A DNA stretch of 64,000 bases from Verrucomicrobiaceae bacterium. Lineage in GTDB: Bacteria; Verrucomicrobiota; Verrucomicrobiia; Verrucomicrobiales; Akkermansiaceae. The position numbers were made by a program, and so were the translations under genes. How positions within the stretch are numbered: the stretch's first letter is position 1; each line of letters begins with the position of its first letter. The notes under the pieces are model-generated. The model was not told the DNA's origin and made no database searches. It worked only from the letters and a program-made list of their open reading frames with translations. Below are positions 1 to 64,000 of this stretch, piece after piece. The stretch spans positions 1-64,000 of the forward strand of contig JAIXWR010000038.1 in the NCBI GenBank assembly GCA_027491155.1, read 5' to 3'.

Positions 1-75
1 CCCGGAAGTGAAACGCTGCAGCGCCGATGGTATTGGGACGACAGGTCCTGTGAGAGTAGGTCGCCGCCAGGTATT
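1..75 (+). rRNA. rrf: 5S ribosomal RNA, 3' part (truncated by window start)
   Basis: The first ~70 bases match the 3' half of bacterial 5S rRNA. They run from the GAAGTGAAACGC segment through GCGCCGATGGTA to the closing GAGAGTAGG...CGCCAGG segment. The 5' part lies outside the window, so this is the tail of an rRNA operon. A strong Rho-independent terminator follows at once. The exact 3' end (70-76) is estimated. Confidence 0.92.
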
Positions 76-76
76 T

Positions 77-117
77 GCCCGGCATCCACGTCAACGTGGG
101 TGCCGGGCTCTTTTTTT
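77..117 (+). terminator. Rho-independent terminator of the rRNA operon
   Basis: A 14-bp stem (77-90 with 95-108, one G-U pair) closes on a TCAA loop and is followed by a T-rich tract at 109-117. It starts directly behind the 5S rRNA, as expected at the end of an rrn operon. The next 200 bases up to the first gene are GC-rich and show nothing I recognise. Confidence 0.93.
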
Positions 118-314
118 GCCCGCGGGGTGCCGCCGGCGGCGGGTGCCTCCGCCCGCGACGACGGAGGTGGTCGGCGGACGGGACGGCCACGCGGGGGGAT
201 GCCGGCGGTGGCAACGCCGGCATGGACGGACAATCCGCGGGCCGGCGGGTTTCGGAAATGGTGAGCGGCGAGGTTCGGATCGACTCGGGGGGACGGTGCA
301 TTTAGCGTGATTCC

Positions 315-1460
315 ATGCCTCGCGCTCCAAAGCTCGTCATCCTGCTCTTGTGCTTCCCCAAAGTGCTGGCGGGGGACCAGCTGCGTCAGGGGGCTTTCCA
401 GACTCCTGAGCAGGCGAAGTCGGAGATGGCGGCGCGATGGAAGGATTATGAAACCCGTGATTTGTGGGAGCGCAGGGCAGCGGAGATCCGCAGGGGTATT
501 CTGGAAGCAGCCGGATTGTGGCCGCTGCCGGATCGGAAAGCGCCTCCGGTGAGGAGACATACCGTGCGGGAGATGGACGGGTATCGGGTGGAGAATGTTT
601 CCGTGGAAACGGCCCCCGGATTTCATGTCGGGGCGAATCTCTATCTGCCGCTCCAGTCCGGGAAGATGCCGGTGGTGCTTTCTTCGCACGGGCATTGGCC
701 CGGCAAGGATCCGCTGACGCACGGCCGCTTCCTGGAGTCGATGCAACAGCGCTGTGCCGTCCTGGCGATGATGGGCTGTGCGGTGATTGCCTGGGACATG
801 GTTGGCCACGGCGAATCGGCATTGGCCGGCTGGAAGCACGGTGTGTCTCCCGATGAACTCCGCTTGCAGCTTTGGAACTCGGTGCGGATGCTGGATTTCA
901 TGCTCTCGCTGCCGGGAGCGGATGCAGGACGTGTTGCCCTGACCGGCGAGTCCGGCGGGGCGACCCAAGCGTTCCTGCTGGCGGCGGTGGACGATCGAGT
1001 GGATGTCTCGGTTCCCTGCGTCCAGGTGTCGGCATGGTTCTATGGTGGCTGCACTTGCGAGAGCGGTCTTCCAATCCACGTCCGACCGGGGCATGTGGCC
1101 AACAACGTGGAGATTGCGGCGGTTCACGCGCCCAAGCCGCTGCTGGTGATCTCGGACGGGAAGGACTGGACCCGCCATGTGCCGGATCTGGAGCTTCCCC
1201 ATCTGAAAAAAATCTACGGACTTTTCGACGCGGAGGGCGCGGTGGCCAATGCCCATTTTGCCGACGAAGGGCATGACTACGGCCCTTCAAAGCGGCAGGC
1301 GCTTTACGGGTTCCTTGCGAAAGAGTTTGGTTTGAAGCCGGATGCCGTTGCGGAATCGAAGGTGCGTATCCTGAGCGGCAAGGAGATGCGGGCTTTCGAC
1401 GAGGCGCACCCGATGCCCCCGAGGGCCTGCGAGCCGAACTCAAGAATCCGTCTTTTTTAG
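315..1460 (+). CDS. Secreted alpha/beta hydrolase, acetyl-xylan-esterase-like
   Basis: A 381-residue protein with a hydrophobic N-terminus (residues 7-19) that looks like a signal peptide. The alpha/beta-hydrolase core shows an HGHWPG oxyanion segment (125-130), a nucleophile elbow GESGG with Ser213, an Asp in VISDGKD (about 281) and a His in DEGHDYG (His320). Layout and the N-terminal helical extension fit the acetyl xylan esterase/dienelactone hydrolase-like group common in polysaccharide degraders. The substrate is not readable from sequence; an ester on plant or algal glycan is a reasonable inference given the nearby sulfatases. GC appears somewhat lower than that of the next gene. No clear Shine-Dalgarno site; the ATG was chosen because it gives the signal peptide. 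Confidence 0.8.
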   Translation: MPRAPKLVILLLCFPKVLAGDQLRQGAFQTPEQAKSEMAARWKDYETRDLWERRAAEIRRGILEAAGLWPLPDRKAPPVRRHTVREMDGYRVENVSVETAPGFHVGANLYLPLQSGKMPVVLSSHGHWPGKDPLTHGRFLESMQQRCAVLAMMGCAVIAWDMVGHGESALAGWKHGVSPDELRLQLWNSVRMLDFMLSLPGADAGRVALTGESGGATQAFLLAAVDDRVDVSVPCVQVSAWFYGGCTCESGLPIHVRPGHVANNVEIAAVHAPKPLLVISDGKDWTRHVPDLELPHLKKIYGLFDAEGAVANAHFADEGHDYGPSKRQALYGFLAKEFGLKPDAVAESKVRILSGKEMRAFDEAHPMPPRACEPNSRIRLF

Positions 1461-1505
1461 TCGAAAAACCGCAATAAAAGCGCTGTTTGTGGCGTCATCA
1501 ACGCC

Positions 1506-3797
1506 ATGAACTATCGACTGATTTCGAGCTATCTCCTCGGAGGCATCGCCCTGAACGCCGCGCCGCTGCCGGTGGAGCCCTTTCCCGCGGACCGGGCCTG
1601 GATGCTGCCCGGCGGGGAACAAGGCATCGCCTTGGAGTCGGGAGGCTCGGTGGCCGGACGAGTGACCGTTCCCGACCTCGGCGACAAGGAGAAGGAGGCC
1701 GGCGGCCAGTGGCGGGGGATTCTTTCGGTCGATGCCTACGGGACCGGCGACGGCAAGCAGGGGACCTTGTTGGTCGAGGCGCTGGACCCCCGGAGCGGAG
1801 AGGTGTTTGGCAGCGCCACCACGTCGGTGACCGGCGTCGCGCCGCGCGCGGCCTGGGCGGTGATCGCGTCCTCCGAGCAGGGCGGGGCTCCTGCCGAGCA
1901 CTTGTTCGACGGGGATCCGTCGACGGACTGGCACAGCCGCTATGGCGAGAACCAGCCCGCGCCTCCGCATTGGGCGGGTTTGGAGTTTGGCAAGCCGGTG
2001 AAGCTGGAGGGTGTCCGCTACACCCCGCGGCAGGGTGGGTTCACCAACGGCGTGGCCCGCAAGTACCGCGTCGAGATCCGCAAGCCCGGCGGCACCTGGG
2101 AAGTCGCCGCACAGGGAGAATCCGGCGAGGAGGTGGCGAAGGAGCGCAAGCCGATCGAGGTGAAGTTTCCGGCCGCGGCCGAGGTCGATGGTTTTCGCTT
2201 CGTGGTTGAAAGCGACTGGAGCGGCGGCGGCTTCGGGACCGGCGGGGAGATCGAGCCGCTGGGAGTGCGGCTTCCGCCCCGGGATCGGGACTCGGCGGTG
2301 ACCGCGGACTCCCGCGCCTGGTTGGAGCTTCCGCCGGAGATGATGAGCCAGTTGATCGGCAAGACCTTCGGGCTGCGGGCCCGGGTGGCCTCCGGGCCGT
2401 CGGTGATCGTGGGGACGCCGCGGTTTTGCCGGATCCATGAACTGCCCACGGGCAAGCTTTACGGACGGTCGAACGGCGGGACCGGACCGGACAAGTTGGG
2501 AGCCGGCCTGTTGGGATTCGACGCCTTGACCGAGCACGGGCAGTCGGTGCTCACCGTGATGGAGGTGCGCCGCGGCAGCCCGGCCGCGAAGGCCAAGCTC
2601 AAGCCCGGCGACGCGATCCTCGCCCTCGAAGGCAAGCCGCTGGCCAACAACGACCTCGAGCCCGGCTGGAATTGGTTCCAGAGCAGCCATGAAGCCTTGA
2701 TCGGTCGCACGACCGAGGCGGTCCTCCGCGACGGGAAGAAGTCCCTCACCCTCACCGTGATGCGGGACGGGAAGCCGGCGGACCTGAGCCTTGAACTCGA
2801 ACGCACCCGGACTTTCGGAAGCATGGACCCGTCGAACGATCCCGAGGCGGCGGCCTTGCTGAAGGATCTGATCTCCTATCTTGAGGAATCCCAGCGTGAA
2901 GACGGATCCTGGTCGGGCGACATCATCCGCACGACCTTTTCCTCGCTCGCCCTGCTCGCCACCGGCGAGAAGAAGTACGAGAGCCGGGTGAAGAAGGCCG
3001 TCGAGTGGTCGCTTGCCAAGTATCCCGAGCCGGCGGCCTACGGGAACCTCGGGTTCTGGTCGGGAGCCTACGCGGGAATCCTTTACAGCGAGTGGCACCT
3101 GCGGACCGGCGACCGGCAGGTGCTGAAGCATCTGGACGCGCTCCGGGACTGGGCGGTGAACGGCACCCACACCTCGGCTTGGGGCGTTCCCGCGCTGGGC
3201 CATGGCCCCGATGGCTTGCCCTACGAGAACAAGGCGCTCGTCGCCCCCGCCTGCCACCTGCTGGTCTTCGAGGCGCTTGCGATCCGCTGCGGGATGAAAT
3301 CCGGCATTTGGGAGAAGATCATGCCCTACATGGAGATGGCCTGGTCGGATCCGAAGGAAGGTGGCCACGGTTCGCTCGGCTACAACCGCTCCTACAAGGA
3401 CACCGCCGAATTCTGGTCGCGCAGCGGCTTGTTCGCGATGGCCGCCCACCTGCGCGGCGACCGGCCAGACATGCGCGATGCGATGACCGGTTTCATGCGC
3501 TCCCATCATCCGTGGATCCGCAACAGCCATGCCTACGGCGAGCCCGGTGGTTCGCTGGGCTTGCTCGCGTTGAACCTCGCCGCGCCCGAGGCCTACCGCG
3601 AGGTGATCCGGGAGTATGCCTGGTGGTTCTCCACGGCCTGGGAACCCGGCTACGGCCTCCGCTTCACCACGCCGCACATGGGCGCGCCCTACATGGGGGA
3701 GGACGACCTGATCAACGCGACCTACGCGCTGGTGCTCCAGGGCCCGCGGCGCAGCTTGAATTTGACCGGTCTCAAAAACGGCACAGGCTCCCGATGA
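1506..3797 (+). CDS. Secreted F5/8C-PDZ-alpha/alpha-toroid protein (DUF6288-like)
   Basis: A 763-residue exported protein. After a short signal peptide (about 1-18) comes a galactose-binding or discoidin-like domain (about 115-257, with the DGDPSTDWHSR segment typical of F5/8 type C domains). Next is a PDZ domain (about 330-432; GSPAAKAKLKPGDAILALEG), then a helical region (about 445-745) with repeats resembling terpenoid-cyclase/prenyltransferase toroids. The C-terminal half resembles what is catalogued as DUF6288; that name is from memory and was not searched. No catalytic residues are assigned. The combination suggests carbohydrate or peptide binding in the periplasm or at the cell surface. 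It follows the esterase by 45 bp on the same strand and may be co-transcribed. Confidence 0.78.
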   Translation: MNYRLISSYLLGGIALNAAPLPVEPFPADRAWMLPGGEQGIALESGGSVAGRVTVPDLGDKEKEAGGQWRGILSVDAYGTGDGKQGTLLVEALDPRSGEVFGSATTSVTGVAPRAAWAVIASSEQGGAPAEHLFDGDPSTDWHSRYGENQPAPPHWAGLEFGKPVKLEGVRYTPRQGGFTNGVARKYRVEIRKPGGTWEVAAQGESGEEVAKERKPIEVKFPAAAEVDGFRFVVESDWSGGGFGTGGEIEPLGVRLPPRDRDSAVTADSRAWLELPPEMMSQLIGKTFGLRARVASGPSVIVGTPRFCRIHELPTGKLYGRSNGGTGPDKLGAGLLGFDALTEHGQSVLTVMEVRRGSPAAKAKLKPGDAILALEGKPLANNDLEPGWNWFQSSHEALIGRTTEAVLRDGKKSLTLTVMRDGKPADLSLELERTRTFGSMDPSNDPEAAALLKDLISYLEESQREDGSWSGDIIRTTFSSLALLATGEKKYESRVKKAVEWSLAKYPEPAAYGNLGFWSGAYAGILYSEWHLRTGDRQVLKHLDALRDWAVNGTHTSAWGVPALGHGPDGLPYENKALVAPACHLLVFEALAIRCGMKSGIWEKIMPYMEMAWSDPKEGGHGSLGYNRSYKDTAEFWSRSGLFAMAAHLRGDRPDMRDAMTGFMRSHHPWIRNSHAYGEPGGSLGLLALNLAAPEAYREVIREYAWWFSTAWEPGYGLRFTTPHMGAPYMGEDDLINATYALVLQGPRRSLNLTGLKNGTGSR

Positions 3798-3837
3798 CGC
3801 CCTTGCCGGAAATGAGGGACGAAGCCGGGCCGGGGGC

Positions 3838-4188
3838 TTAAAACAAGCTTTGCTCGATCTTGGACAAAAACCGCTCCTCCGAAGAAGTCAGCCCGTCGGC
3901 GGCGAGGACCTTGGAAAGGAGCGTCAGCGCGGTCGCTGAATCGCCCGCCTGCTTGATCACTCCGGTCCTCTCGGCGAGGAACGCCTCGGTCCGGATCGCA
4001 CAGGAAGCGGCTTCCCGGGCCAGGCCGAAGGCATTGAGCACGCAGATTTCACGCGGTTGGGGGGAATCCCAGCCGAGTGAATCGAGCGCGGAAGTCAGCA
4101 CCTCGTCTTCGGCAAGCGACAGGCGGTCGTCCAGATAAAGGGCGAGAAGCAGCAGTTCGATGATGGCTTTGCGGGAATCCTGAATCAC
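3838..4188 (-). CDS. TerB-like small acidic helical protein
   Basis: A 116-residue all-helical protein without signal peptide. It carries DDRLSLAEDEV near the N-terminus and ADGLTSSEERFL near the C-terminus. Such paired acidic EF-like helical turns are typical of the TerB/DUF533-type tellurite-resistance fold, which is thought to bind metal. The start is a GTG at 4188; no better start lies nearby. It is convergent with the upstream large exported protein and divergent from the peptidase gene at 4335. Function unknown; the TerB assignment is by fold pattern only. Confidence 0.6.
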   Translation of the reverse strand: MIQDSRKAIIELLLLALYLDDRLSLAEDEVLTSALDSLGWDSPQPREICVLNAFGLAREAASCAIRTEAFLAERTGVIKQAGDSATALTLLSKVLAADGLTSSEERFLSKIEQSLF

Positions 4189-4334
4189 GCGGCGGGGAAT
4201 ACCAGACGGCCCCGGATTGACAATCCCATTCCCTCGGCCTCGGGCGGCCCCGGAGGGAAGATGAGTCTATCTTAACAAAAATTTCACCAACTTAGAGTCG
4301 ACAGACGGGCTCGATGGGTTTCATGGTGACCGTG

Positions 4335-5678
4335 ATGAAACCGCTTATCGCAGCAATTGCCATGCTGATGATCCTCCCGTCCCAGGCGGCCAAGGATGAG
4401 AAAGAAGAAAAGTCGAAGTCGCTCGACGACATGCTTTTCGACGAGGGAATCTGGTCGAAGTCGCTGGAGGACCTGAAGGGCCCCGAACCGGAGGTCGACG
4501 AAGAAGAGGAAGCGCTGCGCAAGAAGCTCAAGGAGAGGGGCATCGAAATGGGGAAAGGCGATGTCGAGGGTTTCGCCTGGCTTTCGTCCGCGAAAGATGG
4601 GCTTCGTGCCGATCCGGAGGAGTTCGAGCTTCTCGGCAAGGAAATCGGCGAAGTGGTCATCCGCGGCCGCGACGGCAAGCCGACCGAGGCCACGGTATCG
4701 ATCTACAACCGCGGCGATGATGGCGAGGTTCCCTTCGACACCTTCAACGAGAAGATGGCCGACTGGAAGACCCTGATCGAAGAGAAAATGGAGGTCCGGG
4801 GCGAGGTGCGCAAGCAGCAGGGCGCCGTGGCGCTGCAGGGCTTCATGTGGAAGAAAGGGGACACTGCCGTCTTGCTGGAAGGCAGCATCAACAAGTCGGA
4901 GCGGCGCGCCGAATTCATCCGGCTGCGCTTCGCCTCGATCACCGCGGCAAAAAACGCCCCGAGGACCATGGCCCGGCGCGGATCCTTCGCGGAAAACGTG
5001 AAGAAGGACGACAAGGGATTCACCTGGATCGACAGCGTGCCGATGGTCGATCAGGGCCAGAAAGGCTACTGCGTGGTGGCGTCGATCGAGCGGGTCGCCC
5101 GCTACTTCGGCGCGGAGATGGACCAGCATGAAATGGCCCAGCTTGCCAATAGCGACGAGGACGGCACCAACGGCGACGAGATGGAAAAAGCCTTCCAGAA
5201 GGTCACCGGGAAGATCCACCTGCGCACCCTCAAGCACATCGAGTTCAGCGAACGGCAGATGGAGAAGGACATCCGCAGTTACAACAGCGCCGCCAAGAAG
5301 GCGGGTGTGAAGACCTTCGACCTCGATCCCGACGAGTGGATCATCGATCCCCGCCATTTCTGGTCGGTCGCCCACAAGGAGACTTTCCGGGACATGAAGC
5401 GCACCCAGGGCGGCTACGACCACTTCAACCGCAAGATCAAGGAATACATCGATCAGGGCATCCCGCTCGCCTGGACGCTCTACCTCGGGATGTTCAAGGA
5501 GGAGGGGACCCCGCAATCCTACGGCGGGCACATGCGCCTGATCATCGGCTACAATCCGACCACCGAGGAAATCTACTACACCGACTCGTGGGGCGACGGC
5601 CACGAGAAGAAGAAGATGCGTGCCGACGAGGCCTACTGCATGACCATGGCCCTCTACTCGATGGTGCCGAACAAATAA
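4335..5678 (+). CDS. Secreted C39-like cysteine peptidase
   Basis: A 447-residue protein with a clear signal peptide when translation starts at the ATG at 4335 (MKPLIAAIAMLMILP, cleavage after SQAA). Two in-frame ATGs lie upstream at 4314 and 4326 but would disrupt the signal. The C-terminal third is papain/C39-like: the catalytic Cys in QGQKGYCVVAS (Cys246), the His in YGGHMRLIIGY (His399) and the Asp in YTDSWGDG (Asp417) make a Cys-His-Asp triad. The N-terminal ~210 residues are charged, with no recognised domain, and could be a propeptide or binding region. No export ATPase is adjacent, so a bacteriocin-processing role is unlikely. It ends in a strong terminator. Confidence 0.75.
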   Translation: MKPLIAAIAMLMILPSQAAKDEKEEKSKSLDDMLFDEGIWSKSLEDLKGPEPEVDEEEEALRKKLKERGIEMGKGDVEGFAWLSSAKDGLRADPEEFELLGKEIGEVVIRGRDGKPTEATVSIYNRGDDGEVPFDTFNEKMADWKTLIEEKMEVRGEVRKQQGAVALQGFMWKKGDTAVLLEGSINKSERRAEFIRLRFASITAAKNAPRTMARRGSFAENVKKDDKGFTWIDSVPMVDQGQKGYCVVASIERVARYFGAEMDQHEMAQLANSDEDGTNGDEMEKAFQKVTGKIHLRTLKHIEFSERQMEKDIRSYNSAAKKAGVKTFDLDPDEWIIDPRHFWSVAHKETFRDMKRTQGGYDHFNRKIKEYIDQGIPLAWTLYLGMFKEEGTPQSYGGHMRLIIGYNPTTEEIYYTDSWGDGHEKKKMRADEAYCMTMALYSMVPNK

Positions 5679-5698
5679 GCAGTCCGGACGTTTTCGAA

Positions 5699-5737
5699 CG
5701 GCACCGCTCCCGGCCGGGACCGGTGCCGCTTTTTTTG
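5699..5737 (+). terminator. Rho-independent terminator after the C39-like peptidase
   Basis: CGGCACCG (5699-5706) pairs with CGGTGCCG (5721-5728), with further pairing inside the loop, followed by seven T at 5730-5736. It lies 20 bases past the stop codon of the peptidase gene and just before the convergent pckG stop. Confidence 0.88.
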
Positions 5738-5743
5738 GCGGGC

Positions 5744-7579
5744 TCAGCTCAGCCGGGCCGCCAGCAGCTCGCGCTGGAAGACGATCTCCTTCGGCAGGTA
5801 GTCGTAGAGTTTCAGGAACAGCTCGCCCTGCGAGAGGATCTCCTCTTTCCACTCCTCGGCGTTGAAGGCCATGCACTGGTCGAAGCGCGCCTCGTCGAAG
5901 CCTTCGAGGCCCTCGGTGTTGAAGTCCTCCCAGTGCGGCGTCCAGCCGATCTGCGTCTCGTGGCCGGCGATGCGGCCGTGGCAGCGGTTCACGATCCATT
6001 CCAGCACCCGCATGTTGTCGCCGAAGCCGGGCCACAGGAACTTACCGTCGGCATCCTTGCGGAACCAGTTCACGTGGAAGAAGCGCGGCAGGTGGCGGAC
6101 CTTGCGCCGCATGTCCAGCCAGTGGTGGAAGTAGTCGGCCATGTTGTAGCCGATGAAGGGCAGCATCGCGAAGGGATCGCGGCGCACGCCCGCCTTCAGG
6201 CCGATCGCCGCGGCGGTGACTTCCGATCCCATCGTCGCGCCGACATACACGCCATGCGACCAGTTGAAGGCCTGGTAGATGAGCGGCATCGTGTTCGGCC
6301 TCCGTCCGCCGAAGATGATCGCGGAAATCGGCACGCCTTCCGGATTCTGCCATTCGGGATCGATCGTCGGGCACTGCTTCGCCGGCGCGGTGAAGCGGGC
6401 GTTCGCGTGGGCGGCCGGCCGGCCGCAGCCGGGGGTCCAGTCCTGGCCCAGCCAGTCGATCAGGTGCGCAGGCGGCTCCTTGGTCAGGCCTTCCCACCAG
6501 ACATCGCCGTCGTCGGTCAGCGCGACGTTGGTGAAGATCGTGTTCTCGGTCATGGACTCCATCGCGATCGGATTCGTGTCGTAGGAGGTCCCGGGCGCCA
6601 CGCCGAAGTAGCCGGTCTCGGGATTGATCGCGTGGAGGCGTCCGTCCTCGTGCGGCCACAGCCAGGCGATGTCGTCACCCACGATGGTGGTCTTCCAGCC
6701 GGCGTCCGCGTAGGACTTCGGTGGGATGATCATCGCGAGGTTGGTCTTGCCGCAGGCCGAGGGGAAGGCGGCGGTGACGTAGGTCTTTTCGCCGGCCGGG
6801 GATTCGAGGCCGAGGATGAGCATGTGCTCCGCCATCCATTCGTGCTCGCGGGCGATGTTGCTGGCGATGCGCAGGGCGAGGCACTTCTTGCCGAGGAGCG
6901 CGTTGCCGCCGTAGCCGGAACCGTAGGACCAGATCTCGCGGGAGTCGGGGAAGTGGACGATGTACTTGTCCTCGTTGCAGGGCCACGGGACATCGGCCTG
7001 GCCGGCGGAAAGCGGCGCGCCGATCGAGTGCAGGCAGGGGATGAATCGGCCGTGGCCGTCGCGCTTGGCGGGAAGGCTGCCGTCGGCCTCGGCCTCGAGC
7101 CGTTCGAGCACCTGCTTGCCCATGTGGGCCATGATCCGGGTGTTGACCGCCACGTAGGCGCTGTCGGTCACCTGCACGCCGATCTTGGCCAGCGGCGAAT
7201 CCAGCGGGCCCATGCAGAAGGGGACCACGTACATCGTGCGGCCCTTCATCGAGCCGGCGAATTTCCCGCGCAGCAGGGTCTTCATCTCGGACGGCTCCAT
7301 CCAGTGGTTGGTCGGCCCGGCGAGGTCCTTGCGGCGGGTGCAGATGAAAGTCCTGTCTTCAACGCGGGCGACGTCGGACGGGGTGGAACGGGCGAGGAAG
7401 GAGTTCGGGCGCTTCTCCGGGTTGAGCCGGGTGAAGGTCCCCTTGTCGACGAGGAGTTGGCAAAGGCGGTCCCATTCTTCCCGGGAACCATCGCACCACT
7501 CGACGGCGTCCGGCTGGCAGAGGGCGGTCATTTCCTCGACCCAGGCGAGGAGTTCGGCGTGTCGGACAGGGGCGTTCAT
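5744..7579 (-). CDS. pckG: Phosphoenolpyruvate carboxykinase (GTP)
   Basis: Converts oxaloacetate plus GTP to phosphoenolpyruvate, CO2 and GDP, the first committed step of gluconeogenesis. The 611-residue product matches the usual ~600-residue length of the GTP-dependent family. It carries the family's kinase-1a P-loop FPSACGKTN (272-280, with the hyper-reactive Cys276), the substrate motif RIMAHMGK (about 148-155) and the [17 protein letters not shown] guanine-site region. The reading frame extends 60 codons further upstream, but those residues are Arg/Pro-rich and not family-like, so the ATG at 7579 was chosen. The enzyme is cytosolic. Pyruvate phosphate dikinase in the same window (56.1-59.0 kb) shares the PEP/pyruvate node. 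Confidence 0.95.
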
Positions 7580-7787
7580 GACGTCCGGATTGAAGCGCCA
7601 CCCGTGCCACGCGGCAATGCCATCGGCGGATATGCGCGGGTTTCCGCGGCTTGTGCCGAATGCCCGGCGATTCATGTGAAAAGGGTCCGGTCGGGCGGGC
7701 GATCCGGTTGCCGGCTGAAGCTGGCGCTTCCCCGCGCATTCCCGCTCGCACCCCGCCACGGGCTCGGGTTCCTGAAAGTGGTAGGCT

Positions 7788-8396
7788 TCAGTCCTGTCTT
7801 TCCCACCAGTCCGCCAAGCGCTGTCGGGCGCGGTAGAGGCGGCCTTCGATGGCGCGTTCGGAACATTTGAGGATGGCGGCGCATTCGGCGTGGCTGTGGC
7901 CGTCGAGGCAGCTCAGGACGAGGATGCTGCGGAGTTTCTCGGGCATGGCGGCGAGGCCGCGGTCGAGCTTGGCGAGGTCGGTATCGCGCATGGCGGCCTC
8001 GTCCGGGGCGGGCTTCCCGCAGGCAAGTTCCTCGGCTTCGAGCGCGACGATCTGGCGGCCGCGGGCGGCGGGGCGGGCGCGCAGGCGGTCGCGGCAGAGA
8101 TTGAGGGCGATGCGGAACAGCCAGGTGCTGAAGCGGCCGCGGTGGCGGTAACGATGGAGCGCGCCGTGGGCGCGGATGAAGGTGTCCTGGCTGGCCTCCC
8201 GGGCGTCGCCTGCGTCCCGGAGGTAATGGAAGCAGAAGCGGTAGATCGGCTGCTGGTGGCTTTCGACGAGGGAGCGGAAGGCCTCCGGGCAGCCGCCTTG
8301 TGCGGCGGCGACGAGTGCGGCTTCGGCGGCATCGTCCGCGGTCGCCTCGGCCGGCAGGGTCAGGGCGGCGGTGCTATTCAGGGACGATGCTATCAT
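7788..8396 (-). CDS. ECF RNA polymerase sigma factor, last gene of a cnrYXH-like operon
   Basis: A 202-residue sigma-70 family protein. Region 2 (about residues 42-105) contains [20 protein letters not shown] and the [12 protein letters not shown] segment. Region 4 (about 150-200) carries [26 protein letters not shown]. It directs RNA polymerase to stress-specific promoters. The start overlaps the 3' end of the metal-sensor gene by 23 bp, so the two are probably translationally coupled. The gene order small membrane protein, metal sensor, sigma is that of cnrYXH in Cupriavidus. No efflux pump gene is adjacent, so the regulon must lie elsewhere or be different. Confidence 0.88.
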
Positions 8397-8826
8397 GGGT
8401 CCATTCGAGGAGTTTCTCGGCCTGGGTGGGGTCGAGGTGCCGTTTCATGGCGAAGAAGTGGTCGAGGGTCGCGCGCTGGAGTGCGGCCTGGGCGGCGTTG
8501 AGTCGGGTCAGCGCGTCGTCGATCTGCGGCGATTCCGGATCGCCCTTGCGCACGCCCTGGGCGAGGTCGCGGCCGGCTTGGGCGATTTCGGCGCGGAGGC
8601 GTTCGCGCTCGGTCTCGAAGGCGTGTTCGAAAGGTTCGAGCGCGGCGTGCTGGTCGGGGGTGATGTCGAGGCGCTCGTGCATCCACTGGTGGAAGTCGGC
8701 CTCGGAGCCTGGCGTGGCTGCGGAAACCTCCGGCCTGCCGATTGAGCGGGCGACGAGGAAGGCGGTGAGTCCGGCGAGGAGCACCGTGGCGAGAGCCCAG
8801 GCGGCGGTGGCCAGCGGGGGCTTCAT
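8374..8826 (-). CDS. Periplasmic metal sensor, CnrX-like (Metal_resist/Spy family)
   Basis: A 150-residue protein with one N-terminal membrane helix (about 8-26) and a helical periplasmic domain. It has an HxxxH pair (His46, His50), Glu67, and an HxxxM pair (His123, Met127). In CnrX of Cupriavidus metallidurans the Ni/Co ligands are His42, His46, Glu63, His119 and Met123 (family knowledge, recalled). All five are present here at identical spacing, offset by four. The protein should therefore bind a transition metal in the periplasm and relay this to the anti-sigma partner. Its start overlaps the stop of the preceding small membrane protein (ATGA). Confidence 0.85.
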   Translation of the reverse strand: MKPPLATAAWALATVLLAGLTAFLVARSIGRPEVSAATPGSEADFHQWMHERLDITPDQHAALEPFEHAFETERERLRAEIAQAGRDLAQGVRKGDPESPQIDDALTRLNAAQAALQRATLDHFFAMKRHLDPTQAEKLLEWTHDSIVPE

Positions 8827-9101
8827 GGCTGGACGAAGGGCAGCTGGGCCGTGCTGCCGCTGAAGACCCCGATCTTGGGCGGTTGCGTGCTGTCCTGCCG
8901 GGGAGAGGAAAGCAGCCCGATGACCGTGGCGGTGACGACGGCCGCGGCAGCGGTGGCCCAGAAGCCGGGGGCGCGGGCCACGGTGTCGCGGGTCGCTGCG
9001 AGCCGCTGCATGACTGCGGCGGCGAAGTCCGCGGGCAAGGGTTCGGGTGGCCGGCGGCGGGCGCGTTCGAAGGTGCGTTCGAGGTGCTGGGGATCAGCCA
9101 T
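8823..9101 (-). CDS. Small single-span membrane protein, CnrY-like putative anti-sigma factor
   Basis: A 92-residue protein: a charged cytoplasmic N-terminal half (residues 1-43), one membrane helix (about 46-64) and a short periplasmic tail. Size, topology and first position in the three-gene unit match CnrY, the membrane anti-sigma that holds CnrH. Sequence similarity to CnrY itself cannot be judged by eye, so the role rests on position and topology. The reading frame is open far upstream only because it runs through a 14-bp tandem repeat; the ATG at 9101 is the first plausible start outside the repeat. Only 47 bp separate this start from the repeat array. Confidence 0.65.
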   Translation of the reverse strand: MADPQHLERTFERARRRPPEPLPADFAAAVMQRLAATRDTVARAPGFWATAAAAVVTATVIGLLSSPRQDSTQPPKIGVFSGSTAQLPFVQP

Positions 9102-9148
9102 GGCCCGCGACGATAGCCGGGTGCGGCGGGCGCGCGAGGGGAAAGTGG

Positions 9149-9596
9149 GAGCTGGGAGGCGCGAGCAGGGAGACGCGAGCAAGGAGACGCGAGCTGGGAG
9201 ACGCGAGCTGGGAGACGCGAGCTGAGAGACGCGAGCTGGGAGACGCGAGCTGGGAGACGCGAGCTGAGAGACGCGAGCTGAGAGACGCGGGCTGGGAGAC
9301 GCGGGCTGGGAGACGCGGGCTGGGAGACGCGGGCTGGGAGACGCGGGCTGGGAGGCGCGGGCTGGGAGGCGCGGGCTGGGAGACGCGAGCAGGGAGACGC
9401 GGGCTGGGAGACGCGAGCTGGGAGACGCGAGCTGGGAGACGCGAGCTGAGAGACGCGAGCTGAGAGACGCGGGCTGGGAGACGCGGGCTGGGAGACGCGG
9501 GCTGGGAGACGCGGGCTGGGAGGCGCGGGCTGGGAGACGCGAGCAGGGAGACGCGGGCTGGGAGACGCGAGCAGGAAGACGCGAGGCGGGGAGATT
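9149..9596. repeat. 14-bp tandem repeat array (minisatellite), 31 units plus a degenerate end
   Basis: Thirty-one consecutive 14-bp units (9149-9582) of consensus GRGCTGGGAGACGC, followed by a decayed unit to 9596, with no indels. Variants differ at few positions: GAGCTG, GGGCTG, GAGCAG or GAGCAA at the front, GAGACGC or GAGGCGC at the back. Units 7-19 (13 units) repeat almost in order as units 20-30 (11 units), evidence of a segmental duplication inside the array. It fills the space between the sulfatase stop (9634) and the cnrYXH-like operon start (9101), a 532-bp stretch with no gene. Because 14 is not a multiple of three, all frames read as 14-residue Ser/Pro/Arg repeats; these are not genes. 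Confidence 0.95.
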
Positions 9597-9633
9597 GGAG
9601 ATGGCTTGCGGCAGGGATGCCGCAGCCACGGGG

Positions 9634-10953
9634 CTACCACAGCGGCTTGGCGAGGGTGGCCTCCCAGGCGGCGAGCTTGGCTTTGAGTTCCTTGAGCTTT
9701 TCCGGGTGCTTGGCGGCGAGATCGATTTCCTCGGAGACGTCGGCGGAGAGTTGGTAGAGCTCGGGCTTGGAGCCGGCCTTCTTGCCGCGGAGGTGGACCA
9801 GCTTCCAATCGGCGTCGCGGATCGCGACCGGGCCATCCGGGCCGTTGGTGCGCCAGAAGAGCGGACGCGCCGGCAGGGTGGCGGCGGGGTCCTTGAGGAG
9901 GGGAAGCAAGCTCAGGCCGTCGAGTTTCAGGTCGGGGCCGGGCTTGCCGCCGGCGGCATCGAGGAAGGTGGGCAGCCAGTCGAGGGTGATGACCGGGGTA
10001 TCGACGCGGCGGCCGGGGGTGATGGTGCCGGGCCAGCGCATGACCATGGGAACGCGGATGCCGCCTTCGTACACCTGGCCCTTGGCGGCGCGCAGCGGGG
10101 TGTTGATCCCGCCGGTGGCGGTCTGGCCGCCGTTGTCGTTCGAGTAAACGACCAGGGTGTTGCCGGCGAGGCCTTCCTTTTCCAGGCAGTCGAGGATCTT
10201 GCCGCAGTTGTCGTCGAGCGACTTCACCAGGGCGGCATACTTCGCGCGCTTGGGGCTGCCGAAGCGGCCGGCCTTTTCCAGGTCCTCCGGCTTCGGTTGC
10301 AGCGGGCCGTGCGGGGTGGTGAAGGAAACGAAGAGGAAGAAGGGCTTGTCCTTGTGGGAGCGGATGAAATCGCAGGCGCCGTCGCCGATGCGGTCGGTGG
10401 TGTAGCCACCCTCGGGGGTGGGCTTGCCGTTGAGCAGGAAGACCTGGTGGGGAGCTTCCTTTTTCATCGGGAAATAGGAACGCGAGCCCTGGAGCAGGCC
10501 GAAGAAGTGGTCGAAGCCGCGCTGGTTCGGCTGGTAGGCTTCGGGGTAGCCGAGGTGCCATTTGCCGATCAGCCCGGTGGCATAGCCGAGCGGTCGCAGG
10601 TGATCGCCGGCTAGCTTCTCGGTGAGGGGCAGGCCGCCCTTCATGTAGTTTGGCGGGATGTTGGTCTCGTGGCCGAAGCGCTGCTGGTAGCGGCCGGTGA
10701 AAAGCCCGGCGCGGGACGGCGAGCAGACGGCACCGGAGACGTAGGCCTGGTTGAAGACCACGCCTTCCTTCGCCAGGGCGGTGAGCCGCGGGGTGAGCCG
10801 CGCGAGGGCGGGATCGGCCTTTTCCTGGAAGCCGAAGTCGGCGTGGCCGGCATCGTCGGAAAAGAGCACGACAATGTTCGGCGGGGCGGCCGGAGCGGGA
10901 CTGGCGGCGAGCAGGGCCAGCGCGGCGAGGCAAGGGGCGAGGCGTGGAATCAT
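9634..10953 (-). CDS. Secreted type I sulfatase
   Basis: Hydrolyses sulfate esters, probably of a sulfated polysaccharide. The 439-residue protein has a signal peptide (1-22, ending PAPAA), the N-terminal metal-binding FSDDAGHADFG (31-41) and the sulfatase signature CSPSR with Cys77, the residue converted to formylglycine. GKWHLG and the SNDNGG metal site further down complete the active site. The frame continues 40 codons upstream, but the ATG at 10953 gives a clean signal peptide. It lies in a separate transcription unit from the other sulfatases. No sulfatase-maturating enzyme lies in the window, so maturation must come from elsewhere. Confidence 0.92.
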   Translation of the reverse strand: MIPRLAPCLAALALLAASPAPAAPPNIVVLFSDDAGHADFGFQEKADPALARLTPRLTALAKEGVVFNQAYVSGAVCSPSRAGLFTGRYQQRFGHETNIPPNYMKGGLPLTEKLAGDHLRPLGYATGLIGKWHLGYPEAYQPNQRGFDHFFGLLQGSRSYFPMKKEAPHQVFLLNGKPTPEGGYTTDRIGDGACDFIRSHKDKPFFLFVSFTTPHGPLQPKPEDLEKAGRFGSPKRAKYAALVKSLDDNCGKILDCLEKEGLAGNTLVVYSNDNGGQTATGGINTPLRAAKGQVYEGGIRVPMVMRWPGTITPGRRVDTPVITLDWLPTFLDAAGGKPGPDLKLDGLSLLPLLKDPAATLPARPLFWRTNGPDGPVAIRDADWKLVHLRGKKAGSKPELYQLSADVSEEIDLAAKHPEKLKELKAKLAAWEATLAKPLW

Positions 10954-11001
10954 GGGGTTCGGACAGGACACTCCGCGGGCGGGCGGCGCTTGCCGGTAAA
11001 A

Positions 11002-11037
11002 CAAAAGGAGGCGGCCCGCCGCAGCGGAACCGCCTCC
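11002..11037 (-). terminator. Rho-independent terminator of the 11054-13937 operon
   Basis: Read on the minus strand, GGAGGCGG pairs with CCGCCTCC (11030-11037 with 11007-11014) around a GC-rich inner hairpin, followed by TTTTGTTTT. It lies 16 bases past the stop codon of the Asn-rich TPR gene. Confidence 0.85.
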
Positions 11038-11053
11038 AGGGGAAGAACGATCC

Positions 11054-13000
11054 TCAGCCTTTCTTGAAGCCAAGGCCGGGGTCGCCGGCGGGGCTGCCGA
11101 CGATGACGAACTTCATCGAGCCGTCGGCCGACAGCGTGACTTCCGACACCATCTGCGAGTCGTCCATCGAAAGGACCAGCAGGCCCTTGTCGTCGAGGCC
11201 GTAGGTGCCCTTCAGTTCGCTGGACTGGTCGCCGTTGACGAAGCCCCAGGTGAAGCTGCCGTCAGCCGCCATGGTGAAGGTCACCTTGCCCTGGGAGCCG
11301 TTGTCGCTGACCCAGGTGCCGACCAGTTTGTCCACGGCGACCGGTGCGGGCGGGGCCGGGGGCGGGGCGTCCTCGCCGCCTTCGACGGGCAGGGATTCCT
11401 TGGTCAGGTCGCGGAGCTGGCGGGCGATGCTGTCGGCCGGCTGGAGCGTGGCGGTCTTGTCGAACTGCTCGTAGGCCTTGGCGGTGTGGCCGCAGACCAG
11501 GTAGTGGTAGCCGAGCAGGAAATGGCCGTCGGCCTTGTCGGGCGAGCCCTTGACGTAGGCTTCGAGCTTGCGGAGCTGGGCATCGTAAGTACTGGAGCTG
11601 TCGTAGAAGCCGATCATCGTGTCCCAGCCCCAGCCGGGGCCGGAGGCGAGGACCGGGTTGATCACGCCGGCGGCGTCGGCGTATTTGCCGAGGGCGAAGA
11701 ACACCAGGGCGCGGTACTCGTGCAGGGTGACGTCGCCCGGAGTGTGTCCGATCGCCTCGTCGACGGCCTTGGATGCGGCGAGGTAGTCGCCCTGCTTGAA
11801 GGCGGTGCGGGACTTCTCGAGGGCCTCGTTGGACTTGGTTTCGGCCAGGGTGGCGGCGGCCTCGTCGCCCGGCGGGGTCTTGGCGGCGGCCACCGACACC
11901 GGCTGGGTGTAGTTGATGGTGGTGTTCTGGACCGGCGGCGCGGGGTAGGGGTTGCTGTACGACTTGTAGCCCATGTCGTAGATCATGTTGCCGAGGCTCC
12001 AGACCGCGATGCCCCACATGAAGCCTTCGGCGAAGTCGTTGTCGTCGTGGAAGTACCAGTGGCTGCGGTAGTAGTAGCTGTTGTAGCCGTAGTTCCAGTG
12101 GCCGTGGTGCCAGCCGTGGCAATTCGAGGCGCCCCACCAGGGGTTGGCGCCCCAGTAGTTCGGCTTGTAGGCGAAGTTGTTGTTGTACTTGAAGTTGTTA
12201 TTGATCTTGATGTTGACGTCGTTGCCGATGTTGACGTTGTTGCCCCAGACGCCCTTGTTGCCGCCCCACTGGTTGGAGTTCCAGTTGCGCTTGTTGGCGG
12301 GCAGGGTGGCGGGCCGGTTGAGCGCGGTGTTGCGCTTGTTCACGTTGACCTGGTCGACGTGGATGTTGTTCTTGTTGCCGCCCTTGAAGGTCTTGTCGCC
12401 GCCCTGGATGTTGACGTTGTTGTTGCCGACGCGGTTGTTGTTCCCGGCGTTGATGCCGGTCTTGTTGCCGGTGTTGAGGGTATTGCCGACGTTGTTCCCG
12501 CCGCGGTTGTTGCTGCCGATGTTGTTGCCGTTCCCCTGGCGGTTCGGGTAGCTGACCATGCCGGGCAGGGTGGACGGCTTGTTGGTCGCCGGACGCTCGG
12601 CGTTCGGCCGTCCGTCAGGCTTGTTGTCGGGGCGGGCGTAGCCGGGCTTGGTGGTCGCGGTGTTGCCGGCGCTTCCGGGGAGTGTTTGCGGCCTGGACCC
12701 GGGCTGTGTGGCGGGCTTCGAGGTCGGGCGTTCGACGGCGGGCTTGGCCTCGGGACGCGCCGCCGGCTTGGTGGCGGGCTTGGAAGCCGGCTTGGAGGCG
12801 GGGCGTGCGGCGGGCTTGGAGGCCGGGCGCTGGATTTTCGAGCCGGTGGCGGGGCTGCGCTTGGCATAAGCGCCGCCACCGCCGCCGCCGCCGCCGCGGT
12901 TGGCGGCTTTTCCTCCTCCTCCTCCGCCACGGGCTTCGGCTTCGGTGGCAACGAGCGAGAGTCCGAGCAGGGCGGACAGGAGAGTCGTGAATGGTTTCAT
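11054..13000 (-). CDS. Exported Asn/Gly-rich low-complexity protein with TPR and C-terminal beta domain (module copy 1)
   Basis: A 648-residue protein of four parts: a signal peptide (1-22); a Gly-rich then Lys/Pro/Ala-rich stretch (about 25-150); an Asn-rich region (about 170-310) with many short NN/GNN/NVN repeats; and a Tyr/Trp/His-rich segment. A TPR-like helical region follows (about 425-560), then a final ~90-residue beta domain starting LVGTWVSDNGSQGKVT. It is a clear paralogue of the protein at 24349-26361, sharing the order of regions and phrases such as DNDFAEG and HEYRALV. It follows the NTF2-like gene by 19 bp. No function is known to me; a surface or extracellular matrix role is inference from composition. 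The ATG at 13000 was chosen for the signal peptide. Confidence 0.8.
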   Translation of the reverse strand: MKPFTTLLSALLGLSLVATEAEARGGGGGGKAANRGGGGGGGGAYAKRSPATGSKIQRPASKPAARPASKPASKPATKPAARPEAKPAVERPTSKPATQPGSRPQTLPGSAGNTATTKPGYARPDNKPDGRPNAERPATNKPSTLPGMVSYPNRQGNGNNIGSNNRGGNNVGNTLNTGNKTGINAGNNNRVGNNNVNIQGGDKTFKGGNKNNIHVDQVNVNKRNTALNRPATLPANKRNWNSNQWGGNKGVWGNNVNIGNDVNIKINNNFKYNNNFAYKPNYWGANPWWGASNCHGWHHGHWNYGYNSYYYRSHWYFHDDNDFAEGFMWGIAVWSLGNMIYDMGYKSYSNPYPAPPVQNTTINYTQPVSVAAAKTPPGDEAAATLAETKSNEALEKSRTAFKQGDYLAASKAVDEAIGHTPGDVTLHEYRALVFFALGKYADAAGVINPVLASGPGWGWDTMIGFYDSSSTYDAQLRKLEAYVKGSPDKADGHFLLGYHYLVCGHTAKAYEQFDKTATLQPADSIARQLRDLTKESLPVEGGEDAPPPAPPAPVAVDKLVGTWVSDNGSQGKVTFTMAADGSFTWGFVNGDQSSELKGTYGLDDKGLLVLSMDDSQMVSEVTLSADGSMKFVIVGSPAGDPGLGFKKG

Positions 13001-13019
13001 GGTTGGAAGAGGTGGCGGA

Positions 13020-13937
13020 TTATTCGGCAGCGGGTTCCGGGGCTTGGCGGACGACGCGCATTTCGATGTCGGGGAGTTTCTCGCCATCGACCAGGCGGTC
13101 CTTGGCGGTCCAGATCAGGGTGTCCTTGCCCTCGAGCTTGAGAGCCTGGTTGGCGCTGGTAGCCTCGCCGTCGGCGGTGGTGCCTTCGGTGCGGACCAGC
13201 CAGCCGTCTTCGGTGGGGGTCCAGTCGCCCTTGGCGAAGCCGCCGCCGTCGTCGAAGCTCCACCAGGTGATGGTCTTGCGGGCGGCGTCCCAGCCGATGC
13301 GCAGGTTGGTGGATTGCGGATCGCCGTCGGCGGTGGTGGCGAGCATTTCCCCGGCGATGAAGTTGCCGGAACCGTCCCAGCCGAAGGCGAGGTCGAGGCG
13401 GAGTCCGTCGCGCATCGCGGTCCAGTCGCCCTTCAGTGCGGTGGCGAGTTCGGCGAGCTGGCCGGCGGGGCCGGTGGTGTCGGCGAGGGCGCGGGTGCTG
13501 GCGATTTTCCAGGCGCCGGCTTCGTTTTTCTGGAGAACCGCGGTGTAAGCGGTGGATTTTGCCGGGGCGTTGTCGCCGGGCGGGGTGAAATGGACGGTCC
13601 CGTCCTCAACCGCCAGGTCCTTGCCGACGAAGCGGACCGAATCGACCTCCACGGCGACCGAGGGGACCTCGGCGGCGGCGAAGATCTCCTCGTAGCGGGC
13701 CTGGATCTCGGCGCGGCCGCTGGCGGTGTCGGCGGCCCGGAAGTCGGTCATTTCGCCGTTCTCGGTGAAGAGGGCGGCGATGGCGGCGGCATCCTTCGCG
13801 TTGTAGGCGAGGACGAAATCGGCCGCGGCCTGCTGGAGGCCGGCGATTTCGGGGGATGGTTCCTCCTGGGCGTGGAGGCCGGGGAAGTGGAAGAGCGCCA
13901 GCGCGAGGCAGGCGGCGAGTCGGGTCGGTGGTTTCAT
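13020..13937 (-). CDS. Exported NTF2/SnoaL-like (DUF4440-type) protein (module copy 1)
   Basis: A 305-residue protein with a signal peptide (about 1-23). The first domain (about 27-155) has the cone-fold pattern of NTF2/SnoaL-like proteins: FVLAYNAKDAAAIAALFTENGEMTD is diagnostic of the SgcJ/EcaC or DUF4440-type group. The second domain (about 165-295) is beta-rich with repeated Trp and Gly, resembling lipocalin-like domains. It is paralogous to 26382-27389 and in both places precedes an Asn-rich TPR gene, so the two products probably act together. The frame extends 19 codons upstream; the ATG at 13937 fits the signal peptide. A CTTTGCAAAG palindrome lies about 70 bp upstream. Confidence 0.8.
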   Translation of the reverse strand: MKPPTRLAACLALALFHFPGLHAQEEPSPEIAGLQQAAADFVLAYNAKDAAAIAALFTENGEMTDFRAADTASGRAEIQARYEEIFAAAEVPSVAVEVDSVRFVGKDLAVEDGTVHFTPPGDNAPAKSTAYTAVLQKNEAGAWKIASTRALADTTGPAGQLAELATALKGDWTAMRDGLRLDLAFGWDGSGNFIAGEMLATTADGDPQSTNLRIGWDAARKTITWWSFDDGGGFAKGDWTPTEDGWLVRTEGTTADGEATSANQALKLEGKDTLIWTAKDRLVDGEKLPDIEMRVVRQAPEPAAE

Positions 13938-14006
13938 GGGGAAGAATCGAAATCGGTTGTAGCGCGGGATGTCGCGACGGGAAGGGGAAAGCAAGAGAAG
14001 CGCGGG

Positions 14007-14016
14007 CTTTGCAAAG
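14007..14016. promoter_or_regulatory. CTTTGCAAAG palindrome upstream of module copy 1
   Basis: A perfect 10-bp palindrome 70 bp upstream of the NTF2-like gene start. The same palindrome occurs about 105 bp upstream of the paralogous gene (27495-27504). It could be a shared operator; no regulator is known, and chance occurrence is not excluded. Confidence 0.3.
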
Positions 14017-14037
14017 ACTGGCAGTAGCGGACCGGGG

Positions 14038-14065
14038 CCGCCATTGCACCTTGGTTCAATGGCGG
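14038..14065. other. Hairpin between sulfatase and NTF2-like gene
   Basis: CCGCCATTG (14038-14046) pairs perfectly with CAATGGCGG (14057-14065) across a 10-base loop, 20 bases past the arylsulfatase stop on the minus strand. There is no T tract, so it may be a weak terminator or an mRNA-stabilising stem. Confidence 0.4.
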
Positions 14066-14084
14066 GGAGGACCAGGACGGCGGT

Positions 14085-16427
14085 TCACTTGAGGGCCACC
14101 TTCACGCTGCCGATGGTGCCGTCGAACTTGAAAGGGCGACGCTTCTCGTAATCTCGAGAGACGGGAGAGCCGAGGTCGGTGCCGACGTCGAAGGTCTCGC
14201 TGGCGGTGAAGGCGGCGGGCACGGTCATCTTCACCGCGGCACGGGCGACTTCCTTGCCGTCCACGCTGAGGACGATGTCGGCGGGCGAGCCGGGTTTCGG
14301 GGCTTGGAGCGTGGTGTCGACGATGACGGTGTGCTTGCCGGGGGCGAGCTTGTCCTTCGATTTCGCCAGATAGCGCTCGATGATCATCATGTTGTATTCG
14401 AAGCAAAGGTGGCCGTCTTCCATGTAACAGGCGAGGCCGCCGCTGGCACCGCCGAGGGCGTAGAGCACGCCGCTGGCGTTTTCGCCGGTTTCCAGTTCGA
14501 GGGTCACGGTGTTGCTCTTCTTGCCAAGGCCCGGCGCGGTGAACTCGGGCATGCGGGTGGTGCTGCCGTCGAAGGTCCACGACTTGTAGGGGCTGGTGAT
14601 CACGGACGTCGCATCGATGCGGGTGAGCAGTCCACCACCGATGGGAAAGGCTTTGTTTTCCTTGGCCTCCGCCAGGAACAGCTCTTTCAACTCGGCGAGC
14701 TTCTCCGGGTGCTGCGCGGCGAGGTCGTGCATCTGCGAGAAGTCCTTCGTGAGGTCGTAAAGCTCCCACGGGTCCTTGGTGGCATCCCACCCGGCCAGTC
14801 CCTTCTGCACGGTCAGCCACGGGACGAGCGGGCCGAAGGTGCAGGCGAACCAGCCGTCCTTGTAGATGCCGCGGCTGCCGTTGTTTTCGAAATACTGCAC
14901 TTTCTTGGTTTCCGGTGCGTCGGGCTTCGTGAACGAGGCGGCCATGCTGACGCCATCGATCGGGTCCTGCGCCTCGCCGTTGACGATCTTCGGCGGGGTG
15001 ATGCCGATCACTTCGTAGAGCGTGGGCGCGACATCGTTGACGTGGTGGAATTGGGCACGCGGCGTTTTGTCCGGCTTGATGCCCTTGGGCCACGAGATCA
15101 CGAGCGGGTTGCGCGTGCCGCCGAAGTGCGCGGCGACGAGCTTGGTGGAGCGGAATGGCGAGCTGCCCGCCCAGGCCCAGCCGGCGTGATACATGTTGTC
15201 GGTGCTGGGGCTGCCGAGCACTTTCAAACCGCCGAGTTCATCCAGCGCCTTCATCTGCTGCTCGATGGTGTTGGGAATCATGTTCTGGGCGAGCAGTTCG
15301 CTGATCGAGCCCTTCTGTCCTTCGGCCGAGGCGCCGTTGTCGCCCCAGATGTAGAGGATGATCGTGTTGTCGCGCTGCCCGGTCTGGTCGAGGAAATCCA
15401 CGACCTTGCCGACCTGCGCGTCGGTGTGCTCGACGAAGCCGGCGAAGACTTCCATCAGGCGGGTCTGGAAGGCGCGTTCGGACTCGGGAATGTCGGTCCA
15501 TGCGGCCATCGTCTTGTCGCGCGGCGTGAGTTCGGTGTTGGCGGGGATCCAGCCGAGTTCCTTCTGGCGTTTGAACGTCTTCTCGCGCAGGACGTCCCAG
15601 CCGTCTTCGAACTTCCCTTTGTATTTGTCGGCCCACTCCGGGAAAACGTGATGCGGACCGTGCGCCGCGCCGGGTGCCCAGTACATCAGGAACGGCTTGT
15701 CGGGAGAAAAGGCGCGATGCTTTTTCATCCAGCCGATGGCCTTGTCCGCCATGTCCTCGGTGAGGTGGTATTTCTCATCGTGCGGCGGCTCGATGGCGTT
15801 GGTGTTCTCGATCAGGCGCGGCTCGTATTGCGAGGTTTCGCCGGCGATGAAGCCGTAGAAGTAATCGAAGCCGTAGCCGGTCGGCCACTTGTCGAAGGGG
15901 CCCATCGCCGTGGTCTGGTCGGCGGGCGAGTTGTGCCATTTCCCGAAGGCGGAGGTCTTGTAGCCGTAGTGGCGCAGCACCTCGGCCATGGTGGCCGAGG
16001 ACTTCGGCATGACGCCGCTGTAGCCGTCCCAATCCAAGGCGCGCTCGGCGATGGTGCCGCTGCCGACGCGGTGCATGTTGCGCCCGGTCAGCAGCGCGGC
16101 GCGGGTCGGGGAACAGATCGCGGTGGTGTGGAAGCGGTTGTAGCTGATGCCCTCGTCGCGAAGTTTTGTTAGAGTCGGCGTGTGGGCGAAGCCGCCGAAG
16201 GTGTCCGGCACGCCGAAACCGACGTCGTCAATCAACACGATGAGCACGTTCGGCGCGTCCTTTGGCAGACGATCCGGTTCGACGCGGCGCTGGTGGGTGG
16301 ATTCCTGCAAGGTCGGCCCCGCCTTGCTGGCGGAGGGCGTCGGTGGGAACGGCAGCACGGAGCCGTCGTCAGGCGCGGCGGCGGGAAGAGGCAACTGGAA
16401 GAAGAGGAGGGATAAGATGGCTCTCAT
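14085..16427 (-). CDS. Arylsulfatase, AtsA-like, with C-terminal extension
   Basis: A 780-residue secreted sulfatase, longer than the ~500 residues of minimal enzymes because of a long insertion before the DNG site and a ~200-residue C-terminal beta region. Signal peptide about 1-18. Metal site VLIDDVGFG (64-72), signature CSPTR with Cys105 as formylglycine precursor, AFGKWHNSP, and IWGDNGASAEG as the second metal site. Layout and the SPTRAALLTGRNMH segment match the large AtsA-type arylsulfatases (SulfAtlas S1_4-like, from memory). It is the last gene of a minus-strand run that starts with two beta-barrel genes and another sulfatase at 20.3-17 kb. Substrate is unknown. Confidence 0.92.
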   Translation of the reverse strand: MRAILSLLFFQLPLPAAAPDDGSVLPFPPTPSASKAGPTLQESTHQRRVEPDRLPKDAPNVLIVLIDDVGFGVPDTFGGFAHTPTLTKLRDEGISYNRFHTTAICSPTRAALLTGRNMHRVGSGTIAERALDWDGYSGVMPKSSATMAEVLRHYGYKTSAFGKWHNSPADQTTAMGPFDKWPTGYGFDYFYGFIAGETSQYEPRLIENTNAIEPPHDEKYHLTEDMADKAIGWMKKHRAFSPDKPFLMYWAPGAAHGPHHVFPEWADKYKGKFEDGWDVLREKTFKRQKELGWIPANTELTPRDKTMAAWTDIPESERAFQTRLMEVFAGFVEHTDAQVGKVVDFLDQTGQRDNTIILYIWGDNGASAEGQKGSISELLAQNMIPNTIEQQMKALDELGGLKVLGSPSTDNMYHAGWAWAGSSPFRSTKLVAAHFGGTRNPLVISWPKGIKPDKTPRAQFHHVNDVAPTLYEVIGITPPKIVNGEAQDPIDGVSMAASFTKPDAPETKKVQYFENNGSRGIYKDGWFACTFGPLVPWLTVQKGLAGWDATKDPWELYDLTKDFSQMHDLAAQHPEKLAELKELFLAEAKENKAFPIGGGLLTRIDATSVITSPYKSWTFDGSTTRMPEFTAPGLGKKSNTVTLELETGENASGVLYALGGASGGLACYMEDGHLCFEYNMMIIERYLAKSKDKLAPGKHTVIVDTTLQAPKPGSPADIVLSVDGKEVARAAVKMTVPAAFTASETFDVGTDLGSPVSRDYEKRRPFKFDGTIGSVKVALK

Positions 16428-16536
16428 GGCGTAGGATGGAAGAGGTTTGAACAGGAGGAAAGAGAGGGAACGGAGAGTTTGAATTTGATGAGCTCCGTCG
16501 GGTTAGCGGGGTGGCATTGAATTCGAAGGGAACCGA

Positions 16537-16983
16537 TCAGGGATTCTCCGTTTCCTCTGTTTGCTCCTGTTCCATTCCTTCTGGTGAATTCGCGCCGGGA
16601 AGAATCAGCCTGTGGACGCCTGCAGTGAGTTTCATCTCGTTGAAATTGATGAGGAGGCCGATAGGGATGTTCAGGAGCTTCATGTAGCTCAGGAGTTGGG
16701 CCTTGTGGATCGGCAACACCTGTTGAACCGCCTTCGCCTCGACCAACACGCAGTTCTCGACCAACAAATCGAACCGAAGCGGTTCTTCACGGCGGAATCC
16801 CTTGTACTGGATCTCAACGACCCTCTGGCTGACACATTCGAGATTGCGGAGTTCAAGTTCCTTCAGGAGGCACCACTCGTAGATGGACTCAATCAGGCCG
16901 GGGCCCTTGTCGCGGTGAACTTCGATCGCGCCACCGATGATGGATTCGGTGAGGGATGAGGCTTTCTCGAAAAGGGGGTGCAT
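16537..16983 (-). CDS. GxxExxY protein
   Basis: A 148-residue soluble protein matching the GxxExxY family: the eponymous GPGLIESIYEWCL segment (residues 28-40) is present, as are VEIQYKG and the nuclease-like core LRFDLLVENCVLVEAKAV with LLSYMKLLNIPIGLLINF. The D...ExK pattern (FDLLV...VEAKA) recalls PD-(D/E)XK nucleases, but activity is unproven. Base composition is visibly less GC-rich than the flanking sulfatase genes, and the gene interrupts an otherwise functional sulfatase cluster. Both suggest recent acquisition. The C-terminal tail (EQEQTEETENP) is family-atypical. The ATG at 16983 is the natural family start. Confidence 0.88.
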   Translation of the reverse strand: MHPLFEKASSLTESIIGGAIEVHRDKGPGLIESIYEWCLLKELELRNLECVSQRVVEIQYKGFRREEPLRFDLLVENCVLVEAKAVQQVLPIHKAQLLSYMKLLNIPIGLLINFNEMKLTAGVHRLILPGANSPEGMEQEQTEETENP

Positions 16984-17015
16984 GGCCTTGTGGGGTTCTT
17001 CCGGGAGTCTCCGGC

Positions 17016-18590
17016 TTACAGCCCGACCTTCTTCGGCGGGTATTTCCTGAAGGTGGCGGCGTGGGCGGCCATGTCCGCGCCGAGCGAGGCGAGCCAGGCG
17101 TTCATGCGGTGGCCGACGGGGAGTTCCTCCTTCGGGTCGATGTAGAGGTTGAAGAGCCAGGGGGCGGTGCCGACGTCGTTCACGGTCGCCATGTCGATGT
17201 GCATGAAGGTGCTGTGCGGCAGGATGACCTTCACGTGTTCCTTGTATTCCCGCATGCGGACGGCCATCAGGTCGCTTTTCCACCAGAAGAAGACGCACTC
17301 GCGCTTGCCGAGGCCTTCGTCGTGGAGCAGGAACGAGGTCTGGTCGATGCCGTCGATGTAGCGGTCCTTGGGCAGCTTGTCGTCGGCCCCGGCGAGGTGG
17401 ACGGCGGTGTTGAAGAGATCCATCAGGTCGAACACCTCGTCGCTCACGCGGCCGGGGGCGATCATGCCTTTCCAGTAGGCGATGCCGGGGACGCGGACGC
17501 CGCCTTCCCAGGTAGTGCCCTTCGCGCCGCGGAACGGGGTGTAGCCGGCGTCCGGCCAGCCGTCCATCTGCGGGCCGTTGTCGGAGGTGATGAAGACGAG
17601 GGTGTTCTCCAGCGTGCCCGCTTCCTCGAGGGCTTTGACGATCATGCCGATCTCCATGTCGACCTCGCACATCGCGTCCTTGTAAGGATACTTGCTTGCG
17701 CTCATGCCCTTGAAGTCGGGGTGGGCGTAGTTGTCGGTGTGGACCTTCATGAAGGCGTGCATGAGGAAGAACGGCTTGTCGCTCTTCGCGAGTTCCTTCA
17801 CCTTGGTCACGCTGAAGTCGGTGAGCACCTTGTCGGCGCGGGCCATGTCCTCGGTGCTCTTGATGTCGGAAATGACGTCCAGTTTGCCGTCCTTGAAACC
17901 GTGCACGAGGCTGTGGTCCTCGCCCATCTTCTCGTAGCGGGCGAGCTTTTCGGGATCGAGCACCAGGTCGGGATAGCGCGCCGGGTCCACCGCCTGCGAC
18001 GTCTCCTTCTGCGCGCCGTAGTAGCCGTAGTATTCGTCGAAGCCGACCTCGTGCGGGCGCATGCCCTTGGCGGAGCCGATGTGCCACTTGCCGACGAGCA
18101 GGGTGTTGTAGCCGGACTCGCCGAGGATCTTCGGCAGGCTGGTTTCGCCGTCCCAAGGGTTCACCGTCAGCTTGTCGCCCGCGAGGATGGGCCGCGTCAG
18201 GCCAGTGCGGACCGGCAGGCGGCCGGTGAGCATGGCGGAGCGGGTGGGCGTGCAGGTGTTCTGCGAGTAGCAGGACGTCAGGCGGAGGCCCTGCGCGGCG
18301 AGCCGGTCCATGTGCGGGGTGTCCGCGCCGATCGCCTTGCCGCCGCCGTAGCAGCCGGGATCGCCGAAGCCCATGTCATCGACGAGCAACCAGACGACGT
18401 TGGGTTTCTTGCCGGTCTTTTTCTCAAGGGCGGCGAGTTTTTCCGCGACCGCCTTGTCCTGTTCGGGACGCGGAATGGAGGGCTCCATGTTCTCCGCGGT
18501 GCGGATGGAGCGGTTGAGGGCGGATTGCGCGGAGAGCGAGGGAAGGAGCAGTGGAACAAGAACGAGTGCGAGCAATGGGGAGGCTTTCAT
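17016..18590 (-). CDS. Secreted type I sulfatase (arylsulfatase)
   Basis: A 524-residue sulfatase. Signal peptide 1-21 (SLSA-Q), metal site LLVDDMGFGDPG (68-79), signature CTPTR with Cys113 as the formylglycine precursor, VGKWHIG and TSDNGPQMDG. The Thr in CTPTR still fits the C-[TSAC]-P-x-R consensus. About 40 extra residues between signal peptide and catalytic core are charged. It sits 14 bp behind a beta-barrel gene, in a likely operon with two barrel proteins read away from a LysR regulator. Substrate unknown; the barrels might import its product (inference). The ATG at 18590 was chosen over an upstream Ser/Arg-rich extension. Confidence 0.92.
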   Translation of the reverse strand: MKASPLLALVLVPLLLPSLSAQSALNRSIRTAENMEPSIPRPEQDKAVAEKLAALEKKTGKKPNVVWLLVDDMGFGDPGCYGGGKAIGADTPHMDRLAAQGLRLTSCYSQNTCTPTRSAMLTGRLPVRTGLTRPILAGDKLTVNPWDGETSLPKILGESGYNTLLVGKWHIGSAKGMRPHEVGFDEYYGYYGAQKETSQAVDPARYPDLVLDPEKLARYEKMGEDHSLVHGFKDGKLDVISDIKSTEDMARADKVLTDFSVTKVKELAKSDKPFFLMHAFMKVHTDNYAHPDFKGMSASKYPYKDAMCEVDMEIGMIVKALEEAGTLENTLVFITSDNGPQMDGWPDAGYTPFRGAKGTTWEGGVRVPGIAYWKGMIAPGRVSDEVFDLMDLFNTAVHLAGADDKLPKDRYIDGIDQTSFLLHDEGLGKRECVFFWWKSDLMAVRMREYKEHVKVILPHSTFMHIDMATVNDVGTAPWLFNLYIDPKEELPVGHRMNAWLASLGADMAAHAATFRKYPPKKVGL

Positions 18591-18603
18591 GGCGGGGAGG
18601 CTG

Positions 18604-19350
18604 TTAGAAGGTGGGGAACAAGGTGGTGAAGGTGAACGCGACCGACCACTCGCCGAGGCCGCGGTCGTTCTTGAGGTTGTACTGCGGGTTGATCGCGAAG
18701 CGGACCGGCTGGTCGCCGAGCTTGGTGACCTTGCCGAGCTGGATGCCGACCGGGACACTGAGCCAGCGGCTGTTTTCCCAGTCGTAGGAGAACTGCAGGT
18801 CGCCGGCGCTGAGCGACCAGCCGTTGCCGAGCTGGTAGGCGATGACCGGCTGGATGTTGGTCAGCGCGGTGTCGCTCCAGAAGACGTTCTGGGTGAAAAG
18901 TCCGAGGTTGAGCTTCTTGTTCACCTGCCAGACGAAGCCGGCCGCCGGACCGATCGAGAAGCCGTCGGGCAGGTCGCCGGTGGTGTCCATGGACATCACC
19001 GGTCCCAGCCCCCAGCGGCCCCAGTCCTCGTTGAAGACCATCAGGTCGAACAGCGACAGCGGTTTGAGTCCTTCGTCGCCGCGGCCGCCGGTCTGGTAGG
19101 GGATCGTGGCGCGGAAGATGTTCGGCCGGCCGAGGAACTCGAAGGGGATGACCGGGCGGAACTGGAAGGTCCACTGGTCGTCCGCTTCGCCGGGAACGTC
19201 GGCACCGTAATAGCCGCCGGTGTAGATCGACTGGAAATTCAGCGCCATCAGCGAGGCGGTCGGATCGGTGGCCTGGCGCGAGAGCTCGTCGGCGTCTTCC
19301 GCCGCGTGGAGGGCGGTGGCGAGCAAGGGGAGGAGGGCGAGGGCTTTCAT
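18604..19350 (-). CDS. Predicted outer-membrane beta-barrel protein, neuromedin-U/transporter-like
   Basis: A 248-residue exported protein with a signal peptide (1-16, LHAA) and amphipathic beta-strands throughout, ending in a Phe-terminated strand (FTTLFPTF) as outer-membrane barrels do. Segments such as FRPVIPFEFLGRPNIFRATIPYQTG and GLGDLMVF-like turns resemble the large group labelled transporter or neuromedin U in Proteobacteria and Verrucomicrobia. It is packed between another barrel gene (15 bp upstream) and a sulfatase (14 bp downstream), so a role in moving sulfated sugar or its product is plausible but unproven. Confidence 0.7.
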   Translation of the reverse strand: MKALALLPLLATALHAAEDADELSRQATDPTASLMALNFQSIYTGGYYGADVPGEADDQWTFQFRPVIPFEFLGRPNIFRATIPYQTGGRGDEGLKPLSLFDLMVFNEDWGRWGLGPVMSMDTTGDLPDGFSIGPAAGFVWQVNKKLNLGLFTQNVFWSDTALTNIQPVIAYQLGNGWSLSAGDLQFSYDWENSRWLSVPVGIQLGKVTKLGDQPVRFAINPQYNLKNDRGLGEWSVAFTFTTLFPTF

Positions 19351-19364
19351 GGTGGAGAGGTTTG

Positions 19365-20321
19365 TTAGAATTTCGTCACGAGCTTGAACCAGATGAAGTC
19401 GCCTTCGGGCCGGAGCTTGGTCTCGAACTCGTGGAGCCACTTCAGCTCGCCGATGACATCGACGTCGCCGATCTTGGTGGCGTAGGACAGCACCGGGCCG
19501 AGGCCGGCAGTGCGGCCTTTGAAATCGCCGAGGGTGGCACCGGAGCCGCTGTCACCTTCGACCTGTTCATACCAGTAGCCGTTGATGCCGACCCCCGCGA
19601 GGCCGCCCCAGAGCGGGAAGTGCTGGGCGAGGACGCCGTCGACGTGGGCCTGCACGCCGGATTGGTAGTTGGTGTCCTCGTTTTCGAAATTGTAATCCGC
19701 GCCGAGGAAGACCGATGCCTCGATGCCGTTCTTCTGGCCGAAGTACATGAACCCGATGGTCGGCTCGAGGGTCCAGAAGTTCTTGCCGGTGTTCGCCAGC
19801 CGGCCGACCTCGTAGCGGCCGGTGGGGGCGTAGACGCCGAGGCGGTAGTTGATGTTGAAATCCGGCGAGAGGTTCTGGTTGAGCATCACCGGCATCAGCA
19901 CGATGTCGCCGATGCCCGAGATGCTGTCGGAGCGGCGGACGGTGCCGAGCGGGGTGATGATGTTCGCGGTGATGTCGAGGTCCACGTAGGGGATCGTCGC
20001 GCTCATCGCGTAGGACCAGCAGTCGTTGATGTCGCCCCAGGACGGCCGCCAGAGCAGCGAGAGGCCGTTGGCGGTGCTGGAGATGTCGGCTCCGGCGGTG
20101 ACGAGGTTGGCGATGGGCAGGATGCGATTGGCTTCCACGCTGGCGTCCCAGGAGACGAAGTTGTAGCGGGCGATGAAGGTTTCCTCAGGCGGGACGCCGT
20201 CGACGAACGACGACATCGCGCCCGGCAGGTAGTGGCCGCTGCCGCCTTCTTCGGCGAGCAGGGGGCAGGCAAGAGACAGTCCGAGGAGGGCGGTGGAGAG
20301 CGGGTTTTTCATGGATTTCAT
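19365..20321 (-). CDS. Outer-membrane protein of the phenol MetA degradation/transporter family
   Basis: A 318-residue exported barrel protein: signal peptide about 1-23, the typical GISGIGDIVLMPVMLNQNL and LGVYAPTGRYEVGRLANTGKNFWTLEPTIGFMY features of the PF13557-type group (MetA/SphA), and a C-terminal strand ending in Phe (WFKLVTKF). Family members are thought to pass hydrophobic or aromatic compounds, but few are characterised. It is the first gene of the minus-strand run ending in two sulfatases and is divergent from a LysR gene 152 bp away, its most likely regulator. The start is ATG at 20321, or three codons later at 20312. Confidence 0.78.
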   Translation of the reverse strand: MKSMKNPLSTALLGLSLACPLLAEEGGSGHYLPGAMSSFVDGVPPEETFIARYNFVSWDASVEANRILPIANLVTAGADISSTANGLSLLWRPSWGDINDCWSYAMSATIPYVDLDITANIITPLGTVRRSDSISGIGDIVLMPVMLNQNLSPDFNINYRLGVYAPTGRYEVGRLANTGKNFWTLEPTIGFMYFGQKNGIEASVFLGADYNFENEDTNYQSGVQAHVDGVLAQHFPLWGGLAGVGINGYWYEQVEGDSGSGATLGDFKGRTAGLGPVLSYATKIGDVDVIGELKWLHEFETKLRPEGDFIWFKLVTKF

Positions 20322-20460
20322 CGGGGAGGGTCGGGAGCCAGCGGGGGGCTTGCCCGTGGGCAGGAGCCGGTGTGGTGCCTTCGGAGGAAGCGGTTCCGTA
20401 CGAGCAAAGTTCTTCCGGAGGGGAAACATGACAGCGTAGGCAATGCGCGTCATTCCGGGC

Positions 20461-20466
20461 AAGGAG
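20461..20466 (+). promoter_or_regulatory. Ribosome binding site that fixes a TTG start for the LysR gene
   Basis: AAGGAG at 20461-20466 lies 7 bases before a TTG at 20474, with no in-frame ATG near. It is one of the few good Shine-Dalgarno sites in the window and decides the start. Confidence 0.6.
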
Positions 20467-20473
20467 TATTGAT

Positions 20474-21406
20474 TTGGATGGAATCCATAGGCATGAGTTA
20501 TGGGTGATTCCGGAGAACGTGCAGAAGATCGGTCACTTCGTGGCGGTCGCGAAGGCGAAGAGCCTGAGCCAGGCGGCGCGGGATCTGGGCATCAGCCAGC
20601 CGGCGCTCACCGCGAGCATCCGCAAGCTGGAAGCGGCGTTGGGCTTCGAGTTGTTCGACCGGGAGCACGGCTTTCATCTCACCGCGATGGGTGCCGAACT
20701 GCTGACCCGCGCCGAGTCGGCCATCCATCATCTCCGCGATCTCGAGCGGGAGGTCGTGCTGCTCCGCTCCGGCGTGCTCGGCGAGATCCGGACCGCGTGC
20801 GGGCCGACCGTGGCGGACGCCTTCGTCGGCCAAGCGGTCGGCAGGCTGCTAAAATCGCGGCCCGACGTGAAGGTGAAGGTCCATGTCGGCCACTTCGAGG
20901 AAATGCCGAAGCTGCTGCGCGACCGGAGCATCGATTTCTTCATCGCCGACTACAGCCGCATCGAGCGCGAGGCCGATCTGGAGATCCTGCCGATGGCTCC
21001 GCAGGAGATCCTGTTTTTTTGCCGTGCCGGGCATCCGCTGGCGGGGCGTGAGGTCGGCTTGGAAGAGTTCTTTTCCTATCCGCACGCGGGCCCCGGCTTG
21101 CCGGCATGGGCGAAGGCGTGGCTGGAGAAGCACCGGCCGCCGGACGCGCCGGCAAAGGAGCTGCATGTCGAGTGCAGCCATCACGCGCTGCTCAAGTCGG
21201 TGGTCGCGAACAGCGACGCGATCAGCGGCGCGACGAGGCCGTTGATCCACGCGGAGCTGGATGACGGACGCTTCGCCCTGATCCGCCTGAAGGCGGAGAA
21301 GATGCACAACCAGGCCGGCATCGTCTGGCTGAAGGGCCGTCCGCCATCGCCGGCCGGGCGGATGTTGATCGAGGAACTCCAGCGGCTGGCGGGCGAGGTC
21401 GGGTGA
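20474..21406 (+). CDS. LysR-type transcriptional regulator
   Basis: A 310-residue regulator with the N-terminal winged helix (about residues 18-78): SLSQAARDLGISQPALTASIRKLEAALG is a textbook LysR recognition helix. A type 2 periplasmic-binding-like effector domain follows (about 105-305). Translation appears to begin at TTG (20474), supported by AAGGAG seven bases upstream. It is divergent from the barrel/sulfatase run starting at 20321, with 152 bp between, the classical LysR arrangement. It probably controls those genes in response to a small molecule related to their substrate (inference). It is convergent with another barrel gene. Confidence 0.9.
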   Translation: MDGIHRHELWVIPENVQKIGHFVAVAKAKSLSQAARDLGISQPALTASIRKLEAALGFELFDREHGFHLTAMGAELLTRAESAIHHLRDLEREVVLLRSGVLGEIRTACGPTVADAFVGQAVGRLLKSRPDVKVKVHVGHFEEMPKLLRDRSIDFFIADYSRIEREADLEILPMAPQEILFFCRAGHPLAGREVGLEEFFSYPHAGPGLPAWAKAWLEKHRPPDAPAKELHVECSHHALLKSVVANSDAISGATRPLIHAELDDGRFALIRLKAEKMHNQAGIVWLKGRPPSPAGRMLIEELQRLAGEVG

Positions 21407-21457
21407 GGCCGTGGAGGAAGTCTGGCGAAGCCTCCCCCCGCCTTTCGGGCGCGCCGG

Positions 21458-22396
21458 TTAGAACAGGTAGGCCAGCTTCACCCGGAACATGTGGCCGTCG
21501 GCACCGTTGTCGTTGTGGCTGATGACCTCGCCGTAGGTGGCGTTGATGGAGAGTTGTTTGCTGAGGTTCACGCCGATCGTGGCGCCGAGGCCGAAGGATT
21601 CCCTGTCGTCGTCGCCCGGCACGCCGTCGGTGGTGGTTTCGCCGCCGAACTGGTAGTTGGCATCGAGCGAGACCCAGAACATGCGGCCGAGGTTGCGGGT
21701 GATGTGGGCCTCGATCTGATAGAGCGGGTCCTGGCCGGTGCCGCCGGCACGGAAGGGGTCGTCATTGTCTCCAAAGAGGAAGGCGGAGGGCAGCAGCTCG
21801 AAGGTGGTGAGGTTCGGATCGAGGAAGGAGTCGCCGAGGTAATAGCCCATCGGCACGCCGACTTGCAGGCCCCAGCGGTTGGCACCGAGGTTGATCACCT
21901 GGGTTTCATCGTATTCGCCGGTGGGCGCGGTGACCTTGGCGAGCAGGCCGAGGCTGAAGCCGGGGTCGTAGGTGATGTAGTCGGCCACTTCCAAGGAAGG
22001 CGAACCGTAGAGGCCGAAGACCGCGCCGAGCTGGATGTCGGCGAGGCCCGAGCTTTCGCCCGAGCGGTTCAGGCGGGGGAAGCGCGGAAAGGTGAAGGTG
22101 CCTTCGGTCGAGCCGTAGGGTGCGATCAGGAAAACCCCGCAGGCATGGTCGCAGATGCTGAAGGCGCGGGTGTATTGGAGCACGCCGACATCGACCTGGA
22201 GGTCGAGGTTGCGGGACGACACGCCGGGGTCGAGGGCCTGGTTCCCGTCGAGGAACAAGCCGTAGGCGGTCACGATGTTCGAGTTGGCGGGAGCGAGGAT
22301 GTAGGTCCGCGGTCCGTCGCCGATGGCGAGTGCGGGGGCCTGGCTGGCGAGGAGAAGGGCGGAGACGGCGAGCGGGAAGGAGACTCGGGAGTTCAT
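21458..22396 (-). CDS. Outer-membrane protein of the phenol MetA degradation/transporter family
   Basis: A 312-residue protein with a signal peptide (about 1-24). It has a barrel pattern with GLADIQLGAVFGLYGSP, LGLLAKVTAPTGEYDE and LGANRWGLQVGVPMGYYLG, characteristic of the PF13557-type MetA family, and a C-terminal Phe (VKLAYLF). It is a second member of the family in this region, unlike the 19365-20321 protein in detail. It is transcribed toward the LysR gene from its own promoter. The putative cargo is unknown. Confidence 0.78.
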   Translation of the reverse strand: MNSRVSFPLAVSALLLASQAPALAIGDGPRTYILAPANSNIVTAYGLFLDGNQALDPGVSSRNLDLQVDVGVLQYTRAFSICDHACGVFLIAPYGSTEGTFTFPRFPRLNRSGESSGLADIQLGAVFGLYGSPSLEVADYITYDPGFSLGLLAKVTAPTGEYDETQVINLGANRWGLQVGVPMGYYLGDSFLDPNLTTFELLPSAFLFGDNDDPFRAGGTGQDPLYQIEAHITRNLGRMFWVSLDANYQFGGETTTDGVPGDDDRESFGLGATIGVNLSKQLSINATYGEVISHNDNGADGHMFRVKLAYLF

Positions 22397-22587
22397 GGCG
22401 GTCGGTGCGCCACGCTTAGGGGGATTCCTGCGGGCCGTCGAGCGGCGATCCTTCGGAAGGGTGCCTGACGGGGGTTGGCGATGGCCGCTTTCCCTCAGAC
22501 GCCGGGGCCCGCCTTGATGAAGGCATCGGCGTTCAAGGCAACGACTTCATGGCGCGGCCGCGGCCGCGGGCATGCATCGGCGGGAGG

Positions 22588-22974
22588 TCAGTAGCGGCCG
22601 TAGTAAGCCCGGGGATAGGCGCCGTACCAGCGGTAGGCCATGTCGCGGTTCATCTGGGCGGCTTCGTACTGCTCGCGGGCGATGCGGCGCTCGATGGCGA
22701 TCTGCTGGTACTTCTGGTATTCCTCCTCCCCGCCGACGTAGGCGACGCCCTGCTTCTCGTCCTTGTAGGCGTAGAAGGTTTTCCCGTTGTGGGTTCCACG
22801 CTGGAGCTTGTAGGGCGGCAGCGTGGCGTAGATTTCCTTCTGCGTGGCGGTTTCCGGGGTCTTCACGCGGAAGCCGGCGGCGGAGAGCATGGGCTCCGTG
22901 CTGGAAGCGCCCATGCTGGCGCAGCCGGTGAGGGCGAGGGTGAAGAGGGAGATGAGGAGGAGGATGGTTTTCAT
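22588..22974 (-). CDS. Small lipoprotein of unknown function
   Basis: A 128-residue protein with a lipoprotein signal (lipobox LTGC, Cys18), so it is anchored in a membrane facing the periplasm. The rest is short: a mixed region, then a Gln/Tyr/Arg-rich helical tail (EEEYQKYQQIAIERRIAREQ) ending in Tyr/Arg-rich YGRY. No domain is recognised. Its start codon follows directly on an array of heptamer repeats (22987-23042), which would form its 5' leader. The same CCCACC spacer before ATGAAAAC precedes the amidase gene at 24200. Confidence 0.7.
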   Translation of the reverse strand: MKTILLLISLFTLALTGCASMGASSTEPMLSAAGFRVKTPETATQKEIYATLPPYKLQRGTHNGKTFYAYKDEKQGVAYVGGEEEYQKYQQIAIERRIAREQYEAAQMNRDMAYRWYGAYPRAYYGRY

Positions 22975-22986
22975 GGTGGGGTTGAA

Positions 22987-23042
<56 letters not shown>

Positions 23043-23069
23043 GATTTGCTGAAGGCGGGCGCGGTTGGA

Positions 23070-23109
23070 TTATCGACTATCAACTTTCGACTCTCAACTT
23101 TGCCTTTCG
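23070..23109. repeat. Second heptad block ending in CTTTGCCTTTCG
   Basis: Four degenerate 7-bp units followed by CTTTGCCTTTCG. The same layout and the same 12-base end recur at 24253-24292 in the next spacer, so the two spacers are related although the heptamers have drifted. Confidence 0.75.
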
Positions 23110-23132
23110 AAAGGTTGAAGAGGACCGCCTCG

Positions 23133-24200
23133 TCAGGGCTTGTTTCTGCCGAAGACGAAGGGCTTTGCTTCGGTGAGGCGGTCGGTGACGTCGCCGTTGA
23201 GGGAGAAGATCTGCTTCTCCACCTGCAACTCCATCTGGGGCTTGCCCTCGCTGAAGTCGAGCTTGGCCATGTCGATCCACACCACGTTCGGTGCGTAGGT
23301 ACTTTCGAAATAGTAGCGGCTGCCGGTCAGGTCCTGCACGCTGCGGAAGATCGTGCTGGAGACGTTCGGCTTTTGCGGATCGGGCTTGCCGAAGGGGACG
23401 GACACGTTGCGGATGACGCTGAACATGTAGGCCGCGCCTTCGCCCTGGCTGGTCGGCTTGGGCAGGCCGTCGGCGTAGTAGGCGGCCCGCACGAAGCGGT
23501 CGCTCGGAGTCCGCTCACCGGGCAGGGGCTTGTCGCCGCCGAAGGTGCGGTACTGCTTCAGGTTCTCGATCTGCTTGTCGTAGGTCGGTTCGTTGGTCAT
23601 CACGGTGAAGCGCTTGTCGTGATAGACCTGCGCCTTGCCGCCGACGTACTCGATCACGGCGGAGTCGCCGGACTTGTCCGAGAGGGAGACGTGCACCAGG
23701 GTAGGGAAGCCGTTCGGCAGGATCAGCGGTTCGATCTGGAAGGTGAAGCTCTTCTGGGCTTCGACGGCTTCCGCGACCGAGGCGTAGTTGTCGAGGTAGT
23801 ACTGGGCCCACTGCATGATGCCGATGCCTTCGGTTTTCGGATCGCGCTGGCCGAAATCCGAAGCGCCGGCGAGGTAGAGGATGTGGGCGGAGAGCCCCTT
23901 CTCGTTGACGCCTTCGTGGGTGCCGATGTCGTAGCCGGTGAGCACCAGGCTGCCGTACTTCGAGGTCCACTTGTGGGGATTCTGGGCGACGGCGCCGGTT
24001 CGTTCGATGCCCCGAGGATGCACCCGGAAGGCGGTGTTGATGCGCTCCGTCCAGTCCTGGGTGCGGCCGACGAAGACGTTGCCGTTGCCGGGATTCCAAA
24101 GGACGCGCGAGCACGGCAGAGCGGTATTGGCCAGAGCGAGCGTGGTCAAAGCGGCCAGGGCTTTGGTGAGGCAGCGTGTAGGGTGGATCAGGGTTTTCAT
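23133..24200 (-). CDS. Linear amide C-N hydrolase, choloylglycine hydrolase family
   Basis: A 355-residue exported Ntn-hydrolase. The signal peptide (about 1-29) ends so that Cys30 (LPCSRVLW) becomes the N-terminal nucleophile, as in bile salt hydrolase and penicillin V acylase. GRTQDW, GVNEKGLSAHILYL and the MTNEPTYDKQ segment (Asn and Arg region of the active site) are family features. Substrates range from bile salts to N-acyl homoserine lactones, so quorum-signal degradation is as likely here as bile salts. It lies alone between two heptamer-repeat spacers. Confidence 0.88.
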   Translation of the reverse strand: MKTLIHPTRCLTKALAALTTLALANTALPCSRVLWNPGNGNVFVGRTQDWTERINTAFRVHPRGIERTGAVAQNPHKWTSKYGSLVLTGYDIGTHEGVNEKGLSAHILYLAGASDFGQRDPKTEGIGIMQWAQYYLDNYASVAEAVEAQKSFTFQIEPLILPNGFPTLVHVSLSDKSGDSAVIEYVGGKAQVYHDKRFTVMTNEPTYDKQIENLKQYRTFGGDKPLPGERTPSDRFVRAAYYADGLPKPTSQGEGAAYMFSVIRNVSVPFGKPDPQKPNVSSTIFRSVQDLTGSRYYFESTYAPNVVWIDMAKLDFSEGKPQMELQVEKQIFSLNGDVTDRLTEAKPFVFGRNKP

Positions 24201-24212
24201 GGTGGGATCGCC

Positions 24213-24292
24213 GATTGTTGATTGTTGGAGGCGAAAGGGCGTTCCGGTTTTTGCATCTACTATCTGCTATCCACCATCCACTTTGCCTTTCG
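24213..24292. repeat. Heptamer-repeat spacer, second copy
   Basis: Two GATTGTT units (24213-24226) precede the amidase start on the minus strand. A degenerate heptad block follows at 24253-24280 (GCATCTA, CTATCTG, CTATCCA, CCATCCA) and ends in CTTTGCCTTTCG (24281-24292). It shares this organisation with the 22987-23109 spacer. Confidence 0.8.
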
Positions 24293-24299
24293 CACGAGT

Positions 24300-24334
24300 G
24301 AAAAAGCCCGCCGCCGGAGGTCCGGGGCGGGCTT
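24300..24334 (-). terminator. Rho-independent terminator of module copy 2
   Basis: On the minus strand GCCCGCC (24332-24326) pairs with GGCGGGC (24312-24306), with more pairing inside, followed by TTTTT at 24305-24301. It lies 15 bases past the Asn-rich TPR gene stop. Confidence 0.87.
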
Positions 24335-24348
24335 GGAGCCGACGGGGC

Positions 24349-26361
24349 TCAGGGAGCCTTGTCGAAGTTGAGGCCGGGGTCGCCTTGCGGGCCGCCGGCG
24401 AGGACGAAGTTGAGCTTGGTGTCTTCCGGCAGCTTGATGGCGCCGACCATCTGGGAGCCGTCGCTGGCGAGGACGAGGAGGCCGCGCTCGTCGATGCTGA
24501 AGTCGCCGGCGAGGTCGTTCTTCTGGTCGCCCTTGCTGAAGGTCCAGGTGAACTTGCCATCGGCACCGAGGCTCAGGGTGACCTTGCCCTGCTCGCCGCG
24601 GTCGCTGACCCAGGTGCCGACGAGCTTGTCGGCGGGAACCGGGGCCGGTGCGGGCGGCGCTTCGGCTTCGACCGGCGGGGTCGCCTCGGACTTGTCGCCG
24701 GAATCCGGCGAAATGGAGGACTTGCAGAGGTCGCGGAGCTGGGCGGCGATGGTGTCGGCGGGCTGGAGCTTCACGGCCTGATCGAACTGCCCGTAGGCCT
24801 GGTCGAGGTGCCCGCAGACGAGGTAGTGGTAGCCGAGGAGGAAGCGCGTGGCGGCATCGTCCGGCACGGCGCGGGCGTAGTCCTCGAGCTTGCGGAGCTG
24901 GTCGGTGTAGGTGGTCTGGCTGCCGTAGAGGCCGGTCATGGTGGTCCAATCCCAGCCGGGCCCGGAGGCGAGGACGGGATTGAGGACGCCGGCGGCCTCG
25001 CCGTATTTGCCGAGGGCGAAGAGGACGAGCGCGCGGTATTCGTGGATGGCCGGGTCGCCGGGGACGAACGCGATCGCCTCGTCGACCGACTTCATGGCGG
25101 CGAGGTAGTCGCCGCGCTTGAAGGCGGTGCGGGAGGCTTCGAGGGCGAGGGTGGATTTTTCCTCGGCGGTGGATTCCGCGGCGGCGTCGCCGGGCGGCAG
25201 GTTGCCGGCGGAGACGGTGATCGGCTCGCTGTAGTTGATGATGGTGGTGCCGGCGCTGCTCTGGACCGGCGGCGCGGGGTAGGGGTTGCTGTAGCTCTGG
25301 TAGCCGATGTTGTAGATCATGTTGCCGAGGCCCCAGGCGGCGAGGCCCCAGGCGACACCTTCGGCGAAGTCATTGTCGTGATAGTAGTAGCCGGGCCAGG
25401 GGCGCGGGCGGTAGTAGTGGTAGTGGCCGTACCAGCCGCTGTTCCAGCCGTAATTCCAGCTTCCGTGGTGCCAGCCGTGGCAATTGTTGGCGTTCCACCA
25501 CGGGCGGGAGCCCCAGTAGTTCGGCTTGTAGCCCCAGTTGTGGTTGTTGTGGAAGTTGTTGTTGATGTTGACGTTCACATTGTTGCCAATGTTGACGTTG
25601 TTGCCGAAGCCGGGGCGGTTGTAGCCCGGCCGGTTGTTCCAATTGCCCCAGTTGCCCCACTTGTTCTGGTCCCAGGCGGGCTTGGTGGAGGGGCGGGTGT
25701 TGATGTTGGGGCGGTTGATGGTGACGGGCCGGTTGTTGATGACGGTGTTGCCGCCGCCGGGCCGGACGATGTTGTTGTTGTTGCCGTAGCCCGGGCGGTT
25801 GCCGGGGCGGGGGTAGTTGACGTTGCCGGGCTTGGTTTCCGGCCGGGCGGGAAGCGGCATTGGTTTGGTCGTCGGCCGGTTGAAGCCGTTGCCGGTGCCG
25901 GGCCGGGTGGTGCCGGGGAGGGTGGTCGGGCGTTCCGCAGGCCGGTTGCCGGGGCGAGTGTTGCCGGGGAGCGTGCCGGGGCGTTCGGCGGGCCGGGTGG
26001 AAGGCTGGTTGCCGGGGCGGGTGTTGCCGGGAAGGGTGCTGGGGCGCTCCGCGGGTTTGGTGGCCGGCTTGGTGGCCGGGCGGGTGGCGGGTTTGGTCGC
26101 GGGTTTGGTGGCCGGCCGTGTGGTCGGCCTCTGGACCGAAGGCCGGGTGGCGGGCCGAGTGGTCGGCCGGGTCGTGGGACGAGTGGTCGGCCGGGTCATT
26201 TTCGAGCCGGTCATCGGGCTGCGCGAGGCGGTGCGCCCGCCGCCGCCGCCACCACCGCCGCGGTTACCGCCGCCGCCGCCGCCAAAGCCGCGGGCTTCGG
26301 CATCGTGGGCGAAGAGGGAAAGGAAGATGACCGTGACGATCCAGGAAGCTTTGGTTTTCAT
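24349..26361 (-). CDS. Exported Asn/Gly/Pro-rich low-complexity protein with TPR and C-terminal beta domain (module copy 2)
   Basis: A 670-residue paralogue of the 11054-13000 protein. Signal peptide about 1-23, then Gly-rich, then long Thr/Arg/Pro repeats (PTTRP, PATKP), an Asn-rich region, a Trp/Tyr/His-rich stretch, TPR-like helices (about 435-580) and the final beta domain starting LVGTWVSDRGEQGKVT. The N-terminal repeats have diverged in kind (Thr-Arg-Pro here, Ala-Lys-Pro in the other copy) while the C-terminal half is well kept. That suggests the repeat region is a flexible linker under little sequence constraint. An alternative ATG at 26385 overlaps the stop of the preceding gene (ATGA); the one at 26361 gives the cleaner signal peptide. 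Confidence 0.8.
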   Translation of the reverse strand: MKTKASWIVTVIFLSLFAHDAEARGFGGGGGGNRGGGGGGGGRTASRSPMTGSKMTRPTTRPTTRPTTRPATRPSVQRPTTRPATKPATKPATRPATKPATKPAERPSTLPGNTRPGNQPSTRPAERPGTLPGNTRPGNRPAERPTTLPGTTRPGTGNGFNRPTTKPMPLPARPETKPGNVNYPRPGNRPGYGNNNNIVRPGGGNTVINNRPVTINRPNINTRPSTKPAWDQNKWGNWGNWNNRPGYNRPGFGNNVNIGNNVNVNINNNFHNNHNWGYKPNYWGSRPWWNANNCHGWHHGSWNYGWNSGWYGHYHYYRPRPWPGYYYHDNDFAEGVAWGLAAWGLGNMIYNIGYQSYSNPYPAPPVQSSAGTTIINYSEPITVSAGNLPPGDAAAESTAEEKSTLALEASRTAFKRGDYLAAMKSVDEAIAFVPGDPAIHEYRALVLFALGKYGEAAGVLNPVLASGPGWDWTTMTGLYGSQTTYTDQLRKLEDYARAVPDDAATRFLLGYHYLVCGHLDQAYGQFDQAVKLQPADTIAAQLRDLCKSSISPDSGDKSEATPPVEAEAPPAPAPVPADKLVGTWVSDRGEQGKVTLSLGADGKFTWTFSKGDQKNDLAGDFSIDERGLLVLASDGSQMVGAIKLPEDTKLNFVLAGGPQGDPGLNFDKAP

Positions 26362-26381
26362 GGCTGCAAGTTGGGAAGGTT

Positions 26382-27389
26382 TCATTGTTCGGCGGGCTTT
26401 TCCGCATCGTCCGCGGCTTCGGCCGGGGCGTCGGCGAGAGGGAGGGGATCGGGGTCGGGGGCGCGGCGCACGAAGCGAAGCATGACGTCCGGCTCGGTTT
26501 CCCCGGCGCGGACGCGGTCGGTGGCGGACCAGAGGATGGTATCGCCGCCTTCCATCGTGATCTTGTGGGTGGCGGCGTTGGTTTCGCTGTCGGCGGTGAT
26601 GCCGCTGGTGCGGACCAGCCAGCCGTCGCCGCTGCGGGTCCATTGGCCGGAGGCGTTGCCGCCGTCGCTGTCGAAGGTCCACCAGAAGACGGACGAGGTG
26701 GCGGGGTTCCAGCCGATGCGGAGGCTGGTGTTCTGGACCTGGCCGGAGGCATCGGTGGCGGCGGCCTCGCCGAGGAGGAAGTTGCCGCTGGGGTCGAGGT
26801 CGATGGCGAGATCCATGCGGACGCCGTCGTCGCCTTCGTAGGTCCACTCGCCGGCGAGCCAGACGAGGGGCTTGAGGTGTTCCGAGGGCGGGGTGACCTC
26901 GAGGTGGTCGCGCGAGCTGGCGATGAGCCAGGAGCCGTCGGGCTGCTTGAGCTGGGTGACGGAGTAGCTGACGGACTTCACCGGCTCGTTCTCGGCGGTG
27001 GTGATGTGGACGAGGCCGTCCTCGATGGCGAGGCCGGGCGACACGAGCCGGACGGAGGAGGCTTCGAGCGCGATCTGCGGGACCTTCTCGCCGGAGAAGA
27101 GATCGGCATAGTAGGCTTGGATCTCCTCGCGGCCGCGGATTTCGTTGCCGTTGCGGCCGATGATCTCGCCGCCGGGCAGGAAGAGGGCGGCGATGGCGGC
27201 GGCGTCCTTGGCATTGAAGGCGGTGACGAAGCGTTCGGCGGCCTTGCCGAGGGCGTCGAGTTCGGCGTCTTCGGTGGCGGCCGGCGGCACGGGTGCCTTG
27301 TTTTCCTGTGCGGAGGCGGGCGACAGGGGAGAGGCGAGGAGCAGCGCAAGGGCGGGGAGGATCCGCGGGCGGGATTTCCAGGGTTTCAT
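26382..27389 (-). CDS. Exported NTF2/SnoaL-like (DUF4440-type) protein (module copy 2)
   Basis: A 335-residue paralogue of the 13020-13937 protein with signal peptide (about 1-27). The first domain contains FVTAFNAKDAAAIAALFLPGGEI, almost the same phrase as in the other copy. The second beta domain contains LAGEWTYEGDDGVRMDL and FWWTFDSDGGNASGQW. The C-terminal ~25 residues are Pro/Asp/Ala-rich. It overlaps or abuts the Asn-rich TPR gene, so the pair is probably translated together. Function unknown; NTF2-like domains bind small hydrophobic ligands or mediate dimerisation. Confidence 0.8.
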   Translation of the reverse strand: MKPWKSRPRILPALALLLASPLSPASAQENKAPVPPAATEDAELDALGKAAERFVTAFNAKDAAAIAALFLPGGEIIGRNGNEIRGREEIQAYYADLFSGEKVPQIALEASSVRLVSPGLAIEDGLVHITTAENEPVKSVSYSVTQLKQPDGSWLIASSRDHLEVTPPSEHLKPLVWLAGEWTYEGDDGVRMDLAIDLDPSGNFLLGEAAATDASGQVQNTSLRIGWNPATSSVFWWTFDSDGGNASGQWTRSGDGWLVRTSGITADSETNAATHKITMEGGDTILWSATDRVRAGETEPDVMLRFVRRAPDPDPLPLADAPAEAADDAEKPAEQ

Positions 27390-27494
27390 GGTCGGAGGTG
27401 GTGAGGAACGGTGCCGCCATCGTGGAGAACATCCATCTAACCGATGATGACAGCATCATGGATAGTCCGGCGCGGCACTCCTGACCACCTCAAA

Positions 27495-27504
27495 CTTTGC
27501 AAAG
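27495..27504. promoter_or_regulatory. CTTTGCAAAG palindrome upstream of module copy 2
   Basis: The same perfect palindrome found at 14007-14016, here about 105 bp upstream of the NTF2-like gene, in an unusually AT-rich part of the 261-bp spacer 27390-27650. That spacer also holds an ATGATG/CATCAT inverted repeat near 27444 and the NHL-gene terminator. Confidence 0.3.
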
Positions 27505-27562
27505 GATCGGCATTTTGGATCAGAAACAGTTAACACATCCGAGATATTCGGTTCGCCCCGGA

Positions 27563-27595
27563 AAGAAAAAGCCCGCGGCCTGGGGAGCCGCGGGC
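27563..27595 (-). terminator. Rho-independent terminator of the NHL-repeat gene
   Basis: On the minus strand GCCCGCGGC (27595-27587) pairs with GCCGCGGGC (27579-27571), followed by TTTTTCTT (27570-27563). Confidence 0.88.
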
Positions 27596-27650
27596 GGGAT
27601 GGGAGGGTGCCGGCGGACCGGCTGCCGGAGAGGGGTGGCGGGGCCCCGTG

Positions 27651-28661
27651 TCAGAGCTTCCGGAGCTTGGTGACGCGGCCGGACTGGTTCCAGTCCTGGA
27701 CGTAGAGGTTGCCGTCCTTGTCGAAGGAGAGGCCGTGGGGCGCGGTGAAGATGCCGAGCTTCATCTGGTCCTTCGGCACGGGGAACTTCGCCCACTGGCC
27801 CTTGTCCGGGTTGTCGCCGAGGAAGGCGACGGGGGTGCCCGATTTGTCGAGGATGGTCACGCGGGCCTCGAGTTCGGCGACGGCACAGACATCGCCGAGG
27901 ATGGAGATGGTGCAGGGGCGGCGGAGGTTGGTGGCGTGGACGCCGATCCAGTTGCCTTCGAGGTCGAAGTGGACGAGGCGGCGGCTTTCGCGGTCGCAGA
28001 CGAGGAGGCGGGGCTCGCCGAAGCGGGTGTCGATGGCCATGCCGTGGGAGCAGGTGGTGAGGCCGTCGCCCTGGCCCTTGCCGCCGAAGGATTTGATCAG
28101 CTTGCCGGCGGCGTCGAACTTGTGGATGTGCTGCGAGCCGTAGCCCATGGAGCAGAAGATGCTGCCATCGGGTGCGACGGCGACGGCGGTGAGGCCGTTC
28201 CAGCCGCCTTTGACATCGCCGGCGGTGGCCTTGGAGATCTGAAGGACGACCTTGCCGGAGGTGTCGATTTTGCAGATGCGAAGGGGATTCGGACCGCCGA
28301 GCTGGGCACCGTAGATCATGGTGGCGCCGTTTTCCTCGCGCACGGCCATGGCGTGGAAGCCCTGGCACTCGGGGGCGATGGCTGGCAGGGCCTTGCCGTC
28401 GGGCTGGTAAACGAGGATGCCGTGGGGGGCATCGGTCGAGACGTAGATGAAGCCGGTCTTGGGATCGACAATCACGCCGCCGTGGGTCGGGCCGACGTTC
28501 TTGCCGCCGGGCAGCTCGCCCCAATGCGGGACGGCTTCGTAGGACCAGGCGCCGTTGCCGGTGCGGACGGGATGGTCGAGGTCTTTGCCGGGAGCGGTGC
28601 CGTCTTCCGGATGGGCGAAGGCGAGGACGGGGAGGAGGGAAAGCAGGAGGGCTGGTTTCAT
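27651..28661 (-). CDS. Exported NHL-repeat beta-propeller protein
   Basis: A 336-residue protein with signal peptide (1-16, LAFA) and repeated propeller-blade units, for example GGVIVDPKTGFIYVSTD, TAVAVAPDGSIFCSMGYG and PHGLSFDKDGNLYVQDWNQSGRVTKL. These fit a six-bladed NHL/SMP-30-like beta-propeller. Secreted proteins of this kind in Verrucomicrobia and Planctomycetes often bind or cleave sugar-acid or peptide ligands; no catalytic residues can be assigned. The ATG at 28661 gives the signal peptide. It is divergent from the RDD gene and has its own terminator. Confidence 0.8.
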   Translation of the reverse strand: MKPALLLSLLPVLAFAHPEDGTAPGKDLDHPVRTGNGAWSYEAVPHWGELPGGKNVGPTHGGVIVDPKTGFIYVSTDAPHGILVYQPDGKALPAIAPECQGFHAMAVREENGATMIYGAQLGGPNPLRICKIDTSGKVVLQISKATAGDVKGGWNGLTAVAVAPDGSIFCSMGYGSQHIHKFDAAGKLIKSFGGKGQGDGLTTCSHGMAIDTRFGEPRLLVCDRESRRLVHFDLEGNWIGVHATNLRRPCTISILGDVCAVAELEARVTILDKSGTPVAFLGDNPDKGQWAKFPVPKDQMKLGIFTAPHGLSFDKDGNLYVQDWNQSGRVTKLRKL

Positions 28662-28808
28662 CGGCGGCGATTGAAGCGGATTGATTGGTTTTGGCAATGC
28701 CCGGGTCGGGCGGGGGCGGAGGCTACGCGGAAAGGGGGCGGATTTTTCACCGAACGGGGGATCTTGCTCCGGCGGCGCGGTCTGTTAGGAGAGAAGACCC
28801 TCCGGATC

Positions 28809-29273
28809 GTGAACCAGCTCCCCGAACCGCTTCCCGACCTCGACCTGTCGCCGAAATGGCAGCGGGCGCTGCATTTCGTCGTCGACGGGGTGTTCGCCTA
28901 CTTCTTCGGGGTGGCTTTCCTGTGGCTGCTTTACGGGGTCGCGTGGCCTGTCGATCTGGACCCGCTTTTCGAGTGGCTGGATTCGATCCACCGGCGCTGG
29001 CTGCGGCTGGGCTTCATGCTGCTCTACTACCTGGCGGCGGAAGCCGGCTTCGGGACCACGGTGGGGAAACTGCTGACGGGATCCGCGGTCTGCGATGCCG
29101 ACGGGCGGCCCGCGACGCGCCGGCAGATGCTGGTCCGCACGCTCTGCCGGCTCAATCCCTTCGACTGGATGACCTTCTTCGACCGCGACGGCAAGGGCTT
29201 CCACGACGCGTTTTCGAAAACCTACGTGATCCGGCGGAAGTCGTTGAAGCGCGGACTTGCCGCGGATGGTTGA
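28809..29273 (+). CDS. RDD family membrane protein
   Basis: A 154-residue protein with two strong membrane helices (about 22-42 and 63-82) and the RDD-type features GFGTTVGKLLTG and RTLCRLNPFDWMTFF. RDD proteins are poorly characterised; some act in cation/proton exchange. The frame is open far upstream over the antisense of the propeller gene, so the start had to be inferred: GTG at 28809 is the best choice but has no good ribosome binding site. It is followed 18 bp later by the STN-domain gene on the same strand. Confidence 0.7.
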   Translation: MNQLPEPLPDLDLSPKWQRALHFVVDGVFAYFFGVAFLWLLYGVAWPVDLDPLFEWLDSIHRRWLRLGFMLLYYLAAEAGFGTTVGKLLTGSAVCDADGRPATRRQMLVRTLCRLNPFDWMTFFDRDGKGFHDAFSKTYVIRRKSLKRGLAADG

Positions 29274-29291
29274 GAGAGGTGAAGTGGAGGA

Positions 29292-29720
29292 ATGATCGGG
29301 AGACCCCTGATGGCAGGCCTGTCGGTGTTGCTGGCGATGACTCTGCCGGTGGAAGCGGGCTATCGGGCCATGCGGGAATCGAAAGATGCGAAGGCAGCCG
29401 CGGTGGTGAAGCAACTGGAGAAGGTGATGATCGCGGAGGTGAAGGTCGACCGGGTGTCGCTCGCAGAAGTGATTAACAACATCAATCGCAAGGGAGCGGC
29501 GGAACGAGGAGGCGGTGTGATCAATCTGGTGATTCGCCAGCCGCGGCGGGATGGAAGGGAGCAACCGCCAAAGGAGAAACCTGTCACGCTGGACTTGAGG
29601 AAGACGAATTTCGCCGCCGTGATCGACGAGGCATGCGTGCAGGCGGGCTACCGCTGGACGCTGGAGTTCCAGCCCGAGTCGGGTTCGGCACTGCTGGTCC
29701 TGGTGCCGGGCGGAGATTGA
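29292..29720 (+). CDS. Small exported STN-domain-like protein
   Basis: A 142-residue protein with a signal peptide (about 1-22). The mature part shows a pattern of the secretin/TonB short N-terminal domain: a small alpha/beta unit with LAEVINNINRKG, then VTLDLRKTNFAAVIDEACVQAGYRWTLEF. STN domains normally sit at the front of TonB receptors or secretins; here it stands alone, so it may be a free adaptor. Immediately downstream of the RDD gene. Function not known. Confidence 0.6.
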   Translation: MIGRPLMAGLSVLLAMTLPVEAGYRAMRESKDAKAAAVVKQLEKVMIAEVKVDRVSLAEVINNINRKGAAERGGGVINLVIRQPRRDGREQPPKEKPVTLDLRKTNFAAVIDEACVQAGYRWTLEFQPESGSALLVLVPGGD

Positions 29721-29745
29721 ACCGCCGCGGTCGAGGGATCTGCCA

Positions 29746-30729
29746 TCACGGCAGCTTCCCCTCCCTCGCGCTGCACGCCGGGACCACCCAGTCGTTCTCG
29801 ATGCCCGGATACATCGCGTTCATTTCCTGCGGCGAGGGGCCGACCCATTCGCTGCGCCTGGCGGAAAGGGTGAAAGTGCGGGCGGCGAAATCGATTTCGA
29901 GGAAGGTGAAGACGGCGTCGCGGTAGGGCGCGGTGCAGGCGATGAAGGGGTGGCTTTTGTGGATGGCGGCATCGTAGCGCTCGCGGCGGTCCTTGTCGCC
30001 GAGCCAGTAGTAGGAGGCGGAGTTGACGTGGAGATAGGGGATGCCGTTGATCTCGCGGGCGAGGTCGAGGTGCCAGTGGCCGTTGAGGCAGGCGGCGACC
30101 TTGCGGGTGCCGTCGGGGTGTTTTGCGGCCTCGAGGAGAGTGCGGATTTTTTCCTGGGAGCGGATGCAGTTCGGGCGCTCCAGGCTCTGGTGGGAGAAGA
30201 TGAAGACGGGGGTGGTGGCGGCGGCGAGTTCGCGCTCGAGCCAGGCGATCTGGGCGTCGTCGATGTGGCTGGGGTAGCCGCTCTTGTGATCGGGCGGCGT
30301 GTCGTTGCCATCGAGCACGATGCCGGTGATCCCGCCGAGTTCGAAGCGGTAGTAGCGGGCGGGCATCTTGTGGAAGGCGACCACCTGTTCGCGGGTGAAG
30401 CCGCCGTCCATGTCGTGGTTGCCGATGACGTGGTATTTTTTGCCGGGGAAGGCTTCGAAGAGATCGGCGAAGGCGCGGTTGGCGGGCTTGGGGATGCAGA
30501 AGTCGCCGAGCTCGACGAGGGCGTCGGCCTTGCGGGTGGCGGCTTCCTTGAGGAAATGGCCGAGGCGCTCCGGGGCATCGTGCATGATGTCCTGATGGAC
30601 GTCGGAGATCAGGCCGATGCGGAGCTTGCCGGCGGCGGGCGTTTCCGCGCCGTGGACGGGGAGGCGGAAGGTGCTGCCAGCGGCGAGGGTGGCGGCCTGG
30701 GCGAGGAAGCGGCGGCGGGAGGGGTTCAT
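29746..30729 (-). CDS. Tat-exported calcineurin-like metallophosphoesterase
   Basis: A 327-residue enzyme with a twin-arginine signal (SRRRFLAQAA, residues 4-13). It shows the dimetal phosphoesterase motifs in order: DVH (Asp43, His45), GD in VELGDFC, GNHD in VIGNHDMDGG, a His in FSHQSLERP, and GHWH in LNGHWHLD. It hydrolyses a phosphomonoester or diester in the periplasm; the substrate is unknown. Export folded by Tat fits a metal cofactor loaded in the cytoplasm. It is divergent from the tandem DUF4190-like genes. Confidence 0.88.
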   Translation of the reverse strand: MNPSRRRFLAQAATLAAGSTFRLPVHGAETPAAGKLRIGLISDVHQDIMHDAPERLGHFLKEAATRKADALVELGDFCIPKPANRAFADLFEAFPGKKYHVIGNHDMDGGFTREQVVAFHKMPARYYRFELGGITGIVLDGNDTPPDHKSGYPSHIDDAQIAWLERELAAATTPVFIFSHQSLERPNCIRSQEKIRTLLEAAKHPDGTRKVAACLNGHWHLDLAREINGIPYLHVNSASYYWLGDKDRRERYDAAIHKSHPFIACTAPYRDAVFTFLEIDFAARTFTLSARRSEWVGPSPQEMNAMYPGIENDWVVPACSAREGKLP

Positions 30730-30770
30730 GGGGAGGTGCGATCCATGCCTAGCGGAAGCGCGGGGCGGGG

Positions 30771-31015
30771 GCAAGCGGGCGGGAACGAGGGCGATCTTGC
30801 TTTCGGGGGACGGGGTGGATAGGGAAGAGGGATGGGAAAAGAGCGGAAGCCGTGGTCGGGGCTGGCGATCGCCAGTCTGGCGGGCGGGGTGCTGTCGCTG
30901 GTGCTGGGTTTTCTCACGGGGATCCCGGCGGTGATTTGCGGGCATCTGGGGAGGGCGCGGATCCGGAAGGCGCGAGGTGAATTGCGGGGGAATGGGATGG
31001 CGTTGGCGGGGTTGA
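30771..31015 (+). repeat. Direct repeat, copy 1 (5' part of a duplicated gene with its leader)
   Basis: 245 bp that recur exactly 800 bp downstream (31571-31815) with a handful of substitutions and no indels. Each copy covers about 60 bp of leader and the first ~61 codons of a DUF4190-like gene. The genes diverge after this point. Confidence 0.92.
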
Positions 31016-31524
31016 TTCTCGGGTATGTGATGTCGGTTGTGTCCGTGGTGGTGGTGCTCAGTTTCTTTGCCGCGCAGGCGGCGATCAAGAATGCGAATAC
31101 GTTGAGGAGCCGCACCATGCTCATGTCGACCGCGATGGCGGTGGAGCAGCACTATCAGGAATACTCGAAGCTGCCGGAACCCGGTGCCAACGATTTCGAC
31201 ACGGGAGATCCAGCGGGACGGAAGCTTCTGGACATACTGTTGGGGCCGGCCAATCCGCGCGGTATTCCTTTCCTGAGCGTGGAGACCGGCAAGACCCGGA
31301 AGAAGGGCGGGTTGATTCGTGGATCCGGTAGCGGCAGTCCGGTCGTCGGGCTCTTCGACACGTGGGGAAATCCGTTCCGGGTGCTGCTCGACGATGATTA
31401 TGACGGGGTGATCCGCTTCACTTACGGTGGGAGACTTGAGGTGGTTCACAACCGCCTGGTGCTTGTGGCGAGCAAGGGAGCGGATGGGATCGAGGGGACG
31501 GGAGATGATGTGAAGTCGTGGTGA
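30832..31524 (+). CDS. DUF4190-like membrane protein with pseudopilin-like C-terminal domain, copy 1
   Basis: A 230-residue protein. The N-terminal ~75 residues carry two membrane helices around the motif SLVLGFLTGIPAVICGHLGRARIRKA, typical of DUF4190 domains. The C-terminal part (about 95-230) has DTWGNPFRVLLDDDYDG and ASKGADGIEGTGDDVKSW. The latter resembles the C-terminal calcium-binding segment of type II secretion major pseudopilins (GspG: WGNPY ... SYGADG ... GTDDI), so this looks like a GspG-type domain on an unusual membrane anchor. It is the first of two tandem paralogues (the second starts 800 bp on). Confidence 0.75.
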   Translation: MGKERKPWSGLAIASLAGGVLSLVLGFLTGIPAVICGHLGRARIRKARGELRGNGMALAGLILGYVMSVVSVVVVLSFFAAQAAIKNANTLRSRTMLMSTAMAVEQHYQEYSKLPEPGANDFDTGDPAGRKLLDILLGPANPRGIPFLSVETGKTRKKGGLIRGSGSGSPVVGLFDTWGNPFRVLLDDDYDGVIRFTYGGRLEVVHNRLVLVASKGADGIEGTGDDVKSW

Positions 31525-31570
31525 TGAAGGAGGGAATGATCAAATGGGATCGGGTGACGAGCGGGCTGGG

Positions 31571-31815
31571 GCAAGCGGGCGGGAACGAGGGCGATCTTGC
31601 TTTCGGGGGACGCGGTGGATAGGGAAGAGGGATGGAGGAAGAGCGGAAGCCGTGGTCGGGGCTGGCGATCGCCAGTCTGGCGGGCGGGGTGCTGTCGCTG
31701 GTGCTGGGGTTTCTCACGGGGATCCCGGCGGTGATTTGCGGGCATCTGGGAAGGGCGCGGATCCGGAAGGCGGGAGGTGAATTGCGGGGGAATGGGATGG
31801 CGTTGGCGGGGTTGA
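31571..31815 (+). repeat. Direct repeat, copy 2
   Basis: Second copy of the 245-bp repeat at 30771-31015, at an offset of exactly 800 bp. It includes the leader with GCGATCTTGCTTTCGGGGGA and the start of the second paralogue. High identity points to recent duplication or gene conversion. Confidence 0.92.
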
Positions 31816-32303
31816 CGATGGGTTATCTGGGGAGCGTGGTGGGAGGCGTGATGCTTGGTTTGGCGTTGGTGAACCGGCAGGTCGCGGTGTCTCACGCCCA
31901 GATGGATGTCGCGAACTTGTCTCAGGCGATCGAGCAGTACCACGAGGAGTATTCAAAGCTGCCTGAATGCGGTGCGGGGGATTTCACGACAAGTGATCCG
32001 GCCGGCAGACGGCTTCTCGCCCGTTTGACGGGAGACGGTCGCAACGGCGAAGCGATGCGGGCTCGTTGCTTTCTGGTGGTTTCGTCGGAGTTCGCGAATG
32101 TCCCGTTGGAGGAACGCTTGGCCGCCGGTTGGTTCGACTCGTGGGGAAATCCCTTGCGGGTGATTCTCGACGACGACTTCGACGATGAGCTTCGATTCAC
32201 CTACGGCGGGAAGCCGGAGGTGGTGAAGGGGAAGCGGGCGCTGGTCGCGAGCAAGGGGCCGGACGGGATCGAGGGGACGGGGGATGATTTGAAGTCGTGG
32301 TGA
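31632..32303 (+). CDS. DUF4190-like membrane protein with pseudopilin-like C-terminal domain, copy 2
   Basis: A 223-residue paralogue of the 30832-31524 protein. The first ~61 residues are nearly identical, the middle has diverged (QVAVSHAQMDVANLSQAIEQYHEEYSKLPE against AMAVEQHYQEYSKLPE), and the end is similar again (DSWGNPLRVILDDDFDDELRFTYGG, ASKGPDGIEGTGDDLKSW). The conserved GspG-like end and the variable middle suggest a surface or pseudopilus component under diversifying pressure (inference). A third copy survives only as a 62-codon fragment directly downstream. Confidence 0.75.
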   Translation: MEEERKPWSGLAIASLAGGVLSLVLGFLTGIPAVICGHLGRARIRKAGGELRGNGMALAGLTMGYLGSVVGGVMLGLALVNRQVAVSHAQMDVANLSQAIEQYHEEYSKLPECGAGDFTTSDPAGRRLLARLTGDGRNGEAMRARCFLVVSSEFANVPLEERLAAGWFDSWGNPLRVILDDDFDDELRFTYGGKPEVVKGKRALVASKGPDGIEGTGDDLKSW

Positions 32304-32307
32304 TGAA

Positions 32308-32493
32308 GGAATCCTCGGGATTTACGACGCGTGGGGAGAGCCGTTCCAGATCCTGTTGCGGAAGCCGGGGGAGCGGGGGATCACACTCGTCCACCGGGGG
32401 AAGACGGTGATGCTCGAGCGGTCGGTGGTGGTGTTTTCGAAAGGAAAGGATCGGATCGCGGGGACGAAGGATGATGTGAGGACTTGGGAGTAG
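32308..32493 (+). pseudogene. C-terminal remnant of a third DUF4190/GspG-like paralogue
   Basis: Sixty-one codons plus a stop starting 5 bp after the second paralogue. The frame reads GILGIYDAWGEPFQILLRKPG ... VVVFSKGKDRIAGTKDDVRTWE, which aligns with the last ~62 residues of both intact copies (DTWGNPFRVLLDDD ... ASKGADGIEGTGDDVKSW). No start codon or membrane part remains. It shows that the tandem array once had at least three members. Confidence 0.8.
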
Positions 32494-32622
32494 CGGGGGG
32501 GTGGAGGAGGGTGGTTTTGTTCGGAGGTGAAGGGTGGATTTTGGGGACCGTTCGGCCGGTCGCAGACCGGCGCTCCCGGGGTGGGCTTGCCAGTCGCCGG
32601 AGTTCCGGATCATGGTGCGGGC

Positions 32623-33285
32623 ATGGCTCTGGCAGCGGTGATTTTTGATTTCGATGGCGTGGTGATCGATTCCCACGAGGCCCACGAGCGGTCCTGGTTC
32701 GCGCTCGCGGCGGAGCTGGGCCGGGAACTCGCGCGGGAAACCTTTGTCGCCACCTTCGGCCAGCGGAACGAGAGCATCCTGCCCTTTCTCGGCTGGGCGG
32801 AGGCCGGCGACCGGGAGCGGATCCAGCAGCTGGGCGACCGCAAGGAAGGGCTCTATCGCGAGATCCTGCGGGCGGAGGGGATCGAGCCGCTGGCGGGAGT
32901 GGTGGACTTGTTAGAAGATCTGGCCGCGGCGGGGATTCCCTGCGCGATCGGCACCTCGACGCCCCGCGCGAATGTCGAGTGCGTGCTGGAGATCACCGGG
33001 CTGGGCGGGTTTTTTCGCGACATCGCCGCGTCCGAGGATGTGTCGCGTGGCAAGCCGGATCCCGAGGTGTTCCTCAAGGCCGCGGCGAAGCTGGGCGTGG
33101 AGCCGGTGCGCTGCGTGGTGATCGAGGACGCCCACGTCGGCATTCGGGCGGCCCGGGCGGCGGGGATGAAGGCGGTGGCGGTGACGACCACCCACCCGGC
33201 GGAATCCCTCGCGCCGGAAATGCCGGACCGGATCGAGGCTTCACTCGCCGGGGTGGATGCCGCCTACCTACGGGGCCTTTGGTAA
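32623..33285 (+). CDS. HAD family phosphatase, beta-phosphoglucomutase-like
   Basis: A 220-residue cytosolic hydrolase. HAD motif I DFDGVVID (Asp9 nucleophile, Asp11), motif II in IGTSTPRANV, the Lys in SRGKPDPEVFLKAAAKLG (motif III) and VIEDAHVGIRAARAAGM (motif IV) are all present. A helical cap follows motif I (about 15-85), as in the beta-phosphoglucomutase/phosphoglycolate phosphatase subfamily. The substrate is likely a small sugar phosphate. The frame runs back to 32527 without a family-like sequence, so ATG 32623 was chosen. Confidence 0.88.
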   Translation: MALAAVIFDFDGVVIDSHEAHERSWFALAAELGRELARETFVATFGQRNESILPFLGWAEAGDRERIQQLGDRKEGLYREILRAEGIEPLAGVVDLLEDLAAAGIPCAIGTSTPRANVECVLEITGLGGFFRDIAASEDVSRGKPDPEVFLKAAAKLGVEPVRCVVIEDAHVGIRAARAAGMKAVAVTTTHPAESLAPEMPDRIEASLAGVDAAYLRGLW

Positions 33286-33295
33286 TTTCCTCCGG

Positions 33296-33325
33296 CATGC
33301 CGGCCTCCACGGGGAGGCCGGCATG
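33296..33325. other. Perfect 13-bp stem-loop after the HAD gene
   Basis: CATGCCGGCCTCC (33296-33308) and GGAGGCCGGCATG (33313-33325) form a perfect hairpin around a 4-base loop, 11 bases past the HAD stop. There is no T tract. It may be a terminator without U-tract or a mobile palindrome. Confidence 0.6.
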
Positions 33326-33442
33326 GGGCGGGACCACACGGTGCCACCCGGTCAGGAGCAACTTCGGGGATAAGTTGTGATAAAGAGATAGCGCGCCCGG
33401 CGTCCGGTGGTGAAGATTGGGCGCGGAATCGCACCTATTTGT

Positions 33443-33808
33443 ATGATAGATCCCGTTTCATCCGACGAACACCGTGCCGTGCAACTCGCCTCGCGGTTTT
33501 ACGAGGTGCTGCTGCGCTATTTGCCGCCGAGCACGACGCTGGGAGAGCTGGCGGTGCTCACCGAGGTGGCCAAGGGCGTTTACCGCCAGCAGCCGGTGAC
33601 GGTGCGGGAAATCGCGCAGAGCACCGGGATCAGCCGCTGGTCGGTGAGCCGGAGCGTCCTCCGCTTCATCGAGGATGGCTGGATCATGGAGAAAAAGGAT
33701 CCGCGGGACTCCCGGAAGAACCTGCTGGTGTGGACCGAGCAGTCCTTCGAGGGCAACCGCGCGTGGTCGCGCGACTGGATGGAGGTCTGGGCGGCGATGG
33801 AGCGGTGA
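33443..33808 (+). CDS. MarR-like winged-helix transcriptional regulator
   Basis: A 121-residue protein. The central segment PVTVREIAQSTGISRWSVSRSVLRFIEDGWIMEKKDPRDSRKNLLVWTE is a winged helix-turn-helix with the wing typical of MarR proteins (DPRDSR against the common DxxDxR). Flanking helices would form the dimer interface. ATG 33443 was preferred to an upstream ATG at 33407 because the family starts here. It is convergent with the Gfo/Idh operon, overlapping no other gene. Target genes are unknown. Confidence 0.75.
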   Translation: MIDPVSSDEHRAVQLASRFYEVLLRYLPPSTTLGELAVLTEVAKGVYRQQPVTVREIAQSTGISRWSVSRSVLRFIEDGWIMEKKDPRDSRKNLLVWTEQSFEGNRAWSRDWMEVWAAMER

Positions 33809-33821
33809 ACCCGGCGGCGGG

Positions 33822-35252
33822 TCAGACGGTGATTTCGAAGCCCTTCCGGTAGCTGCCCTTGAGCAGGGCGTTCGCCTTGTCGGCGTGGCTGCCGGTGAAG
33901 CTTTCCTTGGCACCGTCGAGGTTCAGCGCGGCGCCGAGGCGGACCGGCTGTTTGGAGGGATCGACGCCGTTCGCGGCGAGGTGGGCGGCCATGCGTTCGA
34001 CGGCATCGGCCGCGGCCGGGTGGGAGAAGGCCTCGCGGACTGCCGCGGCGGGCGCGGCCTGGCCGAGGTCCCAGGAGATGTTGCCGATGTGGGCGAGGGC
34101 CGAGGAAAGGTGGCCGCTTTCGGCGGAGTGGATCGGGTCCTGTTTGCCGGAGCGGATGGCATCGACCCAGCTCTGGAAGTGGGAGCGGCCGCCTTTGAAT
34201 TCCTTCACCTTCTTGCCGGCGGTGTCGAAGACCGCGCAGCCCGCACCGTGGCCGCCGGCCAGCCAGCCGCCCTCGTATTCGATGAGGTTGCCGATCTGCT
34301 GGCCCTTGAAGTCGTCCATGCCGGACTTGTAATCGACGCCCTTCTTCGGCAGGCCGCGGACCTCGAACAGGATCGGCGCGGGCTCGTAGCCGAGGAAGAC
34401 GACCTGGGTGTTGGCGACATCGCCGTCGTCGTCGTGGGCAAAACGGCCGCCGCAGGAGATGACCGAGGCGGGGAGTTCCTTCGGGTCGCCGAGTGCCCAG
34501 CGGCAGACATCGAGCTGGTGCGGTCCCTGGTTGCCGAGGTCGCCGTTGCCGTAGGTGGACTGCCAGTGCCAGTCGTAGTGGAACTGCCGGCGCTTCACCG
34601 GCGCGGTCTCGCGCGGGCCGCACCACAGGTCGTAGTCGACCTCCGCGGGCGCCTTCTTCGGGGCGTCGACCTTGCCGATCGACGGCCGCGGCTTGTAGCA
34701 GAAGCCGCGGGCGAGGGTGAGCTTGCCGAGGTTCCCTTCCTTCAGCCAGGCGAAGGCTTCTTCCCAGCAGGTCTCGGAGCGGCGCTGGAAGCCGTGCTGG
34801 ATGATCACCCGGTATTTCGCCTGCGCCTCGGCGAGCTTGCGGCCTTCCCAGACGTTGTGGGAAACGGGCTTCTCGACATAGACGTGCTTGCCGTTCGCCG
34901 CGGCGGTGATGGCGATGAGGCAATGGGTGTGGTTCGGCGTGGCGATGCAGACGGCATCGATGTCCTTCGACTCGCAGAGCTTCCGGTAATCGGCGAAGCC
35001 CGCGACCTTGACGCCCTTCTTGTCGAGCTTTTCGACGTTGCGGGCGAGCACCTTCGAGTCGCAGTCGCAGAGGGCGACGAGGCGGGCACCTTTGGCGGAA
35101 AGGATGCCGTCGATGTGGGCGCCGCCGCGGCCGTTGAGGCCGATCACCGCGACGCGGAGTTCGCCGTTCGCGCCCTGGGCGCGGGCGAGCGGGGAGAGCA
35201 GGGACCAGGTGCCGGCGAAGGCGGAGGTGCTGAGGAATAGGCGGCGGTTCAT
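33822..35252 (-). CDS. Secreted Gfo/Idh/MocA family oxidoreductase
   Basis: A 476-residue NAD(P)-dependent oxidoreductase. The signal MNRRLFLSTSAFAG resembles a twin-arginine leader, which fits export with bound nucleotide. The Rossmann fold (about 30-155) has VAVIGLNGRGGAHIDG as the glycine-rich loop and VYVEKPVSHN as the EKP motif of the family. The C-terminal beta-sheet domain contains GNGDLGNQGPHQLDVCRWALG. Such secreted members are common in Planctomycetes and Verrucomicrobia and probably oxidise or rearrange sugar derivatives. It overlaps the DUF6807 gene by 4 bp (ATGA), so the two are coupled. Confidence 0.88.
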   Translation of the reverse strand: MNRRLFLSTSAFAGTWSLLSPLARAQGANGELRVAVIGLNGRGGAHIDGILSAKGARLVALCDCDSKVLARNVEKLDKKGVKVAGFADYRKLCESKDIDAVCIATPNHTHCLIAITAAANGKHVYVEKPVSHNVWEGRKLAEAQAKYRVIIQHGFQRRSETCWEEAFAWLKEGNLGKLTLARGFCYKPRPSIGKVDAPKKAPAEVDYDLWCGPRETAPVKRRQFHYDWHWQSTYGNGDLGNQGPHQLDVCRWALGDPKELPASVISCGGRFAHDDDGDVANTQVVFLGYEPAPILFEVRGLPKKGVDYKSGMDDFKGQQIGNLIEYEGGWLAGGHGAGCAVFDTAGKKVKEFKGGRSHFQSWVDAIRSGKQDPIHSAESGHLSSALAHIGNISWDLGQAAPAAAVREAFSHPAAADAVERMAAHLAANGVDPSKQPVRLGAALNLDGAKESFTGSHADKANALLKGSYRKGFEITV

Positions 35253-36181
35253 GGGTTTTTGGAGAAGTCTTTCCAGAGTTCCGGCAGCTTCGAGGATTCC
35301 AAGCTGCCATGATGGAGGACCACTCCGTAACGGAAGGTCAGCGACTCGCCTTTCTTCAGGACGTGGTTGCCGAGGGTCTTGTCCTTCTTGCTTTCGAAGT
35401 CGTGGATGCCGAAAGGGTTCGCTGCGAGCAGGCCGTAGTCGCGGGCGTGCCACCAGGTCGGGTGGCGGAGGTTGGAGGGGTGGTCGAGGACGGCGATCAC
35501 CGCCGGTTCGTTCTTTTCATCCGGGCCGGTGAAGGCGACCCAGGTCGACTTCTTGCCCCAGACGGCACCGTCCTTGCGGCCTTCGGAGTCGGCGATCGCG
35601 CCCTTCGCGACGGGGCCTTTCTGGCGCAGGGTGCGGTCGACGCGGATCGCGAAGAAGCCTTCCTTGGTGTCGGCGAAGGTGGCGTCGCCGTCGGCCGCGG
35701 TGAGCGTCGAGGTGAAGTCGATCATCGTGGTCTTCGCGTCGACCTTCTTGAAGGCGTAGGTCCGCGTCTCGGTGAGGTGGGTCTTGCCGCCGGCGGTCCA
35801 GGCGAGGTCGACGGTGAAGGAGTCCTTCCGGATTTCGCCGACCTTCTTGAGCTCGATCTTCGGGTCCTTGCCGAACTGCCAGGCCCAGAAATCGTGGCCG
35901 TTGACGTTGCCGTGGCTCATCCAGAACGAGCGGTGGTGGGGGTGGTCCTCGTCCTCCTTGAAGCCGTTCTCCATCGGCCAGCGGCGGCTCAGCACGGCAC
36001 CGGACGCGGACATCAGCGGGGCGCAATAGGGGACGCGGGAATCGGTGCGGAAGGTGGTGTAGGGCTTTCCGTCCAGGTCGACTTGGATCGTCTTGGCATC
36101 GGACGCGCCCTTGATGGAGAAGCCTTCTTCCGCGAGGAGCGGCGAGGCGAGCAGCAGGCAGGGGAAAAGCAGCCGTTTCAT
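35249..36181 (-). CDS. Exported DUF6807 (PmoA-like) family protein
   Basis: A 310-residue protein with signal peptide (1-17). Conserved phrases HPHHRSFWMSHGNVNG, HPTWWHARDYGLLAANPFG and RYGVVLHHG are those of the family annotated PmoA or DUF6807 (recalled). The His-rich first motif could bind metal. The family has no proven activity, despite the methane monooxygenase-derived name. It is first gene of a two-gene operon with the Gfo/Idh/MocA oxidoreductase and is divergent from the ECF sigma gene at 36282, with about 100 bp for both promoters. Confidence 0.8.
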   Translation of the reverse strand: MKRLLFPCLLLASPLLAEEGFSIKGASDAKTIQVDLDGKPYTTFRTDSRVPYCAPLMSASGAVLSRRWPMENGFKEDEDHPHHRSFWMSHGNVNGHDFWAWQFGKDPKIELKKVGEIRKDSFTVDLAWTAGGKTHLTETRTYAFKKVDAKTTMIDFTSTLTAADGDATFADTKEGFFAIRVDRTLRQKGPVAKGAIADSEGRKDGAVWGKKSTWVAFTGPDEKNEPAVIAVLDHPSNLRHPTWWHARDYGLLAANPFGIHDFESKKDKTLGNHVLKKGESLTFRYGVVLHHGSLESSKLPELWKDFSKNP

Positions 36182-36281
36182 GGCATCACGCTGGAGGGGA
36201 TCGGCGGACGGCGCGATGGAAAATTGCGGAATAACCGTTATGGGTAGGCCTCCCAGCGAGGTCCGATGTCCGAATTCCACG

Positions 36282-36830
36282 ATGTCCGAATTCCAACAGC
36301 TCGTCGACGCCCATTACGAAGCGCTTTACCGCTTCGCGATGTCGCTGTCGAAGAACGCCGACACGGCGGCGGACCTGGTGCAGGGGACTTTCTGCATCTG
36401 GGCGCAGAAGGGTCACCAGCTCAAGGAGCGGGACAAGGCGAAGACCTGGCTCTTCACCACGCTGCACCGCGAGTTCCTGTCGCTGGCCCGGAAGGCGAAG
36501 CGCTACAGCGACGAGGAGCTGACGGAGGAAATGGCCGGCCGGATTTCGGCGGAGGACGACGACACCGAGCGCACGATGGACGGCCAGCGGGCGCTGGAGC
36601 TGCTGGGCGAACTCGACGAAAATTTCCGCGCGCCGCTTGCACTTTTTTACCTCCAGCAGCACAGCTACAAGGAGATCGCGGAGATCCTCGACGTGCCGAT
36701 CGGCACCGTGATGTCCCGCATTTCCCGGGCGAAGGAGATGCTGCGCCGGCGGATGACGTCGGAGCCGTCGAGCGCCCCGAAAAACATCCTACAACTTCAA
36801 CCGGAGGCTTTGAGATCGAACCATGGATAA
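36282..36830 (+). CDS. ECF RNA polymerase sigma factor
   Basis: A 182-residue sigma-70 factor. Region 2: YRFAMSLSKNADTAADLVQGTFCIWAQKGHQLKERDKAKTWLFTTLHREFL. Region 4: LFYLQQHSYKEIAEILDVPIGTVMSRISRAKEMLRRRM. Both are clear. The frame extends upstream without family similarity, so ATG 36282 was chosen; ATG at 36240 is an alternative. It overlaps the following membrane protein by 8 bp, the usual sigma/anti-sigma arrangement. The nearest divergent targets are the DUF6807-Gfo/Idh operon. Confidence 0.9.
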   Translation: MSEFQQLVDAHYEALYRFAMSLSKNADTAADLVQGTFCIWAQKGHQLKERDKAKTWLFTTLHREFLSLARKAKRYSDEELTEEMAGRISAEDDDTERTMDGQRALELLGELDENFRAPLALFYLQQHSYKEIAEILDVPIGTVMSRISRAKEMLRRRMTSEPSSAPKNILQLQPEALRSNHG

Positions 36831-37758
36831 GGAGGAAGCCCGTTTCATCCTCCGCTGCTTCCGCCCGGACGGCGCGGACGCGGGGAACCCCGACTTCGCC
36901 GAGGCTTTGGCCTGGGCGGCGAAGGACCGCGAGCTTGGCGAGTGGCTGGCCCGCGAACGGTCGAGCGACGCCGGCTTTGCCAAGGCGCTGGGGGCGGTGG
37001 GCATTCCCGCGACGCTGCGGGAGGAAATCCTGGCGGGACTGGCGCTGGAGCGCGGTGACGAGACCGGGCTGCCGGATGCGTTCGATGCCTGCGTGATCGG
37101 CGCGATGGCGGCCTTGTCGCCGCCGCCCGGCCTGCGTGCGGAGATTCTGGCCGCGATGGAGCGGACCGTCGCGCCCGCACCGGCCCCGAACAAGATCCTG
37201 TGGCGCTACGGGCTCCCGGCCGCCGCCGCCGCGGGGATCGCGCTGGCTTTCCTGCTCTCCGGACCTTCTTCGGCCCCGCCGGAGGAAACCGTGGTCTCCA
37301 ACCCGCCCGGCAACGGGGCGGTGGTGCCGGCGGGCAATCAACTCACGATCAGCGTGGTCGAGTCCGGCTTCATCAAGACCTTCGAGTCCCCGGGATTCAC
37401 CCTCGACCTCAAGAATCCGGATCACCACGCGCTGTTCAACCATCTGAAATCGGCCAAGCTTCCCTGCCCGACGCGTTGCCTGCCGAAGGGATTGAAGGGC
37501 GTGCCGGGAGTCGGCTGCCGCGAGCTGGAGATCGAAGGCAAGCGAGGTGCTCTCGTTTGCTTCAAGCAGGAGAACGACATCGTCCACCTGGTGGTCTTCA
37601 AGCGCTGCGACGTGAAGTGCAAGCTGCCGGACACCGGCAGGCCCGACTTCAAGCAGCGCGGCAACTGGTCGGTCGCCCGCTGGAGCGACGACGACTGGGT
37701 CTTCGTGCTGATGGGCAAGGAAGGCGTGGACGCGAAGCGGCTGGAAGGGATGTTCTGA
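36823..37758 (+). CDS. Membrane-anchored putative anti-sigma factor
   Basis: A 311-residue protein. The first ~120 residues are helical and cytoplasmic (Ala/Glu/Arg-rich), followed by one membrane helix (about 127-146) and a ~160-residue periplasmic domain with several Cys (CPTRCLPKGLKGVPGVGC, RCDVKCKL). The topology and the 8-bp overlap with the ECF sigma gene argue for an anti-sigma factor. No zinc-binding ZAS motif is visible, so assignment rests on context. Cys-rich periplasmic part may sense redox or bind a ligand. Confidence 0.65.
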   Translation: MDKEEARFILRCFRPDGADAGNPDFAEALAWAAKDRELGEWLARERSSDAGFAKALGAVGIPATLREEILAGLALERGDETGLPDAFDACVIGAMAALSPPPGLRAEILAAMERTVAPAPAPNKILWRYGLPAAAAAGIALAFLLSGPSSAPPEETVVSNPPGNGAVVPAGNQLTISVVESGFIKTFESPGFTLDLKNPDHHALFNHLKSAKLPCPTRCLPKGLKGVPGVGCRELEIEGKRGALVCFKQENDIVHLVVFKRCDVKCKLPDTGRPDFKQRGNWSVARWSDDDWVFVLMGKEGVDAKRLEGMF

Positions 37759-37769
37759 GGGTTTGCGTT

Positions 37770-37808
37770 GTGGAGTGCGCCGGCATGACGGCGCTGTGGC
37801 TGCGGGTG
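37770..37808 (+). repeat. REP palindrome, left outer
   Basis: Shares the GTGGAGTGC...GGCATGACG.CGCT.TGGCTGCGGGTG pattern with the unit at 38583-38621 and lies just behind the anti-sigma gene. Confidence 0.75.
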
Positions 37809-37943
37809 CGTGGGTTTGTGGGTGCGGGCGGAATTGCCATTTCCGGCCGCCTGCCGGGGCGCTAGCCGTGGCGTGATGCAGGGCTGCAGAGCCCGCGTGA
37901 AGGGGGCGTGCTGGCGATCCGGGCCGGGTGACGTTGCGGACCT

Positions 37944-37980
37944 CACCCGCAGCCAAAGCTGCGTCGTGCCGCAGCACTCC
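37944..37980 (-). repeat. REP palindrome, left inner (inverted)
   Basis: The reverse complement of the 37770 unit (CACCCGCAGCCAAAGCTGCGTCGTGCCGCAGCACTCC). With the left outer unit it makes a head-to-head pair 135 bp apart, upstream of the RAYT gene. Confidence 0.75.
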
Positions 37981-38025
37981 AAGTTTTGCTGGCGCGGCGA
38001 CGCGGCATTTGTTCATAAGAACATC

Positions 38026-38601
38026 ATGAGCGAGAGCGTTCGCCCCGTCCGTTGGCCTCATGCGCCGATGCATTTGCTGGGTGGCACGGGCGTGTATTTG
38101 GTGACTGCGGGCACGTATTTGAAAGCCCATCGATTCCGCGAAAACGGCCGGCTTGAAGTGCTGCACCGGGGCCTGCTTGCAGTGGCGGAAGAGTTCGGGT
38201 GGCGGCTGGAAGCCTGGGCGGTGTTTTCGAACCACTACCATTTCATCGGCGCTTCGCCGGACGAGGGCGCGGAGAATCTGAGCGAAATGCTCGGGAAACT
38301 GCACATGAGGACTGCGGAATGGATCAACAAACTCGACCAAGCTCCGGGGCGGAAGGTTTGGTACAATTTCCGCGAAACACAGCTGACCTTCGAGAAGGCC
38401 TACCTTGCGCGCTTGAACTACGTGCATCGGAATGCGGTTAAGCACTGCTTGGTGACCGAGCCCGCGGATTATCCATGGTGCTCTGCGGGGTGGCTTGCGA
38501 GGAACGCGAGTGTCGCGCAAAGAGCGACCCTCGAGTCTTTCCCGATCGACCGGGTGAAGGTCTACGACGAGTTCTCTCCGGTATGGACTGCGACGGCATG
38601 A
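38026..38601 (+). CDS. REP-associated tyrosine transposase (RAYT)
   Basis: A 191-residue Y1-transposase-type protein. The HUH motif is HYH (His70, His72 in VFSNHYHFIG), and the catalytic Tyr is probably Tyr132 in ARLNYVHRNAVKH. The fold and size are those of IS200-like RAYT enzymes, which process REP palindromes. REP units flank it on both sides in inverted orientation (37770, 37944, 38583, 38757), and a remote pair lies at 51978-52140. The frame extends upstream to 37810 through REP DNA; ATG 38026 is the true start. The last codons read into the next REP. Confidence 0.85.
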   Translation: MSESVRPVRWPHAPMHLLGGTGVYLVTAGTYLKAHRFRENGRLEVLHRGLLAVAEEFGWRLEAWAVFSNHYHFIGASPDEGAENLSEMLGKLHMRTAEWINKLDQAPGRKVWYNFRETQLTFEKAYLARLNYVHRNAVKHCLVTEPADYPWCSAGWLARNASVAQRATLESFPIDRVKVYDEFSPVWTATA

Positions 38602-38621
38602 CGTCGCTTTGGCTGCGGGTG
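38583..38621 (+). repeat. REP palindrome, right inner
   Basis: Near copy of the 37770-37808 unit; overlaps the last six codons and stop of the RAYT gene. Confidence 0.75.
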
Positions 38622-38756
38622 GACTTGGTTTGTTCGTGCGGTTCGAGTCGTCCTCGGAAGCTTGATTCTGCGGGCTGCTGTTTCGTTTCGACCTGCCGGA
38701 AAGCCCTGCGCAGAGCTGCCGCTCGGGCGATCCGGACCTGGTGAACATGCGGACCT

Positions 38757-38795
38757 CACCCGCATCCAAAGCTGCGTCATGCCGCAGCACTCCAT
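38757..38795 (-). repeat. REP palindrome, right outer (inverted)
   Basis: Near copy of the 37944-37980 unit, 135 bp beyond the right inner unit, the same spacing as on the left. The typA terminator begins directly after. Confidence 0.75.
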
Positions 38796-38831
38796 AAAAA
38801 GACAACGGGCCGCTTCTCGCGAAGCGGCCCG
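38796..38831 (-). terminator. Rho-independent terminator of typA
   Basis: On the minus strand CGGGCCGCTTC (38831-38821) pairs with GAAGCGGCCCG (38816-38806), loop GCGA, followed by TTGTCTTTTT. Confidence 0.9.
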
Positions 38832-38864
38832 TGCGGGGAAGGCAGTGGGGAAGATCGTGTCTCC

Positions 38865-40709
38865 TCAGCCGCGGTTGCTGCGGTCCTCGTAGGTGAGGCC
38901 CTTGGCGGCGCGCTTGCGGGCGTTGGCGTCGAGCAGGCGCTTGCGCAGGCGGATGTTCTGCGGGGTGGCTTCCACGAGCTCGTCGGCGTCGATGTATTCG
39001 ATCGCGCGCTCCAGCGAGAAGCGGATCGCGGGGGTGAGCTTGGAGGTCTTGTCCTTGCCGGCGGAGCGCATGTTGTCGAGGTGCTTCTCCTTGACCGGGT
39101 TGACCGGCAGGTCGCCGACGCGCGGGTTCTCGCCGACCAGCATGCCTTCGTAAACGGCATCGCCGGGGGCGACGAAGAGCACGCCGCGCTCCTCGAGCAT
39201 CTGCAGCGAGTAGGGCGTGGCCGCGCCGGAATCCATCGAGACCAGGGTGCCGGTGGTGCGGTTCTGGATTTCGCCGGCGTGCGGGGCGTATTCCTTGAAG
39301 AGGTGGCTCATGATGCCGTGGCCGGAGGTCAGGTTGACCAGTTCGGTCTCGAAGCCGATCAGGCCGCGGGTCGGGATGCTGGCCTGGATGAAGACGCGGC
39401 CGCTGGCCTCGGTGTCCATGTGCTCCATCATGCCCTTGCGGTTCATGAGGATCTTGAGGATGCCCTGGGTGTAGTCGCCGGGGGCCTCGACGTAGAGGGT
39501 TTCGAAGGGCTCGAGCACCTTGCCGTTGTCGTCGCGGCGGTAAATCACCACGGGACGGGAGACCAGCACCTCGAAGCCTTCGCGCCGCATCTGCTCGACC
39601 AGCACCGCGATCTGCATCGCGCCGCGGGCGGAGACGTTGAAGACGCCGGAAGTGTCGGTGTCCTCGACGGTGATCGAAATGTTGGTCTTCAACTCGCGCA
39701 TCAGGCGTTCGCGGATGGCGCGGGAGGTGACGTGCTTGCCTTCCTTGCCGGCCAGCGGTCCGTCGTTGATGGAGAACTGCATCGACACGGTCGGCGGGTC
39801 GATCGCGACGAACGGCAGCGGCTCCTGGTCGGGCGAACCGGCGAGGGTTTCGCCGATGTTCACGTTCTCGATGCCGGCGGCGACGCCGACGATGCCACCG
39901 GCGCTGCAGCCTTCCGAGTCGGTGGTGGCGAGGCCGGAGTAGGTGAAGGTCTTCATCACCTTCGACTGGGTCTTGGTGCCGTCCTCGCGGAGCAGCCAGA
40001 CGTTGTCGCCTTTCTTCACGCTGCCGCCGAGGACCTTGCCGACCGCCACGCGGCCGACGTAGTCGTCCCACTCGATGTTGGAGACCAGCATGAGGAAGGG
40101 AGCATCGGGATCGGCCTTGGGGGCGGGGATGTGCTCGATGATCTTCTTGAGCAGCGGCACGCAGTCCTTCCGCTCGTCATCCGGGTGATCCATGAAGTAG
40201 CCGTCGCGGGCGGAGCCGTAGCAGAATGGGGCGTTGAACTGCTCCTCGTCGGCGTCGAGGTCGAGCAGGAGTTCGAGGACCTGGTCGTGGACCTTGAGCG
40301 GGGTGGCGAGCGGGCGGTCGATCTTGTTGACCACGACGATGGGCTTGAGGCCTTCCTGCATCGCCTTGCGGAGCACGAAGCGGGTCTGGGCCTGCGGGCC
40401 GCCGGAGGCATCGACGACCAGCAGGACGCCGTCGACCATCTTCATCACGCGTTCCACCTCGGCGCCGAAGTCGGCGTGGCCCGGGGTGTCGACGATGTTG
40501 ATGGTGTAGCCTTCCCAGTGGATGGCGGTGTTCTTGGCCTTGATGGTGATGCCCTTTTCCTTCTCAAGGTCCATCGAGTCCATGGCGCGTTCTTGCTGGG
40601 CCTGGTTGTCGCGGTAGGTGCCGCCGGCTTGCAGGAGCTGGTCGACGAGGGTGGTTTTCCCATGGTCAACGTGGGCGATGATGGCGAGATTGCGGATCTT
40701 GAGAGACAT
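38865..40709 (-). CDS. typA: Ribosome-associated translational GTPase TypA/BipA
   Basis: A 614-residue translation-factor GTPase, the usual length for TypA. G1 AHVDHGKTT (12-20), G2 with EKGITIKAKNT, G3 DTPGHADFG, G4 NKIDRP, followed by domains II, III, V and the C-terminal BipA domain (GRVFIQASIPTRGLIGFETEL). It binds 70S ribosomes under stress or at low temperature and helps 50S assembly and translation of selected mRNAs. The ATG at 40709 starts the canonical MSLKIRNLAIIAHVDHGKT. It stands alone between REP DNA and the kinase operon and ends in a strong terminator. Confidence 0.97.
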   Translation of the reverse strand: MSLKIRNLAIIAHVDHGKTTLVDQLLQAGGTYRDNQAQQERAMDSMDLEKEKGITIKAKNTAIHWEGYTINIVDTPGHADFGAEVERVMKMVDGVLLVVDASGGPQAQTRFVLRKAMQEGLKPIVVVNKIDRPLATPLKVHDQVLELLLDLDADEEQFNAPFCYGSARDGYFMDHPDDERKDCVPLLKKIIEHIPAPKADPDAPFLMLVSNIEWDDYVGRVAVGKVLGGSVKKGDNVWLLREDGTKTQSKVMKTFTYSGLATTDSEGCSAGGIVGVAAGIENVNIGETLAGSPDQEPLPFVAIDPPTVSMQFSINDGPLAGKEGKHVTSRAIRERLMRELKTNISITVEDTDTSGVFNVSARGAMQIAVLVEQMRREGFEVLVSRPVVIYRRDDNGKVLEPFETLYVEAPGDYTQGILKILMNRKGMMEHMDTEASGRVFIQASIPTRGLIGFETELVNLTSGHGIMSHLFKEYAPHAGEIQNRTTGTLVSMDSGAATPYSLQMLEERGVLFVAPGDAVYEGMLVGENPRVGDLPVNPVKEKHLDNMRSAGKDKTSKLTPAIRFSLERAIEYIDADELVEATPQNIRLRKRLLDANARKRAAKGLTYEDRSNRG

Positions 40710-40880
40710 GGCGGCGTGGGCCCGGAAGTCGGGCGGGGCGGGGCTATGGCGGCTTTTTCCCGGATTGGCAAGGGGAAGCACGTGGCGTTCCCGCCGCGGA
40801 GCGCTGAAAATCATCGGGAAAGCGGGGATGGGGCCGCTTGGCGGGGCGGCTTCGGCCCCGGCCGTCGAAGCCGGCGCTCC

Positions 40881-42128
40881 CTAAAGCATCTCCGCGAAAC
40901 GCGGGCGATCCGCGGGATCGGTCGACTGGCAGCGGGCGGCGAGGGCCTGCCACCCGGGGAGCGGGTCGGGGCAGCGGTCGAGCAACTCGCCGAGCAGGCG
41001 GCCGAAGGCGAGGACCTCGAGTTTCTCAAAGCGGGCGTCGTCCGGCGGGTAGAACGATGCCGCGCCGAAGTCGCCGAGAAGGGCCGCGCCCTCGAGGTTC
41101 CGCAGCACGTTGTGGGCGTAGAAGTCGCCGTGAAGGATGCCTTTCGCGTGCAGCGCGGCCCCCGCGGACGCCAGGTCGCGTGCGATCTTCACCACCGCCT
41201 CGGCGGGGAACGAGGCCCCGGCGGGATAGACATCGCGGCTGCAAGTTTCGAGGTCGGGCGGTCCGGCGAGGAGGGTGAAGTCCGGCCCGACCAGGTCCAT
41301 CACCAGCCCCGGCGTCCCTTCCGGATGTCCCGCCAGATCGCCGAGCACGGGGATCAGGTTCGGATGCGGCCCGGCGGCGAGGCAGGCGGCGCGTTCTCGG
41401 TCGGGCAGGCCGTCGCTGGTCATGGCACCCTTGAAAAGCTTCACCGCCACCGGCTTGCCGTCGGAGCGCCGGGTCGCGCGGTGGATGATGCCGGACGCGC
41501 CTTCGCCGAGCTTTTCGTGGAGCTCGAGATCGGCCCAGTCGTGGGCCGCCGCGTCGGTTTCGGGCTCGCGGCACAGCGGGTTTCCGGCGAAGGCGAGCCA
41601 GGCGAGCTTCGGCAGGTCGAGCAGCCAGTCCGGCAGCCGTTCGAAGCGGTTGGCGGCCAGGCGGACCAGCTCGAGGTTCGTGCAGGCGGCCATCTCGTCC
41701 GGGAGGGAGGCGAGCCGGTTGCCGGAAAGCATCAGCTTTTGCAGCGGGGCGCAGCGGCCGATCGATGCCGGCAGCGATTCGAGGCGGTTGTCGGTGAGGA
41801 TCAGCCAGCGCAGCGACGGCGGCAGGGCGGCGACTTCCCCGATGCGGTTCGACTTGAAGCCGATCATCGACAGCCCCGGGCACTCCTCAACGACCGGCGG
41901 CAGGTGGCGGAAGTCGTTGTCCGAGCAGAAGAGGATCCGCAGCTTCTTCAGGCGCGGCAGGTCGTCGGGCAGGTCCGAGAGCCGGTTGCCCGTGAGATTG
42001 AGGACCTCCAGCGAGTCGGCGAGGTCGAGGATCTCCCCGGGAAACTCCGTGAGCCCGCAGGAAAGGTCGAGCCGCGTGCTGCCGGCGAGTTTTCCGGCGC
42101 GAAGGCGGGCGAGGGTCTCGGCGCTCAT
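40881..42128 (-). CDS. Leucine-rich-repeat protein kinase
   Basis: A 415-residue cytosolic protein: about six LRR units (residues 20-185, pattern LxxLxLxxNxLxxLP) followed by a eukaryotic-like protein kinase domain (about 200-415). The ATP loop GEGASG (208-213), Lys230 in VAVKLF, catalytic loop HGDFYAHN (333-340, Asp335, Asn340) and GDFG (352-355) are intact, so activity is likely, with Gly in place of Arg in the HRD triplet. No membrane helix. It overlaps the thioesterase gene by 4 bp (ATGA), and that gene overlaps rpiB, so kinase, thioesterase and RpiB are translationally coupled. The LRR part may recognise a protein partner. Confidence 0.9.
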   Translation of the reverse strand: MSAETLARLRAGKLAGSTRLDLSCGLTEFPGEILDLADSLEVLNLTGNRLSDLPDDLPRLKKLRILFCSDNDFRHLPPVVEECPGLSMIGFKSNRIGEVAALPPSLRWLILTDNRLESLPASIGRCAPLQKLMLSGNRLASLPDEMAACTNLELVRLAANRFERLPDWLLDLPKLAWLAFAGNPLCREPETDAAAHDWADLELHEKLGEGASGIIHRATRRSDGKPVAVKLFKGAMTSDGLPDRERAACLAAGPHPNLIPVLGDLAGHPEGTPGLVMDLVGPDFTLLAGPPDLETCSRDVYPAGASFPAEAVVKIARDLASAGAALHAKGILHGDFYAHNVLRNLEGAALLGDFGAASFYPPDDARFEKLEVLAFGRLLGELLDRCPDPLPGWQALAARCQSTDPADRPRFAEML

Positions 42129-42565
42129 CGGATCGCAACGAAGGTTCCCGAAAACGCCGTGCACACCCGGCCCGCTTCCTCGACGCTCACTTCGAGCCGG
42201 ATGCGCGCCTTGCCGGCTTTCGCGAAGGTCTTCCGGAAGAGCCCGAGTTCCGCTTCAGGCGGACGATGGCAGATCGCGCGAAGCGTGCCGGTCACCGGAT
42301 GCCGGTAGTCGAGCTCGCTGCGGCGGACGACGATGTGCGCGTCGCGGTCGCCGAGCTCCAGCCACAGCAGGCCGTAGCCCGCCAGTGTCGCGAGGGCGGC
42401 GAGGCTGCCGCCGAACGCGGTGCCGAGGTGATTGTGGTTCGCCTCGAGCGGGGCGGTGAGCACCAGGCCGTGCCCGTCGCAGGCCTCGACCCGGATTCCC
42501 ATCGCCCGGGTCAGCGGGATCTTCCGGTGGAAAAAGCGCTCGGTCTCGGCGAGGTCGGGGTTCAT
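42125..42565 (-). CDS. Hot-dog thioesterase, YiiD C-terminal-like
   Basis: A 146-residue protein with the YiiD_C-type hot-dog fold pattern: ANHNHLGTAFGGSLAALATLAGYGLLWLE (helix and active-site Asn/His region) and DAHIVVRRSELDYRHPVTGTLRAIC. Family members are putative acyl-CoA thioesterases. It is coupled on both sides by 4-bp overlaps, with rpiB upstream and the LRR kinase downstream. Why a thioesterase sits with a pentose-phosphate isomerase and a kinase is not obvious. Confidence 0.85.
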   Translation of the reverse strand: MNPDLAETERFFHRKIPLTRAMGIRVEACDGHGLVLTAPLEANHNHLGTAFGGSLAALATLAGYGLLWLELGDRDAHIVVRRSELDYRHPVTGTLRAICHRPPEAELGLFRKTFAKAGKARIRLEVSVEEAGRVCTAFSGTFVAIR

Positions 42566-42990
42566 GCGTCCAGCTCGGCAACGCGCTCCTCGAAGCGGAT
42601 TTCGTCGAAGGCGGTATTGAGGAAGGCTTCGAGGATGGCGAGCGTCGTCCGCAGGTCGAGCAGGCGCTCGCCCAAGGCGAGGACGTTGGCGTCCTGCTGC
42701 TGGCGGGCGAGCTTGGCGGAATCGGCGTTCCAGCAGAGGGCGCAGCGGACGCCCTTGTGGCGGTTGGCGGCCATCGCCTCTCCGTTGCCGGAGCCGCCGA
42801 CCAAGATGCCGCGTTCGAATTTGCCGGAAGCCACGCCTTCCGCGACCTCCCGGGCGAAGGGGATGGAGGAGACCGGGGCTTCGGAGTCGGTGCCGACATC
42901 GACGACGGTGATGTCCTTGGCGCGGAGTTGGGCGATGATCTCGCGCTTGTAGGTGAAGCCGGCGTGGTCGGATCCGATGATGATTTTCAT
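42562..42990 (-). CDS. rpiB: Ribose-5-phosphate isomerase B (Glu-type active site)
   Basis: Interconverts ribose 5-phosphate and ribulose 5-phosphate (or a related sugar phosphate). A 142-residue RpiB/LacAB protein with the GSDHAGF start motif (residues 6-12). The active-site loop GGSGNGEAMAANR carries Glu71 and no catalytic Cys. This is the Mycobacterium-type variant; E. coli RpiB uses a Cys at this site (from memory). The frame extends upstream without similarity; ATG 42990 is the family start. First gene of the coupled rpiB-thioesterase-LRR kinase operon. Confidence 0.92.
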   Translation of the reverse strand: MKIIIGSDHAGFTYKREIIAQLRAKDITVVDVGTDSEAPVSSIPFAREVAEGVASGKFERGILVGGSGNGEAMAANRHKGVRCALCWNADSAKLARQQQDANVLALGERLLDLRTTLAILEAFLNTAFDEIRFEERVAELDA

Positions 42991-43136
42991 GAGTGCTCTT
43001 TCCGGAGGCCGCCCGGTTTCACGGGGGGGCTGGAGCGTCTCGCGGGTGGACATGGTGGAATGCCGGCGAGGCTTTGCCAAGCTGCTAGATTGTAGAATGA
43101 TGATGCGTCGGCTCGCGGCCGGCACGCCCGCGGACA

Positions 43137-43946
43137 TCAAGGGTCCGGGAGCCGTTGGGAATGCAGCCACCCGATCTGGCTGGCGTTGGCATCCTGCAGG
43201 AAGGCGGTCATTCCTTGCTTGTCGGCGGAATCCGCCAAGGTGGCATGCATCGAGGTGAGCCGGGCGGCCTTGTCCCGGCCGACCATCGCCTCGTTGCGGG
43301 CCAGCTGGACCCGGGCGATGGAAAAGGTTTTGGCGATGTCGTTCTCCAGCCAGTCCAGGCGGGTGTCCCAATCGGCGATGAGGATCGGGTCGATCTCCTC
43401 GACGCGCTTGCGGACGGCCGCCGCGTCCGGTGCAAGGGAGCCGTCGCACATCGCGTTCGCGAGGGTGAAGTAGGTCTCCCGCGTTTCGTTGCGGAAGTAG
43501 ACCTGGAGCATGGCGCGGTGGAGGGCCTCGCCGGCCGCGTCGGAAAAGACGGGATTGAGGTAAATCCTCAGTGCGGGAAGGGATGCTCCTTCCTTCGAAG
43601 CGTAGAGGTCCTGCAGGTTCTTGAAGCGGGTCCTGAAGGCGGCGTCGGTCCAATCGTGGGGCCAGGCGAGATGAACCGTCCGCAGCACGTTGGTACCGAT
43701 GACGATGCTCGGCACCTGGCCGCCGGGAACGGGCATCTCGCCGCCGTCCAGTGCCAGGGCGACCTGGTTTCCCTCGACCGCGTAGGGCCGGATGAGGTGG
43801 CGCGAGGGGTCGCCGCCGGCTTGTCCCGCCGATTCCCCCCGGCTGCCGTCCGGGGAGGACTGCTCCGGAGATCCGTTGAAGGCTGCGAACAGCAGCAGGC
43901 CCAGCATGGCGACAGGGATCAGCAGCTTGAGCGCGTTGGGAGGCAC
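43137..43946 (-). CDS. Membrane-anchored protein, possibly DsbA-fold without CxxC
   Basis: A 269-residue protein with one N-terminal membrane helix (about 5-23), then a flexible Ser/Gly/Asp stretch and a periplasmic helical domain. The order TVHLAWPHDWT, AAGEALHRAMLQVYFRNE, AMCDGSLAPDAAAVRKRVEEI and a final helical part recalls the helical insertion and C-terminal half of DsbA-like thioredoxin folds, but no CxxC is seen. The resemblance is weak and unverified. The start is GTG at 43946. Function unknown. Confidence 0.55.
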   Translation of the reverse strand: MPPNALKLLIPVAMLGLLLFAAFNGSPEQSSPDGSRGESAGQAGGDPSRHLIRPYAVEGNQVALALDGGEMPVPGGQVPSIVIGTNVLRTVHLAWPHDWTDAAFRTRFKNLQDLYASKEGASLPALRIYLNPVFSDAAGEALHRAMLQVYFRNETRETYFTLANAMCDGSLAPDAAAVRKRVEEIDPILIADWDTRLDWLENDIAKTFSIARVQLARNEAMVGRDKAARLTSMHATLADSADKQGMTAFLQDANASQIGWLHSQRLPDP

Positions 43947-44140
43947 GGTGACAGCTTGCCGGGCGGGTGATCACATTCAAGCCGTTATGAGCGATAGCCG
44001 AGACCAACCTGTTCGTGGCCGATGCCAGCGGGCTCGCCTGCCAGCCCGGCGGCCACGGGGGCGCGCGGGGAATCCATCGCCGGGAAGCGACCGATTGGGA
44101 GTTGAGCTTGCCGCCCCGTCCGGCTTGAATCCGCCGCGAG

Positions 44141-45334
44141 ATGAGCCTTCCTCTAACACCCTTGCCGCAGCACCGGGCGCTGGTGGATTGGCTGAAGACG
44201 AACGAGAGCGAGGTGTGGCGGTGGCAATCCGATGCCGAGCGGCTGAGCCAGGATGCCGAGGAAGTCCGGCTTTCGTTGCTGCGCGACACCTACCGGATGG
44301 ATGCGGAGGGTCATCCGGAGTTGTTCGCGGAAATCTCCGCGGCGAAGGAGGCGCTGGGGCTTTCACACATCGAGGTGCACGCCTATCAGGCGCAGGGCCA
44401 TGCCACGCCCAACGCGGCGATCTGCTACCTCCCCGGCGAGGCGCACCTGATTTTCTCCGGCCCCATCCTCACGCTGCTGACCGCGGCCGAGCTGCGGGCG
44501 GTGATCGGCCACGAGCTGGCGCATCATCTCCTGTGGCAGATGGACGACGGGGATTTCTATCTGGCCGACCGCATCCTTCATCTGTCCGCCGCTCACCCGC
44601 AGGCGGAGCCGAGCCATGCGCAGAGTGCGCGGCTGTGGAGTCTGGCGACCGAGTTGTTCGCCGACAGGGGCGCTTATCGAGCAAGCGGTTGCCTGGAGAC
44701 CGCGGTGGTCAGCCTGGTCAAGACCTGCACCGGCTTGTCGCAGGTCAGCGGGAAGAGCTACCTTTCGCAGGCGGCGGAGATCTTTTCGAAATCGAAGCCG
44801 AAGACCGACCAACTCACGCACCCCGAGACCTTCATGCGGGCCCGGGCCTTGCAGTTGTGGGTGGAGGAAAGCAGCGAGCTCGATGCCGCCATCGCGCGGA
44901 TGTTGGAAGATTCGGACGGACTGGAGGAGCTGGACCTGATGCAACAGGTGAGCCTGAGCCGTTTGACGAAGCGCTTTCTCGCACGGCACCTGCGGCCGGA
45001 ATGGTTCCGCAGCGAGGCCGTGCTGGCGCACGCGCGGCTCTACTTTCCGGACTTCGCGGCGGAGGGCACGGCGGACGATGCCTTGCTCTCCGATGAACTC
45101 GCGTCGCTTTCGAAGCCGCGCCGCGAATTCCTCTGCCAGGTGATGTTGGATTTCTGTGCGGTGGACCCGGATCTCGAGGAGCTGCCGGTCGCCGCCGCGT
45201 TCGAGCGGGCGCGCGAACTCGAATGCCTGAGCCACTTTGAAAAGCTCGCGGCGAAAGAGTTGGGAATGAAAGCAAAGGACCTGAAGCGCCTGAAGGAGAA
45301 ATCGGCCGAGATCCTCGCCGCCGCCAAGCCATGA
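44141..45334 (+). CDS. Soluble M48-like zinc metallopeptidase coupled to the helicase gene
   Basis: A 397-residue protein with the zinc-peptidase motif HELAH (124-128, His124/Glu125/His128) and a downstream Glu in ATELFADRGAY (Glu171) matching the third zinc ligand of M48 peptidases. Unlike HtpX and Ste24 it has no membrane helix or signal, so it is cytosolic. About 220 residues of helical sequence follow the catalytic core, with a Lys-rich end (AKDLKRLKEKSAEI). Its stop overlaps the start of the 1809-residue helicase gene (ATGA at 45331), so the two are translated together. A protease that processes or is controlled by the helicase partner is a reasonable inference. Confidence 0.85.
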   Translation: MSLPLTPLPQHRALVDWLKTNESEVWRWQSDAERLSQDAEEVRLSLLRDTYRMDAEGHPELFAEISAAKEALGLSHIEVHAYQAQGHATPNAAICYLPGEAHLIFSGPILTLLTAAELRAVIGHELAHHLLWQMDDGDFYLADRILHLSAAHPQAEPSHAQSARLWSLATELFADRGAYRASGCLETAVVSLVKTCTGLSQVSGKSYLSQAAEIFSKSKPKTDQLTHPETFMRARALQLWVEESSELDAAIARMLEDSDGLEELDLMQQVSLSRLTKRFLARHLRPEWFRSEAVLAHARLYFPDFAAEGTADDALLSDELASLSKPRREFLCQVMLDFCAVDPDLEELPVAAAFERARELECLSHFEKLAAKELGMKAKDLKRLKEKSAEILAAAKP

Positions 45335-48300
45335 ACGAGCATCCCTTTCTTCAATTCCTCGAGCAGGGCATCGAACGCGGCGGCTTCGAGGTCGACGACG
45401 TTCTCGCGGCGGTCCTGCCGCTGATGCGCGAGGTGGCGGCCATCCACGACCTGGGGAAAGTCGCGCCGCTGCGGGGCCTGTCGGCGCTGGTGTTGCATGA
45501 GGACCGGGCGCTCGGATTGCGATCGGCGGAGGGCGTCGATGGCTCGTCGAACGCGATCAAGGTTTACCAATTCCAGGTGCCCGCCAGCCACGGTGTCGAG
45601 GTGATCGGTGAACTGCGGCGGGAGTCGAACGAGGAGCATTTCACCTCGAAGGTTTCCAACCTCGACGTCGCCGGGCCGGACGACGAAATCAAGCGGCCGG
45701 TTTTTCTAACAGGCTACTCGAATTGGGAGCACGCGATCGGCCATCACGACGCGCTGACCGACATCCACTCGCTCGGCATGCTGCTGGCGAGCCTGGCCTG
45801 CGGGCTGGATTTCACCGAGCGCGACGAGCTGGAACGCTTCGCCAACTCGCGGACGAACCTCTTCATCGTCGCCCCGCGCCTGCATCCGGTGGTCGCGGCG
45901 GTGATCCTCGAGATGACGGAGCTGCACCGCGGCAAGCGTTCGCAGGATCTTCCCTCGCTGATCCGGCGGCTGGAGCACTACCGCGACCAGCCGGTGGATG
46001 CCGATGTGCTCGCCTTGCCCGGGCTGGACACCGCGACCAAGGGCGGGCGGCGGCGGATCATCCAGACGCATCTGCGCGACCGGCTGTTCGAGGTCTCGCG
46101 GCGCAACCGGCTGCTGTATTTCAAGAGCTCGCAGGCGACGCTGAATCTCACCACCGCGAGCGTGCCGCTGGTGCTCGACTACCGGAACATCCGGCCGGAG
46201 CAACTGCTCTACTGGCACGACAGCCTGGCCGCGGAGATCGGATCCGGCCGCGCGCTGCCGCTGCAGAAATGGCTGCGCTATGAGGAAGCGCCGTATCTCC
46301 CCGGCCAGCTCGACAAGCTGATCAGCGACGCCCGCCGCAGTCGCGCGGAGTTCGGCTTCTCGCAGCTCCGGCTGGTGATCGCGTTCCTGCGCTGGAACAA
46401 TTTGAAGGAAGCGCCGCAGGAACGCATCCACTCGCCGCTGCTGCTTTTGCCGGTGGAGTTGGTGAAACGCAAGGGCGTGAAGGATCACTACACGCTCGAG
46501 CCGCAGGGCACGGAGGCCGAGGTGAACCCGGCGCTGCGCCATCATCTCAAGCAGCTCTACGACCTCGATTTGCCGGCGATGATCGACCTGCGGGAAACGA
46601 CGCTCGCCGCGTTTCACGAGAGCCTTTGCAAGCTGATCCACGCGACCGAGCCCAGCGTGACGCTCGCGCTTTCCGACAAGCCGAAGATCCAGCTCGTCCA
46701 CGAACGTGCGCGGCAGCGGCTCGACCAGTATCGCCGGCGCATGGCGCGGCAGGGGAGGAAGGTGAAGCGCGTCGGCAGCCTCGACTACAGCTACGACCGC
46801 GCGGACTTCCGGCCGCTCGGCTTGCAGATGTTCCAGAAGCTGGTGCTGCCCTCGCCGCTTCCGCTGCGCGAGTTGGCCGGTGCGCCGCCGCGGCCGCGGA
46901 CGCCGTTCATGGCGGGGGTGGTGACGGAGCGGAACATGTTCTCTTTGGTCGAGGAGGCGGAAGGGAATCCGTACTCGTGGGAGTTCGACTTGTGCGCGGT
47001 GACGCTCGCGAATTTCAGCTACCGCAAGATGACGCTGGTCCGCGATTACGCGAACCTGATTGAGCACGACACGCCGAGCCTGGCCTTCGACCGTGTTTTC
47101 TCGATCGAGCCGATGCCGGTCGAGGATGCCGCGCCGCCGCCGATGCCGCCGTCCGACCAGCACCTGATCATCGCGGCGGACGCGACGCAGGTCGGGGCCA
47201 TCGCGAAGTCGAGGCAGGGCGACAGCCTGATCATCCAGGGTCCGCCGGGCACCGGGAAATCGCAGACCATCACCAACCTCATCGCCGACTACGTGGCCCG
47301 CGGAAAACGCGTGCTGTTCGTCTGTGAGAAGCGCGCCGCGATCGACGTGGTGTTCCACCGCTTGCGCCAGCAGGGGCTCGATGAGTTGTGCTGTCTGATC
47401 CACGATTCGCAGACCGACAAGAAGGAGTTCATCCTCAACCTCAAGCAGACCTACGAGCAATGGCTTGCCGGCAGCGAGACCCACGATGGAGCGAAGCGCG
47501 GCGCCGCCTTGCGCGCGATGGAATCCGAGCTGGCGGCGCTTGAGAAATACGTCGGCCAGATGCAGTCGCAGCCGGCCGGCGCGGGGACCACGGTGAATGA
47601 ATTGTTGCGCCGGCTGATCGAGCTGCGCGGGACCCATGACGGCAGTGCTTGCCCGGATCTAACAGCCGAGGAGGAGGACCGGCTGCCGCACTATGACGAC
47701 TGGTTGAAGCACGGCGACGCGGTGCTCCGGCTGGGCGAGGTGCTGCGCGACCTCGGGGCGGAGCCGGTGTTCGCGCGGCATCCGCTGCGCTGGCTCGGGG
47801 AAACGGTGATCCTCCGCGAGTCGCCGCTGGATGGACTGGCGGCGCGTCTGGATGAGGCCGAGCGCGGTCTCGATGACCTGGACGACGCGCTCCAGCGGAC
47901 GGGCCTGCCGGTCGAGCACTGGGACACGCTGGCGGAAATCGGCCACTTGCTCGCGTTCTCGCAGCGCCTGCTGCCGCTGGCCGAGCGGGGGCTGCTTGAT
48001 CTGTTAGATGAGAAGAGCGGGCGGTCGGCATCGTTCGCGAAGCTGTGGGCCGACCACGAGGCGAAGCGCCGGGACCTCGACGCGAAGCGGGCGAAGACCG
48101 GTCACTGGGTCGACAAGTTGCCGCCGGACGACACGGCCGCCGCGCTGGCGCTCGCACCGAAAGTGCAGGGCTTGTTCGGCTTCTTGAATCCCGGCTGGTG
48201 GCGGTTGCGCAAGGTGCTGCGGGCGCGCTACGACTTTTCGAAGCATGCGGTCGCGCCGAGTTGGGAAGCGGTGCTTGGAGATCTTTCGGCCGAGCACGCC

Positions 48301-50760
48301 GCGGCGGCCGCGCTGGCGGAGGTGCAGGCCTGTTTTGTCCGGGATTTCGCCAGCAACGAGCCCGCAAACTTGGGTGCCGATCTGAAGTCGCTGGCTGATC
48401 CCGGAGCTCCTCCTGCGGTGGTGGCGCTGCGGACGCAGTTGCTGTCGTCGGATCAGGGCGTGGAACTGGTGAAGGCCCTGGCGGCCCTTGCGCCCGGGTT
48501 CCAGCGGCTGGAGAACAGCCTCCGCGAACTGCTCCACGGCGCGGATTCGCAGGGTCTTTCCTCGGTCGCCGCGGCGATCCGCGAGCTGCGGGAGGAAATG
48601 GACGCGCTGCCGGAACTCCTGCCGGCGCTGCGCGATCTCGCCGCGACGCCGGATGCGCTGCGACGGGCGGTGCGAGATTTGCCCTTCACCGCGGAGCAGC
48701 TCGAAGCCGCCTGCGCCCGCAAGACCCTGGAGCAGCTCTACCGCGAGGACCGCCTCCTTCAGCGCTTCGATTGCCACTTGCTCCAGCAAAAGCTCGACCG
48801 CCTCGCCAACGCGCACCGCCAGTGGCTGGAGCACAACGCCGGGTGGATCCGCGCCGGAGTGCGCAAGCGCTTCGTCGAACATGTCCAGCTCGCGAACCAA
48901 TCGGCGACGGTGCTCACCGCGGACCAGAAGGTTTTCAAGAAGAGCTACACCGCCGGCCGCCGCGAGCTGGAGCACGAGTTCGGCAAGACGATGCGCTACA
49001 AGTCGATCCGCGATCTCGCCGCGGGCGACAGCGGCGAGGTGGTGCGCGACCTCAAGCCGGTCTGGCTGATGAGCCCGCTCTCGGTGTCCGACACGCTGCC
49101 GCTCGACACCGGCTTGTTCGACGTCGTGATCTTCGACGAGGCCAGCCAGATCCCGGTGGAGGACGCGGTGCCGGCGGCTTACCGGGCGCAGCAGGTCATC
49201 GTCGTCGGCGACGAGATGCAGCTTCCGCCGACCAGCTTCTTCAGCAGTGCCGGCGATGCGGAGGACGAGATCACGGTGGAGGAAGAAGGCGAGTCGGTCA
49301 GCGTGCTGATGGATGCCGACAGTTTCCTGACCCAGTGCGCGCGCAACCTGCCGAGCACGCTGCTCGCCTGGCACTACCGCAGCCGCTACGAGTCGCTGAT
49401 CAGCTTCAGCAACGCGGCCTTCTATGGCGGCGAACTCTACACGATCCCCGACCGCCAGCTCTCGATCTCCGACAGCAGCGACCTGGTCGTGGAAACGCCC
49501 GATGAAGCCGCGAAACTGGTGCCGGAAATCCTTTCGCGGCCGGTCAGCTACCTCCGCTGCGAGAATTCTCCCTACGAGGATCGTCGTAATTCGACCGAAG
49601 CGGCCGTGGTCGCACGGCTGGTCCGCGGGCTGCTGGTTTCGGGAACGAAGTTCAGCATCGGCATCGCGGCCTTCAGCGAGGCGCAGCAGGGCGAGATCGA
49701 ATCCGCGCTCGATGCCCTCGCGGCGGAAGATGCGGATTTCGCCACCCGGCTGGAAGCCGAGTATGTCCGCGAGGAGGACGACCAGTTCTGCGGGCTCTTC
49801 GTGAAGAACCTGGAGAACGTCCAGGGTGACGAGCGGGACATCATTCTCATGTCCGTCTGCTACGCCCCGGACTCCGCGGGTAGGATGCGGATGAACTTCG
49901 GCCCGATCAACCAGCGCGGCGGCGAGAAGCGGCTCAACGTCATCTTCAGCCGGGCCCGCCATCACATGGTGCTGGTCAGCAGCATCCGCCACCACCAGAT
50001 CACCAACGACTACAACGATGGCGCACGGGCCTTGAAGAACTTCCTGCACTACGCCGAAAGCCTGTCGCGCGGCGAGGTGGCGATGGCGCGGCAGGTGCTC
50101 GATGGCCTGAACCCGCTCAAGCGGAAATCACTCGTCAAAGAGTCCGGCAACCTCCTCGCGGGCCAGATTTCCGCCGCCTTGGTCCGCCGCGGCTGGACGG
50201 CCGTGACGGATGCGGGGCAAAGCCGCTTCCGCTGCGACGTCGCGGTGCGCGAGCCCGGCTCGGACCGCCACCAGCTCGCGGTGCTGATCGAAGGCGGCGG
50301 CGCAGCCGACGTGCTGGAGCGCTTCCACACCCGGCCGGGCATCCTGCGGGCCTTCGGCTGGCAGGTCGCGGTGGTCACGGCGAAGGATTGGTGGCACGAA
50401 CCCGGCGCCGTGCTGGAGCGGATCGAGCGCCTGCTCCGCCGCGAGATCGCCGATTTGGAAGAGCAGGAAATCGAAGCCCCCGCGGCCGAGGTGGAACCTG
50501 CGCCCGCCCCGCCGGAACCCGCTCCCGCCCAAGCTTCGTCGCCCGCCGGCCCCGGCCGGCGCTTCGAGTTCACCGGCGGGAACTCCCGCAAGTTCTGGGC
50601 GGTGGCGCAGGAGGGAAATGAGATCCACATCCGCTTCGGCCGCATCGGCACGTCGGGGCAGACCCAGGTGAAGACTTTCGCCGACGAAGCACGGGCCGCA
50701 CGGGAAATGGCCAAGCTGATCGCCGAGAAGACCGGCAAGGGCTACGTCGAGGAGGGCTGA
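45331..50760 (+). CDS. Multidomain SF1 helicase/nuclease: kinase-C-lobe-like, DUF4011-like, helicase, Vsr-like nuclease, WGR
   Basis: An 1809-residue cytosolic protein. Residues ~1-220 resemble a protein-kinase C-lobe (TDIHSLGMLLASLACG, 143-158) without catalytic residues. About 235-600 is a DUF4011-like region (DRLFEVSRRNRLLYF). The SF1 helicase has Walker A GPPGTGKS (637-644), DEAS (1269-1272), GDEMQLPPT (1293-1301) and a C-terminal RecA part with NVIFSRARHH (1536-1545). Residues ~1610-1715 look like a Vsr/REase_MTES-type nuclease (RCDVAV with Asp1636, LIEGGG with Glu1654, FGWQVAVVTAKDWW). A WGR domain closes the protein (1744-1809; RFGRIGTSG). A long coiled, Ala/Leu/Arg-rich insertion (~720-1230) splits the helicase. 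The architecture is close to Hhe-type defence helicases (Gao et al. 2020, recalled), with WGR and an M48 partner added. Defence function is inference. Confidence 0.9.
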   Translation: MNEHPFLQFLEQGIERGGFEVDDVLAAVLPLMREVAAIHDLGKVAPLRGLSALVLHEDRALGLRSAEGVDGSSNAIKVYQFQVPASHGVEVIGELRRESNEEHFTSKVSNLDVAGPDDEIKRPVFLTGYSNWEHAIGHHDALTDIHSLGMLLASLACGLDFTERDELERFANSRTNLFIVAPRLHPVVAAVILEMTELHRGKRSQDLPSLIRRLEHYRDQPVDADVLALPGLDTATKGGRRRIIQTHLRDRLFEVSRRNRLLYFKSSQATLNLTTASVPLVLDYRNIRPEQLLYWHDSLAAEIGSGRALPLQKWLRYEEAPYLPGQLDKLISDARRSRAEFGFSQLRLVIAFLRWNNLKEAPQERIHSPLLLLPVELVKRKGVKDHYTLEPQGTEAEVNPALRHHLKQLYDLDLPAMIDLRETTLAAFHESLCKLIHATEPSVTLALSDKPKIQLVHERARQRLDQYRRRMARQGRKVKRVGSLDYSYDRADFRPLGLQMFQKLVLPSPLPLRELAGAPPRPRTPFMAGVVTERNMFSLVEEAEGNPYSWEFDLCAVTLANFSYRKMTLVRDYANLIEHDTPSLAFDRVFSIEPMPVEDAAPPPMPPSDQHLIIAADATQVGAIAKSRQGDSLIIQGPPGTGKSQTITNLIADYVARGKRVLFVCEKRAAIDVVFHRLRQQGLDELCCLIHDSQTDKKEFILNLKQTYEQWLAGSETHDGAKRGAALRAMESELAALEKYVGQMQSQPAGAGTTVNELLRRLIELRGTHDGSACPDLTAEEEDRLPHYDDWLKHGDAVLRLGEVLRDLGAEPVFARHPLRWLGETVILRESPLDGLAARLDEAERGLDDLDDALQRTGLPVEHWDTLAEIGHLLAFSQRLLPLAERGLLDLLDEKSGRSASFAKLWADHEAKRRDLDAKRAKTGHWVDKLPPDDTAAALALAPKVQGLFGFLNPGWWRLRKVLRARYDFSKHAVAPSWEAVLGDLSAEHAAAAALAEVQACFVRDFASNEPANLGADLKSLADPGAPPAVVALRTQLLSSDQGVELVKALAALAPGFQRLENSLRELLHGADSQGLSSVAAAIRELREEMDALPELLPALRDLAATPDALRRAVRDLPFTAEQLEAACARKTLEQLYREDRLLQRFDCHLLQQKLDRLANAHRQWLEHNAGWIRAGVRKRFVEHVQLANQSATVLTADQKVFKKSYTAGRRELEHEFGKTMRYKSIRDLAAGDSGEVVRDLKPVWLMSPLSVSDTLPLDTGLFDVVIFDEASQIPVEDAVPAAYRAQQVIVVGDEMQLPPTSFFSSAGDAEDEITVEEEGESVSVLMDADSFLTQCARNLPSTLLAWHYRSRYESLISFSNAAFYGGELYTIPDRQLSISDSSDLVVETPDEAAKLVPEILSRPVSYLRCENSPYEDRRNSTEAAVVARLVRGLLVSGTKFSIGIAAFSEAQQGEIESALDALAAEDADFATRLEAEYVREEDDQFCGLFVKNLENVQGDERDIILMSVCYAPDSAGRMRMNFGPINQRGGEKRLNVIFSRARHHMVLVSSIRHHQITNDYNDGARALKNFLHYAESLSRGEVAMARQVLDGLNPLKRKSLVKESGNLLAGQISAALVRRGWTAVTDAGQSRFRCDVAVREPGSDRHQLAVLIEGGGAADVLERFHTRPGILRAFGWQVAVVTAKDWWHEPGAVLERIERLLRREIADLEEQEIEAPAAEVEPAPAPPEPAPAQASSPAGPGRRFEFTGGNSRKFWAVAQEGNEIHIRFGRIGTSGQTQVKTFADEARAAREMAKLIAEKTGKGYVEEG

Positions 50761-50788
50761 GGCCGGCCCCGCCTGCGGTCAAACCGCG

Positions 50789-50812
50789 CGCTTGACCCTT
50801 TGTAATCAAGCG
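50789..50812. promoter_or_regulatory. Inverted repeat upstream of ilvC
   Basis: CGCTTGA (50789-50795) and TCAAGCG (50806-50812) form a perfect 7-bp inverted repeat, 65 bp before the ilvC start and 28 bp after the helicase stop. It could be an operator or part of an ilvC leader; no T tract follows. Tentative. Confidence 0.3.
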
Positions 50813-50876
50813 TCCAGCGTGTCCGCCCGCCGCGGCCAGGAGGCTCCGGCGTTCCACCATCAGACACCTCATCGCC

Positions 50877-51926
50877 ATGGCCGCGAAGATCTACACCAAC
50901 AAGGACGCGACGCTCACGCCGCTCAAGAAGAAGACCCTCGCCGTGATCGGCTTCGGTTCCCAGGGACACGCCCACGCCCTCAACCTCAAGGACAGCGGGC
51001 TGAAGGTCATCATCGGCCTCTACCCGAAGTCGAAGTCCCGCGAAGTCGCCAAGAAGCTCGGCTTCGAGGTCATGGACACCGCCGCCGCCGTGAAGGCCGC
51101 CGACGTGATCTTCGTCGCCGTGCCGGACACCAAGATCGCCTCGGTCTACAACAAGGACATCGCCGCGAACCTCAGCAAGGGCAAGACCCTGCTCTTTTCC
51201 CACGGCTTCGCCGTCCACTTCAAGACCATCGAAGCGCCCAAGGACGTCAACGTCATCATGGTCGCGCCGAAGGGCCCGGGCCACACCGTCCGCAGCCAGT
51301 TCGTCGACGGCAAGGGCGTGCCCGGCCTGATCGCCGTGCACAACGATGCCGACGGCAAGGCCAAGGACATCGCGCTCGCCTGGGCCCGCGGCGTGGGCTG
51401 CACCCGTGCCGGCGTGTTCGAAACCAACTTCCGCGAGGAAACCGTGACCGACCTCTTCGGCGAGCAGTGCGTCCTTTGCGGCGGCGCTTCCGCCCTGGTC
51501 AAGGCGGGCTTCGAAGTGCTGGTCGAAGCCGGCTACCAGCCGGAAATGGCCTACTTCGAGTGCCTCCACGAGCTGAAGCTGATCGTCGACCTGATGAACG
51601 AGTCCGGCATCGCCGGCATGCGCTTCTCGATTTCCGAGACCGCCGAGTGGGGTGACGTCACCGTCGGACCGAAGATCATCGACGCCGGCGTGAAGAAGCG
51701 GATGCAGAAGCAGCTCAAGGAGATCGAGTCCGGCAAGTTCGCCAAGGAGTGGATCGCCGAGGCCACCACCGGCGGCTACAAGAAGTTCGACGCCATCCGC
51801 AAGGCCGAGGCCGCCCACCCGATCGAGAAGACCGGTGAGAAGCTCCGTTCCACGATGAGCTGGATCAAGCAGAAGAAGCTCAAGAAGGGCGCCGCCCAAG
51901 CGAGCTACGTGTCTTCCTCGAAGTAA
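50877..51926 (+). CDS. ilvC: Ketol-acid reductoisomerase
   Basis: Second common step of branched-chain amino acid synthesis: isomerises and reduces acetolactate or acetohydroxybutyrate with NADPH and Mg2+. The 349-residue length and single C-terminal knotted domain mark class I. The nucleotide loop [26 protein letters not shown], and the metal/substrate region [17 protein letters not shown] with [17 protein letters not shown] are all intact. Slightly extended Lys-rich C-terminus ([11 protein letters not shown]). It has its own terminator and no other ilv genes around it. Confidence 0.97.
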
Positions 51927-51943
51927 GATCCGTTTTTCCCGGA

Positions 51944-51977
51944 AAGCCCGGCCCCCGCGAGGGAGCCGGGCTTTTTC
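51944..51977 (+). terminator. Rho-independent terminator of ilvC
   Basis: GCCCGGC (51944-51950) pairs with GCCGGGC (51965-51971), followed by TTTTT at 51972-51976. Confidence 0.9.
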
Positions 51978-52140
51978 GTGCCTCGTGGAGTGCTATGGCA
52001 CGACGCGGCTTTCGCTCCGGGGGCGGCCGCTTTCTTCTCCCGGCCACGGATTTCCCGCCCGGCCGGTCCGCGGCCGACGGGGAGAGCCGGGCTTCACCCC
52101 GAGCCAAAGCGACGTCGTGCCGTCGCACTCCACGAGGCAC
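51978..52140. repeat. Remote REP/BIME palindrome
   Basis: Two ~40-bp arms (from about 51978 and to 52140) are near-perfect inverted copies, each starting GTGCCTCGTGGAGTGC on its own strand and carrying the REP core GGCACGACG.CG..TT..GCTC. The core matches the units around the RAYT gene 13 kb away. It sits between the ilvC terminator and the MFS gene. Confidence 0.75.
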
Positions 52141-52300
52141 CCCTCGGCGGTTTCCCGGTTACCGGTCCGATGCCCGGCGGTGGACGATTGCGACATCGCC
52201 GAAAGGAACCCGCCCCGAAATCCGTTTCCCGCTGCCATTCCGCATGCTTGCCATGCCCCGTAATCCCCGTTAGACAGACCGCCACTTCCCTAGAAAAACC

Positions 52301-53866
52301 ATGACGACAACACTCAGCGACGAGCCAATCGCGCACAACGCCAAGCGACTGCTCTGGGCAGGCTTCCTCGCCATCCTCGCCGCCGGCATCGGCTTCGGCG
52401 TCCGGGGTGGCATTCTTGCCAACTGGGCCGCGGACTTCGGCTTCACCGGTGCCCAGCTGGGTGCCATCGGTGGAGCGGGTTTCACCGGGTTCTGCTTCGG
52501 CATCATCATCGGCGGCGTGGTCGTCGATAAGATCGGCTACGGCAAGCTGGTCTTCGCCGCGTTCCTGTTCCACGTGCTCTCGGCCTTCATCACCTTCGCC
52601 GCGGGCAAGGGTCAGGCTCAGGAAACCGCCTACATGTTCCTCTACTGGGGCACCTTCGTCTTCGCCCTGGCCAACGGCACGCTTGAAGCCGTCGCCAACC
52701 CCTTGGTCGCGACCCTTTTCCCGAACAACCGGACCCACTACCTCAACATCCTCCACGCCTCATGGCCGGCGGGCATGGTGATCGGCGGCCTGATCGGCTG
52801 GACCCTCGGCGCCCAGGGTGTCAGCTGGAAAATCCAGCTCGGCCTGTTCCTGATCCCCACCCTGCTCTACGGGTTCGCCTTCTTCGGCCAGAGCTTCCCG
52901 AAATCGGAAGCCGCCGAGAAGGGCCTCAAGGTCGGTGACATGCTCAAGGAGGTCGGGATCCTCGGTTCGGCCGTGGCTTGCTATCTCCTCGTCCTCTTCT
53001 TCGAAGACGCTCTCAAGCTGCCCGCAGGCGCCGCCTGGGGCATCGGCATCGCGCTGCTGGTCGTTGTCGGCGTCCTGACCAAGTTCTCTGTCGGCTCGGT
53101 TCTCCTGTTCGTCCTCTTCATCGCCCACGCCTTGGTTGGTGCGGTTGAACTCGGCACCGACGGCTGGATCCAGAACATCACCGGCAACATCCTGACGCCG
53201 GAGCAAGGCAAGATCCTCTTCGTCTTCACCTCGATGCTGATGTTCGCCCTGCGCTTCTCGGCCCACTTCATCGAGAGCAAGCTGAAGATCTCCCCCGTCG
53301 GGCTCCTGCTGATCTGCGCCGTTCTCGCCGTGATCGGCCTGAACATGGTCAGCGGCATCACCACCTTCGTGGGTGCTCTCGTCGCGCTCTCCGTCTATGC
53401 GCTCGGCAAGACCTTCTTCTGGCCGACCATGCTCGCGGTGGTGGGCGACCGCTTCCCCCGCACCGGTGCCATCGCCATGTCGATCATGGGCGGTATCGGC
53501 ATGATGTCCGCCGGCCTGCTGGGCGGCCCCGGCCTCGGCTATGCGAAGGACCGCTACACCGTGGAGCATCTCAAGGAAAACGCACCGGCGGTCTACGAGG
53601 CCAACAAGGCGGAGAAGCCGAGCTCCTTCCTGTTCCTTGAGCCGGTGACCGGCCTCGACGGCACCAAGCTTTCCGCCGCCCAGACCGCCAAACCGGAAGA
53701 GCGGACGGCCGACCAGAAGGCCCTCGCGGAGGCCAGCATCATCGGCGACCGCAAGACGCTGAAGGCTGATGCCTACATCCCCGCAACGATGGCGGTGATC
53801 TTCCTGCTGCTGATGATCTACTTCAAGGGCATCGGCGGTTACAAGCCGGTCAAGATCGATCATTGA
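52301..53866 (+). CDS. MFS transporter
   Basis: A 521-residue protein with twelve predicted membrane helices. [24 protein letters not shown] in the first half matches the MFS loop 2-3 signature region. The N-terminal half has a charged loop around residue 200. Before the last helix sits an unusual ~80-residue hydrophilic insertion (about 415-495; [10 protein letters not shown] ... [11 protein letters not shown]). Substrate is not readable; sugar or nucleoside import by this broad MFS group is possible. The start at 52301 (ATG) follows 160 bp after the remote REP palindrome. A terminator follows the gene. Confidence 0.88.
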
Positions 53867-53886
53867 TCGGTCCCGAACCTTCCCAA

Positions 53887-53918
53887 GCGGCGCGTCCTCC
53901 GGGGCGCGCCGCTTTTTC
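53887..53918 (+). terminator. Rho-independent terminator of the MFS gene
   Basis: GCGGCGCG (53887-53894) pairs with CGCGCCGC (53905-53912), followed by TTTTT. Confidence 0.88.
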
Positions 53919-53927
53919 GTGCCGCGT

Positions 53928-54473
53928 TCAATCGAAGCCGAGTTCGTCGGCGCTGGAGCTCTTGGTGCCGAACTTCTGCTCCAATTCCGCGCGGCGCATC
54001 GCGTTCTCGGCTTTCAGCGCGGCAATCTCGCCGGCCCAGCGGTTCATCTGCCACTGGTGGAGGAACCAGAGGCCGGTGCCCATCATGACGATCAGCACGA
54101 CGCAGGTGATCCACGCGACGCTGATCGGCAGCCATTCGCCGTCGAAGAGGCGCACCCACCCGGCCACGGCGACCAGCGCTTCGACGCCGGCGAGGATCCC
54201 GCAAGCCAGCGGGGTGTGGGTCTCGTTGCGGATGAACCAGTAGATGGCGGCGCCGAGGAAGAGGAGGTTGGGAATCAGCCAGAGGGTGAGCAGCAGCACC
54301 GGGCTGACGAGCATCAGGCCGAACTCGGCCTTACCGCCGGCGGACAGTTCTCCCGCGTTCAACGCGGCCGCGCCCATCGAGCAGCCGAGCCAGATCGACC
54401 CGGCGAAGAGGAAGAGCTGCTTGAGCAGCCAGCCGATGCCGCTGGCGAAGACGTCGCCGAAGTCGATTTTCAT
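53928..54473 (-). CDS. Multi-span membrane protein with coiled-coil tail, unknown function
   Basis: A 181-residue protein with four hydrophobic helices (about 18-38, 52-82, 88-108, 115-137) and a C-terminal helical, charged stretch (WAGEIAALKAENAMRRAELEQKFG) with heptad spacing, likely cytoplasmic coiled coil. No domain is recognised. It lies 33 bp downstream of the NUDIX gene on the same strand and may be co-transcribed. Confidence 0.65.
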   Translation of the reverse strand: MKIDFGDVFASGIGWLLKQLFLFAGSIWLGCSMGAAALNAGELSAGGKAEFGLMLVSPVLLLTLWLIPNLLFLGAAIYWFIRNETHTPLACGILAGVEALVAVAGWVRLFDGEWLPISVAWITCVVLIVMMGTGLWFLHQWQMNRWAGEIAALKAENAMRRAELEQKFGTKSSSADELGFD

Positions 54474-54506
54474 GACAGCTCGGCTTATCTCCCGCGGCAG
54501 GACGGA

Positions 54507-55046
54507 TCACAAGCCCGGGGTTTTCCGCACCATCCGGGTCATCGAGTCCTCGGTGGTGAGCGTCGTCACCTCGTCGAGCGCCACCCAGCGGAGGTCGTGG
54601 GATTCGTCGCTGACGACGTAGTCCGTGGCACCGGTCGCGCGGAGCAAGTAGCGGACGTCGTAGTGGAGGTGCTCCGGGTCGCTTTTCCGCGCGGGGATCG
54701 GGTGGATATCGAGGTCGAAGATGCCGGGGCGCACCACTTCGAAATCGTCCAGCCCCGATTCCTCGCGGGCCTCTTTCAAGGCGACCGCGAGCACGTCGGA
54801 ATCGCCATCGGCATGGCCGCCGAGCTGGAGCCAGCGGTCGAGCTTGCGGTGGTGGGTGAGCAGCACCTGGCTGCCGTCCGCATTCACGATCCACGCCGAG
54901 CCGGTGACGTGCCCGACGGCGAGCGAGCGCTCGAAGCAATCGCCCTCGCTGCGGACGAAGTCGATGAAGCGTGACACCGTCTCCGCTTCCTCCGGATGCC
55001 GCGCGGCGTAATCGGCGAGCTGGTCGAGAAGCGGCTGGCGGTGCAT
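54507..55046 (-). CDS. NUDIX hydrolase
   Basis: A 179-residue enzyme with a complete NUDIX box, GGHADGDSDVLAVALKEAREESGL (fits GX5EX7REUXEEXGU with the expected spacing of REESGL), preceded by LLTHHRKLDRWLQLGG. It hydrolyses a nucleoside diphosphate linked to another moiety. The length and the HxxxxW...GGH segment recall family members with broad or ADP-ribose/dNTP specificity. ATG 55046 was preferred to 55067 because the extra residues are poorly helical. Confidence 0.88.
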   Translation of the reverse strand: MHRQPLLDQLADYAARHPEEAETVSRFIDFVRSEGDCFERSLAVGHVTGSAWIVNADGSQVLLTHHRKLDRWLQLGGHADGDSDVLAVALKEAREESGLDDFEVVRPGIFDLDIHPIPARKSDPEHLHYDVRYLLRATGATDYVVSDESHDLRWVALDEVTTLTTEDSMTRMVRKTPGL

Positions 55047-55136
55047 GGGGCGGACGGTGGCCCGCAACGTCCTGCGATCAAAGCGGGAAGTCGCGGCATT
55101 TCCGGCTTTCCGGTCGCCCTTTGCCGCGGCGGCCGG

Positions 55137-56036
55137 TCATTCGGCGCTTGTTGCCCGAAGTTTCCCGAGTTCCTCGCGGGCGGCGGCAGCGGCATCCCCG
55201 TCGGGGTCGAGCTTGAGGATCTTCTCGTAGGCCGCGATCGCCTCCTCCTTCTTGCCGCGGTCGCGGTGGGCGTCGGCGAGGTTGTTCAGGATCAGCACGT
55301 CCTCCGGCGCCTTCTCCGCGGCGAGCTTGAGGAAGCGATAGGACTCCTCCTTGTCGCCCTTCGCATCGGCCAGCGCGGCGAGGAGGTTGTAGGCATAGGG
55401 GTGTTCGGGAAAGGCGGCGACGGTGGCGTCGAGCAGCTCCTTGCACAGGGCGTCGGACTCCTCCGTCTCCGCCTGGAACAGCGGCGCGGTGTAGCCTTGG
55501 ATGGCTTCGGGCAGGAACTCGCCGGCCGGTGCGGGCAGCGGGGCGTTGGCGGTCCAGAGGAACTCGTTGCCGGGCGTGGCGGCCAGCTTCAGGATCTGGC
55601 GCAGGGTGGCGACGGCACCCTTTGCGTCGCCGGTCTTCAAGCGGACGTGGGCATGACCGAGGCCGATGTCGAGGCGCCTGGGGAACTTCGCGAAGCCGGT
55701 GCCGGTCAGGTCGACGGCTTTCTTCCGCAGCGAGGGATCGAGGTCGCCGTTGGTGCTGATGCTGCCGACTTCCTCGCCGCTGTCCTTGTCGCGGATCGAG
55801 GGTTCGCCCTTGGCGGCGGGCTTGGTGGAAAGGTTGATCTCGCCGGCGAAGCTCCACCAGTAGTTGGAGGCGAGCGCGTAGTATTCGGGGTTGTCCGCCT
55901 CGGTCTTCGCCGCGGATTCGAGGAGCTTCACCATCGCCGCGTGGTCCTTGGTCGCGCGGGTGGTCTTGAAGTCCTCCGCGAAGTCGGCGAGGGCGAGGGC
56001 GGGGAAAAGCAGGAGGGCGAGAACAAGGCGGGTCAT
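55137..56036 (-). CDS. Exported tetratricopeptide-repeat protein
   Basis: A 299-residue protein with signal peptide (1-17, LALA). TPR-like helix pairs are clear toward the C-terminus: YAYNLLAALADAKGDKEESYRFLKLA, DVLILNNLADAHRDRGKKEEAIAAYEKILKLDPDG. The N-terminal half is less regular. TPR proteins mediate protein contacts; no enzymatic part is seen. It follows the ppdK terminator by 34 bp and is therefore an independent unit. Confidence 0.8.
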   Translation of the reverse strand: MTRLVLALLLFPALALADFAEDFKTTRATKDHAAMVKLLESAAKTEADNPEYYALASNYWWSFAGEINLSTKPAAKGEPSIRDKDSGEEVGSISTNGDLDPSLRKKAVDLTGTGFAKFPRRLDIGLGHAHVRLKTGDAKGAVATLRQILKLAATPGNEFLWTANAPLPAPAGEFLPEAIQGYTAPLFQAETEESDALCKELLDATVAAFPEHPYAYNLLAALADAKGDKEESYRFLKLAAEKAPEDVLILNNLADAHRDRGKKEEAIAAYEKILKLDPDGDAAAAAREELGKLRATSAE

Positions 56037-56069
56037 GGGCGGGGAGCCTAGCACGGCCGGCTGGAGGGA

Positions 56070-56101
56070 AAAGAAAAGCCGCCCCGGTTTCCCGGGGCGG
56101 C
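56070..56101 (-). terminator. Rho-independent terminator of ppdK
   Basis: On the minus strand GCCGCCCCGG (56101-56092) pairs with CCGGGGCGGC (56087-56078), loop GAAA, followed by TTTTCTTTT (56077-56070). Confidence 0.92.
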
Positions 56102-56131
56102 TTTGGATTCTTCGGAAGTCAGCGTTGCCGC

Positions 56132-58972
56132 TTACTTCTTCTTCGCGGCCTTCTTGGCGGCCTTCTTGGCAGGAGCCTTCTTCGCGGCCTTCTTCGCAGC
56201 AGGGGCGGCCTTGCCTTCCTCGATCGCGGCCTGGGCGGCGGCGAGGCGGGCGACCGGGACGCGGTAGGGCGAGCAGGACACGTAGTTCAGGCCGAGCTTG
56301 TGGCAGAACTTCACCGAGTCCGGATCACCGCCGTGCTCGCCGCAGATGCCGAGCTTGATGTTCGGGCGGGTGCTGCGGCCCTTGGTGACGGCGGTCTGCA
56401 TAAGCTGGCCGACGCCGGTCGCATCGAGGGTGGCGAAGGGGTTCTTGGCGAACACTTCGCTCTCGATGTAGGGCATCAGGAACGCGCCCATGTCGTCGCG
56501 GCTGATGCCGAGCGCGGTCTGGGTGAGGTCGTTGGTGCCGAAGCTGAAGAACTCGGCGCCCTTGGCGATCTCGTCGGCGGTGAGCGCGCCGCGCGGGACT
56601 TCGATCATGGTGCCGACCTGGTATTCGAAGGTGACCTTCTTCTCGGCCATGACTTCCTTGGCGACGCGGTGGACGATCTCGGCCTGAAGGTCGAACTCCT
56701 TGCTGAAACCGACCAGCGGGATCATCACCTCGGGCTTCACCGGGATCTTCTTCTTCGCCACGTCCGCGGCGGCTTCGAAGACGGCGCGGGCCTGCATTTC
56801 GGTGATCTCCGGGTAGGCGATGCCGAGGCGGCAGCCGCGGTGGCCGAGCATCGGGTTGAACTCGTGGAGGTCGGCCACGCGCTGGATGATGGTCTCGACC
56901 TTGACGCCGATCTTCTTCGCCAGGTCAAGCTGCTGCTCCTTGGTGTGGGGCAGGAACTCGTGAAGCGGCGGGTCGAGCAGGCGGATGGTGGCGGGGAAGC
57001 CCTTGAGCTCCTTGAAGATGCCGGTGAAGTCCTCGCGCTGGTAAGGCAGCAGCTTGGCCAGGGCGGCCTTGCGGGCCTCGACGGTGGTGGCGAGGATCAT
57101 CTCGCGCATCGCGTCGATGCGGTCGCCTTCGAAGAACATGTGTTCGGTGCGGGTCAGGCCGATGCCGGTGGCGCCGAAGGCGAGGGCGATGCGGGTCTGC
57201 TCCGGCGTGTCGGCGTTGGTGCGGACGGCCAGCTTGGTCGCCTGCGAGCACCACTCCATGAGCTGGAGGAAGCTCTTGAACTTCTCGGTCTTCTTGGCGG
57301 CCTTGTCGCCGCTGACGATGCCGGTGATGATTTCCGAAGGAGCGGTCTTCAGCTCGCCGGCGTAAACGGTGCCGGAGGTGCCGTCGATCGACAGGTAGTC
57401 GCCTTCCTTGAAGGTCTGGCCGGCGGCTTTCACCGTGAGCTTGTCGTAGTCGATCTCGATCGCGGCGGCGCCGCAGACGCAGACCTTGCCCATCTGGCGG
57501 GCGACGAGGGCGGCGTGCGAGGAAACCCCGCCCTTGGCGGTGAGGATGCCTTCGGCGGCGATCATGCCGCGGAGGTCTTCCGGGGAAGTCTCGTTGCGGA
57601 CCAGGAGGACCTTTTCACCCTTGGCTTCGGCCGCGGCGGCGCGGTCGGCGTTGAGGTAGATCTTGCCGGAAGCGGCGCCGGGACCGGCGGGGAGACCCTT
57701 GGCGAGTTCCTTGGCCTTCTTGACATCGGCGATGTCGAAGATCGGGGCGAGGAGCTGGTCGAGCTGGTCGGCCGGGTTGCGGAGCACGGCGGTCTTCCAG
57801 TCGATGAGGCCTTCCTTGACCATGTCCATCGAGAACTTCAGCGCGGCGGCGGCAGTGCGCTTGCCGTTGCGGGTCTGCAGCATGAACAGCTTGCCTTCCT
57901 GCACGGTGAACTCGACGTCCTGCACGTCCTTGAAGTGCTTCTCGAGGATGGCGCGGACCTTCATCAGCTCGGCGAAGGGCTTGGGCATCGCCTTCTTCAT
58001 GAGGGCGACGGGCTCCGGGGTGCGGACGCCGGCGACGACGTCCTCGCCCTGGGCGTTGACGAGGAATTCGCCGTAGAACTCGTTCACGCCGTTGGCGGGG
58101 TTACGGGTGAAGGCCACGCCGGAACCGGAGGTGTTGCCGGTGTTGCCGTAAACCATCGCCTGCACGTTGACGGCGGTGCCCCACTCGGCGGGGATGTTGT
58201 ACTTGCGGCGATAGACGATCGCGCGGTCGTTCATCCAGGAGCCGAAGACGGCGCCGGCGGCACCGCGGAGCTGCTCCCAGGGATCGGTCGGGAAGCCCTT
58301 GCCGGTGCGCTCCTTGACCAGCGCCTTGAAGCGCTTGACCAACTCCTGCTGGTCGGCGGCGGTGAGGTCGGAGTCGACGATGTCCTTGTGATACTTCTCG
58401 TGCTTGTAGCCTTCGATCACGACTTCGAAGGGCTCGTGGTCCTCGCCTTCGGTCTTCTGCACGCCGAGCACGACGTCGCCGTACATCTGGATGAAGCGGC
58501 GGTAGCAGTCCCAGGCGAAGCGCTCGTTCTTGGTGGCGGCGGCGAGCGACTTCACGGTGTCGTCGTTGAGGCCGAGGTTGAGGATGGTGTCCATCATGCC
58601 CGGCATCGAGTCGCGGGCGCCGGAGCGGACGGCGACGAGGAGGGGCAGGCCCTTGGCGTCGCCGAACTTGCAGCCCATGATCTTCTCCATGTTCTTCACG
58701 CCGGCTTCCATCTGCGCCTGCAGGGAGGCGGGATAGGTTTTCTTGTGGGCGTAGAAGTAGGTGCAGACTTCGGTGGTGATGGTGAATCCCGGAGGCACCG
58801 GCAGGCCGATGCGGGTCATTTCCGCGAGGTTCGCGCCTTTGCCGCCGAGGAGGGCCTTCATCGACCCGTTGCCATCGGCCTTGCCGTTGCCCCAGGTGTA
58901 AACGTACTTGGTGCCCTTGGCGGAGGGCGCTTTCTTGGCCGCTTTTTTCGCGGACTTTTTCACGGTAGCCAT
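56132..58972 (-). CDS. ppdK: Pyruvate, phosphate dikinase with Lys/Ala-rich tails
   Basis: Interconverts pyruvate, ATP and phosphate with PEP, AMP and PPi. The 946-residue protein has the N-terminal ATP-grasp start [19 protein letters not shown], the central phosphohistidine domain with [21 protein letters not shown] (catalytic His of SSH), and the C-terminal PEP-binding barrel ([24 protein letters not shown]). Both ends carry Lys/Ala-rich tails: [20 protein letters not shown] at the N-terminus, and [15 protein letters not shown]-type repeats after the domain end, as in bacterial histone H1-like proteins. Those tails are not part of the PPDK fold. The ATG at 58972 begins the Lys-rich tail. 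Confidence 0.95.
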
Positions 58973-59550
58973 CGGTAGTTCGTGGAGTGGTTTAGCTGTG
59001 GGAAAGCGCGTGGGGACGACGAAAAAACGCCGGGCCCCCGGGCGCGGACGCGCGAGGCTAGCGGTGACGAACACCGTGTCAATGAACCAGTTGCGTCTGC
59101 AGCAAGGCGCTCCGGAGGGCCGCTGCCGCACCGGAGCTTGTGGGGCGCCGGCCAGTCGACTGGCAGCGACTCGACCCAGCGCGCCGCGAACTGGACCAGT
59201 TCGTTGCCGTCTCCGAGTCCGACTTTTTCCCGGATGGGCGTGCGGTGGGCATCGACGGTCCGCGGGCCGATTCCCGGCACCGAGGCGATCTCGCGGGTTC
59301 CCTTGCCCCGGCCGATGTGTTCGACGAACTCGAGTTCGCGGTCGGTCAAGCGCTGGACGGGAAAGCCGGCCTTCCGGCGCGGGGTGCCCGAAATTCCCTG
59401 CAGGAAATGGCTGGTTCCCGGCTCGCTGACGAAGACCGCGTCTTCAAGAACCTTGCGCTTCGGCCCGAAGCGGACACGGAAGGCGGAGAACATTTTCTCG
59501 ACCAAGGCTTTCCCGCCGCCTCGCCGCGGCTTTTCAATCTGGATCAACAT
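58960..59550 (-). CDS. LuxR-type HTH protein, probable remnant of a response regulator
   Basis: A 196-residue frame whose residues 67-128 form a LuxR/NarL HTH ([24 protein letters not shown] ... [33 protein letters not shown]). Residues 34-66 resemble the inter-domain linker of NarL-type regulators ([19 protein letters not shown]). The receiver domain with the phospho-Asp is missing. After WVES, where such proteins end, the frame continues through an Arg/Ser-rich tail across the ppdK leader and overlaps its start codon by 13 bp, suggesting loss of the original stop. Likely a decaying regulator; the homologous part is 59167-59550. Confidence 0.55.
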
Positions 59551-59609
59551 CCGTCCGAACCCTAGAACCCCTCGGTGATGCTTCCTTCCGTCCCGACAAC
59601 CATGGTTTT

Positions 59610-61088
59610 ATGAAACCGCTTCCCGTGATCCTCGGCATCCTGCTGGTCGCTTTTTCCGCCGCGATCCGGGCAGCCGGTGCAACGGTCACGCAGGCAAGGC
59701 CCAACATCCTCTGGATCATCATGGACGACGTGGGAGCGGAATTGCCGTGTCATGGGGAGAAGGCCATCGAGACGCCGAACATCGACCGCCTTGTCCGCGA
59801 GGGAACGAAGTTCGACCGCGCCTTTCTCACGGCATCGGTCTGTTCGCCGTCTCGTTCCGCCATGATCACCGGGATGTATCAGACGACCATCGGCGCCCAT
59901 CATCACCGCAGCGGGAGGGGCACCGAGAAGATCCATCTCCCCGCCGGTGTGGAACCCGTGCCCGCCCTCTTCCGGCGCGCCGGGTATCACGCTTCCAACG
60001 GCAATTATCCGTCCAAGGGAGACGGGATCGGGAAGACCGACTATAATTTCGAGTGGGACCCGAAGATCTACGACGCCAATGACTGGGCGGCGCGCCAACC
60101 CGGCCAGCCATTCTTCGCCCAGCTCCAGCTTTGGGGCGGGAAGAACCGCAATGACAACGGCCGCTGGTATCGTGAAGCGGCTCCCAAGGCGCTGGGCACG
60201 CTGACCAGGCCGGAGGATGTCACGCTGCCGCCCTGTTATCCGCGCGATCCGGTGTTGCTGGAGGATTGGGCCCAGTATCTCGATTGCATCCGGTTCTGCG
60301 ATCTTCAGGTCGGCTCGATTCTCCGGCGTTTGGAAACCGAGGGCATCCTTGACCAGACGTTCATCATCCTCATGGGCGACAACGGCATCAGCCATGCGCG
60401 GGGGAAGCAGTTCCTTTACGACGAGGGGATCCGCACGCCCTTCATCGTGCGCGGTCCCGGCGTGGCCCGCGGGGCCGTCCGCGGCGACCTCATCGAGCAC
60501 ATCGACATGGCGGCAACCTCGCTCGCCGCCGCCGGTATCCCGGTTCCCCCGTGGATGCAGGGCCGCGACCTCCTTGCGAAGGACTACCGGAAGCGCGATG
60601 CCGTCTTCGCGGCGCGCGACCGCTGTGACGTGACGGTGGACCGCATCCGGAGCGTCCGGACGGAACGGTTCAAATACATCCGCAATTTCCACCCCTTGCG
60701 GCCGATGTTGCAGCCCAGCGCCTACAAGGACGCCAAGCCGACCGTGATCCGGCTCCGCGAGCTGCACGCCCAGGGCAAGCTGAGCCCGCTTCAGGAGGAG
60801 CTCCTGTTTTCCCCGACCCGCCCCAAGGAGGAACTTTACGACGTGCAGGCTGATCCGTTCGAGACCCGCAATCTCGCCGGCGATCCGGCTTTCCAGTCCA
60901 CGCTGGAGGACCTGCGCGCGCGGCTGGACCGCTGGATGGTCGAAACCCGCGACCCCGGCCCCGAGTCCGAGAAAGCCTACGACGCGAGCCACGCCTACGA
61001 ACTCAAGAATGCCAGGTCCCCGAAACAAAGGGAGGCGATGATCAGGGACAACGCCCGGACCAAGCAATGGGCGAGGGAAGGAAAATAG
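59610..61088 (+). CDS. Secreted type I sulfatase (heparan-N-sulfatase-like)
   Basis: A 492-residue sulfatase with signal peptide (1-22). Metal site WIIMDDVGAELPCHG (35-49), signature CSPSR with Cys78 as formylglycine precursor, an unusual MITGMYQTTIGAHHHRSG after it (the HHHR stretch may bind substrate), and LMGDNGISHARGK as the second metal site. The overall layout recalls the sulfamidase/heparan-N-sulfatase group (SGSH-like, SulfAtlas S1_8), but substrate is not established. It stands alone, divergent from the LuxR-type remnant. Confidence 0.9.
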   Translation: MKPLPVILGILLVAFSAAIRAAGATVTQARPNILWIIMDDVGAELPCHGEKAIETPNIDRLVREGTKFDRAFLTASVCSPSRSAMITGMYQTTIGAHHHRSGRGTEKIHLPAGVEPVPALFRRAGYHASNGNYPSKGDGIGKTDYNFEWDPKIYDANDWAARQPGQPFFAQLQLWGGKNRNDNGRWYREAAPKALGTLTRPEDVTLPPCYPRDPVLLEDWAQYLDCIRFCDLQVGSILRRLETEGILDQTFIILMGDNGISHARGKQFLYDEGIRTPFIVRGPGVARGAVRGDLIEHIDMAATSLAAAGIPVPPWMQGRDLLAKDYRKRDAVFAARDRCDVTVDRIRSVRTERFKYIRNFHPLRPMLQPSAYKDAKPTVIRLRELHAQGKLSPLQEELLFSPTRPKEELYDVQADPFETRNLAGDPAFQSTLEDLRARLDRWMVETRDPGPESEKAYDASHAYELKNARSPKQREAMIRDNARTKQWAREGK

Positions 61089-61223
61089 GACAAGCGGCCG
61101 ACCATTGTCATCCCATGGTCCGGGTTCGGCCTCTTTTCCGGGGCCTGCCGACGGGTTGGAACCACCGGAGCACGGTGCCGGGCCCGCGATGGTTCTTTAC
61201 GATTCCGCATCCAGCGGAGCGGC

Positions 61224-62501
61224 TCAATCCGCCGCGTCGAGAATCTGCTTCGCCCGCATCAGCGGGGCGCGGGCGGAGAGGATCGAGACGTGGTCCTCGT
61301 CGTAGCCCTGCACGCTGGCGGCGTCGGCCTTGGCTTCCGGGCGCAGCTGGCTGGCCACGCTGACGGTGCCGTCGTTTTCCGCGGGCATGATGGCGGAGCG
61401 CTTGGCGCGGTGGCCGTAGAAGAGGTGGTGGTTCACCTTGCCCTTGAGCTTCCGGTCGAAGAGGTGGTCGAGGAAGTCCGAGCCCTGTTCCATGTCGTAC
61501 CACGACGGCACGGCGGTCGGCGCCCATTTGACGCCCATCGCCGCGGCCTCGTGACCGCCCCAGGGGGTCGAGAAGGTGATGAAGGTGCGGATGTAGCCGT
61601 TCTTGTCCTCCAGCACGTTCTTGACCACGAAGCGCCGCGCCACCAGGCCGCCCATGCTGTGGGCGACGACGTCGAGGCGCTGGAAGCCGTAGCGCTCGTG
61701 GAGCAGTTCGACGCCTTGGTTCAAGGCGCCCGCCGCGGCCTCGAGCCGGCCGCCGGAAGGGTAGAAGTAGAACCAGGGCTGGTAGCGCTTGCGGTCGAGC
61801 CTTTCCATCGCGGTGCGCCAATCCTGCGGCGAGCCGGCGGCGCCGTGGATGAAGAGCACCGGGATGCGGGAAGGATCGTAGCGCTCCAGGAAATAGATGC
61901 CGAAGCCTTGGCGGATCGCCAGCGTGGCCGGGGTCCAGAGGCCGTCCGAGCCGCGGGTCGCGGCGAAACGCGGGTCGTTGAGGTCGACGATTTCCCCGGC
62001 GGCAAAGCGGACGCCGCGGTGGGTGATCGTTTCCTCGACGGTGCCTCCGGCCACCAGCTTGTCCACGGCCGCGACGAGTTCCGGCGGCATGGGGGTGTCG
62101 GCCGAGAGGCGTCCGCGGACCCGGGTGATCCGCGAGTCGCCGTCGATCGCCACCGGGCCCTCGTGAATCCACGCGGGCTCGCCTTGCTGCCAGCGGCCGT
62201 CGCGGTTGTTGTCGGCAAAGGCCCCGATGTGCTGGTTGAGCGGGCTCTTGACCGAGAAGACGAAGGCCCCGCCCGCCGCGAGTTCGACGCGGTCGCCGGA
62301 GTAGATGTTGTTGTCGGCGCGATCCCACTCGATCACCGCCACCCGGACCGGGACCTGAAAGTCGTCGGCATTCTCGATGATGCCGGCAATCCGGTAGTCG
62401 TCGCGGAACGGTTTGATGTCGGCGGCGAGGTGGCGGAAATTCGCGCAGCCGGAAAGGACGGGCAGGGCGAGCAGGAGAAGGCGGGCGAGAAGGGGTTTCA
62501 T
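61224..62501 (-). CDS. Lipoprotein alpha/beta hydrolase (lipase/PGAP1-like)
   Basis: A 425-residue lipoprotein (lipobox LSGC, Cys19). An N-terminal beta-rich domain (about 35-200) precedes the alpha/beta-hydrolase domain with oxyanion segment FIHGAAGSPQDW, nucleophile elbow AHSMGG (Ser282) and a C-terminal His in GYDEDHVSIL. The lid and GGLVARRF helix resemble lipases and PGAP1-type esterases. It would hydrolyse lipid or ester at a membrane facing the periplasm. Convergent with the sulfatase, no terminator visible between them. Confidence 0.85.
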   Translation of the reverse strand: MKPLLARLLLLALPVLSGCANFRHLAADIKPFRDDYRIAGIIENADDFQVPVRVAVIEWDRADNNIYSGDRVELAAGGAFVFSVKSPLNQHIGAFADNNRDGRWQQGEPAWIHEGPVAIDGDSRITRVRGRLSADTPMPPELVAAVDKLVAGGTVEETITHRGVRFAAGEIVDLNDPRFAATRGSDGLWTPATLAIRQGFGIYFLERYDPSRIPVLFIHGAAGSPQDWRTAMERLDRKRYQPWFYFYPSGGRLEAAAGALNQGVELLHERYGFQRLDVVAHSMGGLVARRFVVKNVLEDKNGYIRTFITFSTPWGGHEAAAMGVKWAPTAVPSWYDMEQGSDFLDHLFDRKLKGKVNHHLFYGHRAKRSAIMPAENDGTVSVASQLRPEAKADAASVQGYDEDHVSILSARAPLMRAKQILDAAD

Positions 62502-62645
62502 GGCTTTCCACGGAATGAAAGCGGATCGGCCCGGGAAGGCGAGCCCCGGGTTTCCCCGTATCCTTGCAAATCTTCCGCATCCCGTCCGCGGAACACGATG
62601 CGGCTTTACCGGAGCAGGCCTTTCGGCCCAACTCGCGATGCCACG

Positions 62646-63659
62646 ATGATCCGCACCGTTGTTTTCGACACCAAGTCCTACGACCGCGAGCACTTGCAGC
62701 AGGCGTCCGCGGGCCTCGCCATCGACTGGCGCTTCATGGACTTCCGGCTTTCGGCCGAAACGGCGATGGCGGCGGAGGGTGCGGCGGCGGTCTGCATCTT
62801 CGTCAACGATCATGCCGACCGTTCCTGCCTGGAGGCGCTTGCGGGGCTCGGGGTGAGGCATCTCGCGCTACGCTGCGCCGGCTTCAACGGCGTCGATCTC
62901 GCCGCGGCGAAAGAGCTCGGGCTCTCCGTGACCCGCGTGCCGGCCTATTCACCGCACGCCGTCGCCGAACACGCGGTGGCCTTGCTGCTGGCGCTGAACC
63001 GCAAGATCCCGCGCGCCAACAACCGGGTGCACGACCTCAATTTCTCGCTGCAAGGACTGGTCGGCTTCGACCTCCACGGCAAGACCGCCGGCATCGTCGG
63101 CACCGGCAAGATCGGCCGCGTCGCGGCGCAAATCCTCCGCGGCTTCGGGATGCGGGTGCTGGCCCACGACCCATTCCCTTCGGCCGACTGGGCGGTCCAA
63201 CACGGCGTGGAATACACCGACGCCCGCACCCTGGCCGCCGAGTCCGAGGTGATCTCGCTGCACACCCCGCTCACCCCGGAGACGCGCCACCTCATCCGCC
63301 GCGAGACGCTGGAGCTGATGAAGCCCGGAGCCATCCTGATCAATGTCAGCCGCGGCGCGCTGATCGACACCACGGCCTTGATCGAGGCCCTCAAGTCCGG
63401 CCGCCTCGGCGGCGTGGCGCTCGATGTTTACGAAGAGGAAGAAGGCGTGTTCTTCGAGGATCTCTCCGGGCAAATCCTGCAGGACGACGAGCTCGCGCGG
63501 CTGCTGACTTTCCCCAACGTGCTGATCACCGCGCACCAGGCCTTCCTGACGAAAGAGGCGCTGTCGGAGATCGCCCGCGTGACCGTTGCCAATCTCAAGA
63601 ACCTCGATGCCGGCGAGCCGTTTCTGCCCGGGACCGCGCTGGTCGAGGTCGGACGATGA
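62646..63659 (+). CDS. ldhA: D-lactate dehydrogenase (2-hydroxyacid dehydrogenase family)
   Basis: A 337-residue NAD-dependent enzyme that reduces pyruvate to D-lactate. The nucleotide loop GIVGTGKIGRVAAQIL, catalytic Arg in INVSRGALIDT, Glu in YEEEEGVFFED and His in ITAHQAFLT are present; FFED and GQILQDDELARLL are characteristic of the LdhA subgroup rather than PdxB or SerA. The start ATG 62646 was chosen because the family starts with this strand (MIRTVVFDTKSYD); an ATG 48 bp earlier is less likely. Confidence 0.92.
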   Translation: MIRTVVFDTKSYDREHLQQASAGLAIDWRFMDFRLSAETAMAAEGAAAVCIFVNDHADRSCLEALAGLGVRHLALRCAGFNGVDLAAAKELGLSVTRVPAYSPHAVAEHAVALLLALNRKIPRANNRVHDLNFSLQGLVGFDLHGKTAGIVGTGKIGRVAAQILRGFGMRVLAHDPFPSADWAVQHGVEYTDARTLAAESEVISLHTPLTPETRHLIRRETLELMKPGAILINVSRGALIDTTALIEALKSGRLGGVALDVYEEEEGVFFEDLSGQILQDDELARLLTFPNVLITAHQAFLTKEALSEIARVTVANLKNLDAGEPFLPGTALVEVGR

Positions 63660-63768
63660 GCCTTCCGCCGGATCGCCGCGGATTCCCTGCAATGCCTTGA
63701 ACGGCCTTAACCCCGATGCCTGCTGCCGCGATATACCTCGCCGGCACGGGCCTTGCTGACCCGTGGAA

Positions 63769-64000
63769 ATGGACTGGCTTTTCGAACTTCACCGCACCCA
63801 GCCGGTCGCCCATGCCGTGGGGGTCATCTCGCTGGTCTGCGTGCTGGGGATGGCGATGGGCAGCGTGAAGTTCCGCGGCATCGGCCTCGGCACCGCGGGC
63901 GTGCTGTTCGCAGGGATCCTGGTCGGGCACCTCGGCAATCCGGTGGACCACGCGACGCTCGATTTCGTGAAGGAGTTCGGGCTCATCCTCTTCGTCTTCA
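63769..64000 (+). CDS. AspT/YidE-type transporter, N-terminal part (truncated by window end)
   Basis: The visible 77 residues start MDWLFELHRTQ and contain three hydrophobic helices; KFRGIGLGTAGVLFAGILVGHLG and LDFVKEFGLILFVF are typical of the aspartate:alanine exchanger (AspT)/YidE family, in which two such membrane halves flank TrkA-C domains. A GTG two codons earlier (63763) is an alternative start. The remainder lies beyond the window. Confidence 0.75.
   Translation, partial: MDWLFELHRTQPVAHAVGVISLVCVLGMAMGSVKFRGIGLGTAGVLFAGILVGHLGNPVDHATLDFVKEFGLILFVF

What the first reader, a model, noticed from the sequence alone, without database searches (positions are those of the whole stretch)
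44141..50760. Two-gene M48 peptidase plus kinase-like/DUF4011-like/SF1-helicase/Vsr-like/WGR protein: candidate defence system
A cytosolic M48-type peptidase gene (HELAH, Glu171) overlaps by ATGA an 1809-residue protein with DUF4011-like, SF1 helicase, Vsr/MTES-type nuclease and WGR regions. The DUF4011-helicase-Vsr combination is known from the Hhe-type defence candidates (Gao et al. 2020, recalled), but a coupled protease, a kinase-C-lobe-like N-terminus and a WGR end are, as far as I know, not part of a described system. A protease that is released or that processes the helicase on DNA damage or phage entry would fit the pattern of protease-gated immunity (inference). The chromosomal location between housekeeping genes (rpiB, ilvC) weakens the case for a defence island.
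Basis: partly seen in the sequence, partly recalled or inferred. Interest (0 to 1): 0.82.

Follow-up and report, generated by a model that had tools for sequence, protein, structure and literature searches.

The report
Protease-coupled helicase gene pair
A zinc protease and a giant helicase protein sit in one conserved two-gene unit in Verrucomicrobia, an offshoot of a family that contains helicases named as phage defence; it may have swapped a DNA-cutting weapon for a protein-cutting one, but its function is untested.

Summary
44141-45334 encodes an intact M48 peptidase; 45331-50760 (ATGA overlap) encodes 1809 residues: kinase C-lobe without N-lobe or HRD-like motif, DUF4011, SF1 helicase, remodelled Vsr/MTES-type domain, WGR.

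The gene link is real: 16 distinct loci hold M48 upstream of the helicase (ATGA overlap in 14; one locus has a gene between), and three further genomes encode M48-(TerB-like)-DUF4011-helicase-MTES as one protein. One full-length relative (G143) lacks M48. These 20 helicases form one side of a 100/100 branch against 25 other DUF4011 helicases; 0 of the 22 of those loci examined carry the M48. The nuclease motif RDR[DE] is gone in 20 of 20 but kept in 25 of 25 of the others.

By curated cut-offs it is neither Hhe nor ProA. It is an accessory cassette; candidate defence genes stand near it in 2 of 16 loci scanned, not in the window. Best reading: a nucleic-acid-triggered, probably antiphage system with the helicase as sensor and the M48 protease as main effector. 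Rivals: DNA-protein-crosslink repair; a protease that processes the helicase. Function untested. New variant of a known kind.

The parts
44141..45334 (+). M48-type zinc peptidase gene (397 aa, P0001); helical C-terminal part (about 258-397) of unassigned fold
   Evidence: ORF; Pfam M48 3.5e-7; AlphaFold pLDDT 89.8; 3c37_A Z 9.7 / rmsd 4.6 / 171 aligned, ZMPSTE24 4aw6_A Z 9.3 / 4.0 / 182, HtpX 3cqb_B Z 7.3 / 2.4 / 92
44510..44524 (+). HELAH zinc motif (residues 124-128)
   Evidence: H124, E125, H128 invariant in 18 of 18 aligned
44651..44653 (+). Glu171, presumed third zinc ligand
   Evidence: invariant in 18 of 18 aligned
45331..45334 (+). ATGA start/stop overlap of the two genes
   Evidence: ATGA in 14 of 16 pair loci
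45331..50760 (+). 1809-aa pseudokinase-DUF4011-SF1 helicase-MTES-WGR protein (P0002)
   Evidence: ORF; Pfam
45337..45987 (+). Protein-kinase C-lobe without N-lobe (residues 3-219), predicted pseudokinase
   Evidence: AlphaFold; PknB 1o6y Z 14.4 / rmsd 3.2 / 154 aligned; Foldseek AMPK 6.6e-5; profile hits in solved structures are AMPK kinases, best E 0.022
46081..46548 (+). DUF4011 (residues 251-406)
   Evidence: Pfam 3.1e-16
47179..49983 (+). SF1 (Upf1-like) helicase, residues 617-1551, with a long insert between motif I and motif II
   Evidence: Pfam AAA_11/AAA_12; GPPGTGKS, GDxxQ and QGDER seen in the 20-row alignment, DEAS in 20 of 20
50164..50430 (+). MTES_1575 Vsr-like restriction-endonuclease-type domain with remodelled motifs (residues 1612-1700)
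   Evidence: Pfam 37.7 bits, cut-off 38.2; RDR[DE] absent, D1636 and E1654 kept
50563..50754 (+). WGR domain (residues 1745-1808)
   Evidence: Pfam 1.1e-17; found in 13 of 17 paired or solo relatives and 0 of 3 fused

Best explanation
A two-protein, nucleic-acid-triggered system, most likely antiphage. The large protein is the sensor: an ATP-driven SF1 helicase with DUF4011 and, in this branch, a WGR domain engages foreign or damaged nucleic acid. Engagement positions or unlocks the M48 zinc peptidase, which is the main effector and cleaves phage or host proteins. The nuclease-type domain is a leftover or a reshaped DNA-binding part, and the degenerate kinase C-lobe is a docking or regulatory platform. 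Shown: the conserved gene unit, natural fusions, intact peptidase and helicase motifs, remodelled nuclease motifs, kinase C-lobe fold (in a predicted model). Inferred: physical complex, order of events, proteolytic effector role, phage as trigger.
For: 16 distinct loci with M48 upstream on the same strand, ATGA overlap in 14 of 16. Three fused M48-DUF4011-helicase-MTES proteins in two families, with a TerB-like part below Pfam's cut-off. M48 and helicase identities track each other (r 0.987 over the 120 pairs of 16 loci, not independent). The 20 helicases (16 paired, 3 fused, 1 solo) are one side of a 100/100 branch against 25 others. Effector-swap signal: RDR[DE] 0 of 20 against 25 of 25, E at column 1652 0 of 20 against 19 of 25, while M48 is found in 0 of 22 control loci. 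H124, E125, H128, E171 invariant in 18 of 18. Three plasmid members of the sister group pass NCBI's 'anti-phage protein ProA' model (2225, 2372, 2317 bits, cut-off 1500). Accessory behaviour: 6 of 18 genomes of the genus have pair or fusion; absent from the ilvC-tetR interval in four. Candidate defence genes near 2 of 16 loci scanned: PDC-M68A and PDC-M68B (30.4 e-1 scale: E 2.3e-30 and 1.9e-40) about 1.3-4 kb from the fused gene in L072, and a SWIM_XIII match (E 2.6e-134) two genes after the helicase in L004.
Against: In 14 of 16 loci scanned, the window among them, no candidate defence gene beyond generic kinase or helicase types was found. No relative of the peptidase in plasmid or phage records or, by pattern scan, viral contigs; none of the helicase in viral contigs. 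One full-length relative, G143, has helicase, pseudokinase and WGR but no M48 beside it and none by the M48 profile in its genome. D1636 and an acid at 1654 remain in all 17 paired or solo proteins, so the nuclease may still work. The rate argument is mixed: the pair diverges far more than TypA, but IlvC diverges as much in two of three genomes. Nothing shows that the two proteins bind each other.
Confidence: 0.51

Rival explanations
1. DNA-protein-crosslink or stalled-complex repair: the helicase tracks DNA, WGR recognises breaks, and the M48 peptidase removes proteins stuck on DNA, working like SPRTN/Wss1 in eukaryotes.
For: WGR is known from PARP DNA-break sensors (recalled). Small-gluzincin-like core: the Foldseek list includes a DPC-repair protease structure, 6mdw, at E 0.98, not significant; Pfam SprT-like 22.8 bits, under its cut-off of 25.6. 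A DinG-type helicase gene lies next to the pair in L045, and the fused gene in L063 follows recA on the same strand (Pfam RecA 1.5e-128).
Against: Patchy: 13 separate and 2 fused in 260 genomes of the family, 12 of 18 genomes of the genus without it; WGR missing from 4 of 17 and from all 3 fused; sister proteins named antiphage; candidate defence genes near 2 of 16 loci.
Confidence: 0.19
2. Protease-gated activation: the M48 peptidase cleaves the large protein (for example its pseudokinase lobe or the long helicase insert), releasing an active helicase-nuclease.
For: Gene order with the protease first in 16 of 16; fusions show proximity; BlaR1-type proteases signal by cleavage (fold similarity only, Z 8.7, rmsd 5.1, 175 aligned; function recalled).
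Against: The nuclease motif is remodelled, so the nuclease is a weaker candidate for the end effector; G143 keeps the helicase without M48; no cleavage site known.
Confidence: 0.17
3. A housekeeping or stress function unrelated to DNA invaders, such as protein quality control or RNA turnover with an Upf1-like helicase.
For: SF1 Upf1/SMUBP-2-like helicase (solved-structure hits SMUBP-2, SEN1, Upf1); chromosomal place beside ilvC in the window and in L062; M48 proteins such as HtpX and BepA do quality control (recalled).
Against: 12 of 18 genomes of the genus lack it; far more divergent than TypA.
Confidence: 0.11

Closest known systems
ProA (NCBIfam NF058533 'anti-phage protein ProA'; PADLOC PDC-S37 matches the same stretch)
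   Same: DUF4011-family SF1 helicase with MTES/Vsr-type domain; P0002 matches, best stretch 557-1726, 687 bits; PDC-S37 667.9 bits
   Different: Below the 1500-bit cut-off that three plasmid ProA proteins pass; pseudokinase N-terminus found in 0 of 22 control loci; M48 partner; RDR[DE] lost; WGR end
Hhe (DUF4011-helicase-Vsr; NF042953)
   Same: Same central domain order; 452.7 bits
   Different: Cut-off 2000 not reached; no protease partner in Hhe as I recall it (Gao et al. 2020, recalled, not read)
Mokosh type I (MkoA/MkoB)
   Same: Kinase-type domain with a COG1112-type helicase; in the MkoA model a kinase region is at 20-175 (matched by the window's LRR-kinase), and P0002 matches it best at 791-1103 (124.7 bits)
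   Different: Kinase here is a C-lobe only with the catalytic motif replaced; no PLD nuclease (described for Mokosh in PMC11672841, passages read); protease instead
Hachiman (HamAB)
   Same: Works-like analogy: sensor helicase that restrains an effector (PMC12278908, start of abstract in search listings)
   Different: Nuclease effector; homology not tested
Shango (TerB + helicase + ATPase)
   Same: TerB-like domain with a helicase, as in the fused relatives (PMC10250203, passages read; TerB E 2e-4 to 9e-4, below cut-off)
   Different: Three separate genes; no M48 mentioned in the passages
M48 peptidases (HtpX, BepA, ZMPSTE24)
   Same: HExxH + distal Glu and catalytic fold
   Different: No membrane or secretion segment seen in the sequence (by eye); own C-terminal helical part; partner helicase

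Membership tests
M48 peptidase family | HExxH with distal Glu ligand | tested here: met
   H124, E125, H128, E171 invariant in 18 of 18 aligned
M48 peptidase family | Pfam PF01435 above curated cut-off, M48-type fold | tested here: met
   30.7 bits against 20.3; ZMPSTE24, BepA and HtpX among the best folds by VIA-align; Foldseek alone had no hit at E<=0.001
SprT/SPRTN-type DPC protease | Pfam SprT-like above cut-off | tested here: not met
   22.8 bits against 25.6
Hhe | NF042953 curated cut-off | tested here: not met
   452.7 bits against 2000
ProA | NF058533 curated cut-off | tested here: not met
   687 bits against 1500; plasmid proteins in L174, L142, L141 pass with 2225, 2372, 2317
MTES_1575 / Vsr-like nuclease | Pfam PF18741 above cut-off | tested here: not met
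   37.7 bits against 38.2, marginal; the relative in L071 has 60.6
MTES_1575 / Vsr-like nuclease | motif residues of the canonical group (D1636, E1652, D1654, RDR[DE]) | tested here: inconclusive
   M48 clade: D1636 18/20, E1652 0/20, acid 1654 20/20, RDR[DE] 0/20; canonical 23/25, 19/25, 25/25, 25/25
Mokosh | kinase domain with helicase | tested here: inconclusive
   C-lobe only; MkoA 124.7 bits, library gives no cut-off
Mokosh | PLD-family nuclease | tested here: not met
   No PLD family among the Pfam matches of P0001 and P0002 at E<=1; neighbours were not all scanned with Pfam
Active protein kinase | N-lobe and HRD/DFG motifs | tested here: not met
   The protein begins at the C-lobe; the position I read as HRD is A45-P46-L47, in 15, 15 and 16 of 16 (placement by hand against recalled PknB motifs)
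Antiphage defence system | location among other defence genes | tested here: inconclusive
   Candidate defence genes near 2 of 16 loci scanned (L004, L072), none but a generic LRR-kinase match in the window
Antiphage defence system | protects cells from phage | not testable with these tools
   needs phage challenge

The most novel reading that the evidence does not exclude
Within the ProA/Hhe-type helicase superfamily one branch replaced DNA cutting by protein cutting: a nucleic-acid-gated proteolytic immune system, in which an SF1 helicase carrying a kinase-lobe docking platform controls an M48 protease. The association exists both as one fused polypeptide and as a coupled gene pair, so the helicase chassis is modular in its effector.
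Probability: 0.35. Interest if true: 0.82.

Novelty: new variant of a known kind. Interest (0 to 1): 0.63.

Why it matters
DUF4011 helicases are widespread and some are named as antiphage; I found no mechanism for them in what I could read. A natural branch with an added, apparently intact protease and an altered nuclease motif gives a direct handle on which part senses and which part attacks. If the protease is the effector, it would be a helicase-triggered proteolytic defence. If it turns out to be repair, it would be a bacterial protease-helicase pair for protein-bound DNA. Point mutants would separate these outcomes.

Tried and rejected
Rejected: Hhe or ProA membership (curated cut-offs). 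Rejected: an active kinase. Considered: TerB in P0001's C-terminal part; Pfam gives none there, and the fused relatives match TerB only below its cut-off, so the likeness in P0001 is by eye. Considered: tetR as the pair's regulator in L044, L045, L062; tetR stands beside the SDR and RND genes also in genomes without the pair, so I dropped it. Considered: other hits of the M48 profile (69 of 387 genomes); of those outside the known pairs and fusions I opened four (G259, G050, G175, G595), and none has a P0002-like helicase in the stretch fetched; G125 (E 2.4e-4) has none either. The remaining weak hits I did not open.

Rescanning showed candidate defence genes in L004 and L072. I therefore moved the confidence of the best explanation from 0.48 to 0.51, the repair rival from 0.20 to 0.19, the housekeeping rival from 0.12 to 0.11, and the novel case from 0.33 to 0.35.

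Led nowhere: literature searches for the origin of the name ProA, DUF4011 with WGR (no paper), M48 with TerB and helicase, M48 with antiphage or defense island: no title or abstract start listed describes an M48-DUF4011 system; I saw listings, not the papers, and the library lacks most subscription papers. Viral contigs gave no relative. Plasmid and phage searches with P0001, and plasmid search with the fused M48 part, gave none. E. coli genomes gave no match to the Klebsiella helicase DNA. VIA-align barely tested residues 258-397 of P0001.

Of the 25 canonical helicases in the tree, 3 loci (L020, L037, L043) were not opened for M48; the 25 are the best-scoring of a larger set (88 of 276 genomes match P0002 somewhere, loci capped at 30) plus two plasmid hits. 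Of the 22 opened, 4 have little sequence upstream (L156, L170, L172, L173), so 18 have about 2 kb or more (coordinates). The 70 neighbours were chosen by me from ORF lists; L064, L067, L070 and the solo locus L050 gave none.

Full report
OBSERVATION. Both reading frames exist as described: 44141-45334 (397 aa, P0001) and 45331-50760 (1809 aa, P0002), same strand, joined by ATGA. The window is contig C4 of a 5.7-Mb, 46-contig genome, and each protein has one match there at the thresholds used. Pfam finds M48 in P0001, and in P0002 DUF4011, the SF1 helicase halves, MTES_1575 (just under its cut-off) and WGR.

THE PEPTIDASE. An alignment of 18 sequences keeps H124, E125, H128, E171 and further columns (Y82, Q83, A92, H227, P228, E229, R233) in all. 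The AlphaFold model is good (pLDDT 89.8). Its first 257 residues resemble M48 proteins: 3c37_A Z 9.7, rmsd 4.6, 171 aligned; ZMPSTE24 Z 9.3, rmsd 4.0, 182; HtpX Z 7.3, rmsd 2.4, 92. Foldseek alone gave no hit at E<=0.001, so the family call rests on sequence, motifs and this second look together. SprT scores below its cut-off. I see no membrane segment (by eye).

THE LARGE PROTEIN. Residues 3-219 of the model match protein-kinase C-lobes only (PknB 1o6y Z 14.4, rmsd 3.2, 154 aligned, chain 97-278). Foldseek's best are AMPK chains at 6.6e-5, and the ten solved-structure sequences that the profile finds at E<=1 are all AMPK kinases, best E 0.022. The N-lobe is missing, and where HRD should be (my hand alignment to recalled PknB motifs) there is a nearly invariant V-A-P-L, so I call it a pseudokinase. 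As a profile it is rare: 7 of 240 genomes match, 4 strongly (all members of this family); the 3 weak ones match only the C-lobe part of open frames of 491-685 aa. Helicase motifs are intact. WGR is in 13 of 17 paired or solo relatives and in 0 of 3 fused.

ARE THE GENES A UNIT? Starting from the peptidase: in the family 15 of 260 genomes match; 13 have a separate peptidase, each beside the helicase, and 2 have it fused to the helicase. In the phylum sample 7 of 288 match: 5 beside the helicase, 1 fused (G181), 1 weak hit without a helicase nearby (G125). A scan of named contigs gave five loci, all with the pair; three of them repeat loci from the genome searches. Starting from the helicase: 88 of 276 genomes have some match, but only 6 match over nearly the whole length, and 5 of those 6 have the peptidase next door. 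The sixth, G143, has no peptidase upstream, and the M48 profile finds none in its genome. In all there are 16 distinct pair loci: ATGA overlap in 14; L071 overlaps further; L004 has 843 bases with another open frame between. Identities of the two proteins across the 16 loci correlate (r 0.987 over 120 pairs, which are not independent), and the well-supported groups of the two trees do not conflict, though the peptidase tree is poorly resolved (4 of 13 inner branches starred).

FUSIONS. L048 (G181), L063 (G352) and L072 (G505) encode M48, a weak TerB-like part (20-22 bits, cut-off 24.4), DUF4011, SF1 helicase and MTES in one frame. They lack the pseudokinase and WGR. G181 is in another family than the other two.

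PLACE IN THE HELICASE FAMILY. A tree of residues 1205-1705 with 45 rows puts the 16 paired, 1 solo and 3 fused proteins on one side of a 100/100 branch, against 25 other DUF4011-type helicases, two of them from plasmids. I opened 22 of those 25 loci (20 from genomes, 2 from plasmids): the M48 profile and the pseudokinase profile found 0 of 22 at E<=0.1, 18 of them with about 2 kb or more upstream. Three plasmid proteins (L141, L142, L174) pass NCBI's ProA model (2317, 2372, 2225 bits against 1500), while P0002 (687) and fused L063 (530) do not; none of these reaches Hhe. Bias to note: the fused proteins and most pairs were found through their M48, so fused-lineage helicases without M48 could have been missed.

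NUCLEASE. Against the canonical set, the M48 clade lost RDR[DE] (0 of 20 against 25 of 25) and the first acid of the E-x-D motif (0 of 20 against 19 of 25), but keeps D1636 (18 of 20 against 23 of 25) and an acid at 1654 (20 of 20 against 25 of 25). This is a difference between two clades, not 20 independent events. It says the site is remodelled, not that it is dead. The domain is described as a novel Vsr-type nuclease, in a Microbacterium testaceum protein with HEPN, transglutaminase and SF1 helicase, in PMC3710099 (passages read).

CONTEXT. The pair is accessory. In the genus (18 genomes) 5 have the pair and 1 the fusion, and all 18 have ilvC. In G351 and G178 the pair lies between ilvC and a tetR gene; in G251 it lies beside that tetR with ilvC 11 kb away; in G345, G346, G352 and G349 the ilvC-tetR interval lacks it; in G354 ilvC stands directly beside typA (TetR by Pfam). 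For G251, G178 and G351, identities to the window are: TypA 98, 97, 96%; helicase 79, 78, 84%; peptidase 76, 79, 82%; but IlvC 97, 86, 85%. So the pair diverges much more than TypA, and more than IlvC only in G251.

NEIGHBOURS. I scanned 70 neighbour proteins of 16 loci (13 pair loci, 3 fused) with PADLOC. Seven match at E<=1e-5: the window's LRR-kinase, an SNF2 protein in L003, a DinG in L045 and a HerA-like ATPase in L063, all of generic type; and three that are candidate defence genes: PDC-M68A (2.3e-30) and PDC-M68B (1.9e-40) beside the fused gene in L072, with one gene between, and a SWIM_XIII match (2.6e-134) in L004, two genes after the helicase on the same strand with gaps of a few bases or an overlap. 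So candidate defence genes are near 2 of 16 loci. No random-gene control was run, so I cannot say whether 2 of 16 is more than expected. What SWIM_XIII and PDC-M68 do I do not know.

MECHANISM. Shown: unit, fusions, intact catalytic motifs, remodelled nuclease motif, kinase C-lobe model. Inferred: the helicase senses, the protease acts, the pseudokinase docks or regulates. The strongest argument for the protease as effector is the contrast inside the family: canonical helicases keep the nuclease motif and have no M48, while this branch has the protease and a changed nuclease motif. The strongest arguments against are G143, which keeps the helicase alone, and the lack of defence neighbours at most loci. 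Repair of protein-bound DNA remains a serious rival (recA beside the fused gene in L063; DinG beside the pair in L045).

KNOWN AND NEW. Closest are ProA and Hhe (same core), Mokosh (kinase plus COG1112-type helicase; PMC11672841, passages), Hachiman as a works-like analogy (start of abstract in listings) and Shango for TerB with helicase (PMC10250203, passages). The last paper also uses a large DUF4011 gene as a core flank of a P. aeruginosa defence hotspot, a reminder that DUF4011 proteins can be core genes. In eLife 2020 (PMC7159879, passages) metallopeptidases are mentioned as rare effectors of other conflict systems. No title or abstract start listed describes an M48-DUF4011 pair. I rate it a new variant of a known kind.

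Noticed in passing
window 40881-42164 (-): Leucine-rich-repeat protein fused to a protein kinase domain (427 aa), a few genes upstream of the pair; Pfam LRR_8 and kinase matches.
   Followed up: partly
window 43137-43946 (-): 269-aa ORF beside the pair with no Pfam match at E<=0.01 and no relative at E<=0.001 in the other 17 genomes of the genus.
   Followed up: partly
L072:12922-13701 and 13919-15628 (+): Beside the fused M48-helicase gene of G505: an HNH-effector-like protein (PDC-M68A 2.3e-30) and a DUF2326/LmuB-like ATPase (PDC-M68B 1.9e-40), a candidate defence pair.
   Followed up: partly
L004:11177-13063 and 13060-14622 (+): Directly after the helicase, a 628-aa protein without Pfam or PADLOC match and a 520-aa protein matching PADLOC SWIM_XIII (446.6 bits), apparently in one operon with the pair.
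   Followed up: partly
L063:3931-9732 (-) and 9899-10930 (-): In G352 the fused gene follows recA on the same strand (Pfam); the same genome has another DUF4011-type helicase match on contig C43.
   Followed up: partly
L064 (G356:C346): The pair of this genus member groups with those of another genus (g3) although its TypA is 94% to the window; transfer or a misbinned contig in a 61%-complete genome.
   Followed up: no
L004:4952-5794: A short open frame, like the repeat-companion proteins that I recall from Planctomycetes, sits between M48 and helicase.
   Followed up: partly
L069:6700-6924: Helicase of G420 stops right after the nuclease domain; no WGR found in the locus by tblastn at E<=0.001.
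   Followed up: partly
G357:C126:104576-104950: A GTPase-domain match lies in an open frame reported as 24759 aa; either a giant gene or a masked stretch of N.
   Followed up: no
L143:2843-4000 (-): In G259 a distant M48 protein (385 aa) sits near two Hsp70-like proteins (by eye).
   Followed up: no
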